In this document: one piece after another, positions 1-64,000 of the stretch
Position numbering within the stretch: position 1 is the stretch's first letter
How the letters are laid out: each line of letters starts with the position of its first letter
Assembly: GCF_003148765.1 (NCBI RefSeq)
Contig: NZ_QGGV01000007.1
Span: forward strand, 1-64,000
Reading direction: 5' to 3'
Length of the DNA: 64,000 bases
Origin: Silicimonas algicola
GTDB lineage: Bacteria > Pseudomonadota > Alphaproteobacteria > Rhodobacterales > Rhodobacteraceae
The notes under the pieces: generated by a model
Databases searched by the model: none
Told to the model about the DNA's origin: nothing
The model's input: the letters and a program-made list of their open reading frames with translations, nothing else
Position numbers and translations under genes: made by a program

Positions 1-203
1 GCGCCGACATACGTGGCGCCGAGGAGGATTATTGCTGTGGTCGGGTCCATCCCGTAGGTGAAAGGCAGAAGGAGAGCCAGCGCGATCGACGGAGAGATCC
101 CCGGCAGCGCGCCGCCGACGATGCCCCAGGCCACGCCGGCCAGCGCCGCGAAGACCGCGGGGGTGGTCGTGAGGATGTCCAAGGCGATGGCAAGTCCGTC
201 CAT
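1..203 (-). CDS. tctA: TctA-family large permease of a tripartite tricarboxylate transporter, N-terminal part only
   Basis: This is the first 67 codons of the large inner-membrane subunit of a TTT transporter; the rest lies beyond the window edge. The start is the ATG at 203, and the protein opens MDGLAIALDILTT. The run GGALPGISPSIALALLLPFT is the glycine/proline-rich first membrane segment typical of TctA, where the family has a conserved G-x-x-x-G-x-L-P-G signature. It lies 72 bases downstream of tctB and follows tctC-tctB on the same strand, which is a usual TTT gene order. The substrate cannot be read from this fragment. Because the tctC upstream is frameshifted, the whole transporter may be inactive. 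Confidence 0.85.
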   Translation of the reverse strand, partial: MDGLAIALDILTTTPAVFAALAGVAWGIVGGALPGISPSIALALLLPFTYGMDPTTAIILLGATYVG

Positions 204-275
204 TTGGGTCTCCGGTGCCTCAAAGGCGAAGTCTCGAGGGATGCATCCGGGCGTCCGGCCGGGCCTGCGGTCGCG

Positions 276-818
276 TCAGCCGATGAGCGAGGGCCAAATC
301 CCCGCAGGAAGAGGGATGTCGAGGAACCTGACGAACAAAAGGTAGTAAGCCACCGCCAGCATGGCGCTGACGCCCAGCGTATACACCCCTGCCCTTGCGC
401 CGATGTAGGCCGACATCACGAAGACAAGGAGCAGGACGCTCAGCAGGTAGCCGAGCAGCGGCAGGACCAGAAGGAAGACGATACCGATCGCCACGACACC
501 GGCAGCCTTGAGATGCTGCGAAAGCGAGAACTCCATGCCGTCCAGCTTCGGTCGGCTGGAGGCCGCGCCTTCGACGCGCCGCGCTGCCCGCAGGTACATC
601 GCCTCGATAGCCAGCGCCCGCAGGATCAGAAGGACGCTGAAGCCCATCATCGCGATGGCGAGCGACCTCGGGAGGGCCGCGGCGTTCACGATGCCGTCGA
701 GCGGGCTGATTGGGATATCGCCGGCAGCCCGCCAGTACCATCCACCGAGCGCCAGAGCGGCGAGGCCGATCCAGACGTCGCGGGGAACACGGAAGCGGGG
801 TGCCGACGACTGTTGCAT
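276..818 (-). CDS. tctB: TctB-family small permease of a tripartite tricarboxylate transporter
   Basis: This 180-residue protein is the small membrane subunit that partners TctA in a solute-binding-protein-dependent secondary transporter. It has the TctB pattern. A hydrophobic segment near residues 16-30 is followed by a second near 50-65, a polar loop, and then two long hydrophobic segments in the C-terminal half (about 105-135 and 145-165). The ATG at 818 lies 13 bases after the tctC stop, so the genes are probably co-transcribed. TctB proteins are poorly conserved, so the call rests on length, topology and position between tctC and tctA. Confidence 0.85.
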   Translation of the reverse strand: MQQSSAPRFRVPRDVWIGLAALALGGWYWRAAGDIPISPLDGIVNAAALPRSLAIAMMGFSVLLILRALAIEAMYLRAARRVEGAASSRPKLDGMEFSLSQHLKAAGVVAIGIVFLLVLPLLGYLLSVLLLVFVMSAYIGARAGVYTLGVSAMLAVAYYLLFVRFLDIPLPAGIWPSLIG

Positions 819-831
819 TTCAGACCTAGGA

Positions 832-1805
832 TCAGGGCTTCAGGATGCCGTATTCGATGAGGAAGGCCTTCTGCTCCTCCGCGAACTGCGTCAGGAAAGC
901 CTCGTACTCGTCGGCCGGCATCAGGGTCGGGACAAGGCTTTGGGCCGTGTACCACTCCTTGAATTCCGGATCCTCGAGCACGCGGGCAATGCCTTCGGCC
1001 CACAGGTCCTTGATGTCCTGCGGCAAGCCGCGCGGGCCAGCGATGCCGCGGAACTTGGTGACGACGAGGTCGACACCTTCCTCGCGGGCGGTCGGCACGT
1101 CCGGGAAATTGTCCAGCCGTTCCTCGGTGTAGGTCGCGAGAAGCCTGATCTCGCCAGCCTCGATCTGTGCCGAAAGCTCCTGAATCTCGCCGATCGCCAC
1201 GGCGACCGTTTCGTTGAGGACCGAGATCAAAAGCTCGCCGCCGCCGTCATGGGTGATGACCGGGGACGTAACGCCAGTCAGCGCCTTGAACTGCTCCATG
1301 ACCTGGCGATCAAGAGACCCGGGCGTCGTGACGCCGAAGGGGACGCTGATCGGATTCTCCTTGGCCGCGGCGATTAGGTCGCCGAGCGACTGATAGGGGC
1401 TGTCGGACTTCACGAAAACGACCTGGGGATCCATGAAGACGTTCGCGACCCCTCGAGGTCGGTGAAGTCGTACTCGGGGTTCGAGAGCAGCGATGTGTTG
1501 ATGTAAGTGGGCGTCGTCCCGTAGAAGATCGACCCGTCCGCGGGTGACGTCGCGAGCTTCGCCATTGCGTTGGCGCCCGAGCCGCCGGTGACGTTCTCGA
1601 CCACGAAGTTCGCTCCCATGGCCTTGCCCAGGAACCCCACCATCTCGCGCAGGAACACGTCGGTTCCGCCGCCGGCGGACGAGTGTGTTACGAGCGTGAC
1701 GGTATCGTGCGGGTAGTCCTGCGCCGCCGATGCTCCAGCCAAGCCGACTGCGAGTGCGGCCGACAGAGCGGCCGCGCCTGCGAGCCGTCGAATTTCGATA
1801 CGCAT
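832..1805 (-). pseudogene. tctC: TctC-family periplasmic solute-binding protein, frameshifted
   Basis: The start is ATG 1805 (MRIEIRRLAG), followed by a signal peptide ending near ASAAQDYP. The N-terminal part (THSSAGGGTDVFLREM, then VVENVTGGSGANAMAKL) is the standard TctC/Bug ligand-binding start. The frame breaks at a run of four C at 1449-1452. The remainder (FMDPQVVFVKSDSPYQSLGD onward) continues in another frame to the stop at 832. Adding one base to that run gives one continuous protein of about 324 residues, the normal family length. The protein would capture a carboxylate in the periplasm for TctAB. It is either a recent pseudogene or a one-base sequencing error. It diverges from the MmgE/PrpD gene at 1945. 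Confidence 0.85.
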
Positions 1806-1917
1806 GGGTCCATTCCTCCCTTGTCCCAGCACAGCCAGCAGGACGCGGTGCCAAGGGCAGGACCGGTCCGCATGGCTGTTGCCGCCAAGGATGACGCAAA
1901 CTAGAAAGATGTCAATC

Positions 1918-1933
1918 GTCGACAATCTGCAAT
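1918..1933 (+). promoter_or_regulatory. Candidate GntR operator upstream of the first MmgE/PrpD gene
   Basis: GTCGACAATCTGCAAT matches 14 of 16 bases of GTCAACAATATGCAAT at 4131-4146 in front of the GntR regulator gene. It lies within the near-palindrome ATCGTCGACAAT (1915-1926). FCD-type GntR proteins commonly bind short inverted repeats of this shape. The site is 11 bases upstream of the ATG at 1945, so binding would block transcription or initiation. Binding by the neighbouring regulator is inferred. Confidence 0.5.
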
Positions 1934-1944
1934 CGGAGGGCCCG

Positions 1945-3303
1945 ATGACTTGCACCCAGACGACCGCCATCGCGCAGTATATCGCACAGGCTGCGGACCT
2001 CCCCCTGCCCGACGATGTCGTCGAGAAGACGCGGCTGCACCTGCTCGACACACTGGCGGCGGTAATCTCTGGCGCGCACCTGCCGGGAGGACTGGCAGGC
2101 ACAAGGATGGCGCATCGGCTTGGGGGCCCGTCCGATGCCTTGGCCATCGGCGCTGGCAGACTGGTCGCCGCGCCCCATGCCGCATTGGCCAACGCGATGG
2201 CGGCGCATGCCGACGAGACCGACGACAGCCATGTCGGCGGCCGCTTTCATCCGGGCTGCGCCATTGTTCCTGCCGCGCTTGCGATGGCCGAGACCGCCGG
2301 CCTCGGCGGCACCGCTGTCTTGCGGGCCGTGGCGCTCGGCTACGACGTGGGGGCACGGGCGGTCATGGCCCTCGGCGTCCGCGGGGCAGACACGGCGCGG
2401 TTCTCGACCCACACCATCGGGGGCAACTTCGGTGCAACTGCCGCTGCCGCCGCTCTTGCCGGGATCGACACCAGGGGCGCCATGCACGCCCTGTCCTACG
2501 CCGTCCAACAGACTTCGGGTGTGCCCTACTGGCGGCGCGACAGCGATCACATCGAGAAGGCCTTCGACTTTGGAGGCGCGGGCGCGCGGAACGGGGTCAT
2601 GGCCGCGCTGATGGTTCAGGAAGGCTGGACAGCGGTCGAAGGCGTGCTGACCGGAAGCCCGTCCTACCTCTCAGCCTTCGCAGAAGAGCCTCGCCCCGAA
2701 GCGCTCAGCGACGGACTTGGATCCCGGTTCGAGATCATGGGCGCCGCGATCAAGAAGTGGTGCGTCGGTTCTCCGATCCAGGCTGCACTCGATTCGCTCA
2801 TGGCGCTCATCGAAACCCACGGCATCAGACCCGATGATGTCGCCCGCCTGACCGCAATCATGCCGGACGACCGGCTCCACATCGTCGACGACCGCGATAT
2901 GCCGGACGTCTGTCTCCAGCACCTTCTGGCCATCGGCCTCATCGATCGCGGCGTGGGCTTCTCCGCCGCCCATGACGTGGCTCGCATGATGGACCCAGCC
3001 GTTCTCGACCTTCGCAAGCGCATTTTCGCCAGCCTAAGCAGGGATTTGACAGAGGCCCGTCCGCCACGCCAGGCCATCGTCGAGATCGAGACGACGGACG
3101 GGCGCAGCCTTCGTCATCATACCCGCGCGGTGCTCGGCACACCGGACAACCCGATGTCGCGGGAAGACGTCGCCGCCAAGGCGCGTGACCTCATGGACCC
3201 CATCCTCGGCAGCGACCGCTCAGCGCAGCTCGTCGAAACAGTCCTGGACATCGACCGCCTCGACGACGTGCGCGGCCTCAGGCCGCTGCTGACGCCGGCC
3301 TGA
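1945..3303 (+). CDS. MmgE/PrpD family protein (2-methylcitrate dehydratase-like fold), copy 1
   Basis: The 452-residue product has the full MmgE/PrpD length. Family marks include LLDTLAAVISG near the start, the acidic HADETDDSH motif, HPGCAIVPAALAMAE, and KKWCVGSPIQAALDSL in the second half. Relatives include 2-methylcitrate dehydratase, cis-aconitate decarboxylase and iminodisuccinate epimerase, so the reaction probably involves a di- or tricarboxylic acid but is not fixed. I chose ATG 1945 because CGGAGGG sits four bases upstream; further in-frame starts exist upstream but overlap tctC. It diverges from the TTT transporter and carries a putative GntR site just before its start. It is clearly different from the two tandem copies at 4873 and 6277. 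Confidence 0.9.
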   Translation: MTCTQTTAIAQYIAQAADLPLPDDVVEKTRLHLLDTLAAVISGAHLPGGLAGTRMAHRLGGPSDALAIGAGRLVAAPHAALANAMAAHADETDDSHVGGRFHPGCAIVPAALAMAETAGLGGTAVLRAVALGYDVGARAVMALGVRGADTARFSTHTIGGNFGATAAAAALAGIDTRGAMHALSYAVQQTSGVPYWRRDSDHIEKAFDFGGAGARNGVMAALMVQEGWTAVEGVLTGSPSYLSAFAEEPRPEALSDGLGSRFEIMGAAIKKWCVGSPIQAALDSLMALIETHGIRPDDVARLTAIMPDDRLHIVDDRDMPDVCLQHLLAIGLIDRGVGFSAAHDVARMMDPAVLDLRKRIFASLSRDLTEARPPRQAIVEIETTDGRSLRHHTRAVLGTPDNPMSREDVAAKARDLMDPILGSDRSAQLVETVLDIDRLDDVRGLRPLLTPA

Positions 3304-3306
3304 GCA

Positions 3307-4065
3307 TCAGGGCATGTACATGCCGCCGCTGACGTGAACCGTCTGGCCGGTCATGAAGCGCGCCTCGGGCATGCAGAGCGACAGAATGACGAAAGCGGCC
3401 TCCTCGATCTCACCGTCCCGTCCGACAATTGGACGGCTGGCCATCTCCGGCGACTTGCCGGCCGTGGCCGAGCGCTTCCCGCCGATCTTGCCGGGTGCCA
3501 CGCAATTGACAGTGATGTTTCTGTCCGCGAACTCCAGAGCCAGCGACTTGGTGAGGCCGACGAGGCCGGCCTTCGCCGTGGCGACATGCGCCCGCTCCTT
3601 GGCGCCCACATGCGCCGAGACACCGCCCAGGTTCACGATCGTTCCGCCTCCGCGGCCGACCATGCTGCGTAGCGCCGCGCGACTGCACAGGAAGGCGCCA
3701 TCCAGGATGACCGCGGTGGTGCCGCGCCAATCGGCGAGAGTCATCTCGAGGAAGGGCGCCTGCGCGCGGATGGCGGCGTTGTTGACGAGGATGTCGACGC
3801 CGCCGAACGCATCGCTGGCGGCCTGGAAGATCCGCGAGACGTCTTCTTCCACGGTCACGTCGCCAAGGGCCACGACTGCCCTGGCGCCCAAGCCTCGGAC
3901 CTCTTCCGCCACCGCCTCGACCTCCTCCCGCGACTGACGGGCGTGGACCAGCACGTCGGCTCCGGCCTGCGCCAGCCCAAGGGCGACCGCGCGCCCGATC
4001 CGGCGCGAGGCGCCCGTCACAACGGCAGCTTTCCCGGCAAGCGGCCTGTCGGTCCTGTTCAGCAT
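3307..4065 (-). CDS. SDR-fold protein lacking the canonical Ser, Tyr and Asn catalytic residues
   Basis: This 252-residue protein has the classical SDR nucleotide-binding motif VVTGASRRIG (residues 15-24) and DILVNNAA, so the Rossmann fold is intact. The catalytic tetrad is mostly missing: the serine position (NLGGVS) is Gly148, the tyrosine position (HVATAK) is Val161, and the asparagine position reads Ile; only Lys165 remains. The C-terminal GQTVHVSGGMYMP resembles FabG-like SDRs. ATG 4065 is preceded by an AGGAGG at normal spacing; a start at 4092 is less well placed. It is convergent with the MmgE/PrpD gene (three bases between stops) and divergent from the GntR gene. It may use another chemistry or be non-catalytic. 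Confidence 0.88.
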   Translation of the reverse strand: MLNRTDRPLAGKAAVVTGASRRIGRAVALGLAQAGADVLVHARQSREEVEAVAEEVRGLGARAVVALGDVTVEEDVSRIFQAASDAFGGVDILVNNAAIRAQAPFLEMTLADWRGTTAVILDGAFLCSRAALRSMVGRGGGTIVNLGGVSAHVGAKERAHVATAKAGLVGLTKSLALEFADRNITVNCVAPGKIGGKRSATAGKSPEMASRPIVGRDGEIEEAAFVILSLCMPEARFMTGQTVHVSGGMYMP

Positions 4066-4126
4066 TCTCGTCCTCCTCGAGAGATTGATCACGTCCCTGA
4101 CGTTTGACGTCTCGACCGTGCCTTCG

Positions 4127-4140
4127 TATTGTCAACAATA
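4127..4140. promoter_or_regulatory. Candidate autoregulatory operator of the GntR regulator
   Basis: TATTGT-CA-ACAATA is a perfect inverted repeat with a two-base centre, lying between the divergent SDR gene (start 4065) and the GntR gene (start about 4145). FCD-type GntR repressors often recognise TTGT-N-ACAA-type palindromes in their own promoter. An extended match (4131-4146) recurs at 1918-1933. Confidence 0.6.
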
Positions 4141-4144
4141 TGCA

Positions 4145-4876
4145 ATGTTGAGACCTGAGGCAAACGTGGACAGGATCGCGAAACGACAGCCGATGGAAGG
4201 CTCGGAAGCTCTCGACCTTCTCAAGTCGTCCTCCCTCAGCCAGCTTGTGCAGAGCGAGATTCAGAAGATCATCCTGTCCGGACGCTACAGTGCCGGGGCG
4301 AAGCTGAACGAGAAGACGCTGGCGGATCAGCTCGGGGTCAGCCGCGGGCCCGTGCGCGAGGCCTTCCAGGCCCTGCACGCGCGCGGGCTCGTCGAGATGA
4401 TTCCGAACCGCGGCGTCTTCGTGCAGCGCATCACCCGCCACGACGCCGTCGCGATCTATGACGTCCGGGCCGGCATCTTCGGCACCGCCTGCCGCCTTTT
4501 GGCCGAGCGCATCACGGCAGACATGGTCAACGAACTGAACGTCCTTCTTGCACAAATGGAAGTCGCAGGGCAGCGCCGGGACATCGACGCCTATTTCCCG
4601 CTGAATATCGAGTTCCACACGGCGATCGTCACGGGCACCGGAAACCAGGTGCTGGCGGACACCTACTTCGGGCTCATCTCGCGCCTGCAGCTGTTCCGCG
4701 CCCGCGGCCTCGTCCACGGCGGCGGATTCGAGAGCTCGAACATCGAGCATCGCGCCATCGTCGCAGCTCTCGATGCCCGCGACCCTCATGGTGCCTTCGA
4801 GGCAGGCTGGGCGCACGTGCAGGCCGGCAAGGCCCGCATCCTCGCGTCGGACGAGAACACCGCGGGGTCGACGTGA
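4145..4876 (+). CDS. GntR family transcriptional regulator, FadR/FCD subfamily
   Basis: The product has an N-terminal winged helix (KLNEKTLADQLGVSRGPVRE, then EMIPNRGVFV) and a helical FCD ligand-binding domain. Typical FCD residues include the histidine in EFHTAIV and the late SNIEHRAIVAALDARD segment, where Asp and His side chains usually bind a metal and an organic acid. It probably senses the carboxylate handled by this locus. The start is uncertain: ATG 4145 falls directly after the palindrome, while GTG 4166 has a GAGG at good spacing and would put the operator outside the gene. The stop overlaps the start of the next gene by four bases (GTGA), so the two are translationally coupled. 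Confidence 0.9.
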   Translation: MLRPEANVDRIAKRQPMEGSEALDLLKSSSLSQLVQSEIQKIILSGRYSAGAKLNEKTLADQLGVSRGPVREAFQALHARGLVEMIPNRGVFVQRITRHDAVAIYDVRAGIFGTACRLLAERITADMVNELNVLLAQMEVAGQRRDIDAYFPLNIEFHTAIVTGTGNQVLADTYFGLISRLQLFRARGLVHGGGFESSNIEHRAIVAALDARDPHGAFEAGWAHVQAGKARILASDENTAGST

Positions 4877-6258
4877 CGGCCGACTTGCCGCCGCCGGGTG
4901 CGGCACGCGCGGAAGTCTATGCCGCCTGGCTCGCTGGCCTGGCCTGGGCGGATGTTAGCGAGCGGATGCGGCAGGTCGCCCTTCTCGATGTCACCGATGC
5001 GCTCGGTCTGTGCGTGGCCGCGCGAGGCGAGCCCTACATGGTGCAGATCGTCGGAGGTTGGGACAGCGAGGGACCCTGCACTGCTCTCGGCCACACACGC
5101 CGCCTCGATGCCGCCGGGGCAGCCCTTGCGAACGGCGTCGCTATCCACGGCGAGGATTTCGACGACACTCTCGAAGGGTCGCCGATCCGGGTCGGCGCGA
5201 TGACGATCCCTGCGGCTCTGGCGGCGGCGGAACGGTTCGGTCTGTCCGGCGAACGTGCCGCCCTGGGAATCGTCGCGGGGCTCGAAACCGTGTGCCGGCT
5301 CAATCGGGTCGCGCCGGGCGCCATTCACCGCGCGGGCTTCCATCCGGTGGGCGTGATCGGCGCCATGGGAGCGGCGGCCGCCGCCGGAGTCGCTCTCGGA
5401 CTCGATGTGCGTCAGCAGACGATGGCCTTCGGGCTTGCGGGGAGCATGGCGTCGGGGATCCTCGAGTATCTGTCAGAGGGCGCCTGGACCAAGCGGCTTC
5501 ATCCCGGATGGGCTGCGCAATCGGGGCTTCGCGCGGCCGTCCTCGCGCGATCCGGCTTCTTCGCCCCTCGCACAGTATTCGAGGGTCCGCACGGCTTCTT
5601 TCATGCCTTCGCACCGTCCGCCGAGCCGGACTTCACACCGCTCGAGACGTCCCTCGGCGACGAATGGTATGCCGAGAGGATCCTGTTCAAGCCCTTCGCC
5701 TGCGGGACGATGATCCATCCTTACGTCGATTGCATGCGTCGCCTCGCCGCCAGCGGCGTGCGGGCCGCGGACATCCGAAAGATCACCTGTCCCACCGCCG
5801 AAGGTCTGATTCACCGGCTGTGGGAACCGTTGGCGGTCAAGCACCGTCCGCCCTCCGGCTATGCCGCAAAGTTCTCGATGCCCTACTGCATGGCCGTCGG
5901 GTTCTTCGACGACGACGCGGGCCTGAGCCAGTTCAGCGATACACGCGCGAGTGATCCCAAGGTTCTCGATCTGGCCGCGAAGATCTCTTACGAGATCGAT
6001 CCCGCCAACGAGTATCCGCGCAATTACACCGGTCACATCCGGGTCGAGACGACCGACGGCCGACGCATCGCGATCGACCAGCCGCACATGCGCGGCGGCG
6101 TCCGCGAACCGCTGACTGCCGAGGAGATCCGCGCGAAGGCGGTGGCCAATTGCCGGCACGGCGGGTGGTCTGTCACGCAGGCCGAGGCGATGCTCGACTG
6201 GGTGTCCGGGCTGCCCAGCCAGCCCGACCTGTCCGGCTTCGCCGTGCTGGCCACCTGA
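4873..6258 (+). CDS. MmgE/PrpD family protein, copy 2
   Basis: This 461-residue MmgE/PrpD protein starts at a GTG overlapping the GntR stop. It carries HGEDFDDTLEGSP, the family acidic motif near residue 90, then RAGFHPVGVIGAMGAAAAAG, KRLHPGWAAQSGLRAAVLA and FKPFACGTMIHPYVDC. The same blocks are found in the next gene in the same order, so copies 2 and 3 are tandem paralogues. Copy 1 (1945) lacks most of these blocks. The substrate is unknown; the family handles 2-methylcitrate, cis-aconitate, citrate-like acids and iminodisuccinate. Tight linkage to a GntR gene and a TTT transporter suggests a dicarboxylate or tricarboxylate pathway. Confidence 0.9.
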   Translation: MTADLPPPGAARAEVYAAWLAGLAWADVSERMRQVALLDVTDALGLCVAARGEPYMVQIVGGWDSEGPCTALGHTRRLDAAGAALANGVAIHGEDFDDTLEGSPIRVGAMTIPAALAAAERFGLSGERAALGIVAGLETVCRLNRVAPGAIHRAGFHPVGVIGAMGAAAAAGVALGLDVRQQTMAFGLAGSMASGILEYLSEGAWTKRLHPGWAAQSGLRAAVLARSGFFAPRTVFEGPHGFFHAFAPSAEPDFTPLETSLGDEWYAERILFKPFACGTMIHPYVDCMRRLAASGVRAADIRKITCPTAEGLIHRLWEPLAVKHRPPSGYAAKFSMPYCMAVGFFDDDAGLSQFSDTRASDPKVLDLAAKISYEIDPANEYPRNYTGHIRVETTDGRRIAIDQPHMRGGVREPLTAEEIRAKAVANCRHGGWSVTQAEAMLDWVSGLPSQPDLSGFAVLAT

Positions 6259-6276
6259 TGCATTGGAGAAGACGTC

Positions 6277-7647
6277 ATGACTGAGCCCACGCTCTCGGAA
6301 CGCCTGGCAGAGTGGATCCTCGATTTCGAGATCGACCAGGCGTCGGTTGCCGCGCGGCAGGGAGCGGCGGACACGATCCTCGATACCGTGTGTCTGGCCG
6401 TCGCGGCGCTTGACAGCGACTACGGAACTGCCGTCCGAACCGCTTTCTCCGATGAGGGCAAGGCTACGGTCTGGGGTCTTGTAGAGGGCCGGTCCCCTGA
6501 AGCCGCGGCCGCAATCAACGGGACCTGCGGCCATGGCGAGGACTACGACAACACGTTTGAAGGCTGCCCCGTCCACACAGGCGTCGTCATCGTCCCTGCC
6601 CTCGTCGCCGCGTCCGAGCGCCACGGTCTCGACGCCGCGGACACTGCCCGTGGAATCGTCGTAGGGCTCGAGGTCATGTGTCGCCTGGGCCTCGTGGCGG
6701 ACAAGTCCGTCCACAAGGCCGGCTTCCATCCGACGGCCGTCCTCGGCGCGATGGCCGCTGCCGCAGGCGTTTCGGCAGCGCTGCGCCTCGAACGCGACGC
6801 GATCCGCAACGCGCTCGGGGTCGCCGGATCGATGGCCTCGGGCATCATCGAATACCTTGCCGACGGCAGCTCCACGAAACGCCTGCACCCCGGTTGGGCC
6901 GCGCAGTCGGGACTGCGCGCGGCAGCCCTGGGGGCGGCAGGGTTCACGGGACCTGCAACTGTATTCGAGGGAACGCACGGCTTCTTCAACGGCTTCTCCA
7001 ACCCTCGGGCCACGGACTTCTCGCCCTTCATCGACGGCCTGGGCGAGCGATGGGAATCCGCCCGCCTTGCCTTCAAACCCTTCGCCTGCGGGACGATGAC
7101 CCAGCCCTACGTGGACTGCGCCATCGACCTTCGGACTCGCGGAATCGCTCCCGAGGACGTGGTGAGCCTGACCTGCGACGTTGGCGAAGGCACGGTCCAC
7201 CGCCTGTGGGAGCCAACCGAGTCGAAGAAGGCGCCCCCGACGCCCTATGCTGCCAAGTTCTCGGGCCCCTACTGCATCGCCGCGGGCTGGATTTGGGGGG
7301 ACGCCGGCCTCGCGCAGTTCACCGAAACCGCGGTCCGCGATCCCCGCGCTCTCGATCTGGCCTCGAAGGTGCGCTTCCGCGTCGACCCCGAGAACGAGTA
7401 TCCCGCAAACTATACCGGGCACATCCGCGCGACGCTTGCGGACGGAAGCCAAGTCGAAGCCTTCGTGCCCTGCATGCGGGGAGGCGCACGCGCGCCCCTC
7501 AGCCGCGAGGATCTTTTGGTGAAGGCGCGCGCGAACCTGTCCTTCGCGGGCCGCGACCCGGACCAGGCACAGGCCGTAGCGGATTGGGCGGACAGGCTGA
7601 TGGCGGGCGGCGGCAAGGTCGAAACGCACGTCCTGAAGCTTTGCTGA
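6277..7647 (+). CDS. MmgE/PrpD family protein, copy 3 (tandem paralogue)
   Basis: This 456-residue protein starts at an ATG preceded by GGAGAAG, 18 bases after copy 2. It repeats the blocks of copy 2 with substitutions: HGEDYDNTFEGCP, KAGFHPTAVLGAMAAAAGVS, KRLHPGWAAQSGLRAAALG and FKPFACGTMTQPYVDC. By eye the two proteins are about half identical along their whole length, so they arose by duplication and then diverged, perhaps into different substrate specificities or two subunits of one enzyme. The stop at 7645-7647 lies close to, or overlaps, the start region of the downstream TauE gene. Confidence 0.9.
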   Translation: MTEPTLSERLAEWILDFEIDQASVAARQGAADTILDTVCLAVAALDSDYGTAVRTAFSDEGKATVWGLVEGRSPEAAAAINGTCGHGEDYDNTFEGCPVHTGVVIVPALVAASERHGLDAADTARGIVVGLEVMCRLGLVADKSVHKAGFHPTAVLGAMAAAAGVSAALRLERDAIRNALGVAGSMASGIIEYLADGSSTKRLHPGWAAQSGLRAAALGAAGFTGPATVFEGTHGFFNGFSNPRATDFSPFIDGLGERWESARLAFKPFACGTMTQPYVDCAIDLRTRGIAPEDVVSLTCDVGEGTVHRLWEPTESKKAPPTPYAAKFSGPYCIAAGWIWGDAGLAQFTETAVRDPRALDLASKVRFRVDPENEYPANYTGHIRATLADGSQVEAFVPCMRGGARAPLSREDLLVKARANLSFAGRDPDQAQAVADWADRLMAGGGKVETHVLKLC

Positions 7648-7679
7648 CCGGAGCGCTTCTTCAGGCGCTGTCTCCTGGC

Positions 7680-8399
7680 ATGGTCGTGGCCGGGATGGCC
7701 GTCTGCTTCCTCGCCGGCATCCTCGGAGGCCTCTCCGGCTATGGGGCGGGCCTCCTTGTCACGCTGTTCATCGCTCCGATCATTGGTCCGAAGGCGCTGA
7801 TCCCCGTCATCTCGGTCCTGATGCTGATCAACAACTTCAGCCGGGTCTGGTTCTATCGCAGCGGGCTTCACGTTCCGACGGTCGCGAAGATCTCGGCAGT
7901 TGCATTGCCCATGTCCTGGCTCGGCGCAGAGCTTTACGTCCAGATGGACTCGGCCCAGATCCAGAGCGTGCTCGGCGCCGTCCTTGTTCTGTCGGTGCCC
8001 GTGCGGCGACTGATCGACAGGATGAAGATCACGCCCGGACCAGTCGCGGTCTACGGAATCGGCGCGACATTCGGCTTCCTGTCCTCGCTGATCGTCGGAG
8101 CCGGAATGCTCATCATGCCCATGCTGATGGGGATCGGCTTCGCAGGTCCGGCCCTCCTGGCGACCGATGCGGCGATCGCCGTCAGCACAAACTTCTTCAA
8201 GACCATCGTCTTCGGCGCGCTCGACGCCCTCGACGCCGGACATTTTCTCCTCGCGCTGGCGATGGGTCTCTGCACGGTGCCGGGAACTGCATGTGCCGCC
8301 TGGATCGTCCGGCGCACGAGCCTCCACCTGCATACCGCGATCATCGAAACGCTGATCATTTTCGGCGGAACGATGATGCTCTTCGGCTTCCTGGGCTGA
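7680..8399 (+). CDS. TauE/SafE family membrane exporter/permease
   Basis: The 239-residue product is almost wholly hydrophobic. It begins MVVAGMAVCFLAGILGGLSG, the glycine-rich first helix typical of TauE/SafE (DUF81) proteins, and has a related second half starting at IGATFGFLSSLIVGAGML. About seven membrane segments can be seen. TauE/SafE proteins move sulfite, sulfoacetate or other organic anions across the inner membrane. Here the partner genes suggest a carboxylate substrate or product rather than a sulfonate. The start is uncertain: ATG 7680 is the first clear one, but a TTG at 7641 overlapping copy 3 is possible. It is the last gene of the GntR-MmgE/PrpD operon. Confidence 0.85.
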   Translation: MVVAGMAVCFLAGILGGLSGYGAGLLVTLFIAPIIGPKALIPVISVLMLINNFSRVWFYRSGLHVPTVAKISAVALPMSWLGAELYVQMDSAQIQSVLGAVLVLSVPVRRLIDRMKITPGPVAVYGIGATFGFLSSLIVGAGMLIMPMLMGIGFAGPALLATDAAIAVSTNFFKTIVFGALDALDAGHFLLALAMGLCTVPGTACAAWIVRRTSLHLHTAIIETLIIFGGTMMLFGFLG

Positions 8400-8811
8400 G
8401 ATCATCAGTGTCGACGGCCTGAAAAGGATCGGGGAATGCTGGTCCTCCCCGCGACGGCAGAAGTGTGTAATCACCCCGGAATCCACTCCTTGATCGTCCA
8501 AGGGTGCCTCTGCGGTCCTCCTTGGGGGCTGCCGCCGGTGCTGTGCCCCTTCTGCATAACCCCCGAAACAACGGAAAGAACGTGCCAGAGCCAGATCGGG
8601 AGAGTGCCTGCGGGAGGCCAAGCGGCGGAGGGAAAGGGACCGGGATCAAACGTCACCTATCACGCGTCACCCTTGGTGTGACTGCCGCAACCGTTTGGAT
8701 ATATGCGCTTTTTATGAGTCTCTAATGGCGCGGCCGTAAGTTCCGCATGGAGACATTACGGGCTCCGGGTCCAAGTACAGGGTCCAACTCTGTATCTGGA
8801 GGACCCAAGAC
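8400..8811. other. Intergenic region before the decayed kdp copy
   Basis: No convincing gene is seen. A GGGGA/TCCCC hairpin at about 8433-8452 follows the TauE stop but has no T-tract. The right end keeps a GTATCTGGAGG ribosome-site block (8790-8800) that also precedes the intact kdpF at 17603. The TTTACGCCC repeats found before the intact operon are absent here. Confidence 0.5.
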
Positions 8812-8901
8812 ATGGGCTTCGAACTCGTCCTCGGCGGCCTCGTTGCCGCAGCGCTCCTCGTGTATATCCTGGCCGTGCTGATGCGGACTGAGCTGCTCCG
8901 A
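8812..8901 (+). pseudogene. kdpF: Decayed copy of kdpF (stop codon lost)
   Basis: The 29 codons read MGFELVLGGLVAAALLVYIL and so on, nearly identical to the intact KdpF at 17603. The last residues are altered from RPERF to RTELL, and codon 30 is CGA where the intact copy has TGA. Translation would therefore run on through kdpB in the wrong frame for about 340 residues. The single membrane helix itself is preserved. Together with the truncated kdpB just downstream this is the remnant of a duplicated kdpF-kdpB segment. Confidence 0.8.
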
Positions 8902-8911
8902 GGGGCGCATC

Positions 8912-10126
8912 ATGGCAAGGCAACCGACACAATCCATCTTTGCGGCCGACCTCGTCGGCCCCGCACTGCGGCAGAGCTTCACCAAGCTGCATCCCCGTCT
9001 GCTCGTGCGCAACCCGGTCATGTTCACGACCGCGATTGTCGCGCTTCTGGCGACGATCCTGCTCCTTCGGACGGCCGTCACCAAAGGCGACGTCCTCTTC
9101 GAAGCGCAGCTCGTCTTCTGGCTCTGGCTCACGGTCCTCTTCGGAAGCTTCGCCGAGGCGCTGGCCGAGGGACGCGGAAATGCTCAGGCGGCGGCACTAA
9201 GGTCGACGAAGGCAGAGCTGAGAGGCAAGCGCGTCAGGGGCGACAGCACAAAAGACGTCCTGGCAAGCGAGTTGCGCAAAGACGACGTGGTGCTTGTCGA
9301 AACCGGCGACCTGATCCCGGGGGACGGCGAGGTGATCGAGGGCGTGGCCTCGGTCAACGAGGCGGCGATCACCGGCGAGAGCGCCCCGGTGATCCGCGAG
9401 GCGGGCGGCGACCGTTCGGCCGTGACTGCGGGCACGCGTGTGATCTCCGACTGGATAAAAGTGAAGGTCACGGCCGAGGCACGTGCGGGCTTTCTCGATC
9501 GGATGATCGCGCTCGTCGAGGGCGCGAGCCGGGCCAAGACGCCGAACGAGATCGCGCTCACGGTGCTGCTGACCGGGCTTACGCTGATCTTCCTCGTCGC
9601 CGTCGGCACGCTGCCCGCTTTCGCCGCCTATGCGGGCGGTTCCATCGCGGTGCCCGTGCTGATCGCGCTGTTCGTCGCGCTGATTCCGACGACGATCTCG
9701 GCGCTGCTGTCAGCCATCGGCATCGCGGGCATGGACAGGCTGATCCGGTTCAACGTGCTGGCCAAGTCTGGCCGCGCGGTGGAGGCGGCGGGCGACATCG
9801 ACACGCTCTTGCTCGACAAGACCGGGACGATCACGCTCGGTGACCGACAGGCGACCGAGTTCCTGCCCCTGTCGGGCATCCGAGAAACCGAACTCGTCGA
9901 GGCGGCGCGGCTGTCGTCGCTCGGCGACGAAACGCCGGAAGGCCGCTCGATCATCGAACTGGCCGGAAACGGCGAAGCCGCCCCGGACGGCTCGGAAGTG
10001 GTCGGGTTCACCGCCCAGACCCGGGTGAGCGGTCTCGACATCGGTGACCGCAAGGTCCGCAAGGGCGCGGTCGACGCCGTCCTCAAGCTGCATGCCTTCG
10101 AGCCGGCGGCGGTGATTTTGCGTTGA
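8912..10126 (+). pseudogene. kdpB: Truncated copy of kdpB (potassium-transporting ATPase subunit B)
   Basis: The 404-residue product matches the intact KdpB at 17702 without gaps over about 400 residues (roughly 80% identical by eye, higher in the core). It includes the actuator motif TGESAPV and the phosphorylation motif DKTGT (Asp302 in both copies). It stops after KLHAFEPAAV, in the nucleotide-binding domain, and runs into unrelated sequence (ILR, stop). It therefore lacks the GDGTNDAPA hinge and the last membrane helices and cannot be a working ATPase. No kdpA or kdpC follows. The break at about 10114 joins to some 200 bases with no recognisable gene, perhaps a deletion or insertion scar. 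Confidence 0.88.
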
Positions 10127-10337
10127 TCAAGCGCAGCATTTGCAGGGGATATTCGCCCTTTGTGGTGCCGGATCAGGCTGGCGCAGGTTCAATGAACCGC
10201 CGCACGCCTCGTTACCTGGGTTGGGGCGTGGATACGTTTGCGCTCTCCACTCAAGATGAGCACAAGTGCCTCCTCGGAGAAGATCCTCCATCTCGAATCG
10301 GGATTTCGACTCTGTTGTTAAGCTGCATAGCATTTGG

Positions 10338-11042
10338 TCAGAAGCGACTGGGCTTCCGAGGCACATCGTCTCTGAGGCCAACGGCCAATAAGCTCGCCAC
10401 CAAGTGAAGGCAATAAACGGCGGCTGGCTGTATATCTACAAAATGGCTGAGTCCGGGAGGGACTGACTGCTGCAAGTCGTCCAGCACGCGTTCGAGCAAC
10501 ATTTGCTCGTAGCCAGTAATGACCAGCAAATATGGCAGTGGCTTGTCCCCGCCACGAAGGGACTGTTCGCGCGTCATGGGCGGAGGTGCAGAGGGACTGA
10601 CAATGAACGCGCTCACCAGGCCTTCCAGACCGTCCATTCCGGGCGCGAAATGCTCGGCAAACCATTCAGCGACTTCGTCTCCAGAACCTGGATCGAAGCG
10701 CATCACAACGGCGGATGAACCCAGTCCCAATCCGACGCTCGCACTGATCCGACCGAAGCCCCGGGTCATTCCTCGGAACCTCGGCATCATGCGTTCGGTC
10801 CATGGCGAGGGGTCGTTCAGACGACCGAGATATTCCGGCGACGTTGCGACGTCGACGTCATCCACTTCGTAGAGCACCATGTAGCGAGGCGACCCCTTCG
10901 AGACCCAGCGGGACACGCCACGGAAACCCGGTACGGAAAGACGCTCACGGACATGTTCTTCCGTGTGCCAGGCATCATGGTCTGCGACGTCGCCCTCGAT
11001 GTCGTAGAACAGAACCATCAGAGCGTTTGTGCTAAGCGCCAT
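10338..11042 (-). CDS. Hypothetical protein of the DUF4286 / dimeric alpha-beta-barrel type
   Basis: The 234-residue product starts MALSTNALMVLFYDIEGDVA and contains HDAWHTEEHVRERLSVPGF. That segment is typical of small dimeric alpha-beta-barrel proteins (EthD-like, DUF4286) that accompany aromatic and hydroxy-acid catabolic genes. A second copy of the fold seems to start near residue 100. The function is unknown, and no catalytic residues can be assigned. It diverges from the GntR gene at 11112, 69 bases away, and may be controlled by it. The last 20 or so residues reach into the scar region after the decayed kdpB and may not be original. Confidence 0.7.
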   Translation of the reverse strand: MALSTNALMVLFYDIEGDVADHDAWHTEEHVRERLSVPGFRGVSRWVSKGSPRYMVLYEVDDVDVATSPEYLGRLNDPSPWTERMMPRFRGMTRGFGRISASVGLGLGSSAVVMRFDPGSGDEVAEWFAEHFAPGMDGLEGLVSAFIVSPSAPPPMTREQSLRGGDKPLPYLLVITGYEQMLLERVLDDLQQSVPPGLSHFVDIQPAAVYCLHLVASLLAVGLRDDVPRKPSRF

Positions 11043-11111
11043 TCAGGGTCTCCCTCGGCTTGACCTTTATTCTTCTTCCGCCGCGCTTCTGTCAGATATA
11101 AACGTTTCTGT

Positions 11112-11795
11112 ATGAACTTTCTCAGGTTTGAAACTGACGCCCAGGACGGTGAAACGATCGGGGACGTGGTCTATCGTCGGCTGCGATCCGACATTGTGAA
11201 CGGTGCACTGAAACCGCTCGAGAAGCTCAAGCTCGACCACATGCGGGACACCTACGGCCTCAGCGTTCCGACGGCGCGGGAAATCCTCAACCGTCTCGTC
11301 GTGGAACAGCTCGTCACGGCGGAGGGACAGCGCGGCTTCAGGGTCGCGCCTATAAGCCGGCAAGAGCTGGCCGACCTCGCTGACCTCCGCAAACTCCTTG
11401 AGACCAATGCGCTGCGCCGGTCCATTGCCGCAGGCGACCTCGAATGGGAGGGCGCCGTCGTCTCCGCGCACCACAAGCTCTCGACCGTCGAGCAGGAGCT
11501 TGGCAAGGGCGCGTCGAGATCGGTGGCTCAATGGGTCCGTTACGACTGGGGCTTCCACCACGCAACGATCGCGGCCTGCGATCAGGTCGTGCTGATGCAG
11601 ACCCACGCGACGATCTTCGACCGCTACGCGCGCTACCACATGCTCGTCCTCGATTTTCGTTCCGGAGTGGCTGCGGACCACAGGCAACTGCGGGACCACG
11701 TTCTGGCGCGCGATGCCGATGCCGCGGAAGCTCTGCTCGTTCAGCACATCGAGCGCGGGATGCAGCATATCCTCGGGACCGGGAAGGTGCCCTAG
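11112..11795 (+). CDS. GntR family transcriptional regulator, FCD subfamily (second in window)
   Basis: This 227-residue regulator has a winged helix (LRSDIVNGALKPLEKLKLDH, then LSVPTAREILNRLVVEQLVT) and an FCD sensor domain with FHHATIAACD and DHRQLRDHVLARDADAA. The conserved Arg-Glu dipeptide of GntR helix 3 is seen as AREIL. An AAACGTTT palindrome at 11100-11107, inside a looser inverted repeat, lies just upstream of ATG 11112 and could be its operator. The stop overlaps the convergent aroQ by four bases. Its position between the unknown protein and the AroQ/TRAP genes suggests it controls uptake of a quinate- or shikimate-like acid. Confidence 0.88.
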   Translation: MNFLRFETDAQDGETIGDVVYRRLRSDIVNGALKPLEKLKLDHMRDTYGLSVPTAREILNRLVVEQLVTAEGQRGFRVAPISRQELADLADLRKLLETNALRRSIAAGDLEWEGAVVSAHHKLSTVEQELGKGASRSVAQWVRYDWGFHHATIAACDQVVLMQTHATIFDRYARYHMLVLDFRSGVAADHRQLRDHVLARDADAAEALLVQHIERGMQHILGTGKVP

Positions 11796-12241
11796 GCTTT
11801 TCGGGCCAGTTCGGCGAGCCGCGTGATGGCAAAGCCGTAGCCGCCGATACCGAACCCTTCGATCTTGGCGGTCGCCGCCTTCGAGACGTAGGACAGGTGA
11901 CGGAACTCGTCGCGCCGGAAGAGAGGCGAGATGTGGACCTCGATGATCGGCCCGTCGAAGATCAGAAGAGCGTCGAGGATCGCAATCGAGGTCGAGGTGA
12001 ACCCTGCCGGATTGATCAGGATGCCGGCCGCAGAACCGCGCGCCTTCTTGATCCACGCCATGATCTCGGCTTCCGAGTCGCTCTGGCGAAAATCTATGGT
12101 CACACCGCATTCGTCGCCCGTGTGACGACACAGCCTTTCGACGTCCGACAAGGTGTCGTGTCCATAGATCTCGGGCTGCCTTGTTCCCAGCATGTCGAGG
12201 TTCGGACCGTTGATGACGAGAATGGTGGGTCTATGCGGCAT
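11792..12241 (-). CDS. aroQ: Type II 3-dehydroquinate dehydratase, divergent
   Basis: The 149-residue length and the opening ILVINGPNLDMLGTRQPEIYG are those of AroQ, with the catalytic Arg21 and Tyr26 in place. Asn77 (INPAG) and His103 (EVH) are also present. Two normally strong signatures differ: NPGAYTHTS reads NPAGFTSTS, and EVHLSNIHARE reads EVHISPLFRRDE. The enzyme interconverts 3-dehydroquinate and 3-dehydroshikimate. The linked TRAP transporter and GntR regulator suggest a catabolic role in quinate use rather than aromatic amino-acid synthesis, or a related hydroxy-acid substrate. It is first downstream of dctM in the minus-strand operon, 16 bases after its stop. Confidence 0.88.
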   Translation of the reverse strand: MPHRPTILVINGPNLDMLGTRQPEIYGHDTLSDVERLCRHTGDECGVTIDFRQSDSEAEIMAWIKKARGSAAGILINPAGFTSTSIAILDALLIFDGPIIEVHISPLFRRDEFRHLSYVSKAATAKIEGFGIGGYGFAITRLAELARKA

Positions 12242-12257
12242 GTCAGTCTCCGTAAAG

Positions 12258-13553
12258 TCAGCCGCCGTAGCCGTAGAGCCGCGGCAGAAAGAGGACGAGA
12301 TCGGGGAGGAACGTGATCATGCCGAGACCGAGGATCATGATCCCGAGGAACGGCAGGAGGTAATAGATCGTCTCCCCGATCGGGGACTTCGTGATGGAGG
12401 TCACCACGAAGAGCAGGAGGCCATAGGGAGGAGTGACGAGTCCGATCATCGTGTTCACGACGACGATCACACCGAAATGCACCGGGTCGACACCGAGCGC
12501 GACGGCCGTTGGCAGGAAGATGGGCACGATGACCAGAAGAATGGCGTTCGCTTCGAGGAGGCAGCCCAGGACGAGAAGGACGAGATTGACCAACAGAAGG
12601 AAGCCGATGCGCGAGAGCTCGGCATCCCCCAGTGCCCCCTGGATTACATTGGGGATCTGTTCGACCGTGACCACGTAGTTGAAGGCCAACGCACCGGCGA
12701 TGAGAAAGCCGACGCTCGCTGTGGACTTGGCGCTGTGGCGCACGGTCTCATAGGCGGTTCTCAGGCTGACGGAACGATAAAAGACCGTGGAGACAATGAA
12801 GGCGTATAACGCCGCGAGGGCCGCCGCTTCGGTCGGGGTGGTGACGCCCCCATAGATGCCAACCAGGAGGATTACCGGCATCAACAGAGCGGGAACGGCC
12901 CGCAACGTGAGCATCGGCAGTTCGCGCAGCGGCACGGGGTCGTCGACGGGGTAGTCGTGAACACGTGCCTGCCACGCATTCATCGCCATGAGCAGAACGC
13001 CAAGGATCAGCCCTGGTGCGACACCGCCGAGAAACAGGTAGCCGATGGATGTGTCCGAGACGAGCGCGAACAATACCATGGGGATCGACGGCGGAATGAT
13101 CGGTCCGATGACTGCCGAAGCAGCGGTGATGGCGCCGGCGTAGGCGGCGGGATATTTTCCGTCGCGGGTCATCAGGTTGATGATGATGCGGCCCATTCCG
13201 ACGGCATCGGCAATGGCCGACCCGGACATTCCCGAGAAGATCAGCGACGAGACGACGTTGACGTGGCCGAGACCCCCTCGAAACCGCCCGACAAGTCCGC
13301 GGCAGAAGTTCAGGAGCTTGTCGGACAGGGTGCCGACATTCATCAGATCGGCTGCGAAGATGAAGAGCGGGATCGCCAGAAGCACGTAGGAGCCGTAGAG
13401 GCCGTTCAGCATCTGCTCGGCGGCGATGGACATGTCCCGCCCTTGAAGCAGAAGGTAGAGCGTGGACGCGCCCAGCATCGCATGTCCGATCGGAAGGCCG
13501 AGGATGGCCGTTGCGACGATCGCGGCGACTGTGACGCCGAACTCCCAGCTCAT
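12258..13553 (-). CDS. dctM: TRAP transporter large permease (DctM)
   Basis: The 431-residue protein has the DctM/SiaM pattern of about 12 membrane segments. It has clear family motifs: GLYGSYVLLAIPLFIFAADL, FSGMSGSAIADAVGMG, AVIGPIIPPSIPMV and GVTTPTEAAALAALYA. It forms the sodium-driven channel of a TRAP transporter with the DctQ and DctP encoded upstream. The start overlaps the dctQ stop by four bases (ATGA), so the two subunits are translationally coupled. Substrates of the family are mostly carboxylates; the adjacent aroQ hints at quinate or shikimate. Confidence 0.95.
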   Translation of the reverse strand: MSWEFGVTVAAIVATAILGLPIGHAMLGASTLYLLLQGRDMSIAAEQMLNGLYGSYVLLAIPLFIFAADLMNVGTLSDKLLNFCRGLVGRFRGGLGHVNVVSSLIFSGMSGSAIADAVGMGRIIINLMTRDGKYPAAYAGAITAASAVIGPIIPPSIPMVLFALVSDTSIGYLFLGGVAPGLILGVLLMAMNAWQARVHDYPVDDPVPLRELPMLTLRAVPALLMPVILLVGIYGGVTTPTEAAALAALYAFIVSTVFYRSVSLRTAYETVRHSAKSTASVGFLIAGALAFNYVVTVEQIPNVIQGALGDAELSRIGFLLLVNLVLLVLGCLLEANAILLVIVPIFLPTAVALGVDPVHFGVIVVVNTMIGLVTPPYGLLLFVVTSITKSPIGETIYYLLPFLGIMILGLGMITFLPDLVLFLPRLYGYGG

Positions 13554-14068
13554 CCCGCGAGGTCTCTGTCGGACAGGGCGTCGTCTCCTGGCTCTCGTCC
13601 TCTGACGGACTGCCAGAAGATCACTAGGTAGCGCAGGATCGAGACCACCATGAAGATGATGAGGACCGAGAAAACCCAGCTGAAAGGGAGGTCGAGATAG
13701 GAGGTCTCCTGGATCTTCATGAAGGTCACGAAGTCCCAGTTAGCCGGAAGCGCAATTCCGTAGATTGCGACGAGCGCTGCGGAAAATACCACGCGGAACC
13801 AGCGGCGCACCGCGGGGCGGACCGAGCCGTAGATGATGTCGAAGCGAATTTCTTCGTCTTCCGACGTCGACACGGATTGACCCCAGAGGACAATCCACAG
13901 CCAGGCGATCACGCAGACTTCGACGGTCCAGCCCACAGGGCTGTCGACGACGTATCGCATGACGACCTGAATGATGAACGAGACGAACATTGCAGCCAGC
14001 AGAAAAGCCGGCACCGCGTCGGCCGCAGCGCGGACTGTTCTTTTCCAGCTGGCAAACGGAAAGCTCAT
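13550..14068 (-). CDS. dctQ: TRAP transporter small permease (DctQ)
   Basis: This is a protein of about 172 residues with four predicted membrane helices. It has the DctQ motifs QVVMRYVVDSPVGWTVEVC (after the first helix) and WIVLWGQSVSTSEDEEIRFD, where the conserved W-E and D residues are found. I prefer the start at MSFPF (14068); an in-frame start at 14083 would add five residues. It sits between dctP, 60 bases upstream, and dctM, overlapping by four bases. Together the three genes make one complete TRAP system. Confidence 0.92.
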   Translation of the reverse strand: MSFPFASWKRTVRAAADAVPAFLLAAMFVSFIIQVVMRYVVDSPVGWTVEVCVIAWLWIVLWGQSVSTSEDEEIRFDIIYGSVRPAVRRWFRVVFSAALVAIYGIALPANWDFVTFMKIQETSYLDLPFSWVFSVLIIFMVVSILRYLVIFWQSVRGREPGDDALSDRDLAG

Positions 14069-14128
14069 GTCGTGGGCCCGCAATGAGAGCGGCGGCAGGC
14101 GTTCGACCGGCCCGCCGCCGTCGATGCC

Positions 14129-15118
14129 TTACTCGGCGAGGGCGTTGATCGCTTCCAGCATGCCGTCGGGCCAGCTTTCGGCAAACTCGCTTTCGAGGTA
14201 GCGGGCCTGCGCGTATTCCCTGAAGGCCGCACGGTCAGGCTCGTAAACCTTCAGACCTTCGTCCTTGAAGAACTGAACCAACTCCTCCTCACGCGCGAGA
14301 TGGCGCTTGGTGCTCTCCTCGATGGCCGTATCTACAGCCGACTGGAGAAGTTCTTGCTGTTCTGGCGTCATGTTGTTCCAGACGTCATTTCCGACAGCCA
14401 GAACGTCGAAGCCAACAAGGTGGCCAGTCATCACGATCTGTGACGTCACCTCGTAGAACTTCATGTTGTAGTCGTTGGGCAGTGGGTTGTCCTGGCCGTC
14501 GATCGCCCCGGTTTGCAGCGCTGTGTAGACCTCGGCGTAAGCAAGGGGCGTCGGGTTTGCGCCGATGGCTTCGCCCAGAAACTGCCAGGCGTCGCCGCCG
14601 GGCATGCGGAGCGTGATGCCGTCTAGGTCTTCGGGCGTCTGCACTTCGAGGTCCGGAACCAGGTTCACCTGCCGAGTGCCGAAATAGACCGGCGCAAGAA
14701 CGTGAACGCCGATTTCTTCGGCCATCGCGACGAGTTGCTCACCCACCTCGCTGTCGAAGGTCCGCTCGAGATGATCGACGTCGTCGAAGAGGTAGGCGGA
14801 GGTGACAATCGACCATGCCGGCAACTGTTCGGCCAGCGTCTGTGGGGCGATCAACCCGACTTCGAGGTTGCCGCGCTGGATCGCAGTAAGCTCCGAGCCT
14901 TGCGCCACAAGCGTGGCGCCATTGAACACCTGCAGATCGAACTGGTCCGCAACCGCTTCGGAGATCTTTGCAAAGGCCTCGGCACGGATGTCGTTGTCAG
15001 AGACCACAGAGGACAGCCTCAGGACCGGCCTTTCCTGTGCGCTAACGGCGCTAGCACCCAACACCGCACTCATAGCAAGGGCGGCGACCGTGACGGTCCG
15101 ACGCTTGAACAGTTCCAT
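14129..15118 (-). CDS. dctP: TRAP transporter solute-binding protein (DctP)
   Basis: The start at 15118 (MELFKRRTVTVAALAMSA) is preceded by GGGAGG six to seven bases upstream and yields a signal peptide cleaved near SAQERPVLR. Mature-domain family marks include GEAIGANPTPLAYAEVYTAL and QTGAIDGQDNPL, where the conserved Gln-Thr-Gly-Ala-Ile-Asp-Gly stretch is diagnostic. A conserved Arg that contacts the substrate carboxylate is plausible at ITLRMPGG. The 329-residue periplasmic protein delivers its ligand to DctQM. It is the first gene of the dctP-dctQ-dctM-aroQ operon. Confidence 0.93.
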   Translation of the reverse strand: MELFKRRTVTVAALAMSAVLGASAVSAQERPVLRLSSVVSDNDIRAEAFAKISEAVADQFDLQVFNGATLVAQGSELTAIQRGNLEVGLIAPQTLAEQLPAWSIVTSAYLFDDVDHLERTFDSEVGEQLVAMAEEIGVHVLAPVYFGTRQVNLVPDLEVQTPEDLDGITLRMPGGDAWQFLGEAIGANPTPLAYAEVYTALQTGAIDGQDNPLPNDYNMKFYEVTSQIVMTGHLVGFDVLAVGNDVWNNMTPEQQELLQSAVDTAIEESTKRHLAREEELVQFFKDEGLKVYEPDRAAFREYAQARYLESEFAESWPDGMLEAINALAE

Positions 15119-15260
15119 TTCATCCTCCCAGAGATCGTCTGCTACCGACCCCATCCTTCACGGCACGCGAACTCCGTCAACCAAAACCTAAGGTGTAACG
15201 CAGAATATCTTACGTTCCTCGACAGAGGGACGCTCCACTGATCGATGCGAACGGCCCGCA

Positions 15261-15392
15261 AGCACGTCCGAACGACTTGAGGTCAGCATCAATTCGGTCC
15301 GGACGCAGCTTCAGCGCATCTTCGAAGAGACCGGCGTGCGCAGCCAGTCAGGCCTGATCCGAGCACTCCTGACCGTCCAGGCACCCTTGTAG
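15261..15392 (+). pseudogene. Remnant of a LuxR-type helix-turn-helix regulator (C-terminal end)
   Basis: This frame encodes a stretch around SERLEVSINSVRTQLQRIFE and then TGVRSQSGLIRALL, ending at TAG 15390-15392. This is the C-terminal LuxR/GerE helix-turn-helix: the recognition helix (VSINSVRTQL) followed by KTGV-like and LIRALL motifs. Nothing upstream in the same frame looks like the rest of such a protein and there is no start codon with a ribosome site, so only the last 45 or so codons survive. The region 15393-15645 that follows shows no gene. Confidence 0.7.
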
Positions 15393-15645
15393 CCGGGCAG
15401 ACGACGCATCCGTGCTAAACTGGCCTCGTACGAAAAGCATCATACAATCGGAGTTCGGATACACCCGGTGGTCAGGGTCTCTTTGGGGAGCTTCAGTCTC
15501 GAGTCCTGATCGCCTCCTTCGGTTGCAAAGGCAACTTGCTGCTGCACGGTAGTCGGGGCCCGGGAACTTCCGTTTCCAACCGCGAATAGCTCCGAGCGGA
15601 CGCTCGTCCACCTCCAGTTCGACGTCCGCCTCTCTCCCGGACTTC

Positions 15646-17037
15646 TCAGGCGGCAGGTCGAATGTTCTGGTTCTGACTGAAGAAGTTCCCCGGATCATAG
15701 CGTGCCTTTAGAGCCGTCAGCCGATCATAGTTGGACCCAAATGCCGCCCGGATTGCATCCTCTTCACCCGCAGACAGATAATTGAGAAGGTACCCTTCGG
15801 ACGCGAACGGCTGGATCGCCTCCCAGGCGGACCGCGCCCAAGCGATATGCGACTCGTCTTCCGAAGGGTCGGTCCATTGAGGCATGAAGCCGATGCAGTA
15901 GTCGGAGCGCCGCTGCGCGAAGGCGTTTTCGTCCGCGGCCTTCCGCCCCCCTGCACCGCCGTAATATTCTACCAGCAGCCCCGACATCGGCGAGGTCATT
16001 CCCTTGGCCTGCTCCTCTACGATGTCGATGACTTCGTCCGGCAAGCCCTCGACGAATGCCGACTTCCAATAGTTCCTGGTGCCCGACGGGAAGGCGCCGT
16101 CCAGGATCGATTGCATGGCGGGAAACGGCATTGGCTCCACTGCAACCATCATCGGTTCGTCGAGCTGGGTGAGAGGCTCTATCCGCTTCTTCCCCTCATC
16201 CAGATCTGCTCCGCTCCAGCATGGGATGATCGCGGTCCCCGGGGTGCCGTCGGGTGTGCAGATCAGTCCTGCGTACACGGTGAGGTCTTCTGGCGCCGAG
16301 GCCATGAACTCCCTGTAACCTCTGAGCACCTTTCCGGCGGCCGCCCGCGGATAGACGATCAGGCCGCCCACGACGGTCGAGACCGGGTGGGCCTGGTAGA
16401 GAAACGAGGTGACAATCCCAAAGTTGCCGCCGCCGCCACACAGTGCCCAGTGCAGGTCCGCGTTTTCTTTCGGGTTCGCCGTGCGCACCGTTCCGTCGGC
16501 CTGGACGACCTCCATCTCGAGAACGTTGTCGCAGGTCGGACCGTATTTCCGTACCAGCCACCCGACGCCGCCTCCCAGTGTCAGGCCGCCGACGCCCGTT
16601 TTCGAGATCACACCGAACGGAACCGCCAGGCCGAACAGATGCGTCTCGCGGTCGACGTCGCCGAGGGTGGCGCCTCCCTGCACCCGGACCGTGCGGCTGC
16701 CAGGATCGACGTGAACGCCGCGCATGCGCGACAGGTCTATGACAAGACCATCGTCGCACAGAGCCCGGCCGCCAACGTTGTGCCCGCCGCCACGGACGGC
16801 AACGAGCACATCGTTCTCCCGCGCGAAATTCACCGCGGCGACGACATCGGCAGTCCCGCTGCATCTGACGATGAGCCCCGGACGTTTGTCGATGAGGGCA
16901 TTCCAGATATGCCGGGCGTCTTCATAGGCGGCGTCAGACGGTCCGATCACCTCGCCTCGAATGTCGCCCGCCAGTCTATCGATCGCTTCACGCGGGACGT
17001 CCGTTCCAGCGCGGTCCTTGAGTGTCTTGGAAGCCAT
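15646..17037 (-). CDS. FAD-linked oxidase of the berberine-bridge (BBE) family
   Basis: The 463-residue flavoprotein has an FAD_binding_4 domain with LVAVRGGGHNVGG, where the histidine is the usual site of covalent 8-alpha-histidyl FAD. It then has KTGVGGLTLGGGVGWLVRKYG. The C-terminal BBE motif (LKARYDPGNFFSQNQNIRP) is complete. The second covalent cysteine of plant BBE enzymes is not seen. ATG 17037 has GGGGGAG upstream; earlier in-frame starts lack one. Such enzymes oxidise sugars, alcohols or alkaloid-like amines with oxygen. Genes on both sides give no substrate hint, and it appears to be a single-gene unit. Confidence 0.9.
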   Translation of the reverse strand: MASKTLKDRAGTDVPREAIDRLAGDIRGEVIGPSDAAYEDARHIWNALIDKRPGLIVRCSGTADVVAAVNFARENDVLVAVRGGGHNVGGRALCDDGLVIDLSRMRGVHVDPGSRTVRVQGGATLGDVDRETHLFGLAVPFGVISKTGVGGLTLGGGVGWLVRKYGPTCDNVLEMEVVQADGTVRTANPKENADLHWALCGGGGNFGIVTSFLYQAHPVSTVVGGLIVYPRAAAGKVLRGYREFMASAPEDLTVYAGLICTPDGTPGTAIIPCWSGADLDEGKKRIEPLTQLDEPMMVAVEPMPFPAMQSILDGAFPSGTRNYWKSAFVEGLPDEVIDIVEEQAKGMTSPMSGLLVEYYGGAGGRKAADENAFAQRRSDYCIGFMPQWTDPSEDESHIAWARSAWEAIQPFASEGYLLNYLSAGEEDAIRAAFGSNYDRLTALKARYDPGNFFSQNQNIRPAA

Positions 17038-17602
17038 GTCGCTCTCTCCCCCTCTGTTGCCCGTCACGGCCGAAGAGACAACCTTGCTGCTTCGGCCAGG
17101 CGCGGCGATAGGCCAAGATACCATTCTACCATATTTGCAGCTCTCTGTCGCGGGGGCGACGTGCTGTGGTCGTGGCTGTTCTCGTGAGGGCGAGGGGGAC
17201 GATGCCCTACAGAGCGCTCGCGCCTCTGGTGCTATTCGTGAGGGCGCTTCCTCACGCGGCCACCATCATGAGATCAATCTGTGACACGCGACTTGGAATA
17301 CCAAGCGTCACGTCGCTTTCGGCCCGGAGCTGCCTGACGGTTCAATATACGGCACGCTCCAAAGCGGCCGCTCAGGCGCCGCGCAGCAGACACCCGCAGC
17401 CAGCCCATTCCTGCTGGTCGAGTACAATCACATCGTGAGGGTCAATTAGATCGTGGCCGCCGCCAGGGAGATTCTTTTCCAAGCCCATACTTTCAAAGCA
17501 TTTTTACGCCCCTCTTATTCCCGCCCCCTGAACTTCACATGGCGGCTTTACGCCCATCAAGCGCAGATATCCAAGACGAAACGGTATCTGGAGGTTTGAT
17601 AC
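17038..17602. other. Intergenic region upstream of the kdp operon
   Basis: No gene is supported here. The right-hand 100 bases carry the candidate KdpE sites and the kdp leader; the rest shows neither a clear repeat nor a terminator. Confidence 0.5.
17501..17555 (+). promoter_or_regulatory. Candidate KdpE binding sites
   Basis: TTTTTACGCCCC at 17501-17512 closely resembles the core of the Escherichia coli KdpE site, recalled as TTTTTTACACCCCGCCC. The core TTTACGCCC recurs as a direct repeat at 17547-17555, 44 bases on. Both lie 50-100 bases before kdpF and are missing from the decayed kdp copy. The assignment is by motif likeness and position only. Confidence 0.45.
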
Positions 17603-17692
17603 ATGGGCTTCGATCTCGTGCTCGGCGGCATCGTTGCCGCAGCGCTCCTTGTCTACCTGCTGGCCGTGCTCCTGCGGCCGGAACGGTTCTGA
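17603..17692 (+). CDS. kdpF: KdpF, small membrane subunit of the potassium-transporting ATPase
   Basis: The 29-residue peptide starts MGFDLVLGGIVAAALLVYLL and ends RPERF, the classic KdpF ending. It has one membrane helix. In Escherichia coli, KdpF stabilises the KdpABC complex. A TGGAGG ribosome site lies 8 bases upstream, and kdpB follows nine bases after the stop. In the usual operon KdpF precedes kdpA; here it precedes kdpB. Confidence 0.9.
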   Translation: MGFDLVLGGIVAAALLVYLLAVLLRPERF

Positions 17693-17701
17693 GGGCGTGG
17701 C

Positions 17702-19714
17702 ATGGCACAACACCAAAACACATCGATCTTTTCTGCCGAACTCATCGGGCCAGCGATCCGGGACAGCTTCAACAAGCTCGACCCGCGCCAGCTGATCCGC
17801 AACCCGGTGATGTTCACCACGGCGAGTGTCGCACTGCTTGCGACGGTTCTGCTGGTGCGTTCGATCATCTCGGGCGGCGACATTGCTTTCGAGGCGCAGA
17901 TCGTCTTCTGGCTCTGGCTGACGGTGCTGTTTGGCAATTTCGCCGAAGCACTGGCCGAGGGCCGCGGCAAGGCGCAAGCGGCCTCGCTGCGCTCCACCAA
18001 GGCCGAACTGAAGGGAAAGCGGGTCAAGGGCGATACCGTCAAGGTCGTTCCGGCCAGCGAGCTGCGCGCGGGCGACATCGTGCTCGTCGAGACCGGTGAT
18101 CAGATCCCGGCCGACGGCGAGGTTGTCGAAGGGGTGGCCTCGGTCAACGAAGCCGCGATCACCGGGGAATCCGCACCGGTCGTCCGCGAGTCGGGCGGTG
18201 ACCGTTCCGCCGTCACGGCAGGCACGCGGGTTATTTCCGACTGGATCAAGGTCAGGGTGACCGCAGAGCCAGGCGAGGGGTTCCTCGACCGGATGATCAG
18301 CCTTGTCGAGGGCGCGAGCCGCGCGAAGACCCCGAACGAGGTCGCTCTGACGGTGCTGCTGACCGGCCTGACGCTCATCTTCCTGATCGCGGTCAGCACG
18401 CTGCCCGCTTTCGCCGCGTACGCGGGCGGATCCATTTCGATCCCGATCCTCGTGGCGCTGTTCGTGGCGCTGATTCCGACGACCATTTCGGCGCTTCTGT
18501 CGGCGATCGGCATCGCGGGCATGGACCGGCTGATCCGCTTCAACGTCCTGGCCAAGTCGGGCCGCGCGGTCGAGGCGGCAGGCGACATCGACACCCTGCT
18601 TCTGGACAAGACCGGAACGATTACGCTCGGCGACCGGCAGGCGACTGATTTCCTGCCGCTGTCGGGCGTGCGCGAAGGTGAACTGATCGAGGCGGCGCGC
18701 CTGTCCTCACTGGGGGATGAGACCCCCGAAGGCCGCTCCATCGTCGAGTTGGCGGGGGCTGGTGAGACTGCACCTGCGGGTGCGGAAATGGTATCCTTTA
18801 CCGCGCAGACGCGCGTCAGCGGAATCGACATCGGGGACCGGAAGATCCGCAAGGGCGCGGTCGACGCGATCCTGAAGCTGCATGATTTCGATCAGGGTGC
18901 CGTCAGACAGATTCGCACCCTCACCGAAAAGATCGCGCGCACCGGTGGCACACCGCTGGCCGTGGCGGACGGCACCCGGCTTCTCGGGGCCATCGCGCTG
19001 AAGGACATCGTCAAGGCGGGCATCAAGGAACGCTTTGCCGAGTTGCGCCGGATGGGCATCCGGACGGTGATGATCACCGGGGACAACCCGCTGACGGCTG
19101 CAGCCATCGCGGCGGAATCCGGTGTCGACGACTTCCTCGCCGAGGCGACTCCGGAGGACAAGCTCGAGTTGATCCGCAAGGAGCAATCGGGCGGCAAGCT
19201 GGTCGCCATGTGCGGCGACGGGACGAACGACGCGCCCGCTCTGGCGCAATCCGATGTCGGCGTCGCCATGAACACCGGCACCCAGGCCGCGCGCGAGGCA
19301 GGCAACATGGTCGACCTCGACAACAACCCCACCAAACTCATCGAGATCGTGGGGATCGGCAAGCAGCTGCTGATGACACGTGGCGCACTGACCACCTTCT
19401 CGATCTCGAATGACGTCGCCAAGTATTTCGCCATCCTTCCGGCGATCTTCGTGGCGCTCTATCCGGGCCTCGACGCGCTGAACGTCATGGGGCTGTCCAG
19501 TCCGCAGAGCGCAATCCTGTCGGCGATTATCTTCAACGCCGTCATCATCCCGCTGTTGGTCCCACTGGCTCTGCGCGGGGTGACCTACTGCCCGCAGAGC
19601 GCATCGCGCCAGCTTGTCCGCAACCTCGGCATCTACGGCCTCGGCGGCCTGATCGTCCCCTTCGTCGGCATCAAGCTGATCGACTTGGTCGTATCCGGCC
19701 TCGGCCTCGCGTGA
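17702..19714 (+). CDS. kdpB: Potassium-transporting P-type ATPase, subunit B
   Basis: The 670-residue P-type ATPase hydrolyses ATP to drive potassium uptake through KdpA. It contains the actuator loop TGESAPV, the phosphorylation site DKTGT (Asp302), [20 protein letters not shown] and the hinge [20 protein letters not shown]. The C-terminal helices run through [20 protein letters not shown]. The N-terminal part is close to the truncated copy at 8912. It is second in the operon, before kdpA, whereas most described operons have kdpA first. Ten or so bases after the stop lies a 26-codon reading frame. Regulation is presumably by the KdpDE pair encoded downstream. Confidence 0.97.
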
Positions 19715-19726
19715 AGGGAGACGCAC

Positions 19727-19807
19727 ATGATCATTCTTACCTATGCACTCGGGATTGCGATCTTCGCCGCGCTGATCGGCGTCGTGACCCGGCTTTTCGA
19801 GGACTGA
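19727..19807 (+). CDS. Unnamed 26-residue single-helix membrane peptide between kdpB and kdpA
   Basis: The peptide starts MIILTYALGIAIFAALIGVV and ends TRLFED. It is one hydrophobic helix with a positive then acidic C-terminus, the same design as KdpF but without its LRPERF ending. ATG 19727 is preceded by AAGGGAG at good spacing, and the stop is four bases before kdpA. Such clean packing between two essential subunit genes argues that it is translated. It may be a second KdpF-like subunit that binds KdpA, the position KdpF itself occupies in standard operons. The function is inferred from position and topology alone. Confidence 0.75.
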   Translation: MIILTYALGIAIFAALIGVVTRLFED

Positions 19808-19811
19808 ACAG

Positions 19812-21473
19812 ATGGAACATGTCTTTATCGTCGCCCTGATCATCGGCGGAACGGCACTCCTGTCGTTACCGCTGGGGGCCTGGATGAAAATGGCCATGGA
19901 CCCCGCTCCCGGCCAGATGACGGGCTGGACCAGCCTCTTCGGGCGGATCGGCGGCGCCACCGAGGAGCAGGGCTGGAAGCGCTACCTGGTCACGATGCTG
20001 ATCTTCAACGCCATCATGTTCACAGTGACCTTCACGATCCTCGGGTTGCAGCAATACCTGCCGCTGAACCCGGACGGCATGGGACCACACGATCCGACGC
20101 TGGTGTTCAACACGGCGGCGTCCTTCACCACCAACACGAACCTGCAGCACTATTCGGGCGAGGCGTCGATGAGCTACCTCAGCCAGCTTGCAGGGCTGAT
20201 GTGGCTGCAGTTCGTCTCGGCCGCCACGGGCATCGCGGCGCTGGCCGCGCTGGCGCGCGGCATTGCCGGGCGCGCGAGCCTTGGCAACTTCATGATCGAC
20301 GTGCAGCGGGCCAGCTTTCTTGTCCTGCTGCCGCTGGCACTGATCGTCGCGATGCTGATGGTGCTTATGGGCATGCCGATGACGCTGCAGGGCTCTGCGG
20401 TGGCCACGACGCTCGAGGGGGTGACGCAGACCATCGCGCGCGGCCCCGTCGCGGCGTTCCTGACCATCAAGCAGTTGGGCACCAATGGCGGCGGCTTCTT
20501 CGGCCCCAACGCCACGCATCCGCTGGAGAACCCCAGCTTCTGGACCAACGGGTTGGCGATGATCGCTATCATGCTGATCCCGATGGCCTGCGTCTGGATG
20601 TTCGGCGGCATCCTTGGCCGGATGAAACACGCCACCGTCATCTTTGCCGTGATGGCGCTGTTCATCCTGGTCAAGATCACGGGTTCGGTGACCTTTGAAT
20701 CCGCGCCGACCCCGGCCTTTGCCGAACTGCCCGTGTCCACGGACACCGGCAACCTCGAAGGCAAGGAACTGCGCTTCGGCGCCACCGGCGGGCCGCTCTG
20801 GGCGGTGCTGACAACCTCCACCTCGAACGGGTCGGTTGGTGCGATGCACGACAGCCTCAACCCGCTGACCGGCCTGATGCCCATGGCGGGCATGTGGCTG
20901 AACGCGACCTTCGGCGGCGTCGGCGTCGGGATGATCAACATGTTCCTCTACATCATCGTCGCGGTTTTCGTCGCGGGCATGATGGTCGGGCGCACGCCGG
21001 AATACCTCGGCCACAGAATCGAGGCAAAGGAGGTACGGCTGGCCATTCTGGCGCTGTTCTCTCACGCGTTCCTGATCCTTGGGCCCACGGCACTCTTCGC
21101 CGCGACATCGCTGGGCCAGGCCACTGTTCAAGACCCGGGCGCGCACGGCTTCTCGGAGATCCTTTACGAGTTCACGTCGGCTGCGGCCAACAACGGCTCG
21201 GGCTTTGAGGGCTTGGGCGACGGAACCTGGGCCTGGAATATCGCCACCGGCGTCGTGATGCTGCTGGGCCGTTACCTGCCGATCATCTTGCCGCTCGCCA
21301 TCGTGGGCAGCCTGATGGCCAAGCGCCGAGCGGCGGAGAGTGCAGGCACCCTCGGCGTCGAGGATGCGACATTCGGCACGATGCTTGGCCTGACAGTCGT
21401 CATCTTCGGCGCACTCACCTTCCTTCCGGCGGCGGCCCTTGGCCCGCTTGCCGAACACTTCTCGCTGCCCTGA
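19812..21473 (+). CDS. kdpA: Potassium-transporting ATPase, subunit A (channel-like subunit)
   Basis: This 553-residue membrane protein forms the potassium pathway of the Kdp complex. All four filter regions are visible: FTTNTNLQ, GTNGGGFFG (from Gly223), TSTSNGSVG and AANNGSGFEGL. The four repeats are of the superfamily of potassium transporters type. Length and motifs are normal. The start ATG 19812 is four bases after the small peptide stop, and kdpC follows after 24 bases. It acts in the inner membrane with KdpB, KdpC and the small peptides. Confidence 0.97.
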   Translation: MEHVFIVALIIGGTALLSLPLGAWMKMAMDPAPGQMTGWTSLFGRIGGATEEQGWKRYLVTMLIFNAIMFTVTFTILGLQQYLPLNPDGMGPHDPTLVFNTAASFTTNTNLQHYSGEASMSYLSQLAGLMWLQFVSAATGIAALAALARGIAGRASLGNFMIDVQRASFLVLLPLALIVAMLMVLMGMPMTLQGSAVATTLEGVTQTIARGPVAAFLTIKQLGTNGGGFFGPNATHPLENPSFWTNGLAMIAIMLIPMACVWMFGGILGRMKHATVIFAVMALFILVKITGSVTFESAPTPAFAELPVSTDTGNLEGKELRFGATGGPLWAVLTTSTSNGSVGAMHDSLNPLTGLMPMAGMWLNATFGGVGVGMINMFLYIIVAVFVAGMMVGRTPEYLGHRIEAKEVRLAILALFSHAFLILGPTALFAATSLGQATVQDPGAHGFSEILYEFTSAAANNGSGFEGLGDGTWAWNIATGVVMLLGRYLPIILPLAIVGSLMAKRRAAESAGTLGVEDATFGTMLGLTVVIFGALTFLPAAALGPLAEHFSLP

Positions 21474-21497
21474 CCGGCGCTGAAAGGAGACAGACCC

Positions 21498-22070
21498 ATG
21501 AATGACATCATCTCGGGACTTCGCGTCACGGCCGCCACCATGGCGGTCTGCGTCGCAGGCTACACCACGGTCATCCTAGGCTTCGCGCAGGCGGTGACAC
21601 CGGCCACCGCCAACGGGTCCTTGATCACGCAGGGCGATGGCAGCGTGATCGGCAGCCGCCTGATCGCGCAGGGTTTTACTTCGCCGGAATACGTCTGGCC
21701 GCGCCCATCGGCGGTTGACTATGACGCGGCGGGCGCGGGCGGGTCGAACCTGTCGCCCGCCAATCCCGAACTGGCGGAACGCGCGCTGGCGCTGATCGCG
21801 GCCCATGGTCGGGACGGCACCCCGATCCCTGCCGATCTGGTGACCGCCTCGGGCGCGGGGCTTGACCCCCACATCTCGCTTGAGGGTGCGCTGTTTCAGG
21901 TGGTCCGCGTGGCCGAGGCGCGCGGGGTCGAGCCTGCAGCCGTCCGGGCGATCATCGACCGGCTGGCCGAGCGGCCCGGGGGGGTCTTCACCCCGGCGCC
22001 CATCGTCAACGTACTGGAACTGAACCTCGAACTCGATGCGGAATTGGCAAGTCCCGCGAGCACAGAATAA
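21498..22070 (+). CDS. kdpC: Potassium-transporting ATPase, subunit C
   Basis: The 190-residue protein has an N-terminal membrane anchor (TAATMAVCVAGYTTVILGFA) followed by a periplasmic domain. It carries the KdpC motifs IGSRLIAQGF, YVWPRPSA, GGSNLSPANPEL and SGAGLDPHIS. It is an accessory subunit that stabilises nucleotide binding and complex assembly. AAAGGAG precedes ATG 21498. kdpD begins 10 bases after its stop. Confidence 0.96.
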   Translation: MNDIISGLRVTAATMAVCVAGYTTVILGFAQAVTPATANGSLITQGDGSVIGSRLIAQGFTSPEYVWPRPSAVDYDAAGAGGSNLSPANPELAERALALIAAHGRDGTPIPADLVTASGAGLDPHISLEGALFQVVRVAEARGVEPAAVRAIIDRLAERPGGVFTPAPIVNVLELNLELDAELASPASTE

Positions 22071-22080
22071 AACTGTGCCC

Positions 22081-24735
22081 ATGACAGATGACGCCCGCCC
22101 CTCGCCCGATGCCCTGCTGCGCGAAGCTGAGCGCGAGGGGCGCGGCACCCTAAAGATCTTTCTCGGCGCCGCCCCCGGTGTCGGGAAAACTTTCGAGATG
22201 CTTCTCGAAGGTGCGGAAAAGCTTGAGGCTGGCGCCGATGTGGTCATCGGCATCGTCGAGACCCACGGCCGGAAGGAAACCGAGGCGCTGGTCTCGCCCC
22301 TGCCGGTGATCCCCCGCAAATCCATCGACTACAAGGGCCAGACCCTGACCGAGATGGACCTCGACGCGGTCCTGGAGCGCCATCCGGAGATTGTCCTGGT
22401 CGACGAACTGGCGCACACCAACGCGCCCGGCAGCAGGCACCCCAAGCGCTGGCAGGATATCGAGGAACTGCTGGCTGCGGGCATCGACGTGATGACCACG
22501 GTCAACATCCAGCACGTCGAAAGCCTGAACGACGTCGTGGGCAGCTTCACGCATGTTCGGGTGCGGGAAACCGTGCCCGACAAGGTGTTCGAGAATGCCG
22601 AGATCGAACTGATCGACCTGCCGCCCGAAGACCTTATCAAGCGTCTGGATGCCGGAAAGATTTATGTGCCCGAACAAGCCCGCCACGCGCTTGAACACTT
22701 CTTTTCCAAGGGCAACCTGCTGGCGCTGCGCGAACTCGCCCTGCGCCATGCCGCGCAATACGTCGATGCGCGCATTCAGGAACACAAGAGCGTCACCGGC
22801 AAGGAGAACGGCTACGCCGCTGGGCAGCGCATCCTTGTCGCGATCTCGGAAGCGGCCGGTGGAGAGCAGGTCGTGAGGGCCGCCAAAAGGCTCGCCGATG
22901 CCCTGAAGGCGCCGCTCATCGCGCTTTACGTGGAGACACCATCTGCGGCACGGTTCAGCGACGCCGAGAAGACCCAGCTTGCCCGCAACCTGTCACTCGC
23001 GGCTTCTCTTGGCGCCAGCTTGCAATCCGTGCCGGCCACCTCGGTTCAGGAGGCCATGCTGGCCCAGTGCAAGGAACTGCGTGCCACGCAGCTGGTCCTC
23101 GGCAGATCGCGTGGCAAGGGCAGCTGGTTCGGGCGGCGCGATGGAATCGTTCAGGACATCCTCGACGGGACGACCGGCATCGCCATCCATGTCATCCCGT
23201 TTCAGGACACACCGCGCGGGCGAGACTGGCGGCGGCTGTGGCCCCGCGGCAGTTGGACCGGGGACGTGATGGCAATCGGGTCGGTGGGAGCATTGACGCT
23301 TGCCGCATTTCTTGCGCAGGGCTGGATCAGTCGCGGCCCGATCGATCTTCTCTACCTCCTGCCCGTCATCTTCAGCGCAAGCTTCTACGGCTTCCGTGCC
23401 GGATTGATCGCTGCCATCGCAGCAGGAATCGCCTACAACTTCTTCTTCCTTCCCCCATTCTACACATTCATCATTTACGGCCCGGTGAACATCATCACAG
23501 CGGCGCTGCTCGTGGTGGTTGCGATTATTACCGGACAGCTGGCGGCGCGCGCACGGGCTGCCGCCGCCCTTGCGATGCGCAGCGCGCGCGAGAACGCCGG
23601 TCTCGCCCGTTTCGCCACGCGCCTCGGCGCCGCAAGCACCACGGAAGAGACGGCACAGCTCATAAGAGATGAGCTGCGGTCGTTGTTGGCGGTGCAGACC
23701 ATCGTGCTGCACCGCTCCGGGGATAGCGTCGAGATCAGCGCGTTCGGGCAGACAAAGCCGGACCTCACCCCCATCGATCAAGCGGCGGCCGAGTGGGTGA
23801 TGGAGCATGGAGAGGACGCCGGTTTGGGAACCAACACCCTCACGGCTAGCGAATGGCAGTTCCGTCCCCTCAAGACGTCCCTCGGAACGCTTGCGGTCCT
23901 GGGCTTCCGTGGCCCGCCCGGCCGCGACCCCATTCCAACCGAGCGCGCGGCCCTCGCCGAAAGCCTGATCGACCAGGCCGCACTGGCGCACGAGCGCCTG
24001 AAGCTGGAAGCCGACATGCGGGACATGGAGGTGGTCCGCCAGCGCGATAGTTTGCGCGCGGCGCTGCTCGCGTCGCTCAGCCACGACCTGCGCACACCCC
24101 TGACCGCCGTGACCGCGGCGGCCGAGGCGCTCTCGGCGACAGGTGACGAGGCCGAGCTGGTCGATACGGTGCGCAGCGAGGCCCGCAGGCTGAACCGGTT
24201 CCTGTCCGATCTGCTGGACCTGACGCGGATCGAGGAAGGCGCCGTCACGCCCGATCTTGTGCCTACCGATCTGACCGACGTGATCGCCTCGGCGGTCGGC
24301 GATTCGGTCAAGACGTTGGCGGGACGAAAGGTGCAGACATCGATCGACCCGAACCTGCCTCTCGTGCGGGCTGACGCGGTTCTGTTGAACCACGCGCTTC
24401 TGAACCTCGTCGACAATGCGGCCAAGTATTCGCCGCAGGAGGAACCGATCGAGATTATCGCGCGGATGGGGCGGCGCGGCCCGGTGATCGACGTGCTCGA
24501 TGGTGGCACCGGCATTCCCCAAGGCAGCGAACAGCGCATTTTCGACCGCTTCGCCCGCGGCGAGACGTCGGATCGTACCGGCGGATCGGGGCTCGGCCTT
24601 GCCATCGTCAAGGGCTTCGTGGAGGCGATGGGCTTCACGGTCGAGGCTGCGCGGCGTCCGGGCGGCGGATCGCGCTTCACGATCCGTATCCCGCATGATG
24701 CAACGGTGCATGTGTCGATGGAGGACATCGCGTGA
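22081..24735 (+). CDS. kdpD: Sensor histidine kinase KdpD
   Basis: The 884-residue kinase has the full KdpD layout. The N-terminal KdpD domain has the Walker A GAAPGVGKT (residues 29-37) and VLVDELAHTNAPGS. A universal-stress-like domain, four membrane helices (DUF4118; about residues 400-490) and a GAF-like region follow. The kinase core has SHDLRTPLT with His668, NLVDNAAKYS and the ATP-binding DGGTGIP and SGLGLAIVKGF. It senses low potassium or salt stress and phosphorylates KdpE. I chose ATG 22081 (MTDDARPSPD) because it follows the kdpC stop. Its stop overlaps kdpE by four bases. Confidence 0.96.
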   Translation: MTDDARPSPDALLREAEREGRGTLKIFLGAAPGVGKTFEMLLEGAEKLEAGADVVIGIVETHGRKETEALVSPLPVIPRKSIDYKGQTLTEMDLDAVLERHPEIVLVDELAHTNAPGSRHPKRWQDIEELLAAGIDVMTTVNIQHVESLNDVVGSFTHVRVRETVPDKVFENAEIELIDLPPEDLIKRLDAGKIYVPEQARHALEHFFSKGNLLALRELALRHAAQYVDARIQEHKSVTGKENGYAAGQRILVAISEAAGGEQVVRAAKRLADALKAPLIALYVETPSAARFSDAEKTQLARNLSLAASLGASLQSVPATSVQEAMLAQCKELRATQLVLGRSRGKGSWFGRRDGIVQDILDGTTGIAIHVIPFQDTPRGRDWRRLWPRGSWTGDVMAIGSVGALTLAAFLAQGWISRGPIDLLYLLPVIFSASFYGFRAGLIAAIAAGIAYNFFFLPPFYTFIIYGPVNIITAALLVVVAIITGQLAARARAAAALAMRSARENAGLARFATRLGAASTTEETAQLIRDELRSLLAVQTIVLHRSGDSVEISAFGQTKPDLTPIDQAAAEWVMEHGEDAGLGTNTLTASEWQFRPLKTSLGTLAVLGFRGPPGRDPIPTERAALAESLIDQAALAHERLKLEADMRDMEVVRQRDSLRAALLASLSHDLRTPLTAVTAAAEALSATGDEAELVDTVRSEARRLNRFLSDLLDLTRIEEGAVTPDLVPTDLTDVIASAVGDSVKTLAGRKVQTSIDPNLPLVRADAVLLNHALLNLVDNAAKYSPQEEPIEIIARMGRRGPVIDVLDGGTGIPQGSEQRIFDRFARGETSDRTGGSGLGLAIVKGFVEAMGFTVEAARRPGGGSRFTIRIPHDATVHVSMEDIA

Positions 24736-25421
24736 GCGGGCACATCCTGATCGTCGACGATGAAATGCCGATCCGCCGCCTACTTCGTGTGGCCATCGAG
24801 CGCAGCGGATATGCGACCGTCGAGGCGGATTGCGGGGCGGCCGCGCTCGATGCACTTCGACGGTCTGTGCCGAAGCTCGTGCTTCTGGACCTGGGTCTAC
24901 CCGACCGCGACGGGCTGGAACTGATCGGGACGTTCCGCGAGAAACTCGTGCCAATCATTGTGCTGACGGCCAGAGAGGCATCAAGCGAAAAAGTCGCGGC
25001 CCTTGACCTAGGCGCCGATGACTACGTCACCAAGCCGTTCGACAGCGAGGAGCTCATGGCCCGGATACGGTCGTGCCTGCGCAGGGCAGATCAGAGCCAT
25101 GGACACCTGCGCAAGCTGACGGTCGGACCCGTCGCTATCGACCTCGATGCTCATGGCGTCTGGAAGAATGGCGCCGAGGTGAAACTCACGCCGAAGGAGT
25201 TCATGCTCCTGGCCGTTTTGGCCAGCCATCCGGGCAAAGTCCTGACCCATACGCACCTTCTGCGAGAAGTCTGGGGCCCGGCTCACTCCGACCATGTCGA
25301 ATATCTACGCGTTACCGTCCGTTCCTTGCGCAAGAAACTCGAGGAAGACCCCTCGGCTCCGAGGCTGATCCAGAATGAGCCGGGGGTCGGGTATCGGCTG
25401 CGGGACCCAGGCAGGGCGTAG
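24732..25421 (+). CDS. kdpE: Response regulator KdpE
   Basis: The 229-residue OmpR-family regulator starts at GTG 24732, overlapping the kdpD stop. The receiver domain shows the acidic pair in VDDE, phospho-acceptor Asp53 (LLDLGLPD) and Lys in VTKPFD. The C-terminal winged helix has LTPKEFMLLAVLASHPGKVL and ends PGVGYRLRDP. It should activate the kdp promoter when phosphorylated by KdpD. It is the last gene of the operon; no obvious T-rich terminator follows. Confidence 0.96.
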   Translation: MSGHILIVDDEMPIRRLLRVAIERSGYATVEADCGAAALDALRRSVPKLVLLDLGLPDRDGLELIGTFREKLVPIIVLTAREASSEKVAALDLGADDYVTKPFDSEELMARIRSCLRRADQSHGHLRKLTVGPVAIDLDAHGVWKNGAEVKLTPKEFMLLAVLASHPGKVLTHTHLLREVWGPAHSDHVEYLRVTVRSLRKKLEEDPSAPRLIQNEPGVGYRLRDPGRA

Positions 25422-26701
25422 CATGATTGGGTTCGTGGCACAGTGCATGCACCCACCTTGGCGTTGTTGAAGGGCAATTTCGGTGGCGTAACCGCAGGGG
25501 CGTGCCGTCCCTGCGGGCACGAGATCTGAAATCAGGAAAACGCGCGGCACGCGAGACAGCTTCGGGAAGCCACTTTCCGCCAATGCGAGGGGAGCGAACG
25601 ACAGCAAAGCGGCGGATGCATTTGGTGGCTTCGCTTGGCGACCTCAGCTTTACAAAGCACGCTTTCTGCACATTGCCGCCGGTTGAGGACGGCGGAGTGA
25701 CTGGCCGCTTTCGTAGGATGCTGCGGGTGCACTGCCGCGGCAGCATCCGTCTGCTCGCCGCCCTTTTTGTCCTTCGTGCGTTGCGCAGCGGAGTCCTGCT
25801 TGCCGCCCTTCCACGATCTTCATCTATCGCCCAACGTACGCTGCCGACCGCCCATTCCGGCACTCGACGCCATTCCTGACTTTAGGCGACGCAACCCAGC
25901 AACGGTTGGATGCGGTCGCGGCTAGTCTAGCGCCCCTGAAATCGAATTGTTCAGGCTGCCCGCCTAATAAAGCTGACATTTCCTAGGACTACGGACTTCA
26001 TGACGATTCTCCGTTCGAGGTTTCCGGCGGCCGGATTGGCGCACCGGTGTCCGGAAGTATATCACCAGAGACCTACACCCCAAAACACCGCCGCGTCACA
26101 CCGCGCGACTCGTCCTTCGTGCCCGCTTCAATCCCTCAAGGAAGAGTTTGCAAGACGGTTGCGAGCAGGAAGATGGTCACGATCGCAAGGTATTTGCTTC
26201 GATTCAGTCTCGCCAGGCTCAGGCCGCCTTCTCCGTAGCCGGTGATCTCGACGCAGCCTGACAGCTGCCTCATGGCATCGGAGCGATCAGTTCTACGTAG
26301 CTGGGGAGCTTCCAGTGCCGGCAGGCTCACAGCCCTCGGCTTCGCATGCGTGGCAAACATCGCCACCTCTCGTTAACAGGCGGTCTACGCGGTCCTCCAA
26401 CATGGAGGCCGATAGGCACCGCAACAGGATACACTGGCTCATCCTACCGGCAGTTCTGTCCCCCGGTCAAAGCGGCAGCGGCTTCTTCCTTCACTCGCGC
26501 AACAATGTCCCTCACCATCGCAAACCGTCTCGCCGCCCGGGCGGCGTCACAACTTATCCGCGAAGGTTTCAGCCCTTGGCCATGATGGCGGCGGCTTCGG
26601 CTGCGAGTTCGGGTCAGTCGTTTTCGAGTTCTCTGTTCAAGCAATGAAGCCACGAGGAGGCGCCACTGACGCCGCCCTGCGCAGAACATGAAAGACACTC
26701 G
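25422..26701. other. Gene-poor region at the left edge of a mobile-element scrapyard
   Basis: Several short open frames cross this stretch but none has a ribosome site plus a recognisable product. The codon pattern looks random and frames overlap on both strands. I see a hairpin-forming repeat at 25716-25748 and nothing else that is identifiable. It is probably decayed insertion DNA. Confidence 0.4.
25716..25748. repeat. Perfect 9-bp inverted repeat
   Basis: GGATGCTGC (25716-25724) is complementary to GCAGCATCC (25740-25748) with a 15-base loop. No T-tract follows, so it is not a clear terminator. It may be a remnant of a mobile element end or a structured RNA. Confidence 0.45.
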
Positions 26702-26929
26702 ATGGACCTCTTCGTTTTCATTGGACTGACGTCTCCACTGGCGGCCTTTGCAGCCTTTGCGCTGCTGATCCGGATCCTGCGGAAGAGCCGGTTACAGCGT
26801 CAGGCCGTTAAGCAGGCGTATTTCAGCATCGAAGGCCTGAGAGCAGGTTCGGAGGTCATTCGACGTCGCAGCCGTGCCCTACTGCTCCACAGAACGTATT
26901 CGCGCAACGTCCTCTCCAGGGCTGCCTGA
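26702..26929 (+). CDS. Possible small membrane protein, unknown function
   Basis: This 75-codon frame starts MDLFVFIGLTSPLAAFAAFA, giving one clear membrane helix followed by a basic tail rich in arginine. The ribosome site is weak (GAAAG 9 bases upstream). No family is recognised and the neighbours are phage debris. It may be real or a chance frame. Confidence 0.3.
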   Translation: MDLFVFIGLTSPLAAFAAFALLIRILRKSRLQRQAVKQAYFSIEGLRAGSEVIRRRSRALLLHRTYSRNVLSRAA

Positions 26930-26963
26930 CCTCACTCATTCTCCGCGCCCGGCGGCAACCGGA

Positions 26964-27443
26964 TCATCGGTCGTCGACCGTCCGGAGCGGCGTCGATCTC
27001 TTTGCCTTCCATTCATAGACCGTCTTGAAGATGATCAGCGGCTCGTTGGCCTCGATACCTTCTGGCATGACCCTGCGCCGCGCCGACGGTGTCAGCCCAA
27101 GCTCCGCCATGTAGCGCGCCATCAGTTCCATCTGATTGTTGGCGATCGAGAGCCAGGGCGACTGCTGGACGTAGCCCGAGGGCGTCTTCAGGAGCATCGG
27201 CGTCCTCTGGAGCTGCTCCTCGGCCTCGACCCAACGCTCCCGGGCCTGGCAGTAAGCCGCGAAAGCGGGGCGGTCGGCGACGGTGACGATGCCGAGCTTG
27301 TGCAGGGGGGCAGCCAGCCTTCGCCATTCCTTGCGGGCGATGGGGCCAAGATGTGCCGGGCAGCGCGGCAGCGCGTCAGGCGAGACCGCGTGGGAGTCGT
27401 CCTGACCGACGAACCGCGCGGGTCTTGGCTTCGGACCCCTCAT
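26964..27443 (-). CDS. Phage terminase small subunit, P27 family
   Basis: The 159-residue product has the P27 small-terminase pattern: RGPKPRPARF at the start, HLGPIARKEWRRLAAPLHKL, DRPAFAAYCQARERWVEAEE and SPWLSIANNQMELMARYMAE, then LGLTPSARRRV. In a complete phage the protein recognises the packaging site and feeds DNA to the large subunit. The large terminase and portal genes that should follow are absent. The ATG at 27443 overlaps the stop of the pseudogene frame upstream (ATGA). It is an orphan left from a prophage. Confidence 0.85.
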   Translation of the reverse strand: MRGPKPRPARFVGQDDSHAVSPDALPRCPAHLGPIARKEWRRLAAPLHKLGIVTVADRPAFAAYCQARERWVEAEEQLQRTPMLLKTPSGYVQQSPWLSIANNQMELMARYMAELGLTPSARRRVMPEGIEANEPLIIFKTVYEWKAKRSTPLRTVDDR

Positions 27444-28231
27444 CGCACGATCTCCGCATCCGGTGTCTGCTCGATCACGAGCTGCCGCTCGCGCTCCGCG
27501 TCCAGCACGGCGTTCATGACGCGCAGGGTCTCGTCGAAGTTCGCGTCGCTCATGGCCTCGATGCTCGTGTGGGCGACCGCATGCTCAATCCGCTCGGTCT
27601 CGTGGATGGTGGTGGCGTCCTGGTCCCGGCTCGGGATGGACCAGAGGGTGGACTGCGTCCGGTCCCCGCTCCAGTGGCCCCTGCCCCCGCACCGCGTACC
27701 AGCAGGGCTTGTGCTGCCAGTGGTAATGACCCCGCGAGAGCACGTGCCATTCCTTTGCCCAGATGATCTGGCTCCGGATCTCGAAGTCGCAGGCGAGGAG
27801 GCTGTCGGCCACGGTGCCGGCGTGGAGCGCCCCGTGCCAGACGTTTGCCACCTCGCCAGGAAGAGCGCCCAGGCGTCGCGCCAGTCGGCCCTGTGGTCGT
27901 TCAGCCCGTACGTTTACTTTCGGAGGCCCGGCGTGGTTACGCCAGTCGGGGTCGCAGTTCACTCCAAACGGAGGATCTGTTGCCGTGAGATGCGGCCGCA
28001 CGCCATAAGAGACGCTCGACCGTGGCCCTGTCCGTGGCATCGCCGCAGATGAGCCTATGCCTTCCCCAGCACCCAAAGGTCACCCGGACGCGAGACGGGA
28101 ACCTCTGGCACCTCCGGTGTTGCCTCCTCCCGCGGGTCAGGAGCGCCGTGCTTTAGGAACGCGTCGAGCTCCGCCCCGTCGAAGCCGGGGCCGCCGAGCT
28201 CGAGCTCGAGAAGCTCTTGGTCGCAACCAGC
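27440..28231 (-). pseudogene. Degenerate ParB-linked DNA modification methylase, multiply frameshifted
   Basis: Pieces of a DNA N4/N6-methylase lie in successive frames on the minus strand. They read ELDAFLKHGAPDPREEATP and PVSRPGDLWVLGKA, then after a frameshift near 28060 HLTATDPPFGVNCDPDWR with the catalytic DPPF motif. NVWHGALHAGTVADSLLA and SQIIWAKEWHVLSRGHYHWQ follow, and after another shift near 27665 LWSIPSRDQDATTIH. The last part (AMSDANFDETLRVMNAVLDA to the stop at 27440) does not look like methylase and may come from another phage protein. Several frame breaks rule out a working enzyme. It is joined in frame to a recombinase fragment upstream. Confidence 0.75.
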
Positions 28232-28480
28232 CTGTTCGGCGATGCTGACCGTAAGGTCGTTGGCCTCGGGCATGCCGCAGACGTGGAACCTGACCCCGCT
28301 GTCTCGGAGGGTGAGCAGAAAGGCTGCGTTGCGGTCCCGACAGTCGAGCTTGGCGAACAGAAACGTCGCCCCGGTCAACTTCGCCAAGGTTAGCGTCTTG
28401 GTCAGCTCTGGTCTATCGTTCTTCCGCCCGCCTTCGACCTCGCAGAACTTCAGTACCGCTGCTGCCTGACAGCAGGAATT
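28232..28480 (-). pseudogene. Fragment of a serine recombinase (resolvase) catalytic domain
   Basis: The open frame reads KFCEVEGGRKNDRPELTKTL, then ATFLFAKLDCRDRNAAFLLT and MPEANDLTVSIAEQ. This matches the middle of the resolvase N-terminal domain of large site-specific recombinases (E-x-E-S-G-x-x-x-x-R-P, then AKLDRLARN, then MPEANDLT). The N-terminal catalytic-serine segment and the whole C-terminal DNA-binding part are missing, and the conserved R of AKLDRL is C. At about 28231 the frame passes directly into a methylase-like sequence without a stop, an in-frame deletion fusion. Confidence 0.75.
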
Positions 28481-28545
28481 TCTGGCGCCGTGCGGCAGCG
28501 GAATATCGAGCTGGCGTCAAGCTATGCCTACTTTCGCCGAATCAC

Positions 28546-28650
28546 ATGATGATGCCCCCGATAGGAGTCGTTCCGGATGATCCTTCCTACGTCGTAGGTG
28601 ACTTTTTCGGTGGTTGTCTTCCTCTAACCCGCTCCTTGGTGGGTTCCTAG
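28546..28650 (+). CDS. Possible 34-residue peptide before an orphan terminator
   Basis: Three tandem ATG codons (28546, 28549, 28552) open a frame reading MMMPPIGVVPDDPSYVVGDF, continuing to a stop at 28648-28650, 20 bases before a strong terminator. No ribosome site is visible and no family is recognised. It could instead be part of an untranslated small RNA. Confidence 0.25.
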   Translation: MMMPPIGVVPDDPSYVVGDFFGGCLPLTRSLVGS

Positions 28651-28670
28651 CGAGGCTGATCACCTCAGAG

Positions 28671-28700
28671 AAGACCCCCTCTCCAGAGGGGGTCTTTTTT
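28671..28700 (+). terminator. Strong rho-independent terminator
   Basis: AAGACCCCCTCT pairs perfectly with AGAGGGGGTCTT around a two-base loop and is followed by a run of T on the plus strand. No plus-strand gene longer than 35 codons lies within 1.7 kb upstream, so it ends a small transcript or the debris of a lost gene. It also lies just past the stop (28713) of the minus-strand gene. Confidence 0.85.
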
Positions 28701-28712
28701 ATCGCATAGGGC

Positions 28713-28934
28713 TCAGTGGATGACCTGGAGCCAGGGGTTCAGGGCAGGCGCGTGGAAGAGCATCTGTGGCCCGACCGAGTAGCCCAGGCGTCCCTCGTTG
28801 GTCACCGAGAGGAAGTTGTCGGTGATCGGCGATCCGACCGAGATCCCCGGCACGTCGGGCATGGCGCCAGCCGCGAAGGTGGTGAGCAGAGCCCTGAGCG
28901 GGTTGCCCCGGATCATCCTGTGAGCCTCTTTCAT
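28713..28934 (-). CDS. Hypothetical protein, possibly the C-terminal end of a phage virion protein
   Basis: The 73-residue frame includes RMIRGNPLRALLTTFAAGAM and ends FHAPALNPWLQVIH. The frame stays open upstream for some 20 codons (WFWAFKIRS before the ATG) before a stop, so the visible gene may be the tail of a longer decayed one. I do not recognise the family; the sequence is compatible with a structural phage protein, which is only a guess from context. It ends at the strong hairpin at 28671-28700. Confidence 0.4.
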   Translation of the reverse strand: MKEAHRMIRGNPLRALLTTFAAGAMPDVPGISVGSPITDNFLSVTNEGRLGYSVGPQMLFHAPALNPWLQVIH

Positions 28935-29866
28935 CGACCTGATCTTGAAAGCCCAGAACCAGGTGAGGCCCGACTAAAACCCGCCTAAAACCCTCGGGAG
29001 AATTTCGCAAAGTTCAGCACTCAATTTAAGATTGAACGAGAGAGAAAAATCCTCGCGACGCCGACTGTGATTTCAACTCGAGATTGTCCCAGCCCATTTG
29101 CGAGGCCAAACAGGCGAAAGTTCAACTTTAAAACCCTCGTTAGGATCTCAAGTCTATTTTCATCTATAGAGAGCCTAAAGGCCTACGGCGGCGGATTCCG
29201 TGCCCAAAATTGCCTTCGATCCGGCCGGCCGGCGGCGGCCAATGCCAGTCCAATTCTGCGCGCCCCGAGACGGGTTTTCCACCGACGCGGCCGTTGTCAG
29301 GACGCCGGCAGCTGTGTCCCTGCTCTGGGCGCAGGTGGCCCATGCTTGTCTGCATCCCGGTTGACACCGTTGCGCCTCTGGAGGCCCTATATTTGCGTCC
29401 GCAGTGCGCACTCCGCCTAGATTCAGGCGACGCTTCTTCCACAAGTGATCTGGGGGTTCTAACCCGCTCAGACCGACGGCGACCATCGCCCACACCCTGC
29501 TGACCCAAGAGTCACGGCGAGCGGCGCAGTCCCGTCAGACCTGGTTCCCAAAGCCGTAGCGGCCGGTCCTCGGCATGTGCGCTTCGGGAATCCATGCGGC
29601 TCAGAAACACTATCAGCACTTCGGGAAGGTCGAACCTGAATCGCGGAGGCACCAGACCGTGCTCAACTTACCCAGATCCCCATCCCTGGATCCTTCCGTT
29701 ACGATCGGCGCGTCCGATCGCCTGCGGCTGGCGTCCCACATGCCCCGTCAGCCGGGAGGGCTTTTCCTCTACGGACTAACGCTGCATGGCATCGAAACGA
29801 TTCCCGTTGAGGTCGCGACGATCCTCGCCTCGCTGCAAGGCTAATCGGGCAGCGGTCGGGGAGACC
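28935..29866. other. Region without recognisable genes
   Basis: Short overlapping frames occur on both strands, but none has both a ribosome site and a known motif. The stretch 28970-29170 is relatively A/T-rich compared with the surroundings. Nothing identifiable was found. Confidence 0.4.
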
Positions 29867-30990
29867 TTATTCCTCCCTTTCCAATTCCCGAACCACGCGG
29901 AAGCCTCGGCGGGACGATCTTGCGTCCTGTTCGCTCCGCGCGCGATACCCAGGGCGAGCCCTGTTCATCGACAAGATGTAGCTTCCCCCTTTGACCACGC
30001 GCCGACATTCAATGCCTTTATCCACCTCGAGGTAGCCGCTCGATGTGCGCCAACCCGGATGACGGCCGGTCCAGCAGGACTGTGTCATTTCCTCCAAGTT
30101 GCCAGCCATATGCCGGAACCCCCAGGCGTTGGCGGCATCCAGAGCATCGACTGTAACGGAATGACCGCGCGCCACAAAGGTCCCGCGAGGCAGCCACAGC
30201 AAATTGTCATCGGCGGACGCAGAAAAATTCGCCTGGTCGGTCGTGATAGACTCGCCGTGAGGGAAAGGTGTCTGTGTGCCGGCGCGGGCCGCATATTCCC
30301 ATTCGGCTTCTGTCGGCAAACGGTATGCTTTCGTCCCTACCTTGGCGTTCAGCCATTGGAGGTAAAGCTGAATATCGTTGTAAGACACTCCGTGAACGGG
30401 ATGGGCGTTCGTCGCCTCCAACTCGGACGCCCTTCGGTGGCAAAACCAGAGTCCGTCTTTATGTTCGCATTTCGAGAAAAGCATGAGACGGTCCGGTTCA
30501 TACCCCCGCATTCACCATCGGCGACACAGGCTGACCACTCTCCGAAGGTCACCTCGTTCCTCGACATGGCTATGGGCAGGTCGATTTCGACCCGATGCAC
30601 CGGACCTTCGGAGGTCGAGATGTGCGGGTCGTCCGGGTTCACGGGACGGATGTTCCCGAGCTCCAGGTGCAGGCTCTGCCGGGATTCTCCAGGCGGACCG
30701 CCCATGAGAAAATCGCCCAGGGGAAGAACGATCATTTCCGGACAGGCATCGCACTCCTGGAACTGCGCCAGCGGCTCAAGCTGGCTTGGATCAATGCGGG
30801 CCTCTTCGGCGGGGATCGGCCCGGGCATGCCGAGAAGCGTCACGAGCATCAGCACGAGAACCGCGTCGCGGCTCTTTCGAACGAAGGCTCGAAACGTCGA
30901 AACAGTGCCTTTTCCCACGCGCGCTTCCTCAGACAATCGAGATTGAAAACCCTCGCTCAGGTTGCGGGTTGCGAATGACGCTCTAACCAT
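29867..30990 (-). pseudogene. Formylglycine-generating-enzyme-like (FGE-sulfatase domain) protein, frameshifted
   Basis: ATG 30990 has GAGGAG upstream and starts a protein with an N-terminal hydrophobic segment (AVLVLMLVTLLGMPGPIPAE), then MIVLPLGDFLMGGPPGES and SRNEVTFGEWSACVADGECG. At a run of five C (30503-30507) the frame breaks. Restoring one base continues with CGGYEPDR, HPVHGVSYNDIQLYLQWLNA, AYRLPTEAEWEYAARAGTQT, NAWGFRHMAGNLEEM and RVVKGGSY to the stop. The domain occurs in sulfatase activators, EgtB-like enzymes and many exported proteins of unknown role. Two normally conserved regions (GNVWEW) are degenerate here. No sulfatase gene is nearby. Confidence 0.8.
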
Positions 30991-31040
30991 TGCACTCCTC
31001 GCAAAAGCCGCCTGAAATTCGTATAACCTGTTGAAGACAT

Positions 31041-31116
<76 letters not shown>

Positions 31117-31156
31117 GCCGTCGCAGGGTTTATCCTCTGACTGCGGGTGGAGCAAG

Positions 31157-31615
31157 TCAGTCCGCCCTCTCGTCGCGCGCGCCGATCCAGCGGCGGGGAC
31201 CCGCACCGTTGGCAGCGAGACGGTCCTCGGCGTTGTAGAGCGGGCAATCCTCCAGCGAGAGGCAGCCGCAGCCGATGCAGTAGTGCATCTGCGTACGGAG
31301 GCGTGTCAGCATCTCGATCTTTTCGTCGAGGAGATCGGCCCAAGGTTGAGCGGCCTTGGCCCAGTCTGCCTTGCCGACGGCCCTGTCACGCGGGAGGCGA
31401 TCAAGCACCTCCTTCACCTGCGAAAGCGGTATGCCCGCGGCCTGCGCCACGCGGGCGACCGCGATGCGGCGAAGTTCGCGGCGGTCGTAGCGGCGGTGGT
31501 TCGCGGGTGTCCGCCAGCTTCGGATAAGGCCCTCGGCTTCGTAGAAGTGAAGCGTCGAAACCGGGACGCCTGCGCGCTCGGCCATCTCTCCCACACTCAG
31601 GTCGTTCGGGTGCAT
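31157..31615 (-). CDS. soxR: Redox-sensitive transcriptional activator SoxR
   Basis: The 152-residue MerR-family regulator has the winged helix (SVGEMAERAGVPVSTLHFYE) and the SoxR [2Fe-2S] cluster motif CIGCGCLSLEDC (Cys113, 116, 118 and 124). Oxidation of the cluster by redox-cycling compounds switches on transcription by untwisting the promoter. The divergent operator at 31646-31663 serves the genes at 31708 and 31905. As in many bacteria lacking soxS, SoxR here directly controls neighbouring genes. Confidence 0.96.
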   Translation of the reverse strand: MHPNDLSVGEMAERAGVPVSTLHFYEAEGLIRSWRTPANHRRYDRRELRRIAVARVAQAAGIPLSQVKEVLDRLPRDRAVGKADWAKAAQPWADLLDEKIEMLTRLRTQMHYCIGCGCLSLEDCPLYNAEDRLAANGAGPRRWIGARDERAD

Positions 31616-31645
31616 CGCGTCCTCTTCTGCAAACTCGGGGCTTTA

Positions 31646-31663
31646 CCTCAAGTGAACTTGAGG
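31646..31663. promoter_or_regulatory. soxR: SoxR box
   Basis: CCTCAAGT-GA-ACTTGAGG is a perfect 8-base inverted repeat that matches the known SoxR operator CCTCAAGTTAACTTGAGG except at the centre. It lies 31 bases before the soxR start and 45 bases before the divergent gene at 31708. Confidence 0.92.
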
Positions 31664-31707
31664 ACGTAGGCTGCCTCCGAATCATCAACCTGACAAGGAC
31701 TGACGTC

Positions 31708-31899
31708 ATGTTCCGCCGCCTCTTCACCGCTCCGCGCCGCACGCCTCCCGAGGTGGCCGAGGAAATCGCCGCGCTCTGCAATGCGGCCAACCTCGACCGC
31801 CTGGCCTCCCTGCCCCGCAGCCTGATGCGGGACGTGGGGCTCGATTGCGGCTGCCTCTCCCTGTCCGACCCTGACGTCGGACCCAACCGAGCGAGGTGA
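31708..31899 (+). CDS. Small protein under SoxR control, DUF1127-like
   Basis: The 63-residue product has a basic, proline-rich start (RRLFTAPRRTPPEVAEEIAA) and the segment LASLPRSLMRDVGLDCG. That segment resembles the L-x-x-L-x-x-x-x-L-x-D-I-G-L pattern of DUF1127 proteins. No membrane helix is seen. It is the first gene after the SoxR box, and its stop overlaps the possible GTG start of the next gene, so both form one SoxR-driven unit. The function is unknown. Confidence 0.75.
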   Translation: MFRRLFTAPRRTPPEVAEEIAALCNAANLDRLASLPRSLMRDVGLDCGCLSLSDPDVGPNRAR

Positions 31900-31904
31900 C
31901 GCAG

Positions 31905-32561
31905 ATGCATGACGCCACTCTTCTTCGAAAGGCGGGCCTTCTCTATCTCGCCATCATCTTTCTGGGTCTTGGCGGCGAAGTCCTTGTCCGCGCGCCGCTT
32001 GCCGGGATGGCTCCCGAGGCGATGGCTGCGGCGATCCGCGACGGCGCCCTGCCCTTCCGTCTGTCGATCCTGTCGGACGCGGTCATGGTGACTTGCGACG
32101 TGGCCCTGGCGGTCGTGCTGTTCCAGCTGTTCCGGTCGACCGACGAAGGGCTGGCGGCAACGGCGGCGGCCCTTCGACTGATTCAGGCGGCGGTGATCGC
32201 GGCGAACCTGCCGGTTCAGCACGCGGCGCTCCTCTGGGCGCAGTCGAGCGAGGCCGGGATGGCGGCGCAGGCGATGGCGTCGCACGCGGCAGGCTATGAC
32301 CTGGGGTTGATCTTCTTCGGGTTCAACAGTCTGATGACCGGCATCTTGATCCTGCGAAGCGGCCTTGTCGGGCGCTGGACCGGGCACATGATCCAGGCGG
32401 CGGGCGCGGTCTACCTCGTGGGCAGCAGCCTGCGCATAGTCGCGCCAGCCGCTTCCGAGGCATTCCTGCCCGCCTACCTGATCGCGATTGTGGCCGAGAC
32501 GGGTTTCGCGGTCGCTCTCCTGCGCGGCGGGTTGCGCCGTCAGTCCGAGAGGCTGGCGTAA
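31905..32561 (+). CDS. DUF4386 family membrane protein
   Basis: This hydrophobic protein of 218 residues has about six membrane helices. The DUF4386 signature is seen in AGLLYLAIIFLGLGGEVLVR near the start and GYDLGLIFFGFNSLMTGILI in the second half. The ATG at 31905 is preceded by GCGAGG; a GTG at 31896 overlapping the upstream stop is the alternative. It is probably co-expressed with the small SoxR-controlled gene, hence part of the response to redox-active compounds. The role of the family is not established. Its last 22 bases overlap the convergent glycosyltransferase gene. Confidence 0.85.
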   Translation: MHDATLLRKAGLLYLAIIFLGLGGEVLVRAPLAGMAPEAMAAAIRDGALPFRLSILSDAVMVTCDVALAVVLFQLFRSTDEGLAATAAALRLIQAAVIAANLPVQHAALLWAQSSEAGMAAQAMASHAAGYDLGLIFFGFNSLMTGILILRSGLVGRWTGHMIQAAGAVYLVGSSLRIVAPAASEAFLPAYLIAIVAETGFAVALLRGGLRRQSERLA

Positions 32562-33421
32562 TAGGACTGAAGCCGCTCGCCCATGTCGCCCAGGGTGGCG
32601 CGGCTCCAGATCAGCCAGCGGTCCTTGTTGTCCTTGACCTCGTCGCCCTCGCGGTAGGCGAGAAGCCGTTCGGGCTTGATGAGAGGGCCCGGCATGGTCA
32701 CGGCGACAAGGTTCGCGCGCCGGCGCCTGACCCACGGCAGGCGCGCCTTGAGGCGGACCCAGGCCTTGAGAGGGAACATGTACTCGGTCGAGAATTTCAC
32801 CGCGAAGCTCTTCGGCAGGCGCTTGACGTGCGCCTGCGCGGCCCAGGACATGAAACGCTCGTCTGCGATCATGGGGCGGATGCCGAGGCCGCCATGCGCC
32901 TCCCACAACTCGCGGAAGTGCGTGGCGATGTAGGTGCATTCGCGCGGGTGGTAGACGACGACCGAAGAGTTGCCGCGCGCATACTTGCGCTTGTCGGTGA
33001 TCCGCCAGATCAGGCGGGCGAGCGGGCCGAACGGCAAGACGACGCTTTGCAGCATCATGAGCGTCTTTGGGCTGTCCATCATGGCAAAGATGGGCGTGAC
33101 GTCGCCGAAGACCGCTGTGTCGAGGTCGAGGTAGATTGCAGGAAGGTCGTCGGGAACGAAGCCTGCCTCGAACATCACGAGCTTGGCCTGACAGCCGTCC
33201 TTCATCAACTCGGGCTTCAGGAACCACGGATCGAACGGCACGGTCGTCACCGCAGGATGCAGACCCGGGCGGTCGCGGTCCGTGATGAGGACGAAGCGCG
33301 GCGGCGTGGCCGCATGACGCAGGACGGCCTCGACGGTGTGGTTGACGATGCCGGGGCCGTATTTCTGGCCCCAGAGGATCATCACGCACTGCCATGTGGG
33401 TTGGGTCGTCGCGGCGTCCAT
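32540..33421 (-). CDS. Glycosyltransferase-like protein with DxD motif
   Basis: The 293-residue protein has an N-terminal nucleotide-sugar-binding style fold and the motif AIYLDLDTAVFGDV, where Asp99 and Asp101 form the DxD metal site typical of GT-A enzymes such as the GT8 family. FVLITDRDRPGL and KLVMFEAGF also fit. No signal peptide or membrane segment is seen, so it is probably cytosolic. The sugar donor and acceptor are unknown, and the flanking genes give no pathway. It overlaps the DUF4386 gene end to end by 22 bases. Confidence 0.75.
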   Translation of the reverse strand: MDAATTQPTWQCVMILWGQKYGPGIVNHTVEAVLRHAATPPRFVLITDRDRPGLHPAVTTVPFDPWFLKPELMKDGCQAKLVMFEAGFVPDDLPAIYLDLDTAVFGDVTPIFAMMDSPKTLMMLQSVVLPFGPLARLIWRITDKRKYARGNSSVVVYHPRECTYIATHFRELWEAHGGLGIRPMIADERFMSWAAQAHVKRLPKSFAVKFSTEYMFPLKAWVRLKARLPWVRRRRANLVAVTMPGPLIKPERLLAYREGDEVKDNKDRWLIWSRATLGDMGERLQSYYASLSD

Positions 33422-33567
33422 CGTCGGGTCCTTGCCGTCGGGTCTGGCCTGTCTATCCGGCGGTCGGAATCGGGGTCAAGGGACCTCGCCGCCCCGAATG
33501 CGCGTTGCACCCTTTGATCGCGGTTGCGACGGCCCTTATATTTTGACGTCAGAGCAAGGGAAGACCG

Positions 33568-33837
33568 ATGGCCGGAGGATGGGCGCGCGACGGCGCGGTG
33601 AACGATCAGATAGACGCCTCTATCGAGGACGAATTGGTGCGGATGCGCGCGAGGCGTGTCCCCGAGGGCGAAAGTCTGACTCACTGCGCGGAATGCGACG
33701 AACCGATCCCCGAGGCGCGTCGGATCGCGCTGCCCGGCGTCAAGCTGTGCATTGACTGTCAGACCGAACGCGATACGCGGCCCGTTTCGAGGGGCGGCAT
33801 CAATCGACGCGGGTCGAAGGACAGTCAGTTGAAGTAG
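33568..33837 (+). CDS. DksA/TraR C4-type zinc finger protein
   Basis: The 89-residue protein has the C4 zinc finger CAEC - 17 residues - CIDC and the basic region PEARRIALPGVKLCIDCQTE, as in the small YbiI-type members of the DksA/TraR family. Unlike full DksA it lacks the long coiled coil, so it can hardly reach the polymerase secondary channel with acidic tips. An AAGGGAAG site lies before ATG 33568. The role is probably in stress adjustment of transcription. Confidence 0.85.
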   Translation: MAGGWARDGAVNDQIDASIEDELVRMRARRVPEGESLTHCAECDEPIPEARRIALPGVKLCIDCQTERDTRPVSRGGINRRGSKDSQLK

Positions 33838-33854
33838 GGGATTTGTGTCTTGGG

Positions 33855-33882
33855 TCGCGGGAAGCGTTTCCGCTGCCCGCGA
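33855..33882. terminator. Candidate bidirectional terminator hairpin between convergent genes
   Basis: TCGCGGGAAGCG pairs with CGCTGCCCGCGA (11 of 12 bases) around a four-base loop. It lies between the stops of the zinc finger gene (33837) and the PRC-barrel gene (33900). No T-tract follows on either strand, so termination is inferred from position. Confidence 0.45.
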
Positions 33883-33899
33883 TGACGGCCCGAGGCCTG

Positions 33900-34196
33900 T
33901 CAGTGGTGATGTTCGGGAAGCGACTTCAATTCGTCCTTCGTGAACGTCGTCGTCGCGTGAACGGTGCCGTCCTGATCGCGCATGAACGTCAGCCTCTGAC
34001 CATTCAGGGCGACCGGCTTCGCGCCGATGCCGAGGAAGCCACCGACATCGACGATGACCGTGGATCCCGCTCCGCTGCCGTGAACATGGGACACCGTTCC
34101 GAGCGTCTCGTCATCGGTGCCGAGGATCTTGGCGCCTTCGAGATTGTCTTGCGTCCATTCCGTTTCCGACAGGCGTTGATGGTTCGTATGATCCAT
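33900..34196 (-). CDS. PRC-barrel / DUF2171-like domain protein
   Basis: The 98-residue protein has the PRC-barrel pattern: GAKILGTDDETLGTVSHVHG, VIVDVGGFLGIGAKPVALN and LTFMRDQDG. It ends in a histidine tail (PEHHH). ATG 34196 (MDHTNHQ) is used because GGAGGAG lies 11 bases upstream. A GGAAC-N16-CGTT promoter on the same strand (34229-34253) predicts control by the general stress sigma factor. Such proteins are common in alphaproteobacterial stress regulons, with no defined reaction. Confidence 0.85.
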   Translation of the reverse strand: MDHTNHQRLSETEWTQDNLEGAKILGTDDETLGTVSHVHGSGAGSTVIVDVGGFLGIGAKPVALNGQRLTFMRDQDGTVHATTTFTKDELKSLPEHHH

Positions 34197-34228
34197 TATC
34201 AGGGTCTCCTCCATTGCTTCACTTTGGC

Positions 34229-34253
34229 AACGCCGGGACCACATGCGAGTTCC
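34229..34253 (-). promoter_or_regulatory. EcfG-type general stress promoter before the PRC-barrel gene
   Basis: On the minus strand the sequence reads GGAAC, 16 bases, CGTT (plus-strand AACG 34229-34232 and GTTCC 34249-34253), the consensus of alphaproteobacterial EcfG promoters. It lies 33 bases before the ATG at 34196. Confidence 0.65.
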
Positions 34254-34365
34254 TGACCTGACGGTCGCGCTTGAAGACGCCGCGCCTGACCTGTCCGTGC
34301 AAATGACGTAACGCGCCTACCAACGAGCGCCTGAGGCACCGAGGCTGCATTCACGTTGGCAAAAT

Positions 34366-34818
34366 TCACGACCCCGAGACGAATTCCTCGAACAGCTTGA
34401 GTGTTTTCTCACTGACGTGGTGCTCGATGCCTTCGGCATCACGCTCTGCTGTTTCAGGATCGAGACCCAGTTTGAGAAGGAAGCGCAGCACGATCTCGTG
34501 CCTATGCCGGCATTCTTCCGCCAGCGCGCGACCCTCTTCCGTCAGAAAGACCGATCTGTAACGCGCCCGCGTGACAAGCCCATCTCTTGCAAGCCGATCG
34601 AGGGTCTTCGCGACGGTAGGGGGCGTCACACCCATACGCGCCGCGATGTCCACCGGCCTCGCCTCTCCCTGTTCGAGCATCAGATCGGCGATCAGTTCGA
34701 CATAGTCTTCAGCGACTTCGCTCCGGCGCGCGTCTCGGACCCCCTGGAAGGCTTCAGCGCGGCTTTCTACGGCGCGCGCCTCGACGGGAGAGGCTTTCTC
34801 GGAGTTGTCGTCATCCAT
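34366..34818 (-). CDS. mntR: Manganese-responsive transcriptional regulator MntR (DtxR family)
   Basis: The 150-residue protein has the DtxR/MntR winged helix ([20 protein letters not shown], then [20 protein letters not shown]) and a dimerisation domain with [17 protein letters not shown] and [12 protein letters not shown]. There the Glu, His and Asp ligands of the manganese site are located. The length matches MntR rather than longer iron-responsive DtxR proteins. It is divergent from the multicopper oxidase-ZIP operon, with an inverted repeat between them, so it probably represses that operon in the presence of Mn(II). Confidence 0.92.
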
Positions 34819-34871
34819 CGAAATCAGTCTCGCATGCGGCGGATTGACAGGTAAAGGGTGAGCGTGAAATA

Positions 34872-34885
34872 TTAGCCCAGTCTAA
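34872..34885. promoter_or_regulatory. mntR: Candidate MntR operator
   Basis: TTAGCC-CA-GTCTAA is an inverted repeat with half sites TTAGCC and TTAGAC, resembling DtxR-family boxes (TTAGGnnAGnCTAA type). It lies 54 bases before the mntR start and 51 bases before the divergent multicopper oxidase gene. Confidence 0.6.
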
Positions 34886-34935
34886 CTTTATGCGCCACAG
34901 CTTGACGTCTTGGCCTCCCCAAAGGAGTTCCGCCT

Positions 34936-36108
34936 GTGCACAGCGACGCGAAGACCCCTCCTGGCTCCCCTTCGAATGGGCATCTTGCCATCGAGGCTCC
35001 GCGCACAATCGAGCCTACGCGCCGAACGTTGCTGGCAGGCGGATTGGCCGCCGCCGGCGGAGCGGCATTCGTCGCGTCCGGTGCAAGATCGCAGACGAGG
35101 CACGAGGGAATGGCGCACCCCGAGAGTTCACCGTTCGCGGCACCCATGCCCGGTATGGCGCATGGGAACATGACCATGGTCGGCCTCGTAGATCACGTCC
35201 GGAACGGGTTCGACCCGACGCACATGCTGACGGATTGGGACACCGGACAAACCGAGCTGCTTCCTGACGGCCGGACGCTTCGAACCTTCACCGTCGAAGC
35301 CATCGACAAGGAGATCGAGATCGCTCCCGGCCTGTTCTTTCCGGCCTGGACCTTCAATGGGCGTGTGCCCGGCCCGGCTCTCCGCGCCCGCGAGGGCGAC
35401 AGGCTGAGGATCGTGTTCCGCAACCTCGGCTCGCATCCGCACTCCATGCACTTCCACGGAATCCATTCGGCCCGGATGGATGGCGTCCCAGGTGCCGGAC
35501 TGATCGAACCCGGAGAGGAATTCGTCTACGACTTCGACGCGCGGCCCTTCGGATGCCATCTCTACCACTGCCATGCCCTGCCACTGAAAAGGCACATGCA
35601 CAAAGGCATGTATGGCCTCTTCGTGATCGACCCCGACCCGTCACGCCATCCCGAGAATGTCGAGGTCGCAGCGTCTCGCGTTCTGGGCAGCCCCGAGAAT
35701 GCCCGATGGCAGGAAATGGCGATGGTGATGAACGCCTTTGATACGAACTTCGATGGCGGCAACGAGGTCTATGCCTGCAACACGATCGGACAGGCGTACA
35801 TGAACGTGCCGATTCCCGTCGACAAGTCGCGACCCGTCCGCATCTACCTGCTCAACGTGACTGAGTTCGATCCAATCAACTCGTTTCATCTGCACGCCAA
35901 TTTCTTCGACTACTACGACACCGGGACGAACCTGACGCCGACCTTGCGCACCGTTGACGTCATCATGCAGTGCCAGGCGCAGCGTGGCATCCTCGAGTTC
36001 AGCTTCGCCGACCACGAACCCGGAATGTACATGTTCCACGCCCACCAGTCCGAGTTCACCGAGCTCGGCTGGATCGGAATGTTCGATGTTCGGGACCCCT
36101 CGGCATGA
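34936..36108 (+). CDS. Tat-exported two-domain multicopper oxidase
   Basis: The 390-residue protein starts at GTG 34936 with AAAGGAG upstream. A twin-arginine signal (Arg29-Arg30, RRTLLAGGLAAAGG) targets it folded to the periplasm, and a Met/His-rich stretch (HEGMAHPES, PMPGMAHGNM) follows. Cupredoxin domain 1 has HFHG (172-175) and YHCHALPLKRHMHKGM with the type 1 copper Cys212. Domain 2 has FHLHANFF and FHAHQSEF, where the usual Cys is Ala. So the blue copper is only in domain 1 (type C two-domain enzyme). The likely role is oxidation of Mn(II) or Fe(II). Its stop overlaps the ZIP gene by four bases. Confidence 0.9.
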   Translation: MHSDAKTPPGSPSNGHLAIEAPRTIEPTRRTLLAGGLAAAGGAAFVASGARSQTRHEGMAHPESSPFAAPMPGMAHGNMTMVGLVDHVRNGFDPTHMLTDWDTGQTELLPDGRTLRTFTVEAIDKEIEIAPGLFFPAWTFNGRVPGPALRAREGDRLRIVFRNLGSHPHSMHFHGIHSARMDGVPGAGLIEPGEEFVYDFDARPFGCHLYHCHALPLKRHMHKGMYGLFVIDPDPSRHPENVEVAASRVLGSPENARWQEMAMVMNAFDTNFDGGNEVYACNTIGQAYMNVPIPVDKSRPVRIYLLNVTEFDPINSFHLHANFFDYYDTGTNLTPTLRTVDVIMQCQAQRGILEFSFADHEPGMYMFHAHQSEFTELGWIGMFDVRDPSA

Positions 36109-37286
36109 CAGACCGGTCCGACCCTACGCACCCCGCGACGTTCCGGATTCTCTGGGTCGCGTTCCCGCTGGCGCTCATGCTCGGCGCCTTCGTCTGGATC
36201 GCCTCGCTCGATCCGCTGCGCGGCTTCGACAACGGTGCGCCGCCGGTCGAGGCCTTGACCGTCGAGAGAAGTATCCTCGACGAGACTGGCATAAGCCTTC
36301 TTGTCCGCGCCGGCGGCTCGGAACCGATGACCGTCGCTCAGGTCATGGTCGACGATGCCTTCTGGACGTTCACGCAGGATCCGCCCGGCCCGGTCGCGCG
36401 CGGCGGCGCCGTGTGGCTGCGGATTCCTTATCCTTGGGTTCTGGGAGAGGCGCACCTCGTCAACGTGCTGTCCAGCACGGGCGCGGCCTTCGAGCACGAG
36501 ATCGCGGTCGCCGTGCCCACACCCAAGGCGTCGCTGGGGCAGATGCGTGGTCAGGCGCTGGTCGGCGCGATCGTCGGACTTCTGCCAGTTGTGCTCGGCC
36601 TGATGTTCTTTCCCGCCCTGCGCGGCCTCGGCCAGTCGGGGATGAATATCCTTCTGTCCCTCACCGTCGGTCTCCTCGCGTTCTTGCTCGTCGACATGAT
36701 CGTTGAGGCGCTGGAGCTTTCGAATGAGGCTGCCGCGTTGTTTCAGGGCGCCGCCATGGTGTGGCTGGTGGCCCTGTCGAGCTTCCTGCTGCTCATGGCC
36801 GTGGGTCGGTCGCGCGGTCGACCGGAGGGCATAGCGCTCGCCTACTACATCGCCCTCGGGATCGGATTGCACAACTTCGGCGAGGGTCTCGCGATAGGAG
36901 CGGCCTTTGCTGCAGGCTCCGCAGGCCTCGGCACCTTTCTCGTTCTGGGCTTCGCCCTGCACAATGTGACAGAGGGGCTCGGCATCGCCGCGCCCATGCT
37001 TCGGTCCCAGCCTACCCTGTGGACCTTCGTACTGCTCACGCTTCTGGCAGGCGGCCCGGCGGTTCTTGGGATGTGGTCGGGCAGCCTCGCCCACGCGCCG
37101 CAATGGTCAGCCCTGGCATTGGCGATTGGCGCCGGTGCGATCCTGCAGGTGATCTTCGAGGTCGGCGCCTACCTGATGCGGCAGAACAGCGGGCGCCTCA
37201 AATCCGTTCTTGCGCCGTCGGTGCTGGGAGGCTTCCTCGCCGGGCTTGCTTTCATGTACGTCACGGCGGCACTCATCAAGGTTTAG
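36105..37286 (+). CDS. ZIP family metal transporter with an N-terminal extracytoplasmic domain
   Basis: This 393-residue membrane protein has an N-terminal helix (ILWVAFPLALMLGAFVW) and a soluble domain of about 110 residues (ALTVERSILDETGISLLVRA and on). The ZIP core of about eight helices follows. The metal-site motifs LHNFGEGLAIG and LHNVTEGLGIA are present in the expected helices. The ATG overlaps the multicopper oxidase stop (ATGA), so oxidase and transporter are made together. With MntR next door the cargo is probably manganese, perhaps iron. The N-terminal domain is not part of ordinary ZIP proteins and could receive metal from the oxidase. Confidence 0.88.
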   Translation: MTDRSDPTHPATFRILWVAFPLALMLGAFVWIASLDPLRGFDNGAPPVEALTVERSILDETGISLLVRAGGSEPMTVAQVMVDDAFWTFTQDPPGPVARGGAVWLRIPYPWVLGEAHLVNVLSSTGAAFEHEIAVAVPTPKASLGQMRGQALVGAIVGLLPVVLGLMFFPALRGLGQSGMNILLSLTVGLLAFLLVDMIVEALELSNEAAALFQGAAMVWLVALSSFLLLMAVGRSRGRPEGIALAYYIALGIGLHNFGEGLAIGAAFAAGSAGLGTFLVLGFALHNVTEGLGIAAPMLRSQPTLWTFVLLTLLAGGPAVLGMWSGSLAHAPQWSALALAIGAGAILQVIFEVGAYLMRQNSGRLKSVLAPSVLGGFLAGLAFMYVTAALIKV

Positions 37287-37361
37287 GAACCCAGCCTGAT
37301 CGGTGCATCGAGCGTCGCCTCGCGATGCACGAACTTCTGCGATTGGCGATCTCTCTGACCG

Positions 37362-37401
37362 TGTACAAACCTGCCTGACGTTGGTTGCGCAGGTCTGTAC
37401 A
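37362..37401. repeat. 13-bp inverted repeat after the ZIP gene
   Basis: TGTACAAACCTGC (37362-37374) and GCAGGTCTGTACA (37389-37401) are complementary at 12 of 13 positions, with a 14-base spacer. No T-tract follows. It could be an operator, an RNA hairpin or a recombination site remnant. Confidence 0.55.
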
Positions 37402-37490
37402 TCGCCCGACAGTCGCCGATCACGCAGCGGTTTCTCGCGGTCGCAAGGAGCCCGCTCTACACTCGGATGGACAACATCGAGGAGAAGGGG

Positions 37491-37595
37491 TCAGTCCTTG
37501 TTCTTCTTCAGTGTTCGCGAAACGACGAGATAAAGCACGGCAACGCCGCACAGAAAGGCTGCAATTGCGAGCGGGTTGGTCAGCAGGTCATTCAT
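37491..37595 (-). CDS. 34-residue single-helix membrane peptide
   Basis: The frame reads MNDLLTNPLAIAAFLCGVAV, continues through LYLVVSRTLKK and ends NKD. It is one membrane helix with a basic C-terminal end. GGAGG is placed 8 bases before ATG 37595, an excellent ribosome site. It stands alone between the ZIP and SDR genes on the opposite strand. No family is recognised; it may be a small regulatory or stress peptide. Confidence 0.6.
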   Translation of the reverse strand: MNDLLTNPLAIAAFLCGVAVLYLVVSRTLKKNKD

Positions 37596-38001
37596 CGATT
37601 GTCCTCCAATTTCAGCTGAGATTGTTCGACGCCTACGAGCGCAAGATGGCTAGAGTGTGGCGAGCCTTGCAGACGCCGAGACCGCATGAAGGCATGTCGC
37701 GACTGACCGACGACGTTTGTCGGACGTTCTCGACGGCTTCGCGAAAGGCTTCAACTCAGACGGCCGGAAGATGTCGGTTTCGACTTCGCTTGGCACGACG
37801 CAGCTCTGCGACGGGCGAGGTTGTCGAGCATGGCGGCGAGTTTATCTGCGTTTCCTGCGGGCTTAATAGCGACCAATAGCCCATAGGCTTCGTCATCCGG
37901 GGCGTCCGTCATTGGCTTCTGCCAAGGCTCCAACTGGGGGGTGCAACCATCGTACAGCAGCTTTGTGCCCCTCCGCTTGTTGATCATTTGTCGCGCCGGT
38001 C
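37596..38001. other. Region with only a doubtful reading frame
   Basis: A 78-codon minus-strand frame (37751-37987, starting MINKRRGTKLLYDGC) crosses it, without a ribosome site or known motif, so I do not call it. Otherwise nothing is seen. Confidence 0.35.
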
Positions 38002-38026
38002 GGAACAGTCACTGCATGCGGGCGTT
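38002..38026 (+). promoter_or_regulatory. EcfG-type general stress promoter before the SDR gene
   Basis: GGAAC (38002-38006), 16 bases, CGTT (38023-38026) matches the alphaproteobacterial general-stress promoter consensus and lies 86 bases upstream of the SDR start at 38113. Confidence 0.65.
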
Positions 38027-38112
38027 CCGGTGATGTCCGTGCGCAGGATCTCTGTTCCCTGAAGAGACGTCCTTGTCCCGCACGGCGTCCTGGGATCAAA
38101 CGAGAGGTCGAT

Positions 38113-39099
38113 GTGTCGAATGTAGTCATTACAGGGGCGTCGGCCGGGGTTGGACGAGCTCTCGCACGTCGATTTGCGCAGGACGGCTACGACGTGGGGT
38201 TGATCGCTCGCGATGCCAGCCGCCTCGATGCGACTGCCGCCGAGGTTGAAGGAATGTCTCGTCGAGCGCTTGCCCTGCCCGCCGACGTGGCAGACGCCCA
38301 GGCGCTCACGCAGGCGGCGGAGAGGTTCGAGGCCGAGATAGGACCGATCGACATTTGGGTGAACTGCGCCATGGTCACAGTGCTTGCTCCAGTGGCTGAA
38401 ACGACGCCCGAGGAGTTCTCTCGCGTCACCGAAGTTACCTATCTCGGAACGGTTCACGGGACCCGCACGGCACTTGCGCTCATGCGGCCGCGCGACCGCG
38501 GCCTTATCCTGCAAGTCGGTTCTGCTCTCGCATACCGCTCCATTCCCCTCCAATCCGCCTACTGCGCGGCCAAGTCGGCGATAGTCGGCTTTACGGACAG
38601 CCTGAGAAGCGAGTTGATACACGAAGGGTCAAATGTCCAACTGACGGTCGTTCATCTCCCTGCCGTGAACACACCGCAATTCGACTGGGCTCGCAACAAG
38701 ATGGGGCGGCGTCCGCAACCGGTGCCTCCGATCTTCGATCCCGAGAAAGTCGCCGAGCAAATCGTCCGCGCAGCGCGCCGCCCCGCTCGGGAGTATTGGC
38801 TCGGGTTTCCGGCGGCGAAGGCGATCCTGAGCTACGAACTCGCGCCTTGGCTTGGCGACCGTCTGCTCTCGAAACAGGGCTACGACGGCCAGCTTACGGC
38901 AGAGGCCGAAGACCCGACCCGCGCCGATAATCTGTTCGACACCGTCCCCGGAGCGTTCTCCGCGCGCGGCCGCTTCGCCGACCGCTCAACCAGCCGACGC
39001 CCGCTTCTGATTTCGCCCGCAATGCGCCAGGGCGTTGCGCTGCTTGCGGTCTGCGGGGCGCTAGCGGCTACCTTCGCGCTTGGCGCGTTCCTATTCTGA
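38113..39099 (+). CDS. SDR family oxidoreductase with C-terminal membrane anchor
   Basis: The 328-residue protein starts at GTG 38113. It has the NAD(P)-binding motif VVITGASAGVGRALA, then DIWVNCAM (normally NNAG), LQVGSALAY and the active site SAYCAAKSA with Tyr and Lys in place. An extra 90-residue tail ends in a membrane helix (GVALLAVCGALAATFALGAF). This form is common in stress regulons of alphaproteobacteria and fits the EcfG promoter upstream. The substrate is unknown. Its last nine bases overlap the convergent amylase-family gene. Confidence 0.88.
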   Translation: MSNVVITGASAGVGRALARRFAQDGYDVGLIARDASRLDATAAEVEGMSRRALALPADVADAQALTQAAERFEAEIGPIDIWVNCAMVTVLAPVAETTPEEFSRVTEVTYLGTVHGTRTALALMRPRDRGLILQVGSALAYRSIPLQSAYCAAKSAIVGFTDSLRSELIHEGSNVQLTVVHLPAVNTPQFDWARNKMGRRPQPVPPIFDPEKVAEQIVRAARRPAREYWLGFPAAKAILSYELAPWLGDRLLSKQGYDGQLTAEAEDPTRADNLFDTVPGAFSARGRFADRSTSRRPLLISPAMRQGVALLAVCGALAATFALGAFLF

Positions 39100-40740
39100 C
39101 GTCTCGGGCTGCGGTCTCAGCCAGAGGTATCCGTATGGCTGCAAAGTCAGCTTCGTGCAGTCGACGGACGCGACGTGTACCCCGTCCGACGTGAGCTCGG
39201 TCTTGGCATGGCGGACGGAAAGCGCCGTAGCCGGAAGGTCGACGACATGATCCGCAAAGTTCGCCAACACCACCAGGCTACGGCCTCGCCGCGAGTAGCA
39301 AAGCCCGAGCACGCTAGGCGGTAAATCCTCGATCAGTCGCCAGTCGCCGCAGCCGACTTCGGGACAGGATCGCCTCGTGCGGATCATCTCCTGGACCTTC
39401 TTGAGCAAGGAACCGGGTTCACGCTCGCTTGCTTCGACATTGACGGCGGCAGCCGCGAATGGCCCGTCGCTCACGACGGGCACGACTGTGTCGCCATCTC
39501 CTTCACTGAAACCGGCGTTGCGACCCGCCGACCACTGCATTGGAGTCCTGACAGCCCAGCGTTCGTCCAGGGCAAGGTCCTCGCCCATGCCGATCTCGTC
39601 TCCGTACCACATCACCGGTGTGCCGGGCAGTCCGTAGAGCAAGGCATGGGCAAGCTCGAGTCGCCGTTGGTCGCCGCCCAGCATCGGCGCAAGACGGCGC
39701 CGCACTCCCCTGTCGTAGAGGCGCATCGTGGGATCGGGGCCGAGCACGGAAAACGCCTCCTCGCGCTCTTCCTCCGTCAGTTTGTCGAGCGACAACTCGT
39801 CGTGATTGCGCAGGAAGATCGCCCATTGTGCCTGGAACGGCATGCCGTCTGGCCTCGATCGCAGTGCCTCGGCGACGGGCCCGGCATCCTTTCGCACAAA
39901 GCCGAGCCAGAGGTACTGGTTCAGGGGAAAATCGAACAGCATGTGCATACGCTCGTCTGCGCCGAACTCGCGACCTCCAAAGTATTCGGGCGTCTTTTCA
40001 CGCTCCACATTCGCTTCGGCCAACATGATGGACGAAGTGCTGTGCCAGGCGAGGTAATCGTGCATCTCCGAGAGAAGCAGGAGCGGGTCGCGCTCGGGCT
40101 CTTCCTTCAGCCCTTTGTATTCGATCAGAAACGGTACCGCGTCGATGCGAAACCCGGACACGCCAAGTTCCAGCCAGAAGCCCATGACCTTCAAGATCTC
40201 GGATCGCACCTGGGGGTTGGCGATGTTCAGGTCGGCCTGATGCTCGTAGAAGCGGTGCATGTACCAGCTCTGTGCGGTGCGGTCGTAGGTCCAGACAGCC
40301 TCCTGCACGCCTGGGAAAATTACGCCCTTCGAGATGTCGTCAGGCTTCTTCTTCGACCAGACAAACCAGTCGCGATAGGGCGAATTCTGGGATGAGCGCG
40401 CAGACTGGAACCAAGGGTGGTCGATCGACACGTGGTTCACCACAAGATCGACGAGGACCCTCATTCCGCGGTCGCGCGCGCCGCGCATGAAGTCTACGAA
40501 GTCCCCAAGATGCCCGAGTCGCGGGTCAACCCCGTAGAAGTCGCTGATGTCGTAGCCATTGTCGCGGTTCGGACTGGGATAGAAAGGGTTGAGCCAGATC
40601 ACGTTGACGCCGAGCGCTTCGAGATAATCAAGACGGCGGACCAGTCCCCCGAAGTCACCGACGCCATCGCCATTGCCGTCCATGAAGGTCTCGACGTCGA
40701 GACAATAGGCGACGGCGTTCTTGTACCACAGGTCGATCAT
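39091..40740 (-). CDS. Alpha-amylase family protein, trehalose-synthase-like
   Basis: The 549-residue GH13 enzyme has the four family regions: DLVVNHVS, GFRIDAV with nucleophile Asp200, MLAEANV with acid/base Glu242, and FLRNHDELSLDK with Asp314. The FLRNHDELSLDKLTEEERE block and GLPGTPVMWYGDEIGMGED are those of trehalose synthase (maltose to trehalose isomerase), but the fused maltokinase domain is absent. Related sucrose- or maltose-active enzymes are possible. ATG 40740 (MIDLWYKNAV) matches the usual TreS start; a longer frame upstream has only a TTG. It sits among stress genes, consistent with a compatible-solute role. Confidence 0.88.
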   Translation of the reverse strand: MIDLWYKNAVAYCLDVETFMDGNGDGVGDFGGLVRRLDYLEALGVNVIWLNPFYPSPNRDNGYDISDFYGVDPRLGHLGDFVDFMRGARDRGMRVLVDLVVNHVSIDHPWFQSARSSQNSPYRDWFVWSKKKPDDISKGVIFPGVQEAVWTYDRTAQSWYMHRFYEHQADLNIANPQVRSEILKVMGFWLELGVSGFRIDAVPFLIEYKGLKEEPERDPLLLLSEMHDYLAWHSTSSIMLAEANVEREKTPEYFGGREFGADERMHMLFDFPLNQYLWLGFVRKDAGPVAEALRSRPDGMPFQAQWAIFLRNHDELSLDKLTEEEREEAFSVLGPDPTMRLYDRGVRRRLAPMLGGDQRRLELAHALLYGLPGTPVMWYGDEIGMGEDLALDERWAVRTPMQWSAGRNAGFSEGDGDTVVPVVSDGPFAAAAVNVEASEREPGSLLKKVQEMIRTRRSCPEVGCGDWRLIEDLPPSVLGLCYSRRGRSLVVLANFADHVVDLPATALSVRHAKTELTSDGVHVASVDCTKLTLQPYGYLWLRPQPETSE

Positions 40741-40905
40741 ATCAAGGATGATAGGACGATGAGCCGGCCTGCAAAGGCGAACCTTCGTCCGCGACTGGGA
40801 GCGGCCGTCCGCAAAGCCATTTGCGCCCGCCTCATGTTCTCTTGAGGACAAGAAATCGGAGATTCAGCAGAGTTTCGCCATCACCTAGACGAAGCCTGGC
40901 CGACG

Positions 40906-40931
40906 GGAACGAGGCCCCCTGCCACGGCGTT
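40906..40931 (+). promoter_or_regulatory. EcfG-type general stress promoter before the ferritin-like gene
   Basis: GGAAC (40906-40910), 17 bases, CGTT (40928-40931) matches the EcfG promoter consensus, 38 bases before the ATG at 40970. Confidence 0.7.
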
Positions 40932-40969
40932 ACGCCTTCACTCGCATTCACAGCTGAAGGACAAACCAA

Positions 40970-41476
40970 ATGGCCAAGGAAAAGACGCTGAGCGACCTGT
41001 TCCACGACACCCTGCGGGACATTTACTTCGCGGAGAAGCAGATCCTGAAGGCACTGCCGAAGATGCAGCGTGCCGCGACGAACGAACAGCTTCAGAACGC
41101 CTTCGAAAAGCACAAGGAACAGACCGAGGAACACGTCGCACGACTGGAGCAGGTATTCGAGATCATCGGAAAATCTGCTCGGGGCAAGACATGTGAGGCG
41201 ATCAAGGGCATCATCGACGAGGGTGAGGAGATCATCGACGAGTATAAGGGCACGGCCGCGCTCGATGCCGGGCTCATTTCCGCAGCCCAGGCCGTCGAGC
41301 ATTACGAGATGACGCGCTACGGCACGCTTAGGAGATGGGCGCAGGAGCTAGGTATGCCCGACGCCGTGAAATTGCTGGACGCCACTTTGAAAGAAGAGTC
41401 GCAAACAGATAAGGACCTCACGTCTCTCGCTGAGAAGACGGTGAACCAGGCGGCTCAAACTGCGAAAGCGGCGTGA
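40970..41476 (+). CDS. YciE/YciF ferritin-like protein (DUF892)
   Basis: The 168-residue, mostly helical protein has the DUF892 pattern: LSDLFHDTLRDIYFAEKQIL, KHKEQTEEHVARLEQVFEII and AAQAVEHYEMTRYGTLRRWA. Paired Glu and His residues across the helices form the di-iron-like site of the ferritin superfamily. It is a typical general-stress protein, in line with the EcfG promoter just upstream. A hairpin at 41491-41514 follows the stop. Confidence 0.92.
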   Translation: MAKEKTLSDLFHDTLRDIYFAEKQILKALPKMQRAATNEQLQNAFEKHKEQTEEHVARLEQVFEIIGKSARGKTCEAIKGIIDEGEEIIDEYKGTAALDAGLISAAQAVEHYEMTRYGTLRRWAQELGMPDAVKLLDATLKEESQTDKDLTSLAEKTVNQAAQTAKAA

Positions 41477-41490
41477 ACTCGGACTGGGAC

Positions 41491-41514
41491 GGAGCGGCCA
41501 TAACAGGTCGCTCC
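41491..41514 (+). terminator. Weak terminator-like hairpin
   Basis: GGAGCG (41491-41496) pairs with CGCTCC (41509-41514), starting 15 bases after the stop of the ferritin-like gene. It has no proper T-tract, so the call is tentative. Confidence 0.3.
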
Positions 41515-41645
41515 TCTCACATTGGGCCGGTCAGCAGTGCGCAGGGTCATCGGCCCAAGGGAACCCCGACCGGCGCAGGCCACCCAAGTCCGCCGACACG
41601 TAGCCCGGAGGAAGGCTTGCGCTGATCCTGTCAGGGAGACCGAGC

Positions 41646-41849
41646 TTACAGATCTGCGACTGTCGGATCGTGCGGTCGGCACGACCAGCGCTCGATCCGC
41701 CAAGCCGAGTTGCGGTCAGCCCATGCTGCAAGTTCCGCTTGGCCATGCATCATGCACGCCATCAAAGAACCTTCCGCATAGAGCAGCTTCTCTTCCTTGC
41801 ACTGCCCGTTATCCAACATCAGGCAAGCTATAAAAACGAGTTCAATCAC
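41646..41849 (-). CDS. Small hypothetical protein with conserved cysteines
   Basis: The 67-residue product starts at a GTG (41849) and reads MIELVFIACLMLDNGQCKEE, MACMMHGQAELAAW and WRIERWSCRP. Three spaced cysteines and a short hydrophobic N-terminus resembling a signal sequence suggest a small exported protein. The arrangement is like that of many uncharacterised proteobacterial proteins. No function is assigned; it stands alone between the ferritin-like and ZIP-like genes. Confidence 0.65.
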   Translation of the reverse strand: MIELVFIACLMLDNGQCKEEKLLYAEGSLMACMMHGQAELAAWADRNSAWRIERWSCRPHDPTVADL

Positions 41850-42074
41850 GCCGGACCCCCGCCAAACGACGCACTCTGCGAGAGCCTACATCCGGGTCTC
41901 TGCTTGCGACCCGGAAATCTTGTGCAGCAATCGTTCAAGGGCCGCGTCTCCCAGCTTGAACGCGTAACTTGCGTCCGCGACGTGAAGCGGGCGGACTGAG
42001 CCTATGTTTGAGAGCGGGAGCGAGCCCTGCAGCGGCGCCTTCCCCACGTCGTAGCGCGTATTGGAGAAACCACG

Positions 42075-42803
42075 ATGAACATCCAGCTTTTGCCGACGTT
42101 CCTGTGCGCCTTGACGCTCGCTGCGGTGCATGTCTTCACCCCCAGGCTAACCTGGGTGCGAGCCGTGCCACGAAGCAGATGGCTGTCCCTGGCGGGTGGT
42201 GTCGCCGTTGCGTACGTTTTCATGCATCTGCTTCCGGAGCTTGCAGAGCATGAGAGGACGTTGCGAGACGGGGCAGAGCACCCCGGCGCAGTTGTCTACG
42301 CACTGTCGCTGGCAGGCCTCGTGACCTTCTACGGCATGGAGCGGCTGATAAGAGGGGCGCGGGAGCGGATGCGGGAAGAGCAACGGGTCGACCGGGCCTC
42401 CAGGGGGGTCTTCTGGCTGCACATCTCTTCGTTCGCTGCCTATAATCTCTTGATCGGATACCTGCTGCTACATCGCGAAGAGACGGGATGGACACCGCTG
42501 CTGCTGTACTTCACGGCCATGGCGCTGCATTTCTTCACCAACGACTTCGGTCTGCATCAAGACCACGAAGAGCTATATGATCGCGGCGGCCGATGGGTGC
42601 TTGCGGCTGCCGTTGTGGTTGGTTGGGCTTTGGGAGCCAGCATAGATGTTCGCGAGATCGCGCTGATTGCGCTCTTCTCGTTTCTCTCGGGTGCGGTCGT
42701 GCTCAATGTTCTCAAGGAGGAGCTCCCGGAAGAGCGCAAGAGCCGGTTCCTGCCGTTCCTAGCGGGGGTCGCGGGTTATGGTGCTCTCCTTGTGGCGATC
42801 TGA
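42075..42803 (+). CDS. Integral membrane protein, ZIP-like
   Basis: The 242-residue protein has about seven membrane helices. The segment LSLAGGVAVAYVFMHLLPEL resembles a ZIP transporter helix with His and Glu in the membrane. HISSFAAYNLLIGYLLLHRE, ALHFFTNDFGLHQDHEELYD and SGAVVLNVLKEELPEE follow. The conserved His and acid residues support metal or proton handling, but the second ZIP signature (HN-x-x-EG) is lacking. No ribosome site decides the start; ATG 42075 is the first in frame after a stop. Confidence 0.75.
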   Translation: MNIQLLPTFLCALTLAAVHVFTPRLTWVRAVPRSRWLSLAGGVAVAYVFMHLLPELAEHERTLRDGAEHPGAVVYALSLAGLVTFYGMERLIRGARERMREEQRVDRASRGVFWLHISSFAAYNLLIGYLLLHREETGWTPLLLYFTAMALHFFTNDFGLHQDHEELYDRGGRWVLAAAVVVGWALGASIDVREIALIALFSFLSGAVVLNVLKEELPEERKSRFLPFLAGVAGYGALLVAI

Positions 42804-43271
42804 TCGCGATCGAAGGGTCACGGCGTGCAACTCTACCGGTGCGACCCTTCCCCTGTCACGCGCGCCCTCGCGGTCTTCACTCCATAGCGCCCTCTCTGCC
42901 CGGATCCGGCACAGGAGCGCCGCGCCAGAAGCACCATCGGAATGGGGTCGATCGTTTTGACGTCGCGAGATCATGTTGCGCAGCCCTCGGCCGATGCAAA
43001 TGTATAGCCGTTCTTGTCGCCCCACTCCGTGTCTGCGTCTGCGGCCCGTTGCCTTTCACACACTGATCCATGTTGTGTCAGGCAGAGCGTCCAGAGAGTA
43101 ACCTCAGTCAGCGTCTTTGCGGCCTCCGGGAAGGGCGGCTTCCCGACAGACCGCTTCTTCTGTCTCTTTTGCTCCCTGCCCGGATGCTTTTGAGCGACCT
43201 GAAACACCAAACCGTCCGCGTGTAAGCTCCGGCACTGTCTGGCGCGGGCGGCCTGCTCAAGGAGAGTGACA
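42804..43271. other. Intergenic region without recognisable features
   Basis: No gene, repeat or EcfG-type promoter could be supported. AAGGAG at the right end (43259-43264) is the ribosome site of the next small gene. Confidence 0.45.
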
Positions 43272-43502
43272 ATGAAAGACCTGAAGCGTCAGATGATGGA
43301 TACTGACTCTGCGGAATGGATGCTTTTCCAGGTGCTATCGGCCGTGTACGAAGATTTCCGGGACCTGGAGAAGAGACTTGGCAGACACCTCTCCGCCGAC
43401 ATCGTAACACGAGACGACGGATCAGCGTCGCCTGAAGCGAACGCCCTCACTCGGACGAGCGTTGTTCCAGAGGCTTACCGCCGGCCCCACACCGTCCTTT
43501 GA
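43272..43502 (+). CDS. Small hypothetical protein
   Basis: The 76-residue product begins MKDLKRQMMDTDSAEWMLFQ and is acidic and helical in its first half, followed by an unstructured, basic tail. An AAGGAG is well placed before ATG 43272. No family is recognised. It lies upstream of the phospholipase D-like gene and may be co-transcribed with it. Confidence 0.5.
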   Translation: MKDLKRQMMDTDSAEWMLFQVLSAVYEDFRDLEKRLGRHLSADIVTRDDGSASPEANALTRTSVVPEAYRRPHTVL

Positions 43503-43634
43503 CAAATGTCACTTGCGCTCCAAGGCACCTGTTTTCCTCGATCGACGTCGATTGCGGATCAAATTCGCGCCGCCGTTGTTGAAGCAACGACCGGCGGGCG
43601 GAACCGCCGACGTGCCAGAAACCGGGGGCCTGCC

Positions 43635-45299
43635 ATGCCGACGACCAGAGATCAGACCGACGTCCTGCTTCAACCAGGCACGACATGCTGGCGCGTGGCG
43701 CGCGCCAGCCGTGCCGCTCTGATCGTCGACGCGGCCGCCTATTTTCAGCACCTGCGTGCGGCGCTGACCCGTGCCGAGCGCGCAGTCTACCTGATCGGCT
43801 GGGATTTCGACCTTCGCATCGAAATGCTGCCCGGCCAGAGCGACGACGACGGCAATGGGCCTGACGGCTGGCCCAACAAGCTGGGCGAGTTCCTCAAGGC
43901 GGTGGTGGACCAACGGCCTGGGCTGCGCCTGCACATCCTCAAGTGGGACGGCGCGATGCTGGCCGAGATCCGCACGCAGGCGTGGGAGACCCTGAGCCTG
44001 AAGCTGGCGTCCGACCGCATCCGCTTCGCGCTGGACAGCCACCACCCGGTGGGCGCCTGCCATCACCAGAAGATCGTCGTGATCGACGACCGCCTCGCCT
44101 TCTGCGGCGGGATCGACGTGACCACGGGGCGCTGGGACACGCGCAACCATACGCCCGACGACGAACGCCGGACCGACCCGAACGGCTCGCTGCACCAGCC
44201 CTGGCACGACGTCACCACCGCGCTCGAGGGCCCGGTTGCCCACGCCCTCGGCGATCTGGCGCGAACTCGCTGGCAGTCGGCCACGGACGAGGCGCTGCCT
44301 GCGCCGGAAGGCAGCGGCCCGATGCCTTGGCCGGACGATCTGGAACCTGACATCAGGGATGTCGAGATCGGCATCGCCCGCACCGAGCCGCGCTACCACG
44401 GCAGGCCGTTGGTGAACGAGATCGAGGAACTCTACCTCGCCGCGATCCGCGCCGCCCGGAACACGATCTATGTCGAGAGCCAGTATTTTGCTTCCGGCTC
44501 GCTCTGCGAGGCGATGGAGGCGCGACTGGCCGAGCCGGGCGGCCCGGAGATCGTGATCGTCAACCCGCAGGCGGCCCAAAGCTTCCTGGAGGACGAGGCG
44601 ATGCATTCCGTCCGCTCGCGGATGATCGAACGTCTGCGTGAGGCGGACGAGCGAGGCGGTGGCGGGCGCTTCTCCATTCTCTACCCGTCGAACGCGGGGG
44701 GCATTCCGATCTACGTTCACGCCAAGGTGTTCGTAATCGACGATCGGCTTCTGAAGATCGGATCAAGCAATATCGACAATCGCTCGATGGGTTTTGACAC
44801 GGAATGCGACATCGCGGTCGAGGCCACTTCCGAGGCGGAGCGCACCCTGATCCGCAGCTTCACACTCTCGCTGCTGGGCGAGCATCTGAATCTCGAACCG
44901 GACGAAGTCCAATCGGCGTGGCGGGAGCAAGGCTCGCTCATCAGCGCGATAGAAACGCTGCGGACGCCTGAGGGGCGGAGCCTCCATCCGATCGAGCCGC
45001 AGCCGCTCGACCCGCTTGAGCGGGTGCTGGCGGACAGCCGTATCCTTGATCCCCGGTATTGGCCGCAAAACCGCCCTCGTCCGAAGGAGCGCGCCAAGCA
45101 CGCTGTCAAACGTGCCATCGAACCCTATCACCTCGAAGCAGCCGGCCTCGGCACGATCCTTCTGGCGGCGGGGGCCGCAGCGCTAGGCATCTGGGTCGGG
45201 CGCCGGACGTTGAGGTCCCGACGACCTCCCCTCGCGGCGCCTGCCATCATCACGGATCGGTCCTCCCGTATATCGTGGTCGCGCAAGCCGCACCGTTGA
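43635..45299 (+). CDS. Phospholipase D-like (HKD) family protein with C-terminal membrane anchor
   Basis: The 554-residue protein has two HxK-x4-D motifs: HQKIVVIDD (His144, Lys146) followed by CGGID, and HAKVFVIDD (His362, Lys364) followed by GSSNIDNRS. Such a pair forms one active site for phosphodiester cleavage or transfer, as in phospholipase D and cardiolipin synthase. The C-terminus has a membrane helix (LGTILLAAGAAALGIWVGRR). The start is uncertain: ATG 43635 is the best in position but has a weak ribosome site, and the frame is open back to 43506. It probably acts on membrane phospholipids. Confidence 0.88.
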   Translation: MPTTRDQTDVLLQPGTTCWRVARASRAALIVDAAAYFQHLRAALTRAERAVYLIGWDFDLRIEMLPGQSDDDGNGPDGWPNKLGEFLKAVVDQRPGLRLHILKWDGAMLAEIRTQAWETLSLKLASDRIRFALDSHHPVGACHHQKIVVIDDRLAFCGGIDVTTGRWDTRNHTPDDERRTDPNGSLHQPWHDVTTALEGPVAHALGDLARTRWQSATDEALPAPEGSGPMPWPDDLEPDIRDVEIGIARTEPRYHGRPLVNEIEELYLAAIRAARNTIYVESQYFASGSLCEAMEARLAEPGGPEIVIVNPQAAQSFLEDEAMHSVRSRMIERLREADERGGGGRFSILYPSNAGGIPIYVHAKVFVIDDRLLKIGSSNIDNRSMGFDTECDIAVEATSEAERTLIRSFTLSLLGEHLNLEPDEVQSAWREQGSLISAIETLRTPEGRSLHPIEPQPLDPLERVLADSRILDPRYWPQNRPRPKERAKHAVKRAIEPYHLEAAGLGTILLAAGAAALGIWVGRRTLRSRRPPLAAPAIITDRSSRISWSRKPHR

Positions 45300-45487
45300 G
45301 TGTCCTTCGCGCGGCGTGGGTGGAGGCTAACGATAAGCTTCTGCACTGGGGTATCCGCGTGGGAATGGCAACTCCGGGCCCCCGAACTGATTGGGCCGCA
45401 ACGCTTTCTTTGCTGAATCGGGGGAGGCGACGAGGCTGCAATCCTTCATTTTCCGGGCATGAGCCGGGCACTTGTGTGGCTTTGACC

Positions 45488-47116
45488 TCAACCGTTCAGG
45501 ATCATATCGGCCGCCTTCTCCGCAATCATCACGACTGGTGACGCCGTATTACCCGAGACGATCTTCGGCATGATGGACGCGTCGACCACCCGCAACCCCT
45601 CGATGCCCCTCAAGCGCAGCGCGCTGTCCACAACCGCGGCTTCATCGGGGCCCATCCTGCAGGTCCCGACCGGATGGAAGATCGTGGTGGCAATGTCGCC
45701 AACAGCCTGTATCAGCTCTTCACGACTTGCGATTTCTGGTCCCGGCAAGACTTCCTGGGGCGTGTATGGCCTCAATGCCTTTGCGGTCATGATGCGCCGC
45801 GCCTGTCCGACAGAGGCGACGGCGACCTCTCTGTCCCTCTCTGCGGAGAGGTAGTTCAGGCGTATGTCGGGCTGCACATCGCTCTCGGCGGTCGTGATGT
45901 GACACGTTCCCGTACTTTCAGGCCTGAGATTGCAGACCGACACGGTGATAGCCGGAAAGGGGTGCAGCGGGTCTCCAAGCTTGTCGGTCGAAAGAGGCTG
46001 GACGTGGTACTCAAGATTGGGCGTCGCCTGCGTTTCGTCCGATCGGGTGAACATCCCGAACTGGCTGGGCGCCATCGAGAGGGGCCCCGAGCGGTTGAAG
46101 GCATATTGCACGGCCATCGCGGCCCGCCCCGCCCGGGAGTTGGCCAGTGTATTCAGCGTCGTTGCGTTGCTGACACGAAACACCGTCCGGATCTGGAGGT
46201 GATCCTGAAGGTTTTCCCCCACCCCGGGACTATCGTGCAGAACCTCTATGCCCAGGGGCGACAGCACGTCGCCGCGTCCGATCCCCGAGAGTTCGAGGAG
46301 CTTGGGCGAATTGATCGACCCTGCCGCGAGCAGCACCTCGCGCCGGGCCCGCGCCTCCATCGTGCGCCCGCGATGCCGGAACCGGACGCCCGACGCTCGC
46401 TTTCCGTCCAGGAGAAGGCGGTCGGTCACGGCGCCGGTCATCACGCGCAGGTTCGGCCGCTTCAGTGCCGGGCGCAAGAACCCGCGCACGGTGTTCCAGC
46501 GGAAACCTCCGGACTGGTTCACCTCGAAGAAGCCTGAACCCTCGTTGGAGCCGTCGTTGAAGTCCTCGCGCGGAAGGATGCCGAACTCGCGCGCGCCATC
46601 CTGCACCGCGTGGAGGATCGGCCATTTCAGGCGCTGCTTCTGGACCTTCCACTCGCCGCCGGTTCCGTGCAGCTCGCTCTTTCCTCCGTGGTGATCCTCG
46701 GACTTCAGGAAGTATGGCAACACGTCGTCCCAACCCCACCCGGCATTGCCCAGCTGCCGCCAGTGATCGTAGTCCGCCGCCTGCCCGCGCATGTAGATCA
46801 TCCCGTTAACGCTCGAACACCCGCCCAGAAGCTTTCCCCGCGGGTAGGCGAGACTGCGGCCGTTCAGTCCTGGCTCTGCGGCGGTCTTCATCATCCAATC
46901 GGTTCGCGGATTACCGATGCAGTACAGGTAACCCACCGGAACTTGCACCCAGTGGTAGCGATCGGACATGCCTGCCTCGAGCAGCAGCACGCGGATTGTC
47001 GGATCGGCGGTCAGGCGATTGGCCAGGACGCAGCCTGCGGTGCCCGCGCCCACGACGATGTAGTCGTAGTCTCCCTCAAGGCGGTCGGTCGAAGTCATGG
47101 CTGTCCCGTCTGTCAT
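45488..47116 (-). CDS. GMC family FAD-dependent oxidoreductase (choline-dehydrogenase-like)
   Basis: The 542-residue flavoenzyme has the N-terminal dinucleotide motif YIVVGAGTAGCVLANRL, the GMC signatures YPRGKLLGGCSSVNGMIYMR and LAAGSINSPKLLELSGIG. The C-terminal HPVGTCRMG and GNTASPVVMIAEKAADMIL carry the catalytic histidine region. Family members oxidise primary alcohols, polyols or sugars. The ATG at 47116 overlaps the kinase stop by four bases, so it is the last gene of the nine-gene operon. It may oxidise the free polyol or a side product before phosphorylation. Confidence 0.93.
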   Translation of the reverse strand: MTDGTAMTSTDRLEGDYDYIVVGAGTAGCVLANRLTADPTIRVLLLEAGMSDRYHWVQVPVGYLYCIGNPRTDWMMKTAAEPGLNGRSLAYPRGKLLGGCSSVNGMIYMRGQAADYDHWRQLGNAGWGWDDVLPYFLKSEDHHGGKSELHGTGGEWKVQKQRLKWPILHAVQDGAREFGILPREDFNDGSNEGSGFFEVNQSGGFRWNTVRGFLRPALKRPNLRVMTGAVTDRLLLDGKRASGVRFRHRGRTMEARARREVLLAAGSINSPKLLELSGIGRGDVLSPLGIEVLHDSPGVGENLQDHLQIRTVFRVSNATTLNTLANSRAGRAAMAVQYAFNRSGPLSMAPSQFGMFTRSDETQATPNLEYHVQPLSTDKLGDPLHPFPAITVSVCNLRPESTGTCHITTAESDVQPDIRLNYLSAERDREVAVASVGQARRIMTAKALRPYTPQEVLPGPEIASREELIQAVGDIATTIFHPVGTCRMGPDEAAVVDSALRLRGIEGLRVVDASIMPKIVSGNTASPVVMIAEKAADMILNG

Positions 47117-48615
47117 TTCGAAAGACGCGCAAAAAACTCCCGCATCCGTTCGGTCAGGTCCAGATACGCATGATACCTTTCGTTGTAATGTGTTTTCATC
47201 TCAGGGTCGGGAGCAAGCTCCGCCCTTGTACGCGTCATCCGGTCGATCCCCTCCTCATAACCGGATACCTCGCCCACCGCGATGGCAACACCGATCGCGG
47301 CGCCGAGCGCGCCGGTCTCGGAGGCCTCGGCTACCCTGATCGTGACACCGAGGCCGTCGGCAAACATCTGCGGCCAATGAGGACTGCGCGAGCCGCCGCC
47401 CGAAAGAACGGCCCGATCGAAGGACAATCCGGCTTTTTCTAGGACACCGACATGGCGGCGGTGCTCGAACATGACGCCTTCGAAGAGGGCGCGGAGTACA
47501 TGACCTTCCCCATGCCAGCCGGCCATTCCGACAAGACCTGCGCGATACGACGCGCCCTGCCCGGAGCCATAGAGAAATGGTAGGAAGAACGGATCGTCGG
47601 ATTTGGGCGAGACCTGCGACAGGCGGGCATTCACGAAACCGAACGGATCCTCGTGATGCGCGCCGCGCTCGACGAATTCGCGCACATACCACTCGAGGTT
47701 TGCCGCCGACGTGGCGCTGTTGTCCATGTTCACAAAGCGGCCTGGCGCAAAGGCGGAGACCATGAAAACCGACGGATCCACGACGGGCATCTCCGAGAAG
47801 ACCTGATTGATGCTCCAGCTTCCGGCGATGATTGAGGCTTCGCCGGGTCTGACCACACCAGAGCCCATGGCGCTTGAAACGACGTCGAAATAGCCGCCGA
47901 TCACTGGCGTGCCCTCGGCCAGTCCCGTTGCCTCCGCCGCCGCGCGCGTGACTCTCCCGGCGATCTCGCAGGGCTCTATCAGGCGAGGAAACTTCTCCCT
48001 CGCGTCCTCGATGCCGTAGAGCGCGAAAAGAGTGTCGTCATAGGTGCATTCGGGCATCCGCAGGAGACCCGCGCCTGACATGTCCGAAATCTCGCTGACG
48101 CGCTCTCCGGTCAGCCTGTACGTGATGAAATCCTTGCAGAAGAGGACAGTGTCGGCTGCCTCGTAAAGCGCCGGGCGGTGCTGCCTGACCCACGCGAGAA
48201 GCGTCGGGGTCTGTGAGGGCCAGGGCCTCTGCAGACAGATCGAATGAAGTGCGTCGCCATTTTTCGCCGACAGTTCTGCTGCAAGAGCGGCAGCACGCGC
48301 GTCCAGCGACTGGATGCCGGTAAGGGGCGCGCCGGCGCGGTCCAAGAGGTAGAGACCGTTTCCGTGCCCGGCACAGCCTATCCCCGCGATGTCCTCCGGC
48401 GCGACACCCGCAGAGGCCACACAGCCTGCAATGGCCGTCCGCGCATTCGCCCAGAGCTCGTTCAGGTCGCGCTCAACATGGCCAGGCTCCGGCGTCGACG
48501 ATTGCCCGTCCAGCGCGTGCACGGCGATCTGACGGCCATCGCTGTCGAAGAGCACCGCCTTGATGACGGTATTGCCGGCATCGAGGCCGAGGAAATAGCG
48601 GGACGGATCAGGCAC
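47113..48615 (-). CDS. FGGY family carbohydrate kinase, LyxK-like
   Basis: The 500-residue kinase has the N-terminal phosphate motif FLGLDAGNTVIKAV, then GHVERDLNELWANART, GTPVIGGYFDVVSSAMGSG, PFFLPFLYGSGQGASYR and LSGGGSRSPHWPQMFADGLG. The layout and the last motifs are close to L-xylulose/3-keto-L-gulonate kinase (LyxK) and erythritol kinases. GTG 48615 is chosen because GGGAGG lies nine bases before it and it overlaps the aldolase stop by eight bases. It should phosphorylate the imported sugar or polyol or its keto form. The substrate is not fixed. Confidence 0.92.
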   Translation of the reverse strand: MPDPSRYFLGLDAGNTVIKAVLFDSDGRQIAVHALDGQSSTPEPGHVERDLNELWANARTAIAGCVASAGVAPEDIAGIGCAGHGNGLYLLDRAGAPLTGIQSLDARAAALAAELSAKNGDALHSICLQRPWPSQTPTLLAWVRQHRPALYEAADTVLFCKDFITYRLTGERVSEISDMSGAGLLRMPECTYDDTLFALYGIEDAREKFPRLIEPCEIAGRVTRAAAEATGLAEGTPVIGGYFDVVSSAMGSGVVRPGEASIIAGSWSINQVFSEMPVVDPSVFMVSAFAPGRFVNMDNSATSAANLEWYVREFVERGAHHEDPFGFVNARLSQVSPKSDDPFFLPFLYGSGQGASYRAGLVGMAGWHGEGHVLRALFEGVMFEHRRHVGVLEKAGLSFDRAVLSGGGSRSPHWPQMFADGLGVTIRVAEASETGALGAAIGVAIAVGEVSGYEEGIDRMTRTRAELAPDPEMKTHYNERYHAYLDLTERMREFFARLSK

Positions 48616-49450
48616 GGCTGTAAACCTCCCAGGCCGCCTCGCCGTCGGCGCCGTCATGGATGATGGCCTTGAGCGCCGCGACCACCGCACTCGGCTTGTC
48701 GTGCTGATAGATATTCCGTCCGTAGACCATGCCCCTGGCACCCTGCGCGAAGATCTTCGCGGATTTCTCCAGAACGGTCCTCAGGTCCTCCTTGCCGCCA
48801 CCCCGCACCAGAACCGGCACGCGGGCAGCCTCGATGACCCGGTGAAAGTCCTCCGGGTTCTCGGTCGGGTCGGCCTTGATGATATCGGCCCCCATCTCGG
48901 ATGTCAGCCGGACCAGCGTCACGATCTTGTCAGCGTCGCCGTCCACCTGATACCCGCCGCGAACTTCGTTCGGGAGCATCACCAGCGGCTCGATCATCAG
49001 AGGCATCCCGTACTTGCGACAATCCTCTCGTACTCGGCTGATGTTCTCGATGCACTGGCGAAATAACTCAGGCTCGTCAGGCAGCATGAAGAGATTCACC
49101 ACGACGGCGGCGGCATCCATCTCCAGCGCGCCGAGGATCGGCTCGCCGTGGTTCTGAAGCTGGGACCACATCACACGATGACGCTGATCGTTGTAGGGGT
49201 TGCCCATGTCGATCCGCAGGACCAGCGCGGGCTTGTCCTTCTCGGGTCGGGATTGCAGCAGGTCCGCCTGACCGTAGGCGCACTGGATCGCATCAGGTCG
49301 CGCGCCGATCAGCGTGTTCATCACGGCGGGCATGTCTTCCAGACCGTTCATGAAGCTCGGCTCGTTGCAGACCCCGTGGTCGACGGCGACATCCAGGCAG
49401 CCTCCATTCGTGAACAGACGGTTCATTCGTGCCTTGGTGTTTACCCGCAT
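48608..49450 (-). CDS. Class I aldolase of the DhnA/DeoC/LacD family
   Basis: This 280-residue TIM-barrel protein has DVAVDHGVCNEPSFMNGLED near the start and ADIIKADPTENPEDF, in which the lysine is the candidate Schiff-base residue. VPVLVRGGGKEDLRTVLEKS and GARGMVYGRNIYQHD, the phosphate-binding end typical of DhnA/LsrF aldolases, follow. ATG 49450 comes two bases after the GlpD-like stop with GGAGG inside the previous gene. It probably cleaves a phosphorylated keto-sugar formed by the kinase and dehydrogenase, giving two- or three-carbon units. Confidence 0.9.
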   Translation of the reverse strand: MRVNTKARMNRLFTNGGCLDVAVDHGVCNEPSFMNGLEDMPAVMNTLIGARPDAIQCAYGQADLLQSRPEKDKPALVLRIDMGNPYNDQRHRVMWSQLQNHGEPILGALEMDAAAVVVNLFMLPDEPELFRQCIENISRVREDCRKYGMPLMIEPLVMLPNEVRGGYQVDGDADKIVTLVRLTSEMGADIIKADPTENPEDFHRVIEAARVPVLVRGGGKEDLRTVLEKSAKIFAQGARGMVYGRNIYQHDKPSAVVAALKAIIHDGADGEAAWEVYSRA

Positions 49451-49451
49451 T

Positions 49452-51191
49452 TCAGCCTCCATTCGTGTTGCGCATCGCCAGCATCTGGGGCGTCACGCCG
49501 TGATAGTCGTTGAGTTCTGCGAACAGTTCAGCCATCTCCGCGCCCGCCGCATCGCAGGAAAGGCTCCGCTCAGTCGCCAAGATCCGGGCGATGGCCTCGA
49601 TCAACTCGGTCGAGATGCTGCCGGCGATCGCGAGCGGGGTTCGCCTCAGCACGATGTCGGACAGCCGCACGACGAACTCGTGCCGGATCATCCAGCGGAT
49701 GTCGCCTTCGGTCAGGGAGCTTCCGGGCAGCGGAGGGGAATCCATTCCCGCCACCGCAACCTCCTCGGCCTTGGCGCCGAAGAGATCGAACAGCAGCGCG
49801 GCCCGGTCGGCGTCGATGCCGCGCGCCTCGACGATTCTGCCCACCAGAGCGAACGGATCGGAAGGAAAGCCCGCTCCTCCACCGATGGGCAGGTCGCGGG
49901 TTGATCGCGTCCGGCTCCGCTTCAGTTCAGACAGCACCGCGTCGGTCGCATCCTCCGCGAAAGCGCGGAATGTCGTCCATTTGCCCCCGATCATCGCGAA
50001 TTGCGGCACCCGTCCTTCTATCCTTCGCACTTCGTGGTCGCGCGAGATGCGCCCGGTGAAGCGGTGGTCGCTTCGTGGCAGGGGCCGGATGCCGCTGTAG
50101 CTGAAGACGACATCCTCCGGTCCGATTTCGATAGAGGGGAAGACCTGACGCAACGCGCCAAGAATGTAGTCGCACTCCTCCGGTTCGCAGCGCACCCGCC
50201 CTGCCCGGTCGACGCGAATGTCTGTCGCTCCCGCCAGCACTCTTCCGAGATAGGGAAAGACGATGCAGATGCGGCCATCCCCGTTCTCGAAATAGACCAT
50301 GTGTCCGTCGAGCGCGTCGAAAAGCCTGGCGTTATCCAGGATCAGGTGGGAGCCCTTTGTGCCGGCCACGAGACGCTGGCCGTCGCCGCCTCCCAACGCG
50401 CTCGCGGTGTCGTCGAGCCATGCTCCCGTGGCGTTCACGACGGTTCGGGGTTCGACCCGCAGACGTTCGTCCCCAGCAACGAGAGTGAAAGTGCCGTCTG
50501 ACACGATGACTTCGGCATAGTTGACGGCGACGGCGTCAGGTGCTGTGACCTCGGTGTCCCGCAGCATTTCGATGCAGAGGCGCTCGGGGTGCGAGATCCA
50601 TGCATCGCTGTAGATCGCAGCGCGTCGGGCAGCCGGCAGGAAGTCGGGCCAGCGGTCCCGCATCTCCCATGATGTGAGAAAGCGATGTCGCGGCAGAACC
50701 CGGCCCTTGCGGGTCACCCAGTCGTAGAGCTCGAGCCCAATCTTTATCGGCAGCGCCCCGCGTCTTGCCGGCTTCCGCGACGCGCCGAGGAAACTCGCAG
50801 CGCCGTTCCACAGGCCGGAGAGACAGGACGTGATCGGGATGACAGTGGGCAGTGGCCTGACCATATGCGGCGCCAGTTTCAGCAAGATGTCGCGTTCCCG
50901 AAGACTTTCGCGCACCAGCGTGAACTCGCCGTTTTCAAGATACCGCAACCCGCCATGGATCATCCGCGATGGCGCCGCGCTGCATCCCGAGGCAAAGTCG
51001 TTGCGCTCGACGAGAAGGACACGAAGTCCCTGCAGCGCCAGATCGCGGAATACGCCTATGCCATTGACGCCACCGCCAACGACGAGCGCGTCGAAGGCCC
51101 CGTCTTGGCGGATCTTGTTCAGCGCTCTGGTGCGTTGGTCAGGCATGTCTTTCCTGTTCGCCGGAACAGGGTCCGGCGGCATTGCGGTCAT
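49452..51191 (-). CDS. GlpD-family FAD-dependent polyol-phosphate dehydrogenase
   Basis: The 579-residue flavoprotein has the dinucleotide motif ALVVGGGVNGIGVFRDLALQ and then SRMIHGGLRYLENGEFTLVR and TVVNATGAWLDDTAS. GTKGSHLIL, SYSGIRPLPRSD and MIGGKWTTFRAFAEDA are the standard GlpD blocks. A C-terminal helical domain is present. In an operon with a kinase and a SorC regulator it is more likely a dedicated polyol-phosphate dehydrogenase, as EryB is for erythritol, than the housekeeping glycerol-3-phosphate enzyme. The start could be 51191, 51182 or 51146. It probably feeds electrons to the quinone pool. Confidence 0.93.
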   Translation of the reverse strand: MTAMPPDPVPANRKDMPDQRTRALNKIRQDGAFDALVVGGGVNGIGVFRDLALQGLRVLLVERNDFASGCSAAPSRMIHGGLRYLENGEFTLVRESLRERDILLKLAPHMVRPLPTVIPITSCLSGLWNGAASFLGASRKPARRGALPIKIGLELYDWVTRKGRVLPRHRFLTSWEMRDRWPDFLPAARRAAIYSDAWISHPERLCIEMLRDTEVTAPDAVAVNYAEVIVSDGTFTLVAGDERLRVEPRTVVNATGAWLDDTASALGGGDGQRLVAGTKGSHLILDNARLFDALDGHMVYFENGDGRICIVFPYLGRVLAGATDIRVDRAGRVRCEPEECDYILGALRQVFPSIEIGPEDVVFSYSGIRPLPRSDHRFTGRISRDHEVRRIEGRVPQFAMIGGKWTTFRAFAEDATDAVLSELKRSRTRSTRDLPIGGGAGFPSDPFALVGRIVEARGIDADRAALLFDLFGAKAEEVAVAGMDSPPLPGSSLTEGDIRWMIRHEFVVRLSDIVLRRTPLAIAGSISTELIEAIARILATERSLSCDAAGAEMAELFAELNDYHGVTPQMLAMRNTNGG

Positions 51192-51206
51192 CCTCTTCGT
51201 CCCGGA

Positions 51207-52202
51207 TCAGGTATCGAGCCCGGTCAAATGCGTACGGGCCTGGGTTTCGATCTCGGTAATTTCTTCTGCAGACAGACGGATGCGACCGGCCGCGGCGTTC
51301 TCCTCGGCCTGCCGCCTGTCCCGCGCACCGCAGAGGGAGAAGGTGATCCCCGGCTGCTGAACCGTCCAGGCGATCACCACCTGCGCCAGCGTCGCGCCGT
51401 GGCGCTCGGCAACAGGTCCTATGGCCGCCATCAGCCGAGCCACCTTTTCTCGGTTGGAAAGCGAGAAGCGGGGATTGCCCTTGCGCAGGTCGTCGCCGGA
51501 GAACTCGCGCTCCGGTCCGATCTTGCCCGTCAGCAGGCCGAGACCAAGCGACGAATAACTCAGAACCGAGACGCCGTTCTGCCTGCACAGTGGCAGAATC
51601 TCGTTCTCCAGATCGCGTTTGATCATCGAGTACTCTTCCTGAACCGCGTCCAATTGACCGGCGGCAAGATAGGCACGCGCAATGTCCGTATCGGTGTTGC
51701 TAGCGCCGATGGACCGGATCTTTCCTGCATCCTTGAGGGCCTCGAGCGCCTCCATGGTTTCTTCGACCGGGGTGGTCGGGTCCTGCCAGTGGGTGATGTA
51801 GTGGTCGATACGGTCGGTGTTCAGCCGCCTCAGGCTCTGCTCCACCTCGTAGACGATCGACTCCTTGCCGAGGTAGCGGTGAACCGGCTTGCCGTCGTAG
51901 TCGAAGAAGTGGTTGCCCTTCTGCGTGTGCCAGACGATTCCGCACTTCGTGGCGAGCACCACCTTCTCGCGCCGGCCCTGAAGCGCCTTTCCGACAATGG
52001 TCTCGGACACGCCCTGCCCATAGGCCGGAGCGGTGTCGATCAGGGTGATACCCGCGTCGACCGCCGCCTGGATGGCCGCGATCGAGGTGGCCTCGTCGGT
52101 GCCGCCCCACATCCATCCGCCAATGGCCCAGGTGCCAAGACCGACTACCGAGGCCTCGATACCGGAATTCCCTATTTCTCGCGTCAGCATGTCATCCGGC
52201 AT
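51207..52202 (-). CDS. Aldo/keto reductase
   Basis: The 331-residue TIM-barrel NADPH enzyme has all catalytic residues: Asp56 and Tyr61 (LIDTAPAYGQG), Lys86 (ATKCG) and His137 (YITHWQD). SYSSLGLGLLTGKI near the cofactor site and QPGITFSLCGAR are typical of IolS-like members. ATG 52202 has AAGGGGA upstream and overlaps the SorC gene by 11 bases. In the operon it would interconvert a sugar and its polyol or reduce a keto-sugar. Confidence 0.93.
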   Translation of the reverse strand: MPDDMLTREIGNSGIEASVVGLGTWAIGGWMWGGTDEATSIAAIQAAVDAGITLIDTAPAYGQGVSETIVGKALQGRREKVVLATKCGIVWHTQKGNHFFDYDGKPVHRYLGKESIVYEVEQSLRRLNTDRIDHYITHWQDPTTPVEETMEALEALKDAGKIRSIGASNTDTDIARAYLAAGQLDAVQEEYSMIKRDLENEILPLCRQNGVSVLSYSSLGLGLLTGKIGPEREFSGDDLRKGNPRFSLSNREKVARLMAAIGPVAERHGATLAQVVIAWTVQQPGITFSLCGARDRRQAEENAAAGRIRLSAEEITEIETQARTHLTGLDT

Positions 52203-53172
52203 CCCCGGTCCCCTTCAGTTTGTTCAGCACCGTCAGCGCCGTATCCTCGTCGAGGATAAGCGAGTTGAGGAAACCACCGTTCAGCACGGACTGGATCGGC
52301 AAGGCTTTCTCCGGCCCGGCCGCCACGCCTATGACCCGTTTGCAATGCCTGAGGTCCTGTGGCGCAAGAGCGACGAGCCGCGAGTTCAACGCATAGTTCG
52401 CAATCGAGCCGTCGATATGAGTCAGATGCGCGAGAAACTCGCCGACGACTCCCATGGCCATCAGCATCTTCCGGTCCACTTCGGGCACCGGATAGAGGTC
52501 GTAGTAGCTCGATCCCTCCGGCTCGATCGATCCGATCCCGACAAGCGCAACCGAGGCTTGACGCGCGACGTCCAGAACCTCCCGGATCGACGCCACGCCC
52601 ATGAGCATGTCCCTTTGCATCCGGTTCTCGGCGAAAAGGGGGGCGTGCATCAGCAGAGGGGTGCCGCCAAGCCGCTCCGCCAGTTGAATGGCGAGGTGGT
52701 TCACGTCCGTGTGGTACTTGCCCTGTACGCCTCCGGTCAGGGGCACGACTGTCACATCCATCGCCCTCTCGGAGGCGACATTCTGGACGATGGCGCTGAC
52801 GGCTTTCCCTCCAGTAATCGCGATTACGTCGCCATCGCGCAGAGTGGAGACGAGTTCGTTCGCCGCCGCGCGCCCGACCCTGTTCAGCGTCGTCTCGGCG
52901 CTGCCGGAAACCGACGGCGTCACGACGGCGCCCTTTAGGCCGGTGACCTTCGTCAGCGCCGCTTCCAGTTCCAGAAGCGCCTGGAACGGGCTCTGGACGT
53001 CGATCCGGACCATGCCTTCTCGGCGGCCCTGCGTTATCAGCCGGTTCACCTTCGACGTCGAAAGGTTGAGCCGCTCTGCGATTTCGGACTGCTTCAGCCC
53101 CTCGATGAAATGGAGCACGAGAACGGCGTGAATCTGCCGGATCAGGTCGAAGTCCCTGCGTTCGTCCAACAT
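52192..53172 (-). CDS. SorC family sugar-binding transcriptional regulator
   Basis: The 326-residue protein has an N-terminal helix-turn-helix (IEGLKQSEIAERLNLSTSKV, then NRLITQGRREGMV) and the SorC/DeoR-like sugar-phosphate-binding domain. That domain has VIAITGGKAVSAIVQNV, VPLTGGVQG and ALVGIGSIEPEGSSYYD. EryD and DalR-type regulators share this layout. It is encoded inside the operon it presumably controls, between permease and reductase, and probably responds to a phosphorylated pathway intermediate. The inverted repeat at 56944-56968 is a candidate operator. Confidence 0.93.
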   Translation of the reverse strand: MLDERRDFDLIRQIHAVLVLHFIEGLKQSEIAERLNLSTSKVNRLITQGRREGMVRIDVQSPFQALLELEAALTKVTGLKGAVVTPSVSGSAETTLNRVGRAAANELVSTLRDGDVIAITGGKAVSAIVQNVASERAMDVTVVPLTGGVQGKYHTDVNHLAIQLAERLGGTPLLMHAPLFAENRMQRDMLMGVASIREVLDVARQASVALVGIGSIEPEGSSYYDLYPVPEVDRKMLMAMGVVGEFLAHLTHIDGSIANYALNSRLVALAPQDLRHCKRVIGVAAGPEKALPIQSVLNGGFLNSLILDEDTALTVLNKLKGTGDAG

Positions 53173-53176
53173 CGCG

Positions 53177-54184
53177 CTACCTGCGCCTCTTGTTCAGAAA
53201 ATGGTCGATCGTGACCGCCGCAAGAAGAATAGTGCCGCGTATGATGTCCTGCCAGTACACCGAGACGTCGAGAAGCGCGAGCGAGCTCGACACGAGAGAC
53301 AGCAGGACAACGCCCAGGATCGCGCCGAGAATCGAGCCGGAGCCTCCATTGAGACTTGCTCCGCCGATGACGGCGGCGGCGATCACCGTCAGTTCCAGCC
53401 CGATCCCGAAGGTTGGTTGGGCCGAGCCAAAACGCGACATGTAGATGATCCCGGCGACCCCGCATAAAGTGGAACACAGCGTCGTCGTCAGAAAGATGAC
53501 CTTCTTCGTCCGAATGCCGGAATAGGCGGCCGCCTTCTCGTTGCTGCCCGTGTAGAACACCTTCCTGAACATTACGGTATGGCGAAGCATGAAATCGAAC
53601 GTGATGACGAAGGCGAGGAAGATCAGGATCACGACGGGGATCGGCCCCACCGACCCCTGACCGATGAACTTGAACTCGGGCGGCAGGGTGAAGAGCCCGA
53701 TCGGGCGCCCGCCCGTTCCCAGCAGGCAGATGCCCCGCGCAATGACCATGATCGCAAGAGAGACGATGAAATGGTGCAGGCCCACCTTCGTCACGAAGAA
53801 GCCCATCACCGCGCCGATCCCGGCGCAGCAGGCGATCGAGATCAGCGAAGCCAGCCAGGGATCGACTCCGGCGTTCAGAAAGAGCCACCCGGCGATGACC
53901 ATCGCCAGCGCCGTGACCGAACCGACCGACAGGTCGATCCCGCCAGAGATCAGCAAAATCGTCATACCGATCACGATGATGCCGTCGACGGCGAAGGCGA
54001 CCGACATCGCGCGCATGTTGGCCCAGGTCAGGAAGTAGGGCGACGCAAAGGACATCGTGATGAAGAGAGCGAGAATGATGAGCACCAAACCCGTTTCCCG
54101 CATCCGAAAGAGACCGCGGAGAATGCCGTCACTTCTCCGGTTCGGGACAAGCAGCGCCTCCTCAACGTGAACGGTGTCGCTCAT
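53177..54184 (-). CDS. Sugar ABC transporter permease (RbsC family)
   Basis: The 335-residue protein has about eight membrane helices and the RbsC motifs [41 protein letters not shown] and [20 protein letters not shown]. The GIDLSVG stretch and the EKAAAYSGI loop, which contacts the ATPase, are diagnostic. The start overlaps the ATPase stop by four bases. It forms the membrane channel as a homodimer. Confidence 0.95.
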
Positions 54185-55707
54185 CTCGCCCTCGCCCTGA
54201 GCCTGTCGTCGGCGTCCACGATCGACGCCAGTCGCATGATTTCCCTCTCCGTCAGCATCTCGCCTGAAACCTCACCACTGATCCTGCCTTCCCGGACCAC
54301 CAGCACCCGGTCGCAGAGACCGATCAACTCGGGAAGTTCGGAGGAAATGACGACTATTCCGACGCCTGTGCTCGCGAGGTCGCGCAGGATGCGATGAATC
54401 TCGGACTTGGCGCCCACGTCGACGCCCCGTGTCGGTTCATCGAGAAAGATCAGGCTGGGATCGACACTCAGCATCTTGGCGAGTGCGACCTTCTGCTGAT
54501 TACCCCCTGACAGCAATGAGACCGGACCGGACAGCGATCCATACTTGAGGTTGAGCTTGGCCCCGAGTGTCTTTGCCTGGTGCGCTTCCTTGTTGAAGCG
54601 GATCAGCCCCAGCCCGTTCGCGACCTGCTCCACCCGTAGGGCCGAGATGTTCGCGGCGATGGCCATGTCGAGAAAAACGCCGTCGCCCTTTCGATCTTCG
54701 CTCAGATACACGATGCCGTGCTTCACACAGTCCCGGTACGTCTTCAGGTCAAGCTTTTGCCCGTTCAGAACGATCTCGCCTGTTGCCTTGCCTTCCAGCC
54801 GGCAAATTCCCCTCGCGATCTCGCTTCGGCCGGCGCCGATCAGCCCCGCAAGGCCAAGTACCTCGCCCTTGCGGAGCTGGAAGCTGACGTCGCTGAAGCG
54901 CGGTTCGTCGTTCAGGTCTCGTGCTTCGAAGATGATCTCTTCCGAAGGTCCGGTCTGCTTTTCGGGATAGAGCCCGTCGATGACCCTTCCGACCATTGCG
55001 TTAACCACGTCTGACGGGCTGATCTCTGCAACGTCGCGGGTCGTGATGTACTTCCCGTCACGAAGGACGGTCACCCTGTCGCAGTTCTCGAAGATCTCGA
55101 CCATTCGGTGCGAGATGTAGATGATGGACATGCCCCGGTCCGCCAGCTTGCGCATGATGTCGAAAAGGACCTGCGATTCCGTCAGGGTCAGTGCGGCGGT
55201 GGGCTCGTCAAGGATCAGGATGCGGCAGTTGAGCGTAAGCGCCTTTGCTATCTCGACAAGCTGCTGGTTCGAAATCGACAGGTCGCGCACGACGACCGAA
55301 GGATCAATTCCGCTGAGTTGACGAAACACTTCCGCCGCGTCCTGCTCCAGCTTCCGGTAGTCCATGAAGAACGACCGGCTGGCGTTCGTCCGGGCCATGA
55401 AGATGTTCTCGGCCACCGAGACGTCGGGACAAAGCGCGATCTCCTGGTGCACGAAGCCGATCCCGTATCTTTGAGCCTCGGTCGGCGACGAGATCGTCAC
55501 CTTCCGGCCATCGAGAATGATGTCGCCGCTGTCTGGCTGAAGGATCCCGTCGATGATGTTCATGAGCGTCGACTTGCCCGCGCCATTCTCGCCCGCGACG
55601 GCGTGTATCTCGCCTTTCCGAAGCTCGAACCGCACGTCGCTCAAGGCCCTCACGGGTCCGAAGGATTTGTTCAGGCCCGAAATCTGGAGAACCGTCTCGT
55701 CTGCCAT
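54181..55707 (-). CDS. Sugar ABC transporter ATP-binding protein (RbsA family, fused two-domain)
   Basis: The 508-residue protein contains two nucleotide-binding domains. The first has Walker [10 protein letters not shown], signature [15 protein letters not shown] and Walker [10 protein letters not shown]. The second has the degenerate Walker [10 protein letters not shown], signature [16 protein letters not shown] and LDEPTRGVD. This is the usual asymmetric RbsA/MglA layout. It powers import through the adjacent permease. It follows the binding-protein gene after 83 bases. Confidence 0.96.
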
Positions 55708-55790
55708 CGGGGGATTGTCCGGTCATCTGGGTTGCGGTCGCCCCGCCCGCGTCGAAGCGGACGGAGCGGGAGACTGGCGGCCTCCGTCGG

Positions 55791-56804
55791 TCAGCTCGGA
55801 TCGCGGCCGTCCATGTAGACGTTCAGGTCGAAGCTGTCTGCGTTGTCCTTGGTTATGACCGCGAAGCCGTTGTCCATGAACGGGATCTGCATCGGATTGA
55901 AGCCGGAGGTCTTCCAGTCGTTGAACGGGTCGAAGAGGTCGGACCGGTTCGCGAGATGGACCGCCATGAAGCCCATGAAGCCCTGCACACCCTGGTTCGG
56001 ATTGAGCGACATGTGGATGTTGCCCGCGCGGATGTGCTCGAGCGTCGTGGGCGTGACGTCGGCATGCATGATGAGGACGTCCGAGCCAGCCTCCAGCTTC
56101 GCCGCGACGGCACCTTCCGCCGAACCGGCCTCCGGGATCCACATCGCCGCGAGGTTCGGATTGGCTTGCAGGATCGAGGCGGTTGCCTTGTAGGCCGCGT
56201 TGCTGTCCTGGTTGGTCGCCTGGCGGCCGACGAGCTTCATGTTCGGAAAGTTGGCTTCCATGTAATCTATGAGTGCGGTGACCCGCAGATCATGGTTGGA
56301 CTGGCCCGGGTTCTCGAGGACCGCGTATTCCGCGCTGTCGCCAACCTGCTTCACGATTTCTTCGGCGGCGAATTTGGCCTCGGCAAGGTTGTCCGACGTG
56401 ATGTAGGCCGTGCGCTTCGACTTGGGTGAGTCTGCGGCGAAGGTCACGACTTCCGTACCACCCTCGATAGCGGCGTTGATCGGCGCGATAAACGGATCGG
56501 ACTGCATCGGATGGAGCAGAATTCCCGCCGGCTGCTTGATCAGATCCTGCTCGAACGACGCGATCTGCTTGGTGATGTCATAGTCCGGTGTACCCGAGAA
56601 TACGGCCTCGCATCCGAAGGCCTCGGCTGCCTGCTTGAATCCCTGATAGACCGGGACCCAGTACGGATGGCTGGAAACCATCACGTTCATGACATAGGTC
56701 TCGCCAGGCTCGCACATGATGCCTGCGGCCGCGGCCGGAGCAGACGCTAGGGCCGTTCCCACGAAAAATGACGCGGCCAGAATCCTTGTACGCTTAACGT
56801 TCAT
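55791..56804 (-). CDS. Sugar ABC transporter substrate-binding protein (RbsB/Peripla_BP_4 type)
   Basis: The 337-residue protein starts at ATG 56804 (GGAGG seven bases upstream) with a signal peptide ending near APAAAAGI. The mature protein shows MVSSHPYWVPVYQGFKQAAE, TPDYDITKQIASFEQDLIKQ and MQSDPFIAPINAAIEGGTEV, the pattern of type I periplasmic binding proteins for pentoses, hexoses and polyols. The ligand cannot be read from sequence. It is the first gene of the nine-gene operon, with a long A/T-rich leader. Confidence 0.93.
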   Translation of the reverse strand: MNVKRTRILAASFFVGTALASAPAAAAGIMCEPGETYVMNVMVSSHPYWVPVYQGFKQAAEAFGCEAVFSGTPDYDITKQIASFEQDLIKQPAGILLHPMQSDPFIAPINAAIEGGTEVVTFAADSPKSKRTAYITSDNLAEAKFAAEEIVKQVGDSAEYAVLENPGQSNHDLRVTALIDYMEANFPNMKLVGRQATNQDSNAAYKATASILQANPNLAAMWIPEAGSAEGAVAAKLEAGSDVLIMHADVTPTTLEHIRAGNIHMSLNPNQGVQGFMGFMAVHLANRSDLFDPFNDWKTSGFNPMQIPFMDNGFAVITKDNADSFDLNVYMDGRDPS

Positions 56805-57129
56805 CACTTCCTCCCTGTGCTCCTCGCGACCTTCCCTGCCCATCCTGAGAGGAACGATGGCAAGAAATTTCGCAAAGCGATTTTTGTTGCAGTGTGATTG
56901 GTAGAGGAGACGGGCTGTCGGCAAAATTGATTCTGCAATTTTTCTTGAAAACTGAAATTTTTTTCAAGGCGCACATCTAACGCGCCGCAGGCCGCCGTAC
57001 GGGTCGACTCGATCACCCGCCGCGACGACGGCACGTGAATGGCAGGTCTGCTCCGATAGCCGCCAGCAAGCGGATCACACCGTCGCCCATAACCTCGACA
57101 TCCGTCACAGGTCGCCCAAGACTGGTTCG
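56805..57129. other. A/T-rich divergent promoter region of the ABC operon and nucleoside hydrolase gene
   Basis: About 320 bases separate the two divergent starts. The stretch 56850-56970 is notably A/T-rich for this genome and holds an inverted repeat at 56944-56968. No gene is supported. Confidence 0.5.
56944..56968. promoter_or_regulatory. Candidate SorC operator
   Basis: CTTGAAAA (56944-56951) is the exact complement of TTTTCAAG (56961-56968), separated by nine bases. It lies 140 bases before the first operon gene, in its A/T-rich leader. Assignment to the SorC regulator is inferred. Confidence 0.45.
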
Positions 57130-58203
57130 ATGCCACATCAGACCAAGCGGCGAGTTTACAGGGCCCTCCTCGCTCTTGCGGGGCTCGTTGCCGTCGCGAT
57201 CGGGACCTTTGCCCTGCCCGTCAGAACCTGGCGGACCGGCGAGGTGGATCACGCCGGTTTCCCGGCCTCGCCTTCGGACGCCAAAACGCCCGAACGCCTG
57301 TGGATCGACACCGATCCCGCTTGCGGTCACGGATCCCGCAGCGACCCAGACGATTGCTTCGCCCTCTTCGCGCTGGCGCGGTCTGAGAGGATCGAGATCG
57401 CAGGCGTGTCGACGGTCTTCGGCAATGCCGGGATCGATGTGACCGATGCAATCGCCCGCGACCTGGCGGCGCGACTGGCGCCAGCGGGCCATCCGCTTCC
57501 GACTATCTTTCGTGGCGCCGGCGCAACTTCGGACGCGGAGTCCCCGGCAAGCGCGGCGCTCGCCAGCGCTCTGGAAAGCGACCCGTTGACGATCCTGGCG
57601 CTTGGTCCGCTGACCAATATCGCGGATGCGCTTCGCTCCGACCCGTCGCTCGCCGCCCGGTTGGAGCGGGTCATCGCGGTGATGGGCCGGCACCCGGGTC
57701 ATCTCTTTCACCCGAGCGAAGGGCGCGGCGACGGCGTCCTCTTCGGTCATGGTCCGATCTTCAGCGACCTCAACTTCCGGAAGGATCCGAAGGCGGTCGA
57801 CTTTCTCCTGTCGACGAGGGTGCCGCTCACCTTGATCCCCTACGAGGCGGCCCGAGACGTGATGGTGACGCAAGACGATCTCGGCTGGATCGCTGCATCC
57901 GGATCGGTTGGAGACTGGATCGTCCAAGGCGCGGCCGGGTGGATGGACTATTGGCAGGACGAGGTGGGCCTTGGCGGCTTCTATCCCTTCGACCTCGTGG
58001 CCGCGCAGTACGTTCTCAGCCCGGAGGCTTTCCAGTGCGGAGGCGGGACGGCGACCGTGGACTTCGGATGGGCGCCAGGTTGGCTTTGGGTGTTCGATGA
58101 CGCGGGCCTGTTCGTGAGGCCGGGCGCCGTCTCGGGAAGCGGACGCCAGGTCACCTACTGTCCGACGCTCGATGGGGCCGACGTTTCGCTCCTTGCCGAG
58201 TGA
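57130..58203 (+). CDS. Nucleoside hydrolase-like protein with N-terminal membrane segment
   Basis: The 357-residue protein starts with a hydrophobic segment (ALLALAGLVAVAIGTFALP), then the nucleoside-hydrolase aspartate cluster LWIDTDPACGHGSRSDPDDC. The usual DTDPGxDDA is interrupted by extra residues, but the metal-binding Asp residues remain. TILALGPLTNIADALR is also conserved. The family cleaves N-glycosidic bonds of nucleosides to ribose and base. Export or membrane anchoring is unusual and would place it in the periplasm. It may supply pentose to the ABC system encoded divergently. Confidence 0.85.
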   Translation: MPHQTKRRVYRALLALAGLVAVAIGTFALPVRTWRTGEVDHAGFPASPSDAKTPERLWIDTDPACGHGSRSDPDDCFALFALARSERIEIAGVSTVFGNAGIDVTDAIARDLAARLAPAGHPLPTIFRGAGATSDAESPASAALASALESDPLTILALGPLTNIADALRSDPSLAARLERVIAVMGRHPGHLFHPSEGRGDGVLFGHGPIFSDLNFRKDPKAVDFLLSTRVPLTLIPYEAARDVMVTQDDLGWIAASGSVGDWIVQGAAGWMDYWQDEVGLGGFYPFDLVAAQYVLSPEAFQCGGGTATVDFGWAPGWLWVFDDAGLFVRPGAVSGSGRQVTYCPTLDGADVSLLAE

Positions 58204-58212
58204 CGGCGTCTT

Positions 58213-58866
58213 TCAGGGGAGTGCCGGGACAGCGCCATGGCGAACTCTCGCCAGAAAACGCTCCATCTCGGCAGATGTCGGCTGCTCGCCGGTGAACGTC
58301 TTTACATAGTTGGAGATGCGCGCGAGCCGGACAGGCATGTCCTCCTGAACCTGCATCGATATGTAACCAATCTGGACCAGGTACATCGTGCGTGCCCGGA
58401 CGTCGGCCTCGTCCGGATCGAAGCCAAATCGCGCGAACATGTGCCGGATCGCCGAAAGCCGCGTCTCGTCTTCGAGGTTCACCGCCTCTGCGACCGCATC
58501 CGATTGATGCGCCCAGCCCCGCACCGCAAGATCCAGTCCCGCCTCGAACCCGCCCCCGGGGAGGAAGACGCTTATGACGTTCAGGACGGCCTCGGTGATC
58601 GATTGCGCGAACCCGTCGGTGGCGTCGACGAGCCTGCTCGTGTTCGTCTCTCGCCAGTCGTCCAGAAGCGCCTGCAGAAGCTGGGCGCGATCCTCGAAAA
58701 ACCAGTAGAAACTGGTGCGCGACAGCCCGAGCCGGGTGCCGAGCGGTTGAATCTTCACCGCGTCGATCCCCGAGGTGACGAAGGCGTCGCGGGCCGCGGC
58801 CAGCCAGACGTCGCGCGATCCGCGCCAGCCTTTCGTGGGTTCGTCGGATGAGCCCTTGTCCGTCAT
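58213..58866 (-). CDS. TetR family transcriptional regulator
   Basis: The 217-residue protein has an N-terminal TetR helix-turn-helix (DVWLAAARDAFVTSGIDAVK, then GTRLGLSRTSFYWFFEDRAQ) and an all-helical ligand domain. ATG 58866 (MTDKGSSDEP) is used, with AAGGG upstream; a longer frame to 58938 would overlap the promoter. It is divergent from the flavin oxidoreductase gene at 58986 and probably controls it. The effector may be an N-methylated amine. Confidence 0.9.
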   Translation of the reverse strand: MTDKGSSDEPTKGWRGSRDVWLAAARDAFVTSGIDAVKIQPLGTRLGLSRTSFYWFFEDRAQLLQALLDDWRETNTSRLVDATDGFAQSITEAVLNVISVFLPGGGFEAGLDLAVRGWAHQSDAVAEAVNLEDETRLSAIRHMFARFGFDPDEADVRARTMYLVQIGYISMQVQEDMPVRLARISNYVKTFTGEQPTSAEMERFLARVRHGAVPALP

Positions 58867-58913
58867 GCCCGCCCTTCTAATGTCGTCTCGCGCGGCAATC
58901 AACAAAACTCGAC

Positions 58914-58945
58914 GCTCGTGAACACTAACTTGACACACATGAACA
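58914..58945. promoter_or_regulatory. Candidate TetR operator between divergent genes
   Basis: GTGAACACT and ATGAACATT form an imperfect direct repeat about 22 bases apart in the 119-base gap between the TetR gene and the flavin oxidoreductase gene. Position and repeat structure suggest regulator binding; there is no direct proof. Confidence 0.35.
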
Positions 58946-58985
58946 TTTTGCGCATCGCTGAGGCGTAGCCGTTCAGGAGACGCGC

Positions 58986-61031
58986 ATGTCCGGGGATCCC
59001 CTTCTGCAGCCCTACCGCCTCAAACACCTGACGCTGCGCAACCGCATCATGACCACGAGCCACGAACCGGCCTACCCCGAGGACGGGATGCCGAAGGATC
59101 GCTATACCGCCTATCACGCCGAACGCGCGAAGGCGGGCGTGGCGCTGGCCATGACAGCGGGGTCGGCAGCCGTGTCGAAGGACAGCCCGCCGGTCTTCAA
59201 CAACGTTCTCGCCTACAAGGACGAGGTCGTGCCGTGGATCCGAAGGCTCACCGACGCCTGTCACGACCACGGTTGCGCCGTAATGATCCAGTTGACGCAC
59301 CTCGGGCGACGCACGACGTGGAACAAGGGCAACTGGCTGCCGTCGGTGTCGTCTTCGAAGCATCGCGAACCGGCACACCGGGCATTTCCCAAGCTGGCAG
59401 AGGACTGGGATCTCAAGCGCATCGTCACCGACTTCGCCGATGCCGCCGAACGGATGCAGGCGGGTGGCATGGACGGGGTCGAGATCATCGCCCACGGCCA
59501 TCTCCTCGACCAGTTCATGTCACCTCTGAGCAACGACCTCGACGGCCCCTACGGCGGCGCGGATATTGCGGACCGGGCGCGGCTGACGATCGACGTGCTT
59601 CGCGCGGTGCGCGAGCGTGTCGGGGACGACTTCGTCCTCAGCCTGCGCATGGGTGCGGACGAGAAGACGCCAGGCGGGATCACGCCGGACGAGGGCATTC
59701 AGCTTGCCCTGCACATCAAGGCCGCCGGACTCGTGGACGTGTTCAACGTCAACGGCGGGCGCATTCACACCGACCCGGCGATGACGACCACGATTCCCAT
59801 CCAGGGCATGGCGACGGCGCCGCACCTGTGGCTCGCGGGCGCGATCCGCGCCGCCACCGGGATGCCGGTGTTCCATGCCTCCCGCATCCCCGACGTGGCG
59901 ACGGCGCGGTTCGCGGTGTCGTCGGGACAGCTCGACATGGTCGGCATGACGCGGGCGCACATGGCCGACCCGCACATCGTCCGGAAGATCATGGAAGGCC
60001 GCGAGGACGACATACGCCCCTGCGTCGGCGCCACCTATTGCCTCGACCGCATCTACCAGGCGGGCGACGCGCTTTGCATCCACAACGCCGCCACGGGGCG
60101 CGAGCTGACGATGCCGCACACCATCGAACCGGCGGCGACGCGCAGGAAGGTCGTGATCGTCGGCGCCGGTCCGGCCGGCCTCGAGGCGGCGCGCGTCGCC
60201 GCCGAGCGCGGACACGACGTGACCGTGTTCGAGGCACAGGCCGATGCGGGCGGTCAGATCCGCCTGACCGCACTGAACCCGCGACGGCGCGAGATGATCT
60301 CGATCGTCGACTGGCGCATGGCGCAATGCGCGGCGCGCGACGTGGAATTCCGCTTCAACACCTGGGCCGAAGCCGCCGACGTGACCGCGCTCGACCCCGA
60401 CGTCGTCATCGTCGCAACGGGCGGCCTGCCCAATACCGAGCTCTTCGAAAGCGGCGAGGAGCAACGCCATGTCGTCAGCGCCTGGGACATCATCGCGGGT
60501 GACGTAAAGCCCGCGCAGAACGTCCTCGTCTATGACGAAAGCGGCGATCATCCGGGCCTGATGGCGGCAGAGGTCGCCGCGACCGCCGGGGCGACCGTCG
60601 AGGTCATGACCCCCGACCGCACCTTCGCCCCCGACATCATGGCGATGAACCTCGTTCCCTACATGCGCGCTCTGCAATCGAAGGACGTGACCTTCACCGT
60701 CACCCGCCGCCTTCTCGACGTGACCCGCGACGGCAACCGACTGAAGGCCGTGATCGGCACGGATTACAGCGATCTCAGGACCGAACGGATCTACGACCAG
60801 ATCGTGGTGAACTACGGCACCCTGCCGCTGGACGACCTGTATTTCGAGTTGAAGCCCTTGTCCTCGAACGGCGGCGCGGTCGACTACGACGCGCTGATCG
60901 AGGGTCGCGCTCAGGGCATCGCAAGCGGGAAAAAAAGCGGCTTCCAGCTGTTCCGCATCGGCGACGCGGTCAGCGCGCGCAACACGCATGCCGCCATCTT
61001 CGATGCACTACGGCTGATGAAGGATATCTGA
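58986..61031 (+). CDS. NADH:flavin oxidoreductase / demethylase of the DgcA-StcD type
   Basis: The 681-residue protein joins an N-terminal FMN-binding TIM barrel (LLQPYRLKHLTLRNRIMTT, then VMIQLTHLGRR and GVEIIAHGHLLDQFMSP) to a C-terminal dinucleotide-binding region (VVIVGAGPAGLEAARVAAER). Cysteines CVGATYC and ALCIHNAATGRE are the iron-sulfur segment of the trimethylamine-dehydrogenase-like family. Close family members demethylate dimethylglycine or N-methylproline (stachydrine path). A linked sarcosine oxidase supports such a role, as sarcosine would be the next substrate. It is convergent with soxG, 24 bases apart. Confidence 0.9.
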   Translation: MSGDPLLQPYRLKHLTLRNRIMTTSHEPAYPEDGMPKDRYTAYHAERAKAGVALAMTAGSAAVSKDSPPVFNNVLAYKDEVVPWIRRLTDACHDHGCAVMIQLTHLGRRTTWNKGNWLPSVSSSKHREPAHRAFPKLAEDWDLKRIVTDFADAAERMQAGGMDGVEIIAHGHLLDQFMSPLSNDLDGPYGGADIADRARLTIDVLRAVRERVGDDFVLSLRMGADEKTPGGITPDEGIQLALHIKAAGLVDVFNVNGGRIHTDPAMTTTIPIQGMATAPHLWLAGAIRAATGMPVFHASRIPDVATARFAVSSGQLDMVGMTRAHMADPHIVRKIMEGREDDIRPCVGATYCLDRIYQAGDALCIHNAATGRELTMPHTIEPAATRRKVVIVGAGPAGLEAARVAAERGHDVTVFEAQADAGGQIRLTALNPRRREMISIVDWRMAQCAARDVEFRFNTWAEAADVTALDPDVVIVATGGLPNTELFESGEEQRHVVSAWDIIAGDVKPAQNVLVYDESGDHPGLMAAEVAATAGATVEVMTPDRTFAPDIMAMNLVPYMRALQSKDVTFTVTRRLLDVTRDGNRLKAVIGTDYSDLRTERIYDQIVVNYGTLPLDDLYFELKPLSSNGGAVDYDALIEGRAQGIASGKKSGFQLFRIGDAVSARNTHAAIFDALRLMKDI

Positions 61032-61055
61032 AGACGCCCGCAGGACGACCCCCGG

Positions 61056-61607
61056 TCAGACGGCCTCGGCAGCCAATTCCCGGCACCCGGTTTCGAGAAG
61101 ATGGAGGACGTGCGGCGCGAAGCTGTGCCAGACATCCATGCGATAGGCGCTGTCGGCGTCGCGCCAGATCGTGACGGTCACGCCGTCGAAGTTCGTCCGC
61201 CTCCCCTCGCCCACCGCGATGCTCTCGGGGTCGCGGGCCATGCCTAGGGTGAGCAGCTCCGTTGCGCGTGCGCCGTCGATCTGGAAGGTGACCTCGCGAC
61301 CCGACACGTCGACGAGGCTGTGCGGCAGGGTTTCATAGACACCGGCGCAGGACGACAGGACGCCCTCGACCGTCCCCTCCGGCAGGTGAAGCATCCATTC
61401 GTCGGGACCGAGGCGCAGGGCCTCTAACTCGCCGCCGGTGCAACGCTCGCCGATCTTGCCGGGCAGCGACAGACCGAGAGCCGCTTCAAGCGGCGCCAAG
61501 TCGCCTCGCGCACGCAACGACAGCCGGGCGCAGGGCTTCGCCAGCCGAACGCGGACAGCGGCACTTTCCGCAAGAACCTCGGGTTCGGAGGACATCGGTT
61601 TATTCAT
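61056..61607 (-). CDS. soxG: Sarcosine oxidase gamma subunit
   Basis: The 183-residue protein has the SoxG pattern: LRLGPDEWMLHLPEG, VDVSGREVTFQIDGARATEL and VTIWRDADSAYRMDVWHSFA. It resembles a small aminomethyltransferase-like domain. It is part of the heterotetrameric sarcosine oxidase that converts sarcosine, folate and oxygen to glycine, methylene-tetrahydrofolate and hydrogen peroxide. It starts nine bases after the soxA stop, the usual order. Confidence 0.9.
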   Translation of the reverse strand: MNKPMSSEPEVLAESAAVRVRLAKPCARLSLRARGDLAPLEAALGLSLPGKIGERCTGGELEALRLGPDEWMLHLPEGTVEGVLSSCAGVYETLPHSLVDVSGREVTFQIDGARATELLTLGMARDPESIAVGEGRRTNFDGVTVTIWRDADSAYRMDVWHSFAPHVLHLLETGCRELAAEAV

Positions 61608-61616
61608 GGCGGTTCC

Positions 61617-64000
61617 TCAGATCTTCAGCCTTGCGTTGTCGGGATCGACGAAGACCATGGGCGTGATCTTCGCGGCTATGGTGCGGTCGGGCATTGGGAT
61701 GTGGACGGTCTCGCCCATGCGTCCGTGCCCGCCCTCCACCAGTGCCAGCGCGATCGGTCGTCCCACCGCGTCCGAGTGATAGGACGAGGTCACATGACCG
61801 ACCATCGTCATGGGAAGCGCCTGCGTCGGATCGAAGACGATCTGAGCCCCTTCCTCCAGCCTGGAGTGGTCCTCGGTCAGAAGGCCGACCAGTTGCTTCC
61901 GGCCCTCGGACGTCAGGTCTGGACGAGCCATGCCGCGCTTGCCGACGAAATCGGGTTTCGACTTGCCGACCGCCCAGTCGAGCCCGGCATCCTTTGGCGT
62001 CACCGTTCCATCCGTGTCCTGGCCGACGATGATGTAGCCCTTCTCGGCGCGCAGGACGTGCATGGTTTCGGTGCCATAGGCGCAGATGTCGTATTGCCGA
62101 CCGGCCTCCCACAGCACCTCCCACAGCGTCCGTCCCCTCGGCGCGGGCACGTTGACCTCGAACCCGATCTCGCCGGTGAAGCTGACGCGGAAGAGACGCG
62201 CGGGCATTCCAGCGACGGTGCATTCGACGCAGGACATGTGCGGGAAGGCCTCGTCGGTCAGGTCGACACCTTCGACGAGAGGGGCCAGCAGCGCCGCGGC
62301 CTTCGGGCCGTTCAGCGCGATTGTCGCCCATTGCTCGGTGGTGGAGGTCAGCCAGACGTTCAGGTCCGGCCACTCGGTCTGAAGGTAGTCCTCCATCATG
62401 TTCAGCACGCGCGCAGCGCCGCCGGTCGTCGTGGTGACGTGGAACCTGTCCGTCGTCAGGCGACCGATCACGCCGTCGTCTCGGATGAATCCGTCGTCGC
62501 CGCACAACAGGCCATAGCGGCAGCGCCCCGGCGCGAGCTTGGTCCAGGGGTTGGTGTACATGCGGTTCATGAACTCGACCGCGTCCGGCCCCACGACCTC
62601 GATCTTGCCAAGCGTCGAGGCGTCGAAGATGCCGACGGACTGGCGCGTCGCCACGCACTCGCGGCGGACGGCGGTGTCCATGTCCTCGCCCGGTTTAGGG
62701 AAGTGCCACGCCCGGCGCCATTGGCCGACCGGCTCGAACACCGCGCCGTTCTCCTCGGCCCAGCCATCGATCCGTGTCTTCCGCGTCACCTCGAAATGTG
62801 CGCCGCGATGGTAGCCTGCGAAGGCCCCGAACGAGGTCGGCGTATAAGGCGGCCGAAACGTCGTCAGGCCGACCTGAGGCTGTTTCTTTCCAAGGGCATC
62901 CGCGGCGATGTTCAAGCCGTTGATGTTCGACATCTTGCCCTGGTCGGTCGCCATGCCGTTCGTGGTGTAGCGCTTGACGTGCTCGATCGACCGCATGCCT
63001 TCGCGCACGGCCAGACGCAGGTCCTTGGCCGTCACGTCGTTCTGGTAGTCGACGAAGGCCTTGGCCTTGCCAGGATTCAGGTCGGTCGGCAGCTCCGTGT
63101 GGCTGACGCCAGTCCCGGTCCGGTCGGAGGCAACCGAACAGGCCGTCTCCCCGCCGGTTCCGCCAAGGTCGGCCGCCACGGCGCGGCCCTTGTCGGCGCC
63201 GTCGTTCAGCACCGCCTCGACGCCCCAGAGCCCCCGGCTCGCGCCCGCGATGACGCAGTTCTCCGGCGTGTCCTTCGGCAGGAACGTGGTCAGGTCCTCG
63301 TCCCAGGCGAGCGACCCCCTGGTGTGAGAGAAGAGGTGCAGCGACGGCGTCCATCCCCCCGACATCAGGACGGCGTCGCAACCGATCACATAGCCCGCCC
63401 CGACCTTGCCGTCCGTCACCGGATTGACCCGGAGCGACGTCACGCGCAGCCGCCCTTTGGTGGCGGTCGCGGTATGTCCGATCTTCAGCCTGATGCCTCG
63501 CTTCCCGGCCTCGGCGAGGAGGTCGTCGCGCACGCTTTCGCGCGTATCGACGATGGCCTGCACCTGCGCGCCCGCATCCGCCAGGTCGAAGGCCGCAAAC
63601 CACGCGCTGTCATGCGAGGTCAGAATGACCGGCCGCTGTCCGACCAGCACGCCGTAGCGGTTGAGATAGGTCTGCGCCGACCCCGCCAGCATGACGCCAG
63701 GGCAGTCGTTGCCGTGGAACACGAGCGGCTTTTCGAGAGCACCCTGCGCCAGCACGACGCGCTTGGCGCGCACCCTCCACATCCGCTCGCGGGGCGTGTC
63801 GGCGGGGAGGTCGGACAGGTGGTCGGTGAGCCGTTCGACCATCCCGATCATGTTCTGGTGATAATAGCCGATGGCGGTGGTCCGGGTCATGATCCGGACG
63901 CCCGCCGCCTTCAACGCCTCTACCTCGGCGGCCAGCCAGTCCCAGGCCCGCTGGCCGTCGACAAGCGCCTGCGGTTCGGACAGAAGCGAACCCCCGACCT
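61617..64000 (-). CDS. soxA: Sarcosine oxidase alpha subunit, C-terminal 790 residues (cut by window end)
   Basis: The frame is open to the window edge. The visible part has the end of the NAD/FAD-binding domain (VVLAQGALEKPLVFHGNDCP, GVMLAGSAQTYLNRYG) and SGGWTPSLHLFSHT. The C-terminal folate-binding aminomethyltransferase domain follows (RQSVGIFDASTLGKIEVVGP, MYTNPWTKLAPGRCRYGLLC, FTGEIGFEVNVPA, HVLRAEKGYIIVGQDTDGT). This layout is that of the alpha subunit, normally about 1000 residues. It binds NAD, FAD and tetrahydrofolate and works with the beta, gamma and delta subunits. soxB and soxD should lie beyond the edge. Confidence 0.95.
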   Translation of the reverse strand, partial: VGGSLLSEPQALVDGQRAWDWLAAEVEALKAAGVRIMTRTTAIGYYHQNMIGMVERLTDHLSDLPADTPRERMWRVRAKRVVLAQGALEKPLVFHGNDCPGVMLAGSAQTYLNRYGVLVGQRPVILTSHDSAWFAAFDLADAGAQVQAIVDTRESVRDDLLAEAGKRGIRLKIGHTATATKGRLRVTSLRVNPVTDGKVGAGYVIGCDAVLMSGGWTPSLHLFSHTRGSLAWDEDLTTFLPKDTPENCVIAGASRGLWGVEAVLNDGADKGRAVAADLGGTGGETACSVASDRTGTGVSHTELPTDLNPGKAKAFVDYQNDVTAKDLRLAVREGMRSIEHVKRYTTNGMATDQGKMSNINGLNIAADALGKKQPQVGLTTFRPPYTPTSFGAFAGYHRGAHFEVTRKTRIDGWAEENGAVFEPVGQWRRAWHFPKPGEDMDTAVRRECVATRQSVGIFDASTLGKIEVVGPDAVEFMNRMYTNPWTKLAPGRCRYGLLCGDDGFIRDDGVIGRLTTDRFHVTTTTGGAARVLNMMEDYLQTEWPDLNVWLTSTTEQWATIALNGPKAAALLAPLVEGVDLTDEAFPHMSCVECTVAGMPARLFRVSFTGEIGFEVNVPAPRGRTLWEVLWEAGRQYDICAYGTETMHVLRAEKGYIIVGQDTDGTVTPKDAGLDWAVGKSKPDFVGKRGMARPDLTSEGRKQLVGLLTEDHSRLEEGAQIVFDPTQALPMTMVGHVTSSYHSDAVGRPIALALVEGGHGRMGETVHIPMPDRTIAAKITPMVFVDPDNARLKI

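Follow-up and report, generated by a model that had tools for sequence, protein, structure and literature searches.

Does the short space between kdpB and kdpA in the kdp operon of Silicimonas algicola encode a second small protein of the Kdp pump, additional to KdpF? In the window, i.e. the whole stretch of 64,000 nucleotides that was analysed, the operon is transcribed from the forward strand in the order kdpF, kdpB, X, kdpA, kdpC, kdpD, where X is the short open reading frame in question. The kdpF gene (17603..17692) predicts the known small subunit MGFDLVLGGIVAAALLVYLLAVLLRPERF, which matches PF09604 (E 3.4e-11) and scores above the cut-off for TIGR02115, and is thus the genuine KdpF that had been claimed to lie ahead of kdpB. 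The gene for the P-type ATPase subunit, kdpB (17702..19714), was assigned from the translation of its reading frame and from tblastn neighbours, and kdpA (19812..21473), which predicts the channel-like subunit, from PF03814 (E 9.7e-201). The kdpC gene (21498..22070) was recognised by its translation and by its position after kdpA, which is conserved in relatives. The sensor kinase gene kdpD (22081..24735) is taken to begin MTDDARPSP; the first ATG of its frame, at 22036, overlaps kdpC, and judged on frame and overlap the start at 22081 is the likelier.

X fills the 100 nt gap between kdpB and kdpA. It is an ORF of 26 codons from ATG to TGA (19727..19807, forward strand) that predicts a single-helix membrane peptide, MIILTYALGIAIFAALIGVVTRLFED. 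A Shine-Dalgarno sequence read from the DNA, AGGGAG (19715..19720), precedes the ATG with a 6 nt spacer, and 4 bases separate the stop codon from the kdpA ATG at 19812, so that the position, ribosome site and spacing given in the original prediction are all exact. The probable Shine-Dalgarno sequence of kdpA itself, GAGGA (19799..19803), lies within the last codons of X, which suggests translational coupling between the two genes.

As a lone ORF of 26 codons could arise by chance, conservation was used as the test. Relatives were drawn from GTDB genomes as 80 loci encoding kin of the window KdpA. The closest 13 are mostly from Rhodobacterales, with Fulvimarina and Rhodomicrobium in addition, and all 13 of these other window-type loci have a kdpB-kdpA gap of 99-103 nt with a 26-codon frame that ends 4 nt before kdpA. 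The corresponding gaps in rhizobial loci are mostly 114-153 nt, and nearly all of these loci again carry a 26-codon frame, represented by 28 distinct sequences. The pN/pS of X is 0.40 over 13 distinct window-type sequences (mean of column-shuffled alignments, 0.87) and 0.46 over the 28 rhizobial sequences (shuffled mean, 0.91), and none of 200 column-shuffled alignments gave a value as low as that of X. Variation in both alignments is greatest at third codon positions. The frame had been expected to lack conservation in relatives if it were not a gene; it is retained and under selection. X thus combines a conserved frame, a low pN/pS and a ribosome site, as expected of a protein-coding gene.

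A profile for X was seeded from these relatives and widened over kdp loci of proteobacterial genomes, plasmids and other phyla, a sample biased to Proteobacteria and to kin of the window KdpA. The profile search detected X in 128 of the 181 kdp loci with enough upstream sequence, comprising 48 of 73 loci with kdpB ahead of kdpA, 74 of 93 with the reverse order, and 6 of 15 in which the gene order was not seen. Members are found in Alpha-, Beta- and other Proteobacteria, Planctomycetota, Verrucomicrobiota, Hydrogenedentota, Rhodococcus and Deinococcus, the last being picked up after iteration. Most score 20-45 bits, whereas reverse-strand and shuffled controls peak near 12-14 bits. Length is nearly constant, 113 of the 128 predicted proteins having 26 (64), 27 (34) or 29 (15) residues, and 124 start with ATG. 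A ribosome site precedes 91% of X ORFs; among the remaining ATG ORFs of these regions the figure is 37%. X was not found by the profile in the kdp loci of E. coli or Klebsiella, in an 18-member sphingomonad clade that has the window gene order and gaps of mostly 24-48 nt, in five loci of one family with genomes of 4-7 Mb (perhaps Pseudomonas), or in the one locus each sampled from Bacillota, cyanobacteria and haloarchaea. Many Kdp operons that presumably work therefore have no X, and the pump as such does not require it. At one locus (L080, 2497-2595), a 32-residue hydrophobic ORF that overlaps kdpF occupies the position of X; it does not match the X profile and is possibly a very diverged member.

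Linkage to kdpA is strict. A scan with profile A3 of 190 genomes of Alphaproteobacteria, 34 with kdpA and 156 without, gave 13 matches at E<=1e-3, all on the same strand as kdpA and within about 350 nt upstream of it when the coordinates of the two tables were compared by eye. None was found at this threshold in the 156 genomes lacking kdpA. Apart from the window X, none of the 13 matched sequences was in the A3 query. X is therefore linked to the kdp structural genes and absent where these are absent, as a Kdp subunit should be. It keeps its place ahead of kdpA in each of four gene orders, X-F-A-B-C, F-B-X-A-C, F-X-A-C-B (two planctomycete loci, L027 and L048) and B-X-F-A-C (Deinococcus). Where the order is the usual one, kdpF follows X with an overlap of 1 or 4 nt or a gap of mostly <=16 nt, while the window order pairs kdpF with kdpB and X with kdpA. 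The range of X is thus wider than the kdpB-kdpA gaps first proposed, as it includes positions upstream of kdpF-kdpA in ordinary kdpFABC operons. A search for natural fusions joining X with KdpA, KdpB or KdpF returned none. Although X is unannotated and has merely 26 codons, the conserved frame and low pN/pS, together with the profile matches, the linkage to kdpA and the rate of ribosome sites, make a chance ORF so improbable that this reading was rejected. On these comparisons X is a conserved protein, and we strongly infer that it is translated.

The predicted proteins share a simple anatomy. No member has K or R in its first six residues, and 98% of X members, like 99% of KdpF proteins, have more K/R at the C-terminal than at the N-terminal end, a bias that predicts an N-out/C-in topology for X. 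Conserved positions are an F in the middle of the helix (94%), a G (69%) and a D/E-R/K pair near the end. Conserved residues tend to fall on one helix face in the window-side clade (permutation p 0.025) but not in the other clade (p 0.24), so that a conserved helical face is suggestive for the window side of the tree only.

The close spacing of X and its downstream neighbour raises the question of whether the peptide itself matters, since X could be a leader or coupling ORF that feeds ribosomes to kdpF or kdpA while its product does little. The constant 4 nt distance from kdpA at every window-type locus, the kdpA ribosome site within X, and the short overlaps and gaps to kdpF in the usual order would all fit such a role. 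However, coupling does not need the selection on amino acids seen in X, nor its near-constant length, conserved F, G and D/E-R/K, and charge pattern, features that are constant over distant lineages and four gene arrangements. Spacing is also looser in rhizobia, with 18-49 nt between the end of X and kdpA (216 nt in one). Selection acts on the amino acids across gene contexts, which makes a function in coupling or as a leader alone less likely, and we consider it improbable.

X might instead be a genuine kdp membrane peptide that is not part of the pump but controls the KdpD sensor or some other membrane partner. Sensor kinases are known targets of small membrane peptides, MgrB acting on PhoQ being an example, and kdpD shares an operon with X in the window. 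In Mycobacterium bovis BCG, overproduction of KdpF is reported to have effects that extend past K+ uptake (PMC3618439), which would also accommodate a target outside the pump. Through changes of gene order, however, X keeps to kdpA and not to kdpD. The neighbours of X being structural genes, the pump is favoured over KdpD, and a regulator of this kind seems a poor prospect.

The original prediction described X as resembling KdpF in topology but not in sequence, and this description proved accurate, although distant paralogy is possible. Both proteins are small (29 residues in KdpF, 26-29 in most X), consist of one hydrophobic helix with no N-terminal K/R and a positively charged C-terminus, and are encoded in the kdp operon by genes tightly coupled to a structural gene. 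KdpF differs in having a separate profile and a PERF-type C-terminus that X lacks, and X, unlike KdpF, has the conserved mid-helix F and the D/E-R/K near the C-terminus. By profile (PF09604, TIGR02115, NF011342) X does not belong to KdpF. The window X has no Pfam or NCBIfam match at E<=10, and 38 members searched gave no Pfam match, with one reaching E 0.0049 against NF011342, far below the cut-off. With the KdpF profile the mean scores are 52.9 bits for KdpF and 3.8 for X, and with the X profile 34.8 bits for X and 1.3 for KdpF. Nor is X the sole small subunit next to kdpA under another guise: KdpF is also present in all 124 X loci whose sequence reaches far enough upstream to show it, and X is therefore additional to KdpF.

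Some residual similarity between the two was detected. An hhalign comparison with KdpF gave 62% for all X and 76% for the window-side X, and the KdpF profile gives more than 5 bits for 24% of X, compared with 4% of shuffles. This weak similarity makes an old duplication possible, and together with the shared size, topology and charge pattern it would be consistent with X being a diverged paralogue of KdpF that does the same job at a second site. Against this stand the wide separation of own-profile and cross-profile scores and the absence of the PERF-type C-terminus, and for helices of 26 residues weak similarity may reflect composition. We regard such a paralogue as rather unlikely; it would in any case be an origin for X and would not deny it the role of an accessory subunit.

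The reading that we prefer, and consider probable, is that X, a single helix, serves the Kdp pump as a second small accessory subunit, additional to KdpF. For the second small Kdp peptide that had been proposed, conservation, selection, the ribosome site, linkage to kdpA and co-occurrence with KdpF all argue in favour, whereas physical membership of the complex is a step that we infer from the sequences. On the other side, X is missing from many Kdp operons, fusions to its supposed partners were not found, and a conserved helix face shows on the window side alone. X would be translated from the kdp transcript immediately ahead of kdpA, or ahead of kdpF-kdpA, and would insert into the membrane N-out/C-in. 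One face of the helix would then pack on the membrane part of the complex, the partner most probably being KdpA because of the gene order. There X may stabilise the assembly or tune the activity of the complex, a role suggested by analogy with KdpF, which stabilises the Kdp complex in vitro according to the title of Gassel et al. 1999 as cited in PMC6255902.

Short single helices that stabilise or tune a large membrane enzyme have counterparts elsewhere. CydX, AcrZ and MgtR are small membrane subunits of bacterial complexes, and sarcolipin, phospholamban and FXYD are helix peptides that bind and tune animal P-type ATPases; all of these serve as models for X only, with no relation in sequence claimed. 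Taking sarcolipin and the FXYD peptides as a guide, one can tentatively extend the accessory-subunit reading further. Much of the bacterial world might have a Kdp of five subunits, X being a regulatory micropeptide that lies next to KdpA and tunes the transport of K+ or its shut-off, and E. coli would have lost it. We hold this to be possible but doubtful. To our knowledge, E. coli is the sole source of solved Kdp structures, and as its pump has no X these structures cannot show it. A profile search of the PDB found no X-like chain, the best match being a photosystem I peptide (E 1.6).

No description of a second Kdp peptide was found in the literature searched, the coverage of which excluded most subscription journals and bioRxiv, and no family model (Pfam, NCBIfam) or PDB entry matches X. 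Family searches with single peptides and with the 38 members returned only weak, unrelated matches and were discarded. The window X and most others (81-84 nt) are unannotated, unlike a longer member from the Burkholderia group, the 34-residue protein from Mycetohabitans endofungorum encoded before kdpF (L144, 1278-1382). NCBI names it 'potassium ABC transporter ATPase' [GenPept accession number WP_212667346.1]; it matches the X profile with 26.2 bits (3.3e-7), and the name is a misnomer. A longer member in Azospirillum lipoferum is annotated 'hypothetical protein'. X is absent from the plasmid gene table, itself incomplete, for the Haematobacter, Paracoccus, Azospirillum argentinense, Thalassospira, Roseomonas and Rhizobium records, and is not annotated in almost all annotated rhizobial matches. 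Common gene finders usually apply a 90 nt minimum. X has plausibly gone unnamed because its 81-84 nt fall below this limit, which KdpF (29 residues, 90 nt) just reaches. In Caulobacter, an unannotated kdpF is reported, preceded by a 'UTR' of roughly 100 nt (PMC8552747), a stretch in which X may lie.

For decades Kdp has served as a model pump, studied almost always in E. coli. X is a conserved and unnamed companion of Kdp in most of the kdp operons sampled, with none in E. coli or Klebsiella, so that a pump studied in depth probably contains another small component not previously described. Structural work on Kdp is thereby given a missing component to look for.

The age of X was considered using a KdpA tree (FastTree, 176 rows), which has two deep sides, most kdpB-first operons falling on the window side. 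Members of the X family are found either side of the deepest split. Profiles built separately from the X of each side can be aligned over their full length (probability 94.9%, E 4.6e-8). Of 53 window-side X, 22 are recovered at E<1e-3 with the other-side profile, and only 3 of 75 in the reverse search. X is probably old and has been lost several times. In Pseudooceanicola spongiae (L082), X appears to have been deleted between kdpB, which ends at 3432, and kdpA, which starts at 3501; the gap keeps a stretch resembling the end of the X gene of the related L021 (GCGCGCGGCTGATC), and this appears to be a fresh, independent loss. The X in the kdpB-kdpA gap of Hoeflea marina (L067) looks decayed, and that of a Neorhizobium MAG (L050) is frameshifted by one base, either a real loss or an assembly error.

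The window operon type has a patchy distribution. It was detected in just one of 100 sampled family members (84%), while the KdpA of Rhodomicrobium sp. Az07 (L010) is 98% identical to that of the window, and the rhizobial Fulvimarina (L012) falls inside the Rhodobacterales group of window-type operons. This pattern crosses families and suggests transfer of the whole kdp operon (17603-24735 in the window) with X included.

A further ORF was observed in the kdpF-kdpB interval of more than 10 rhizobial operons, including L025 (MGWLIVKARARWQHYAQKRELPGTDLILGAILVCGVLLLVVFAALRLAGLH), L033, L036, L037, L045, L047, L065 and L068. It has ∼48-65 codons, lies about 34-52 nt before kdpB, and predicts one hydrophobic stretch after a motif like RASDIILGM or GSTIILGM. 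The product may be a third small Kdp-linked membrane protein.
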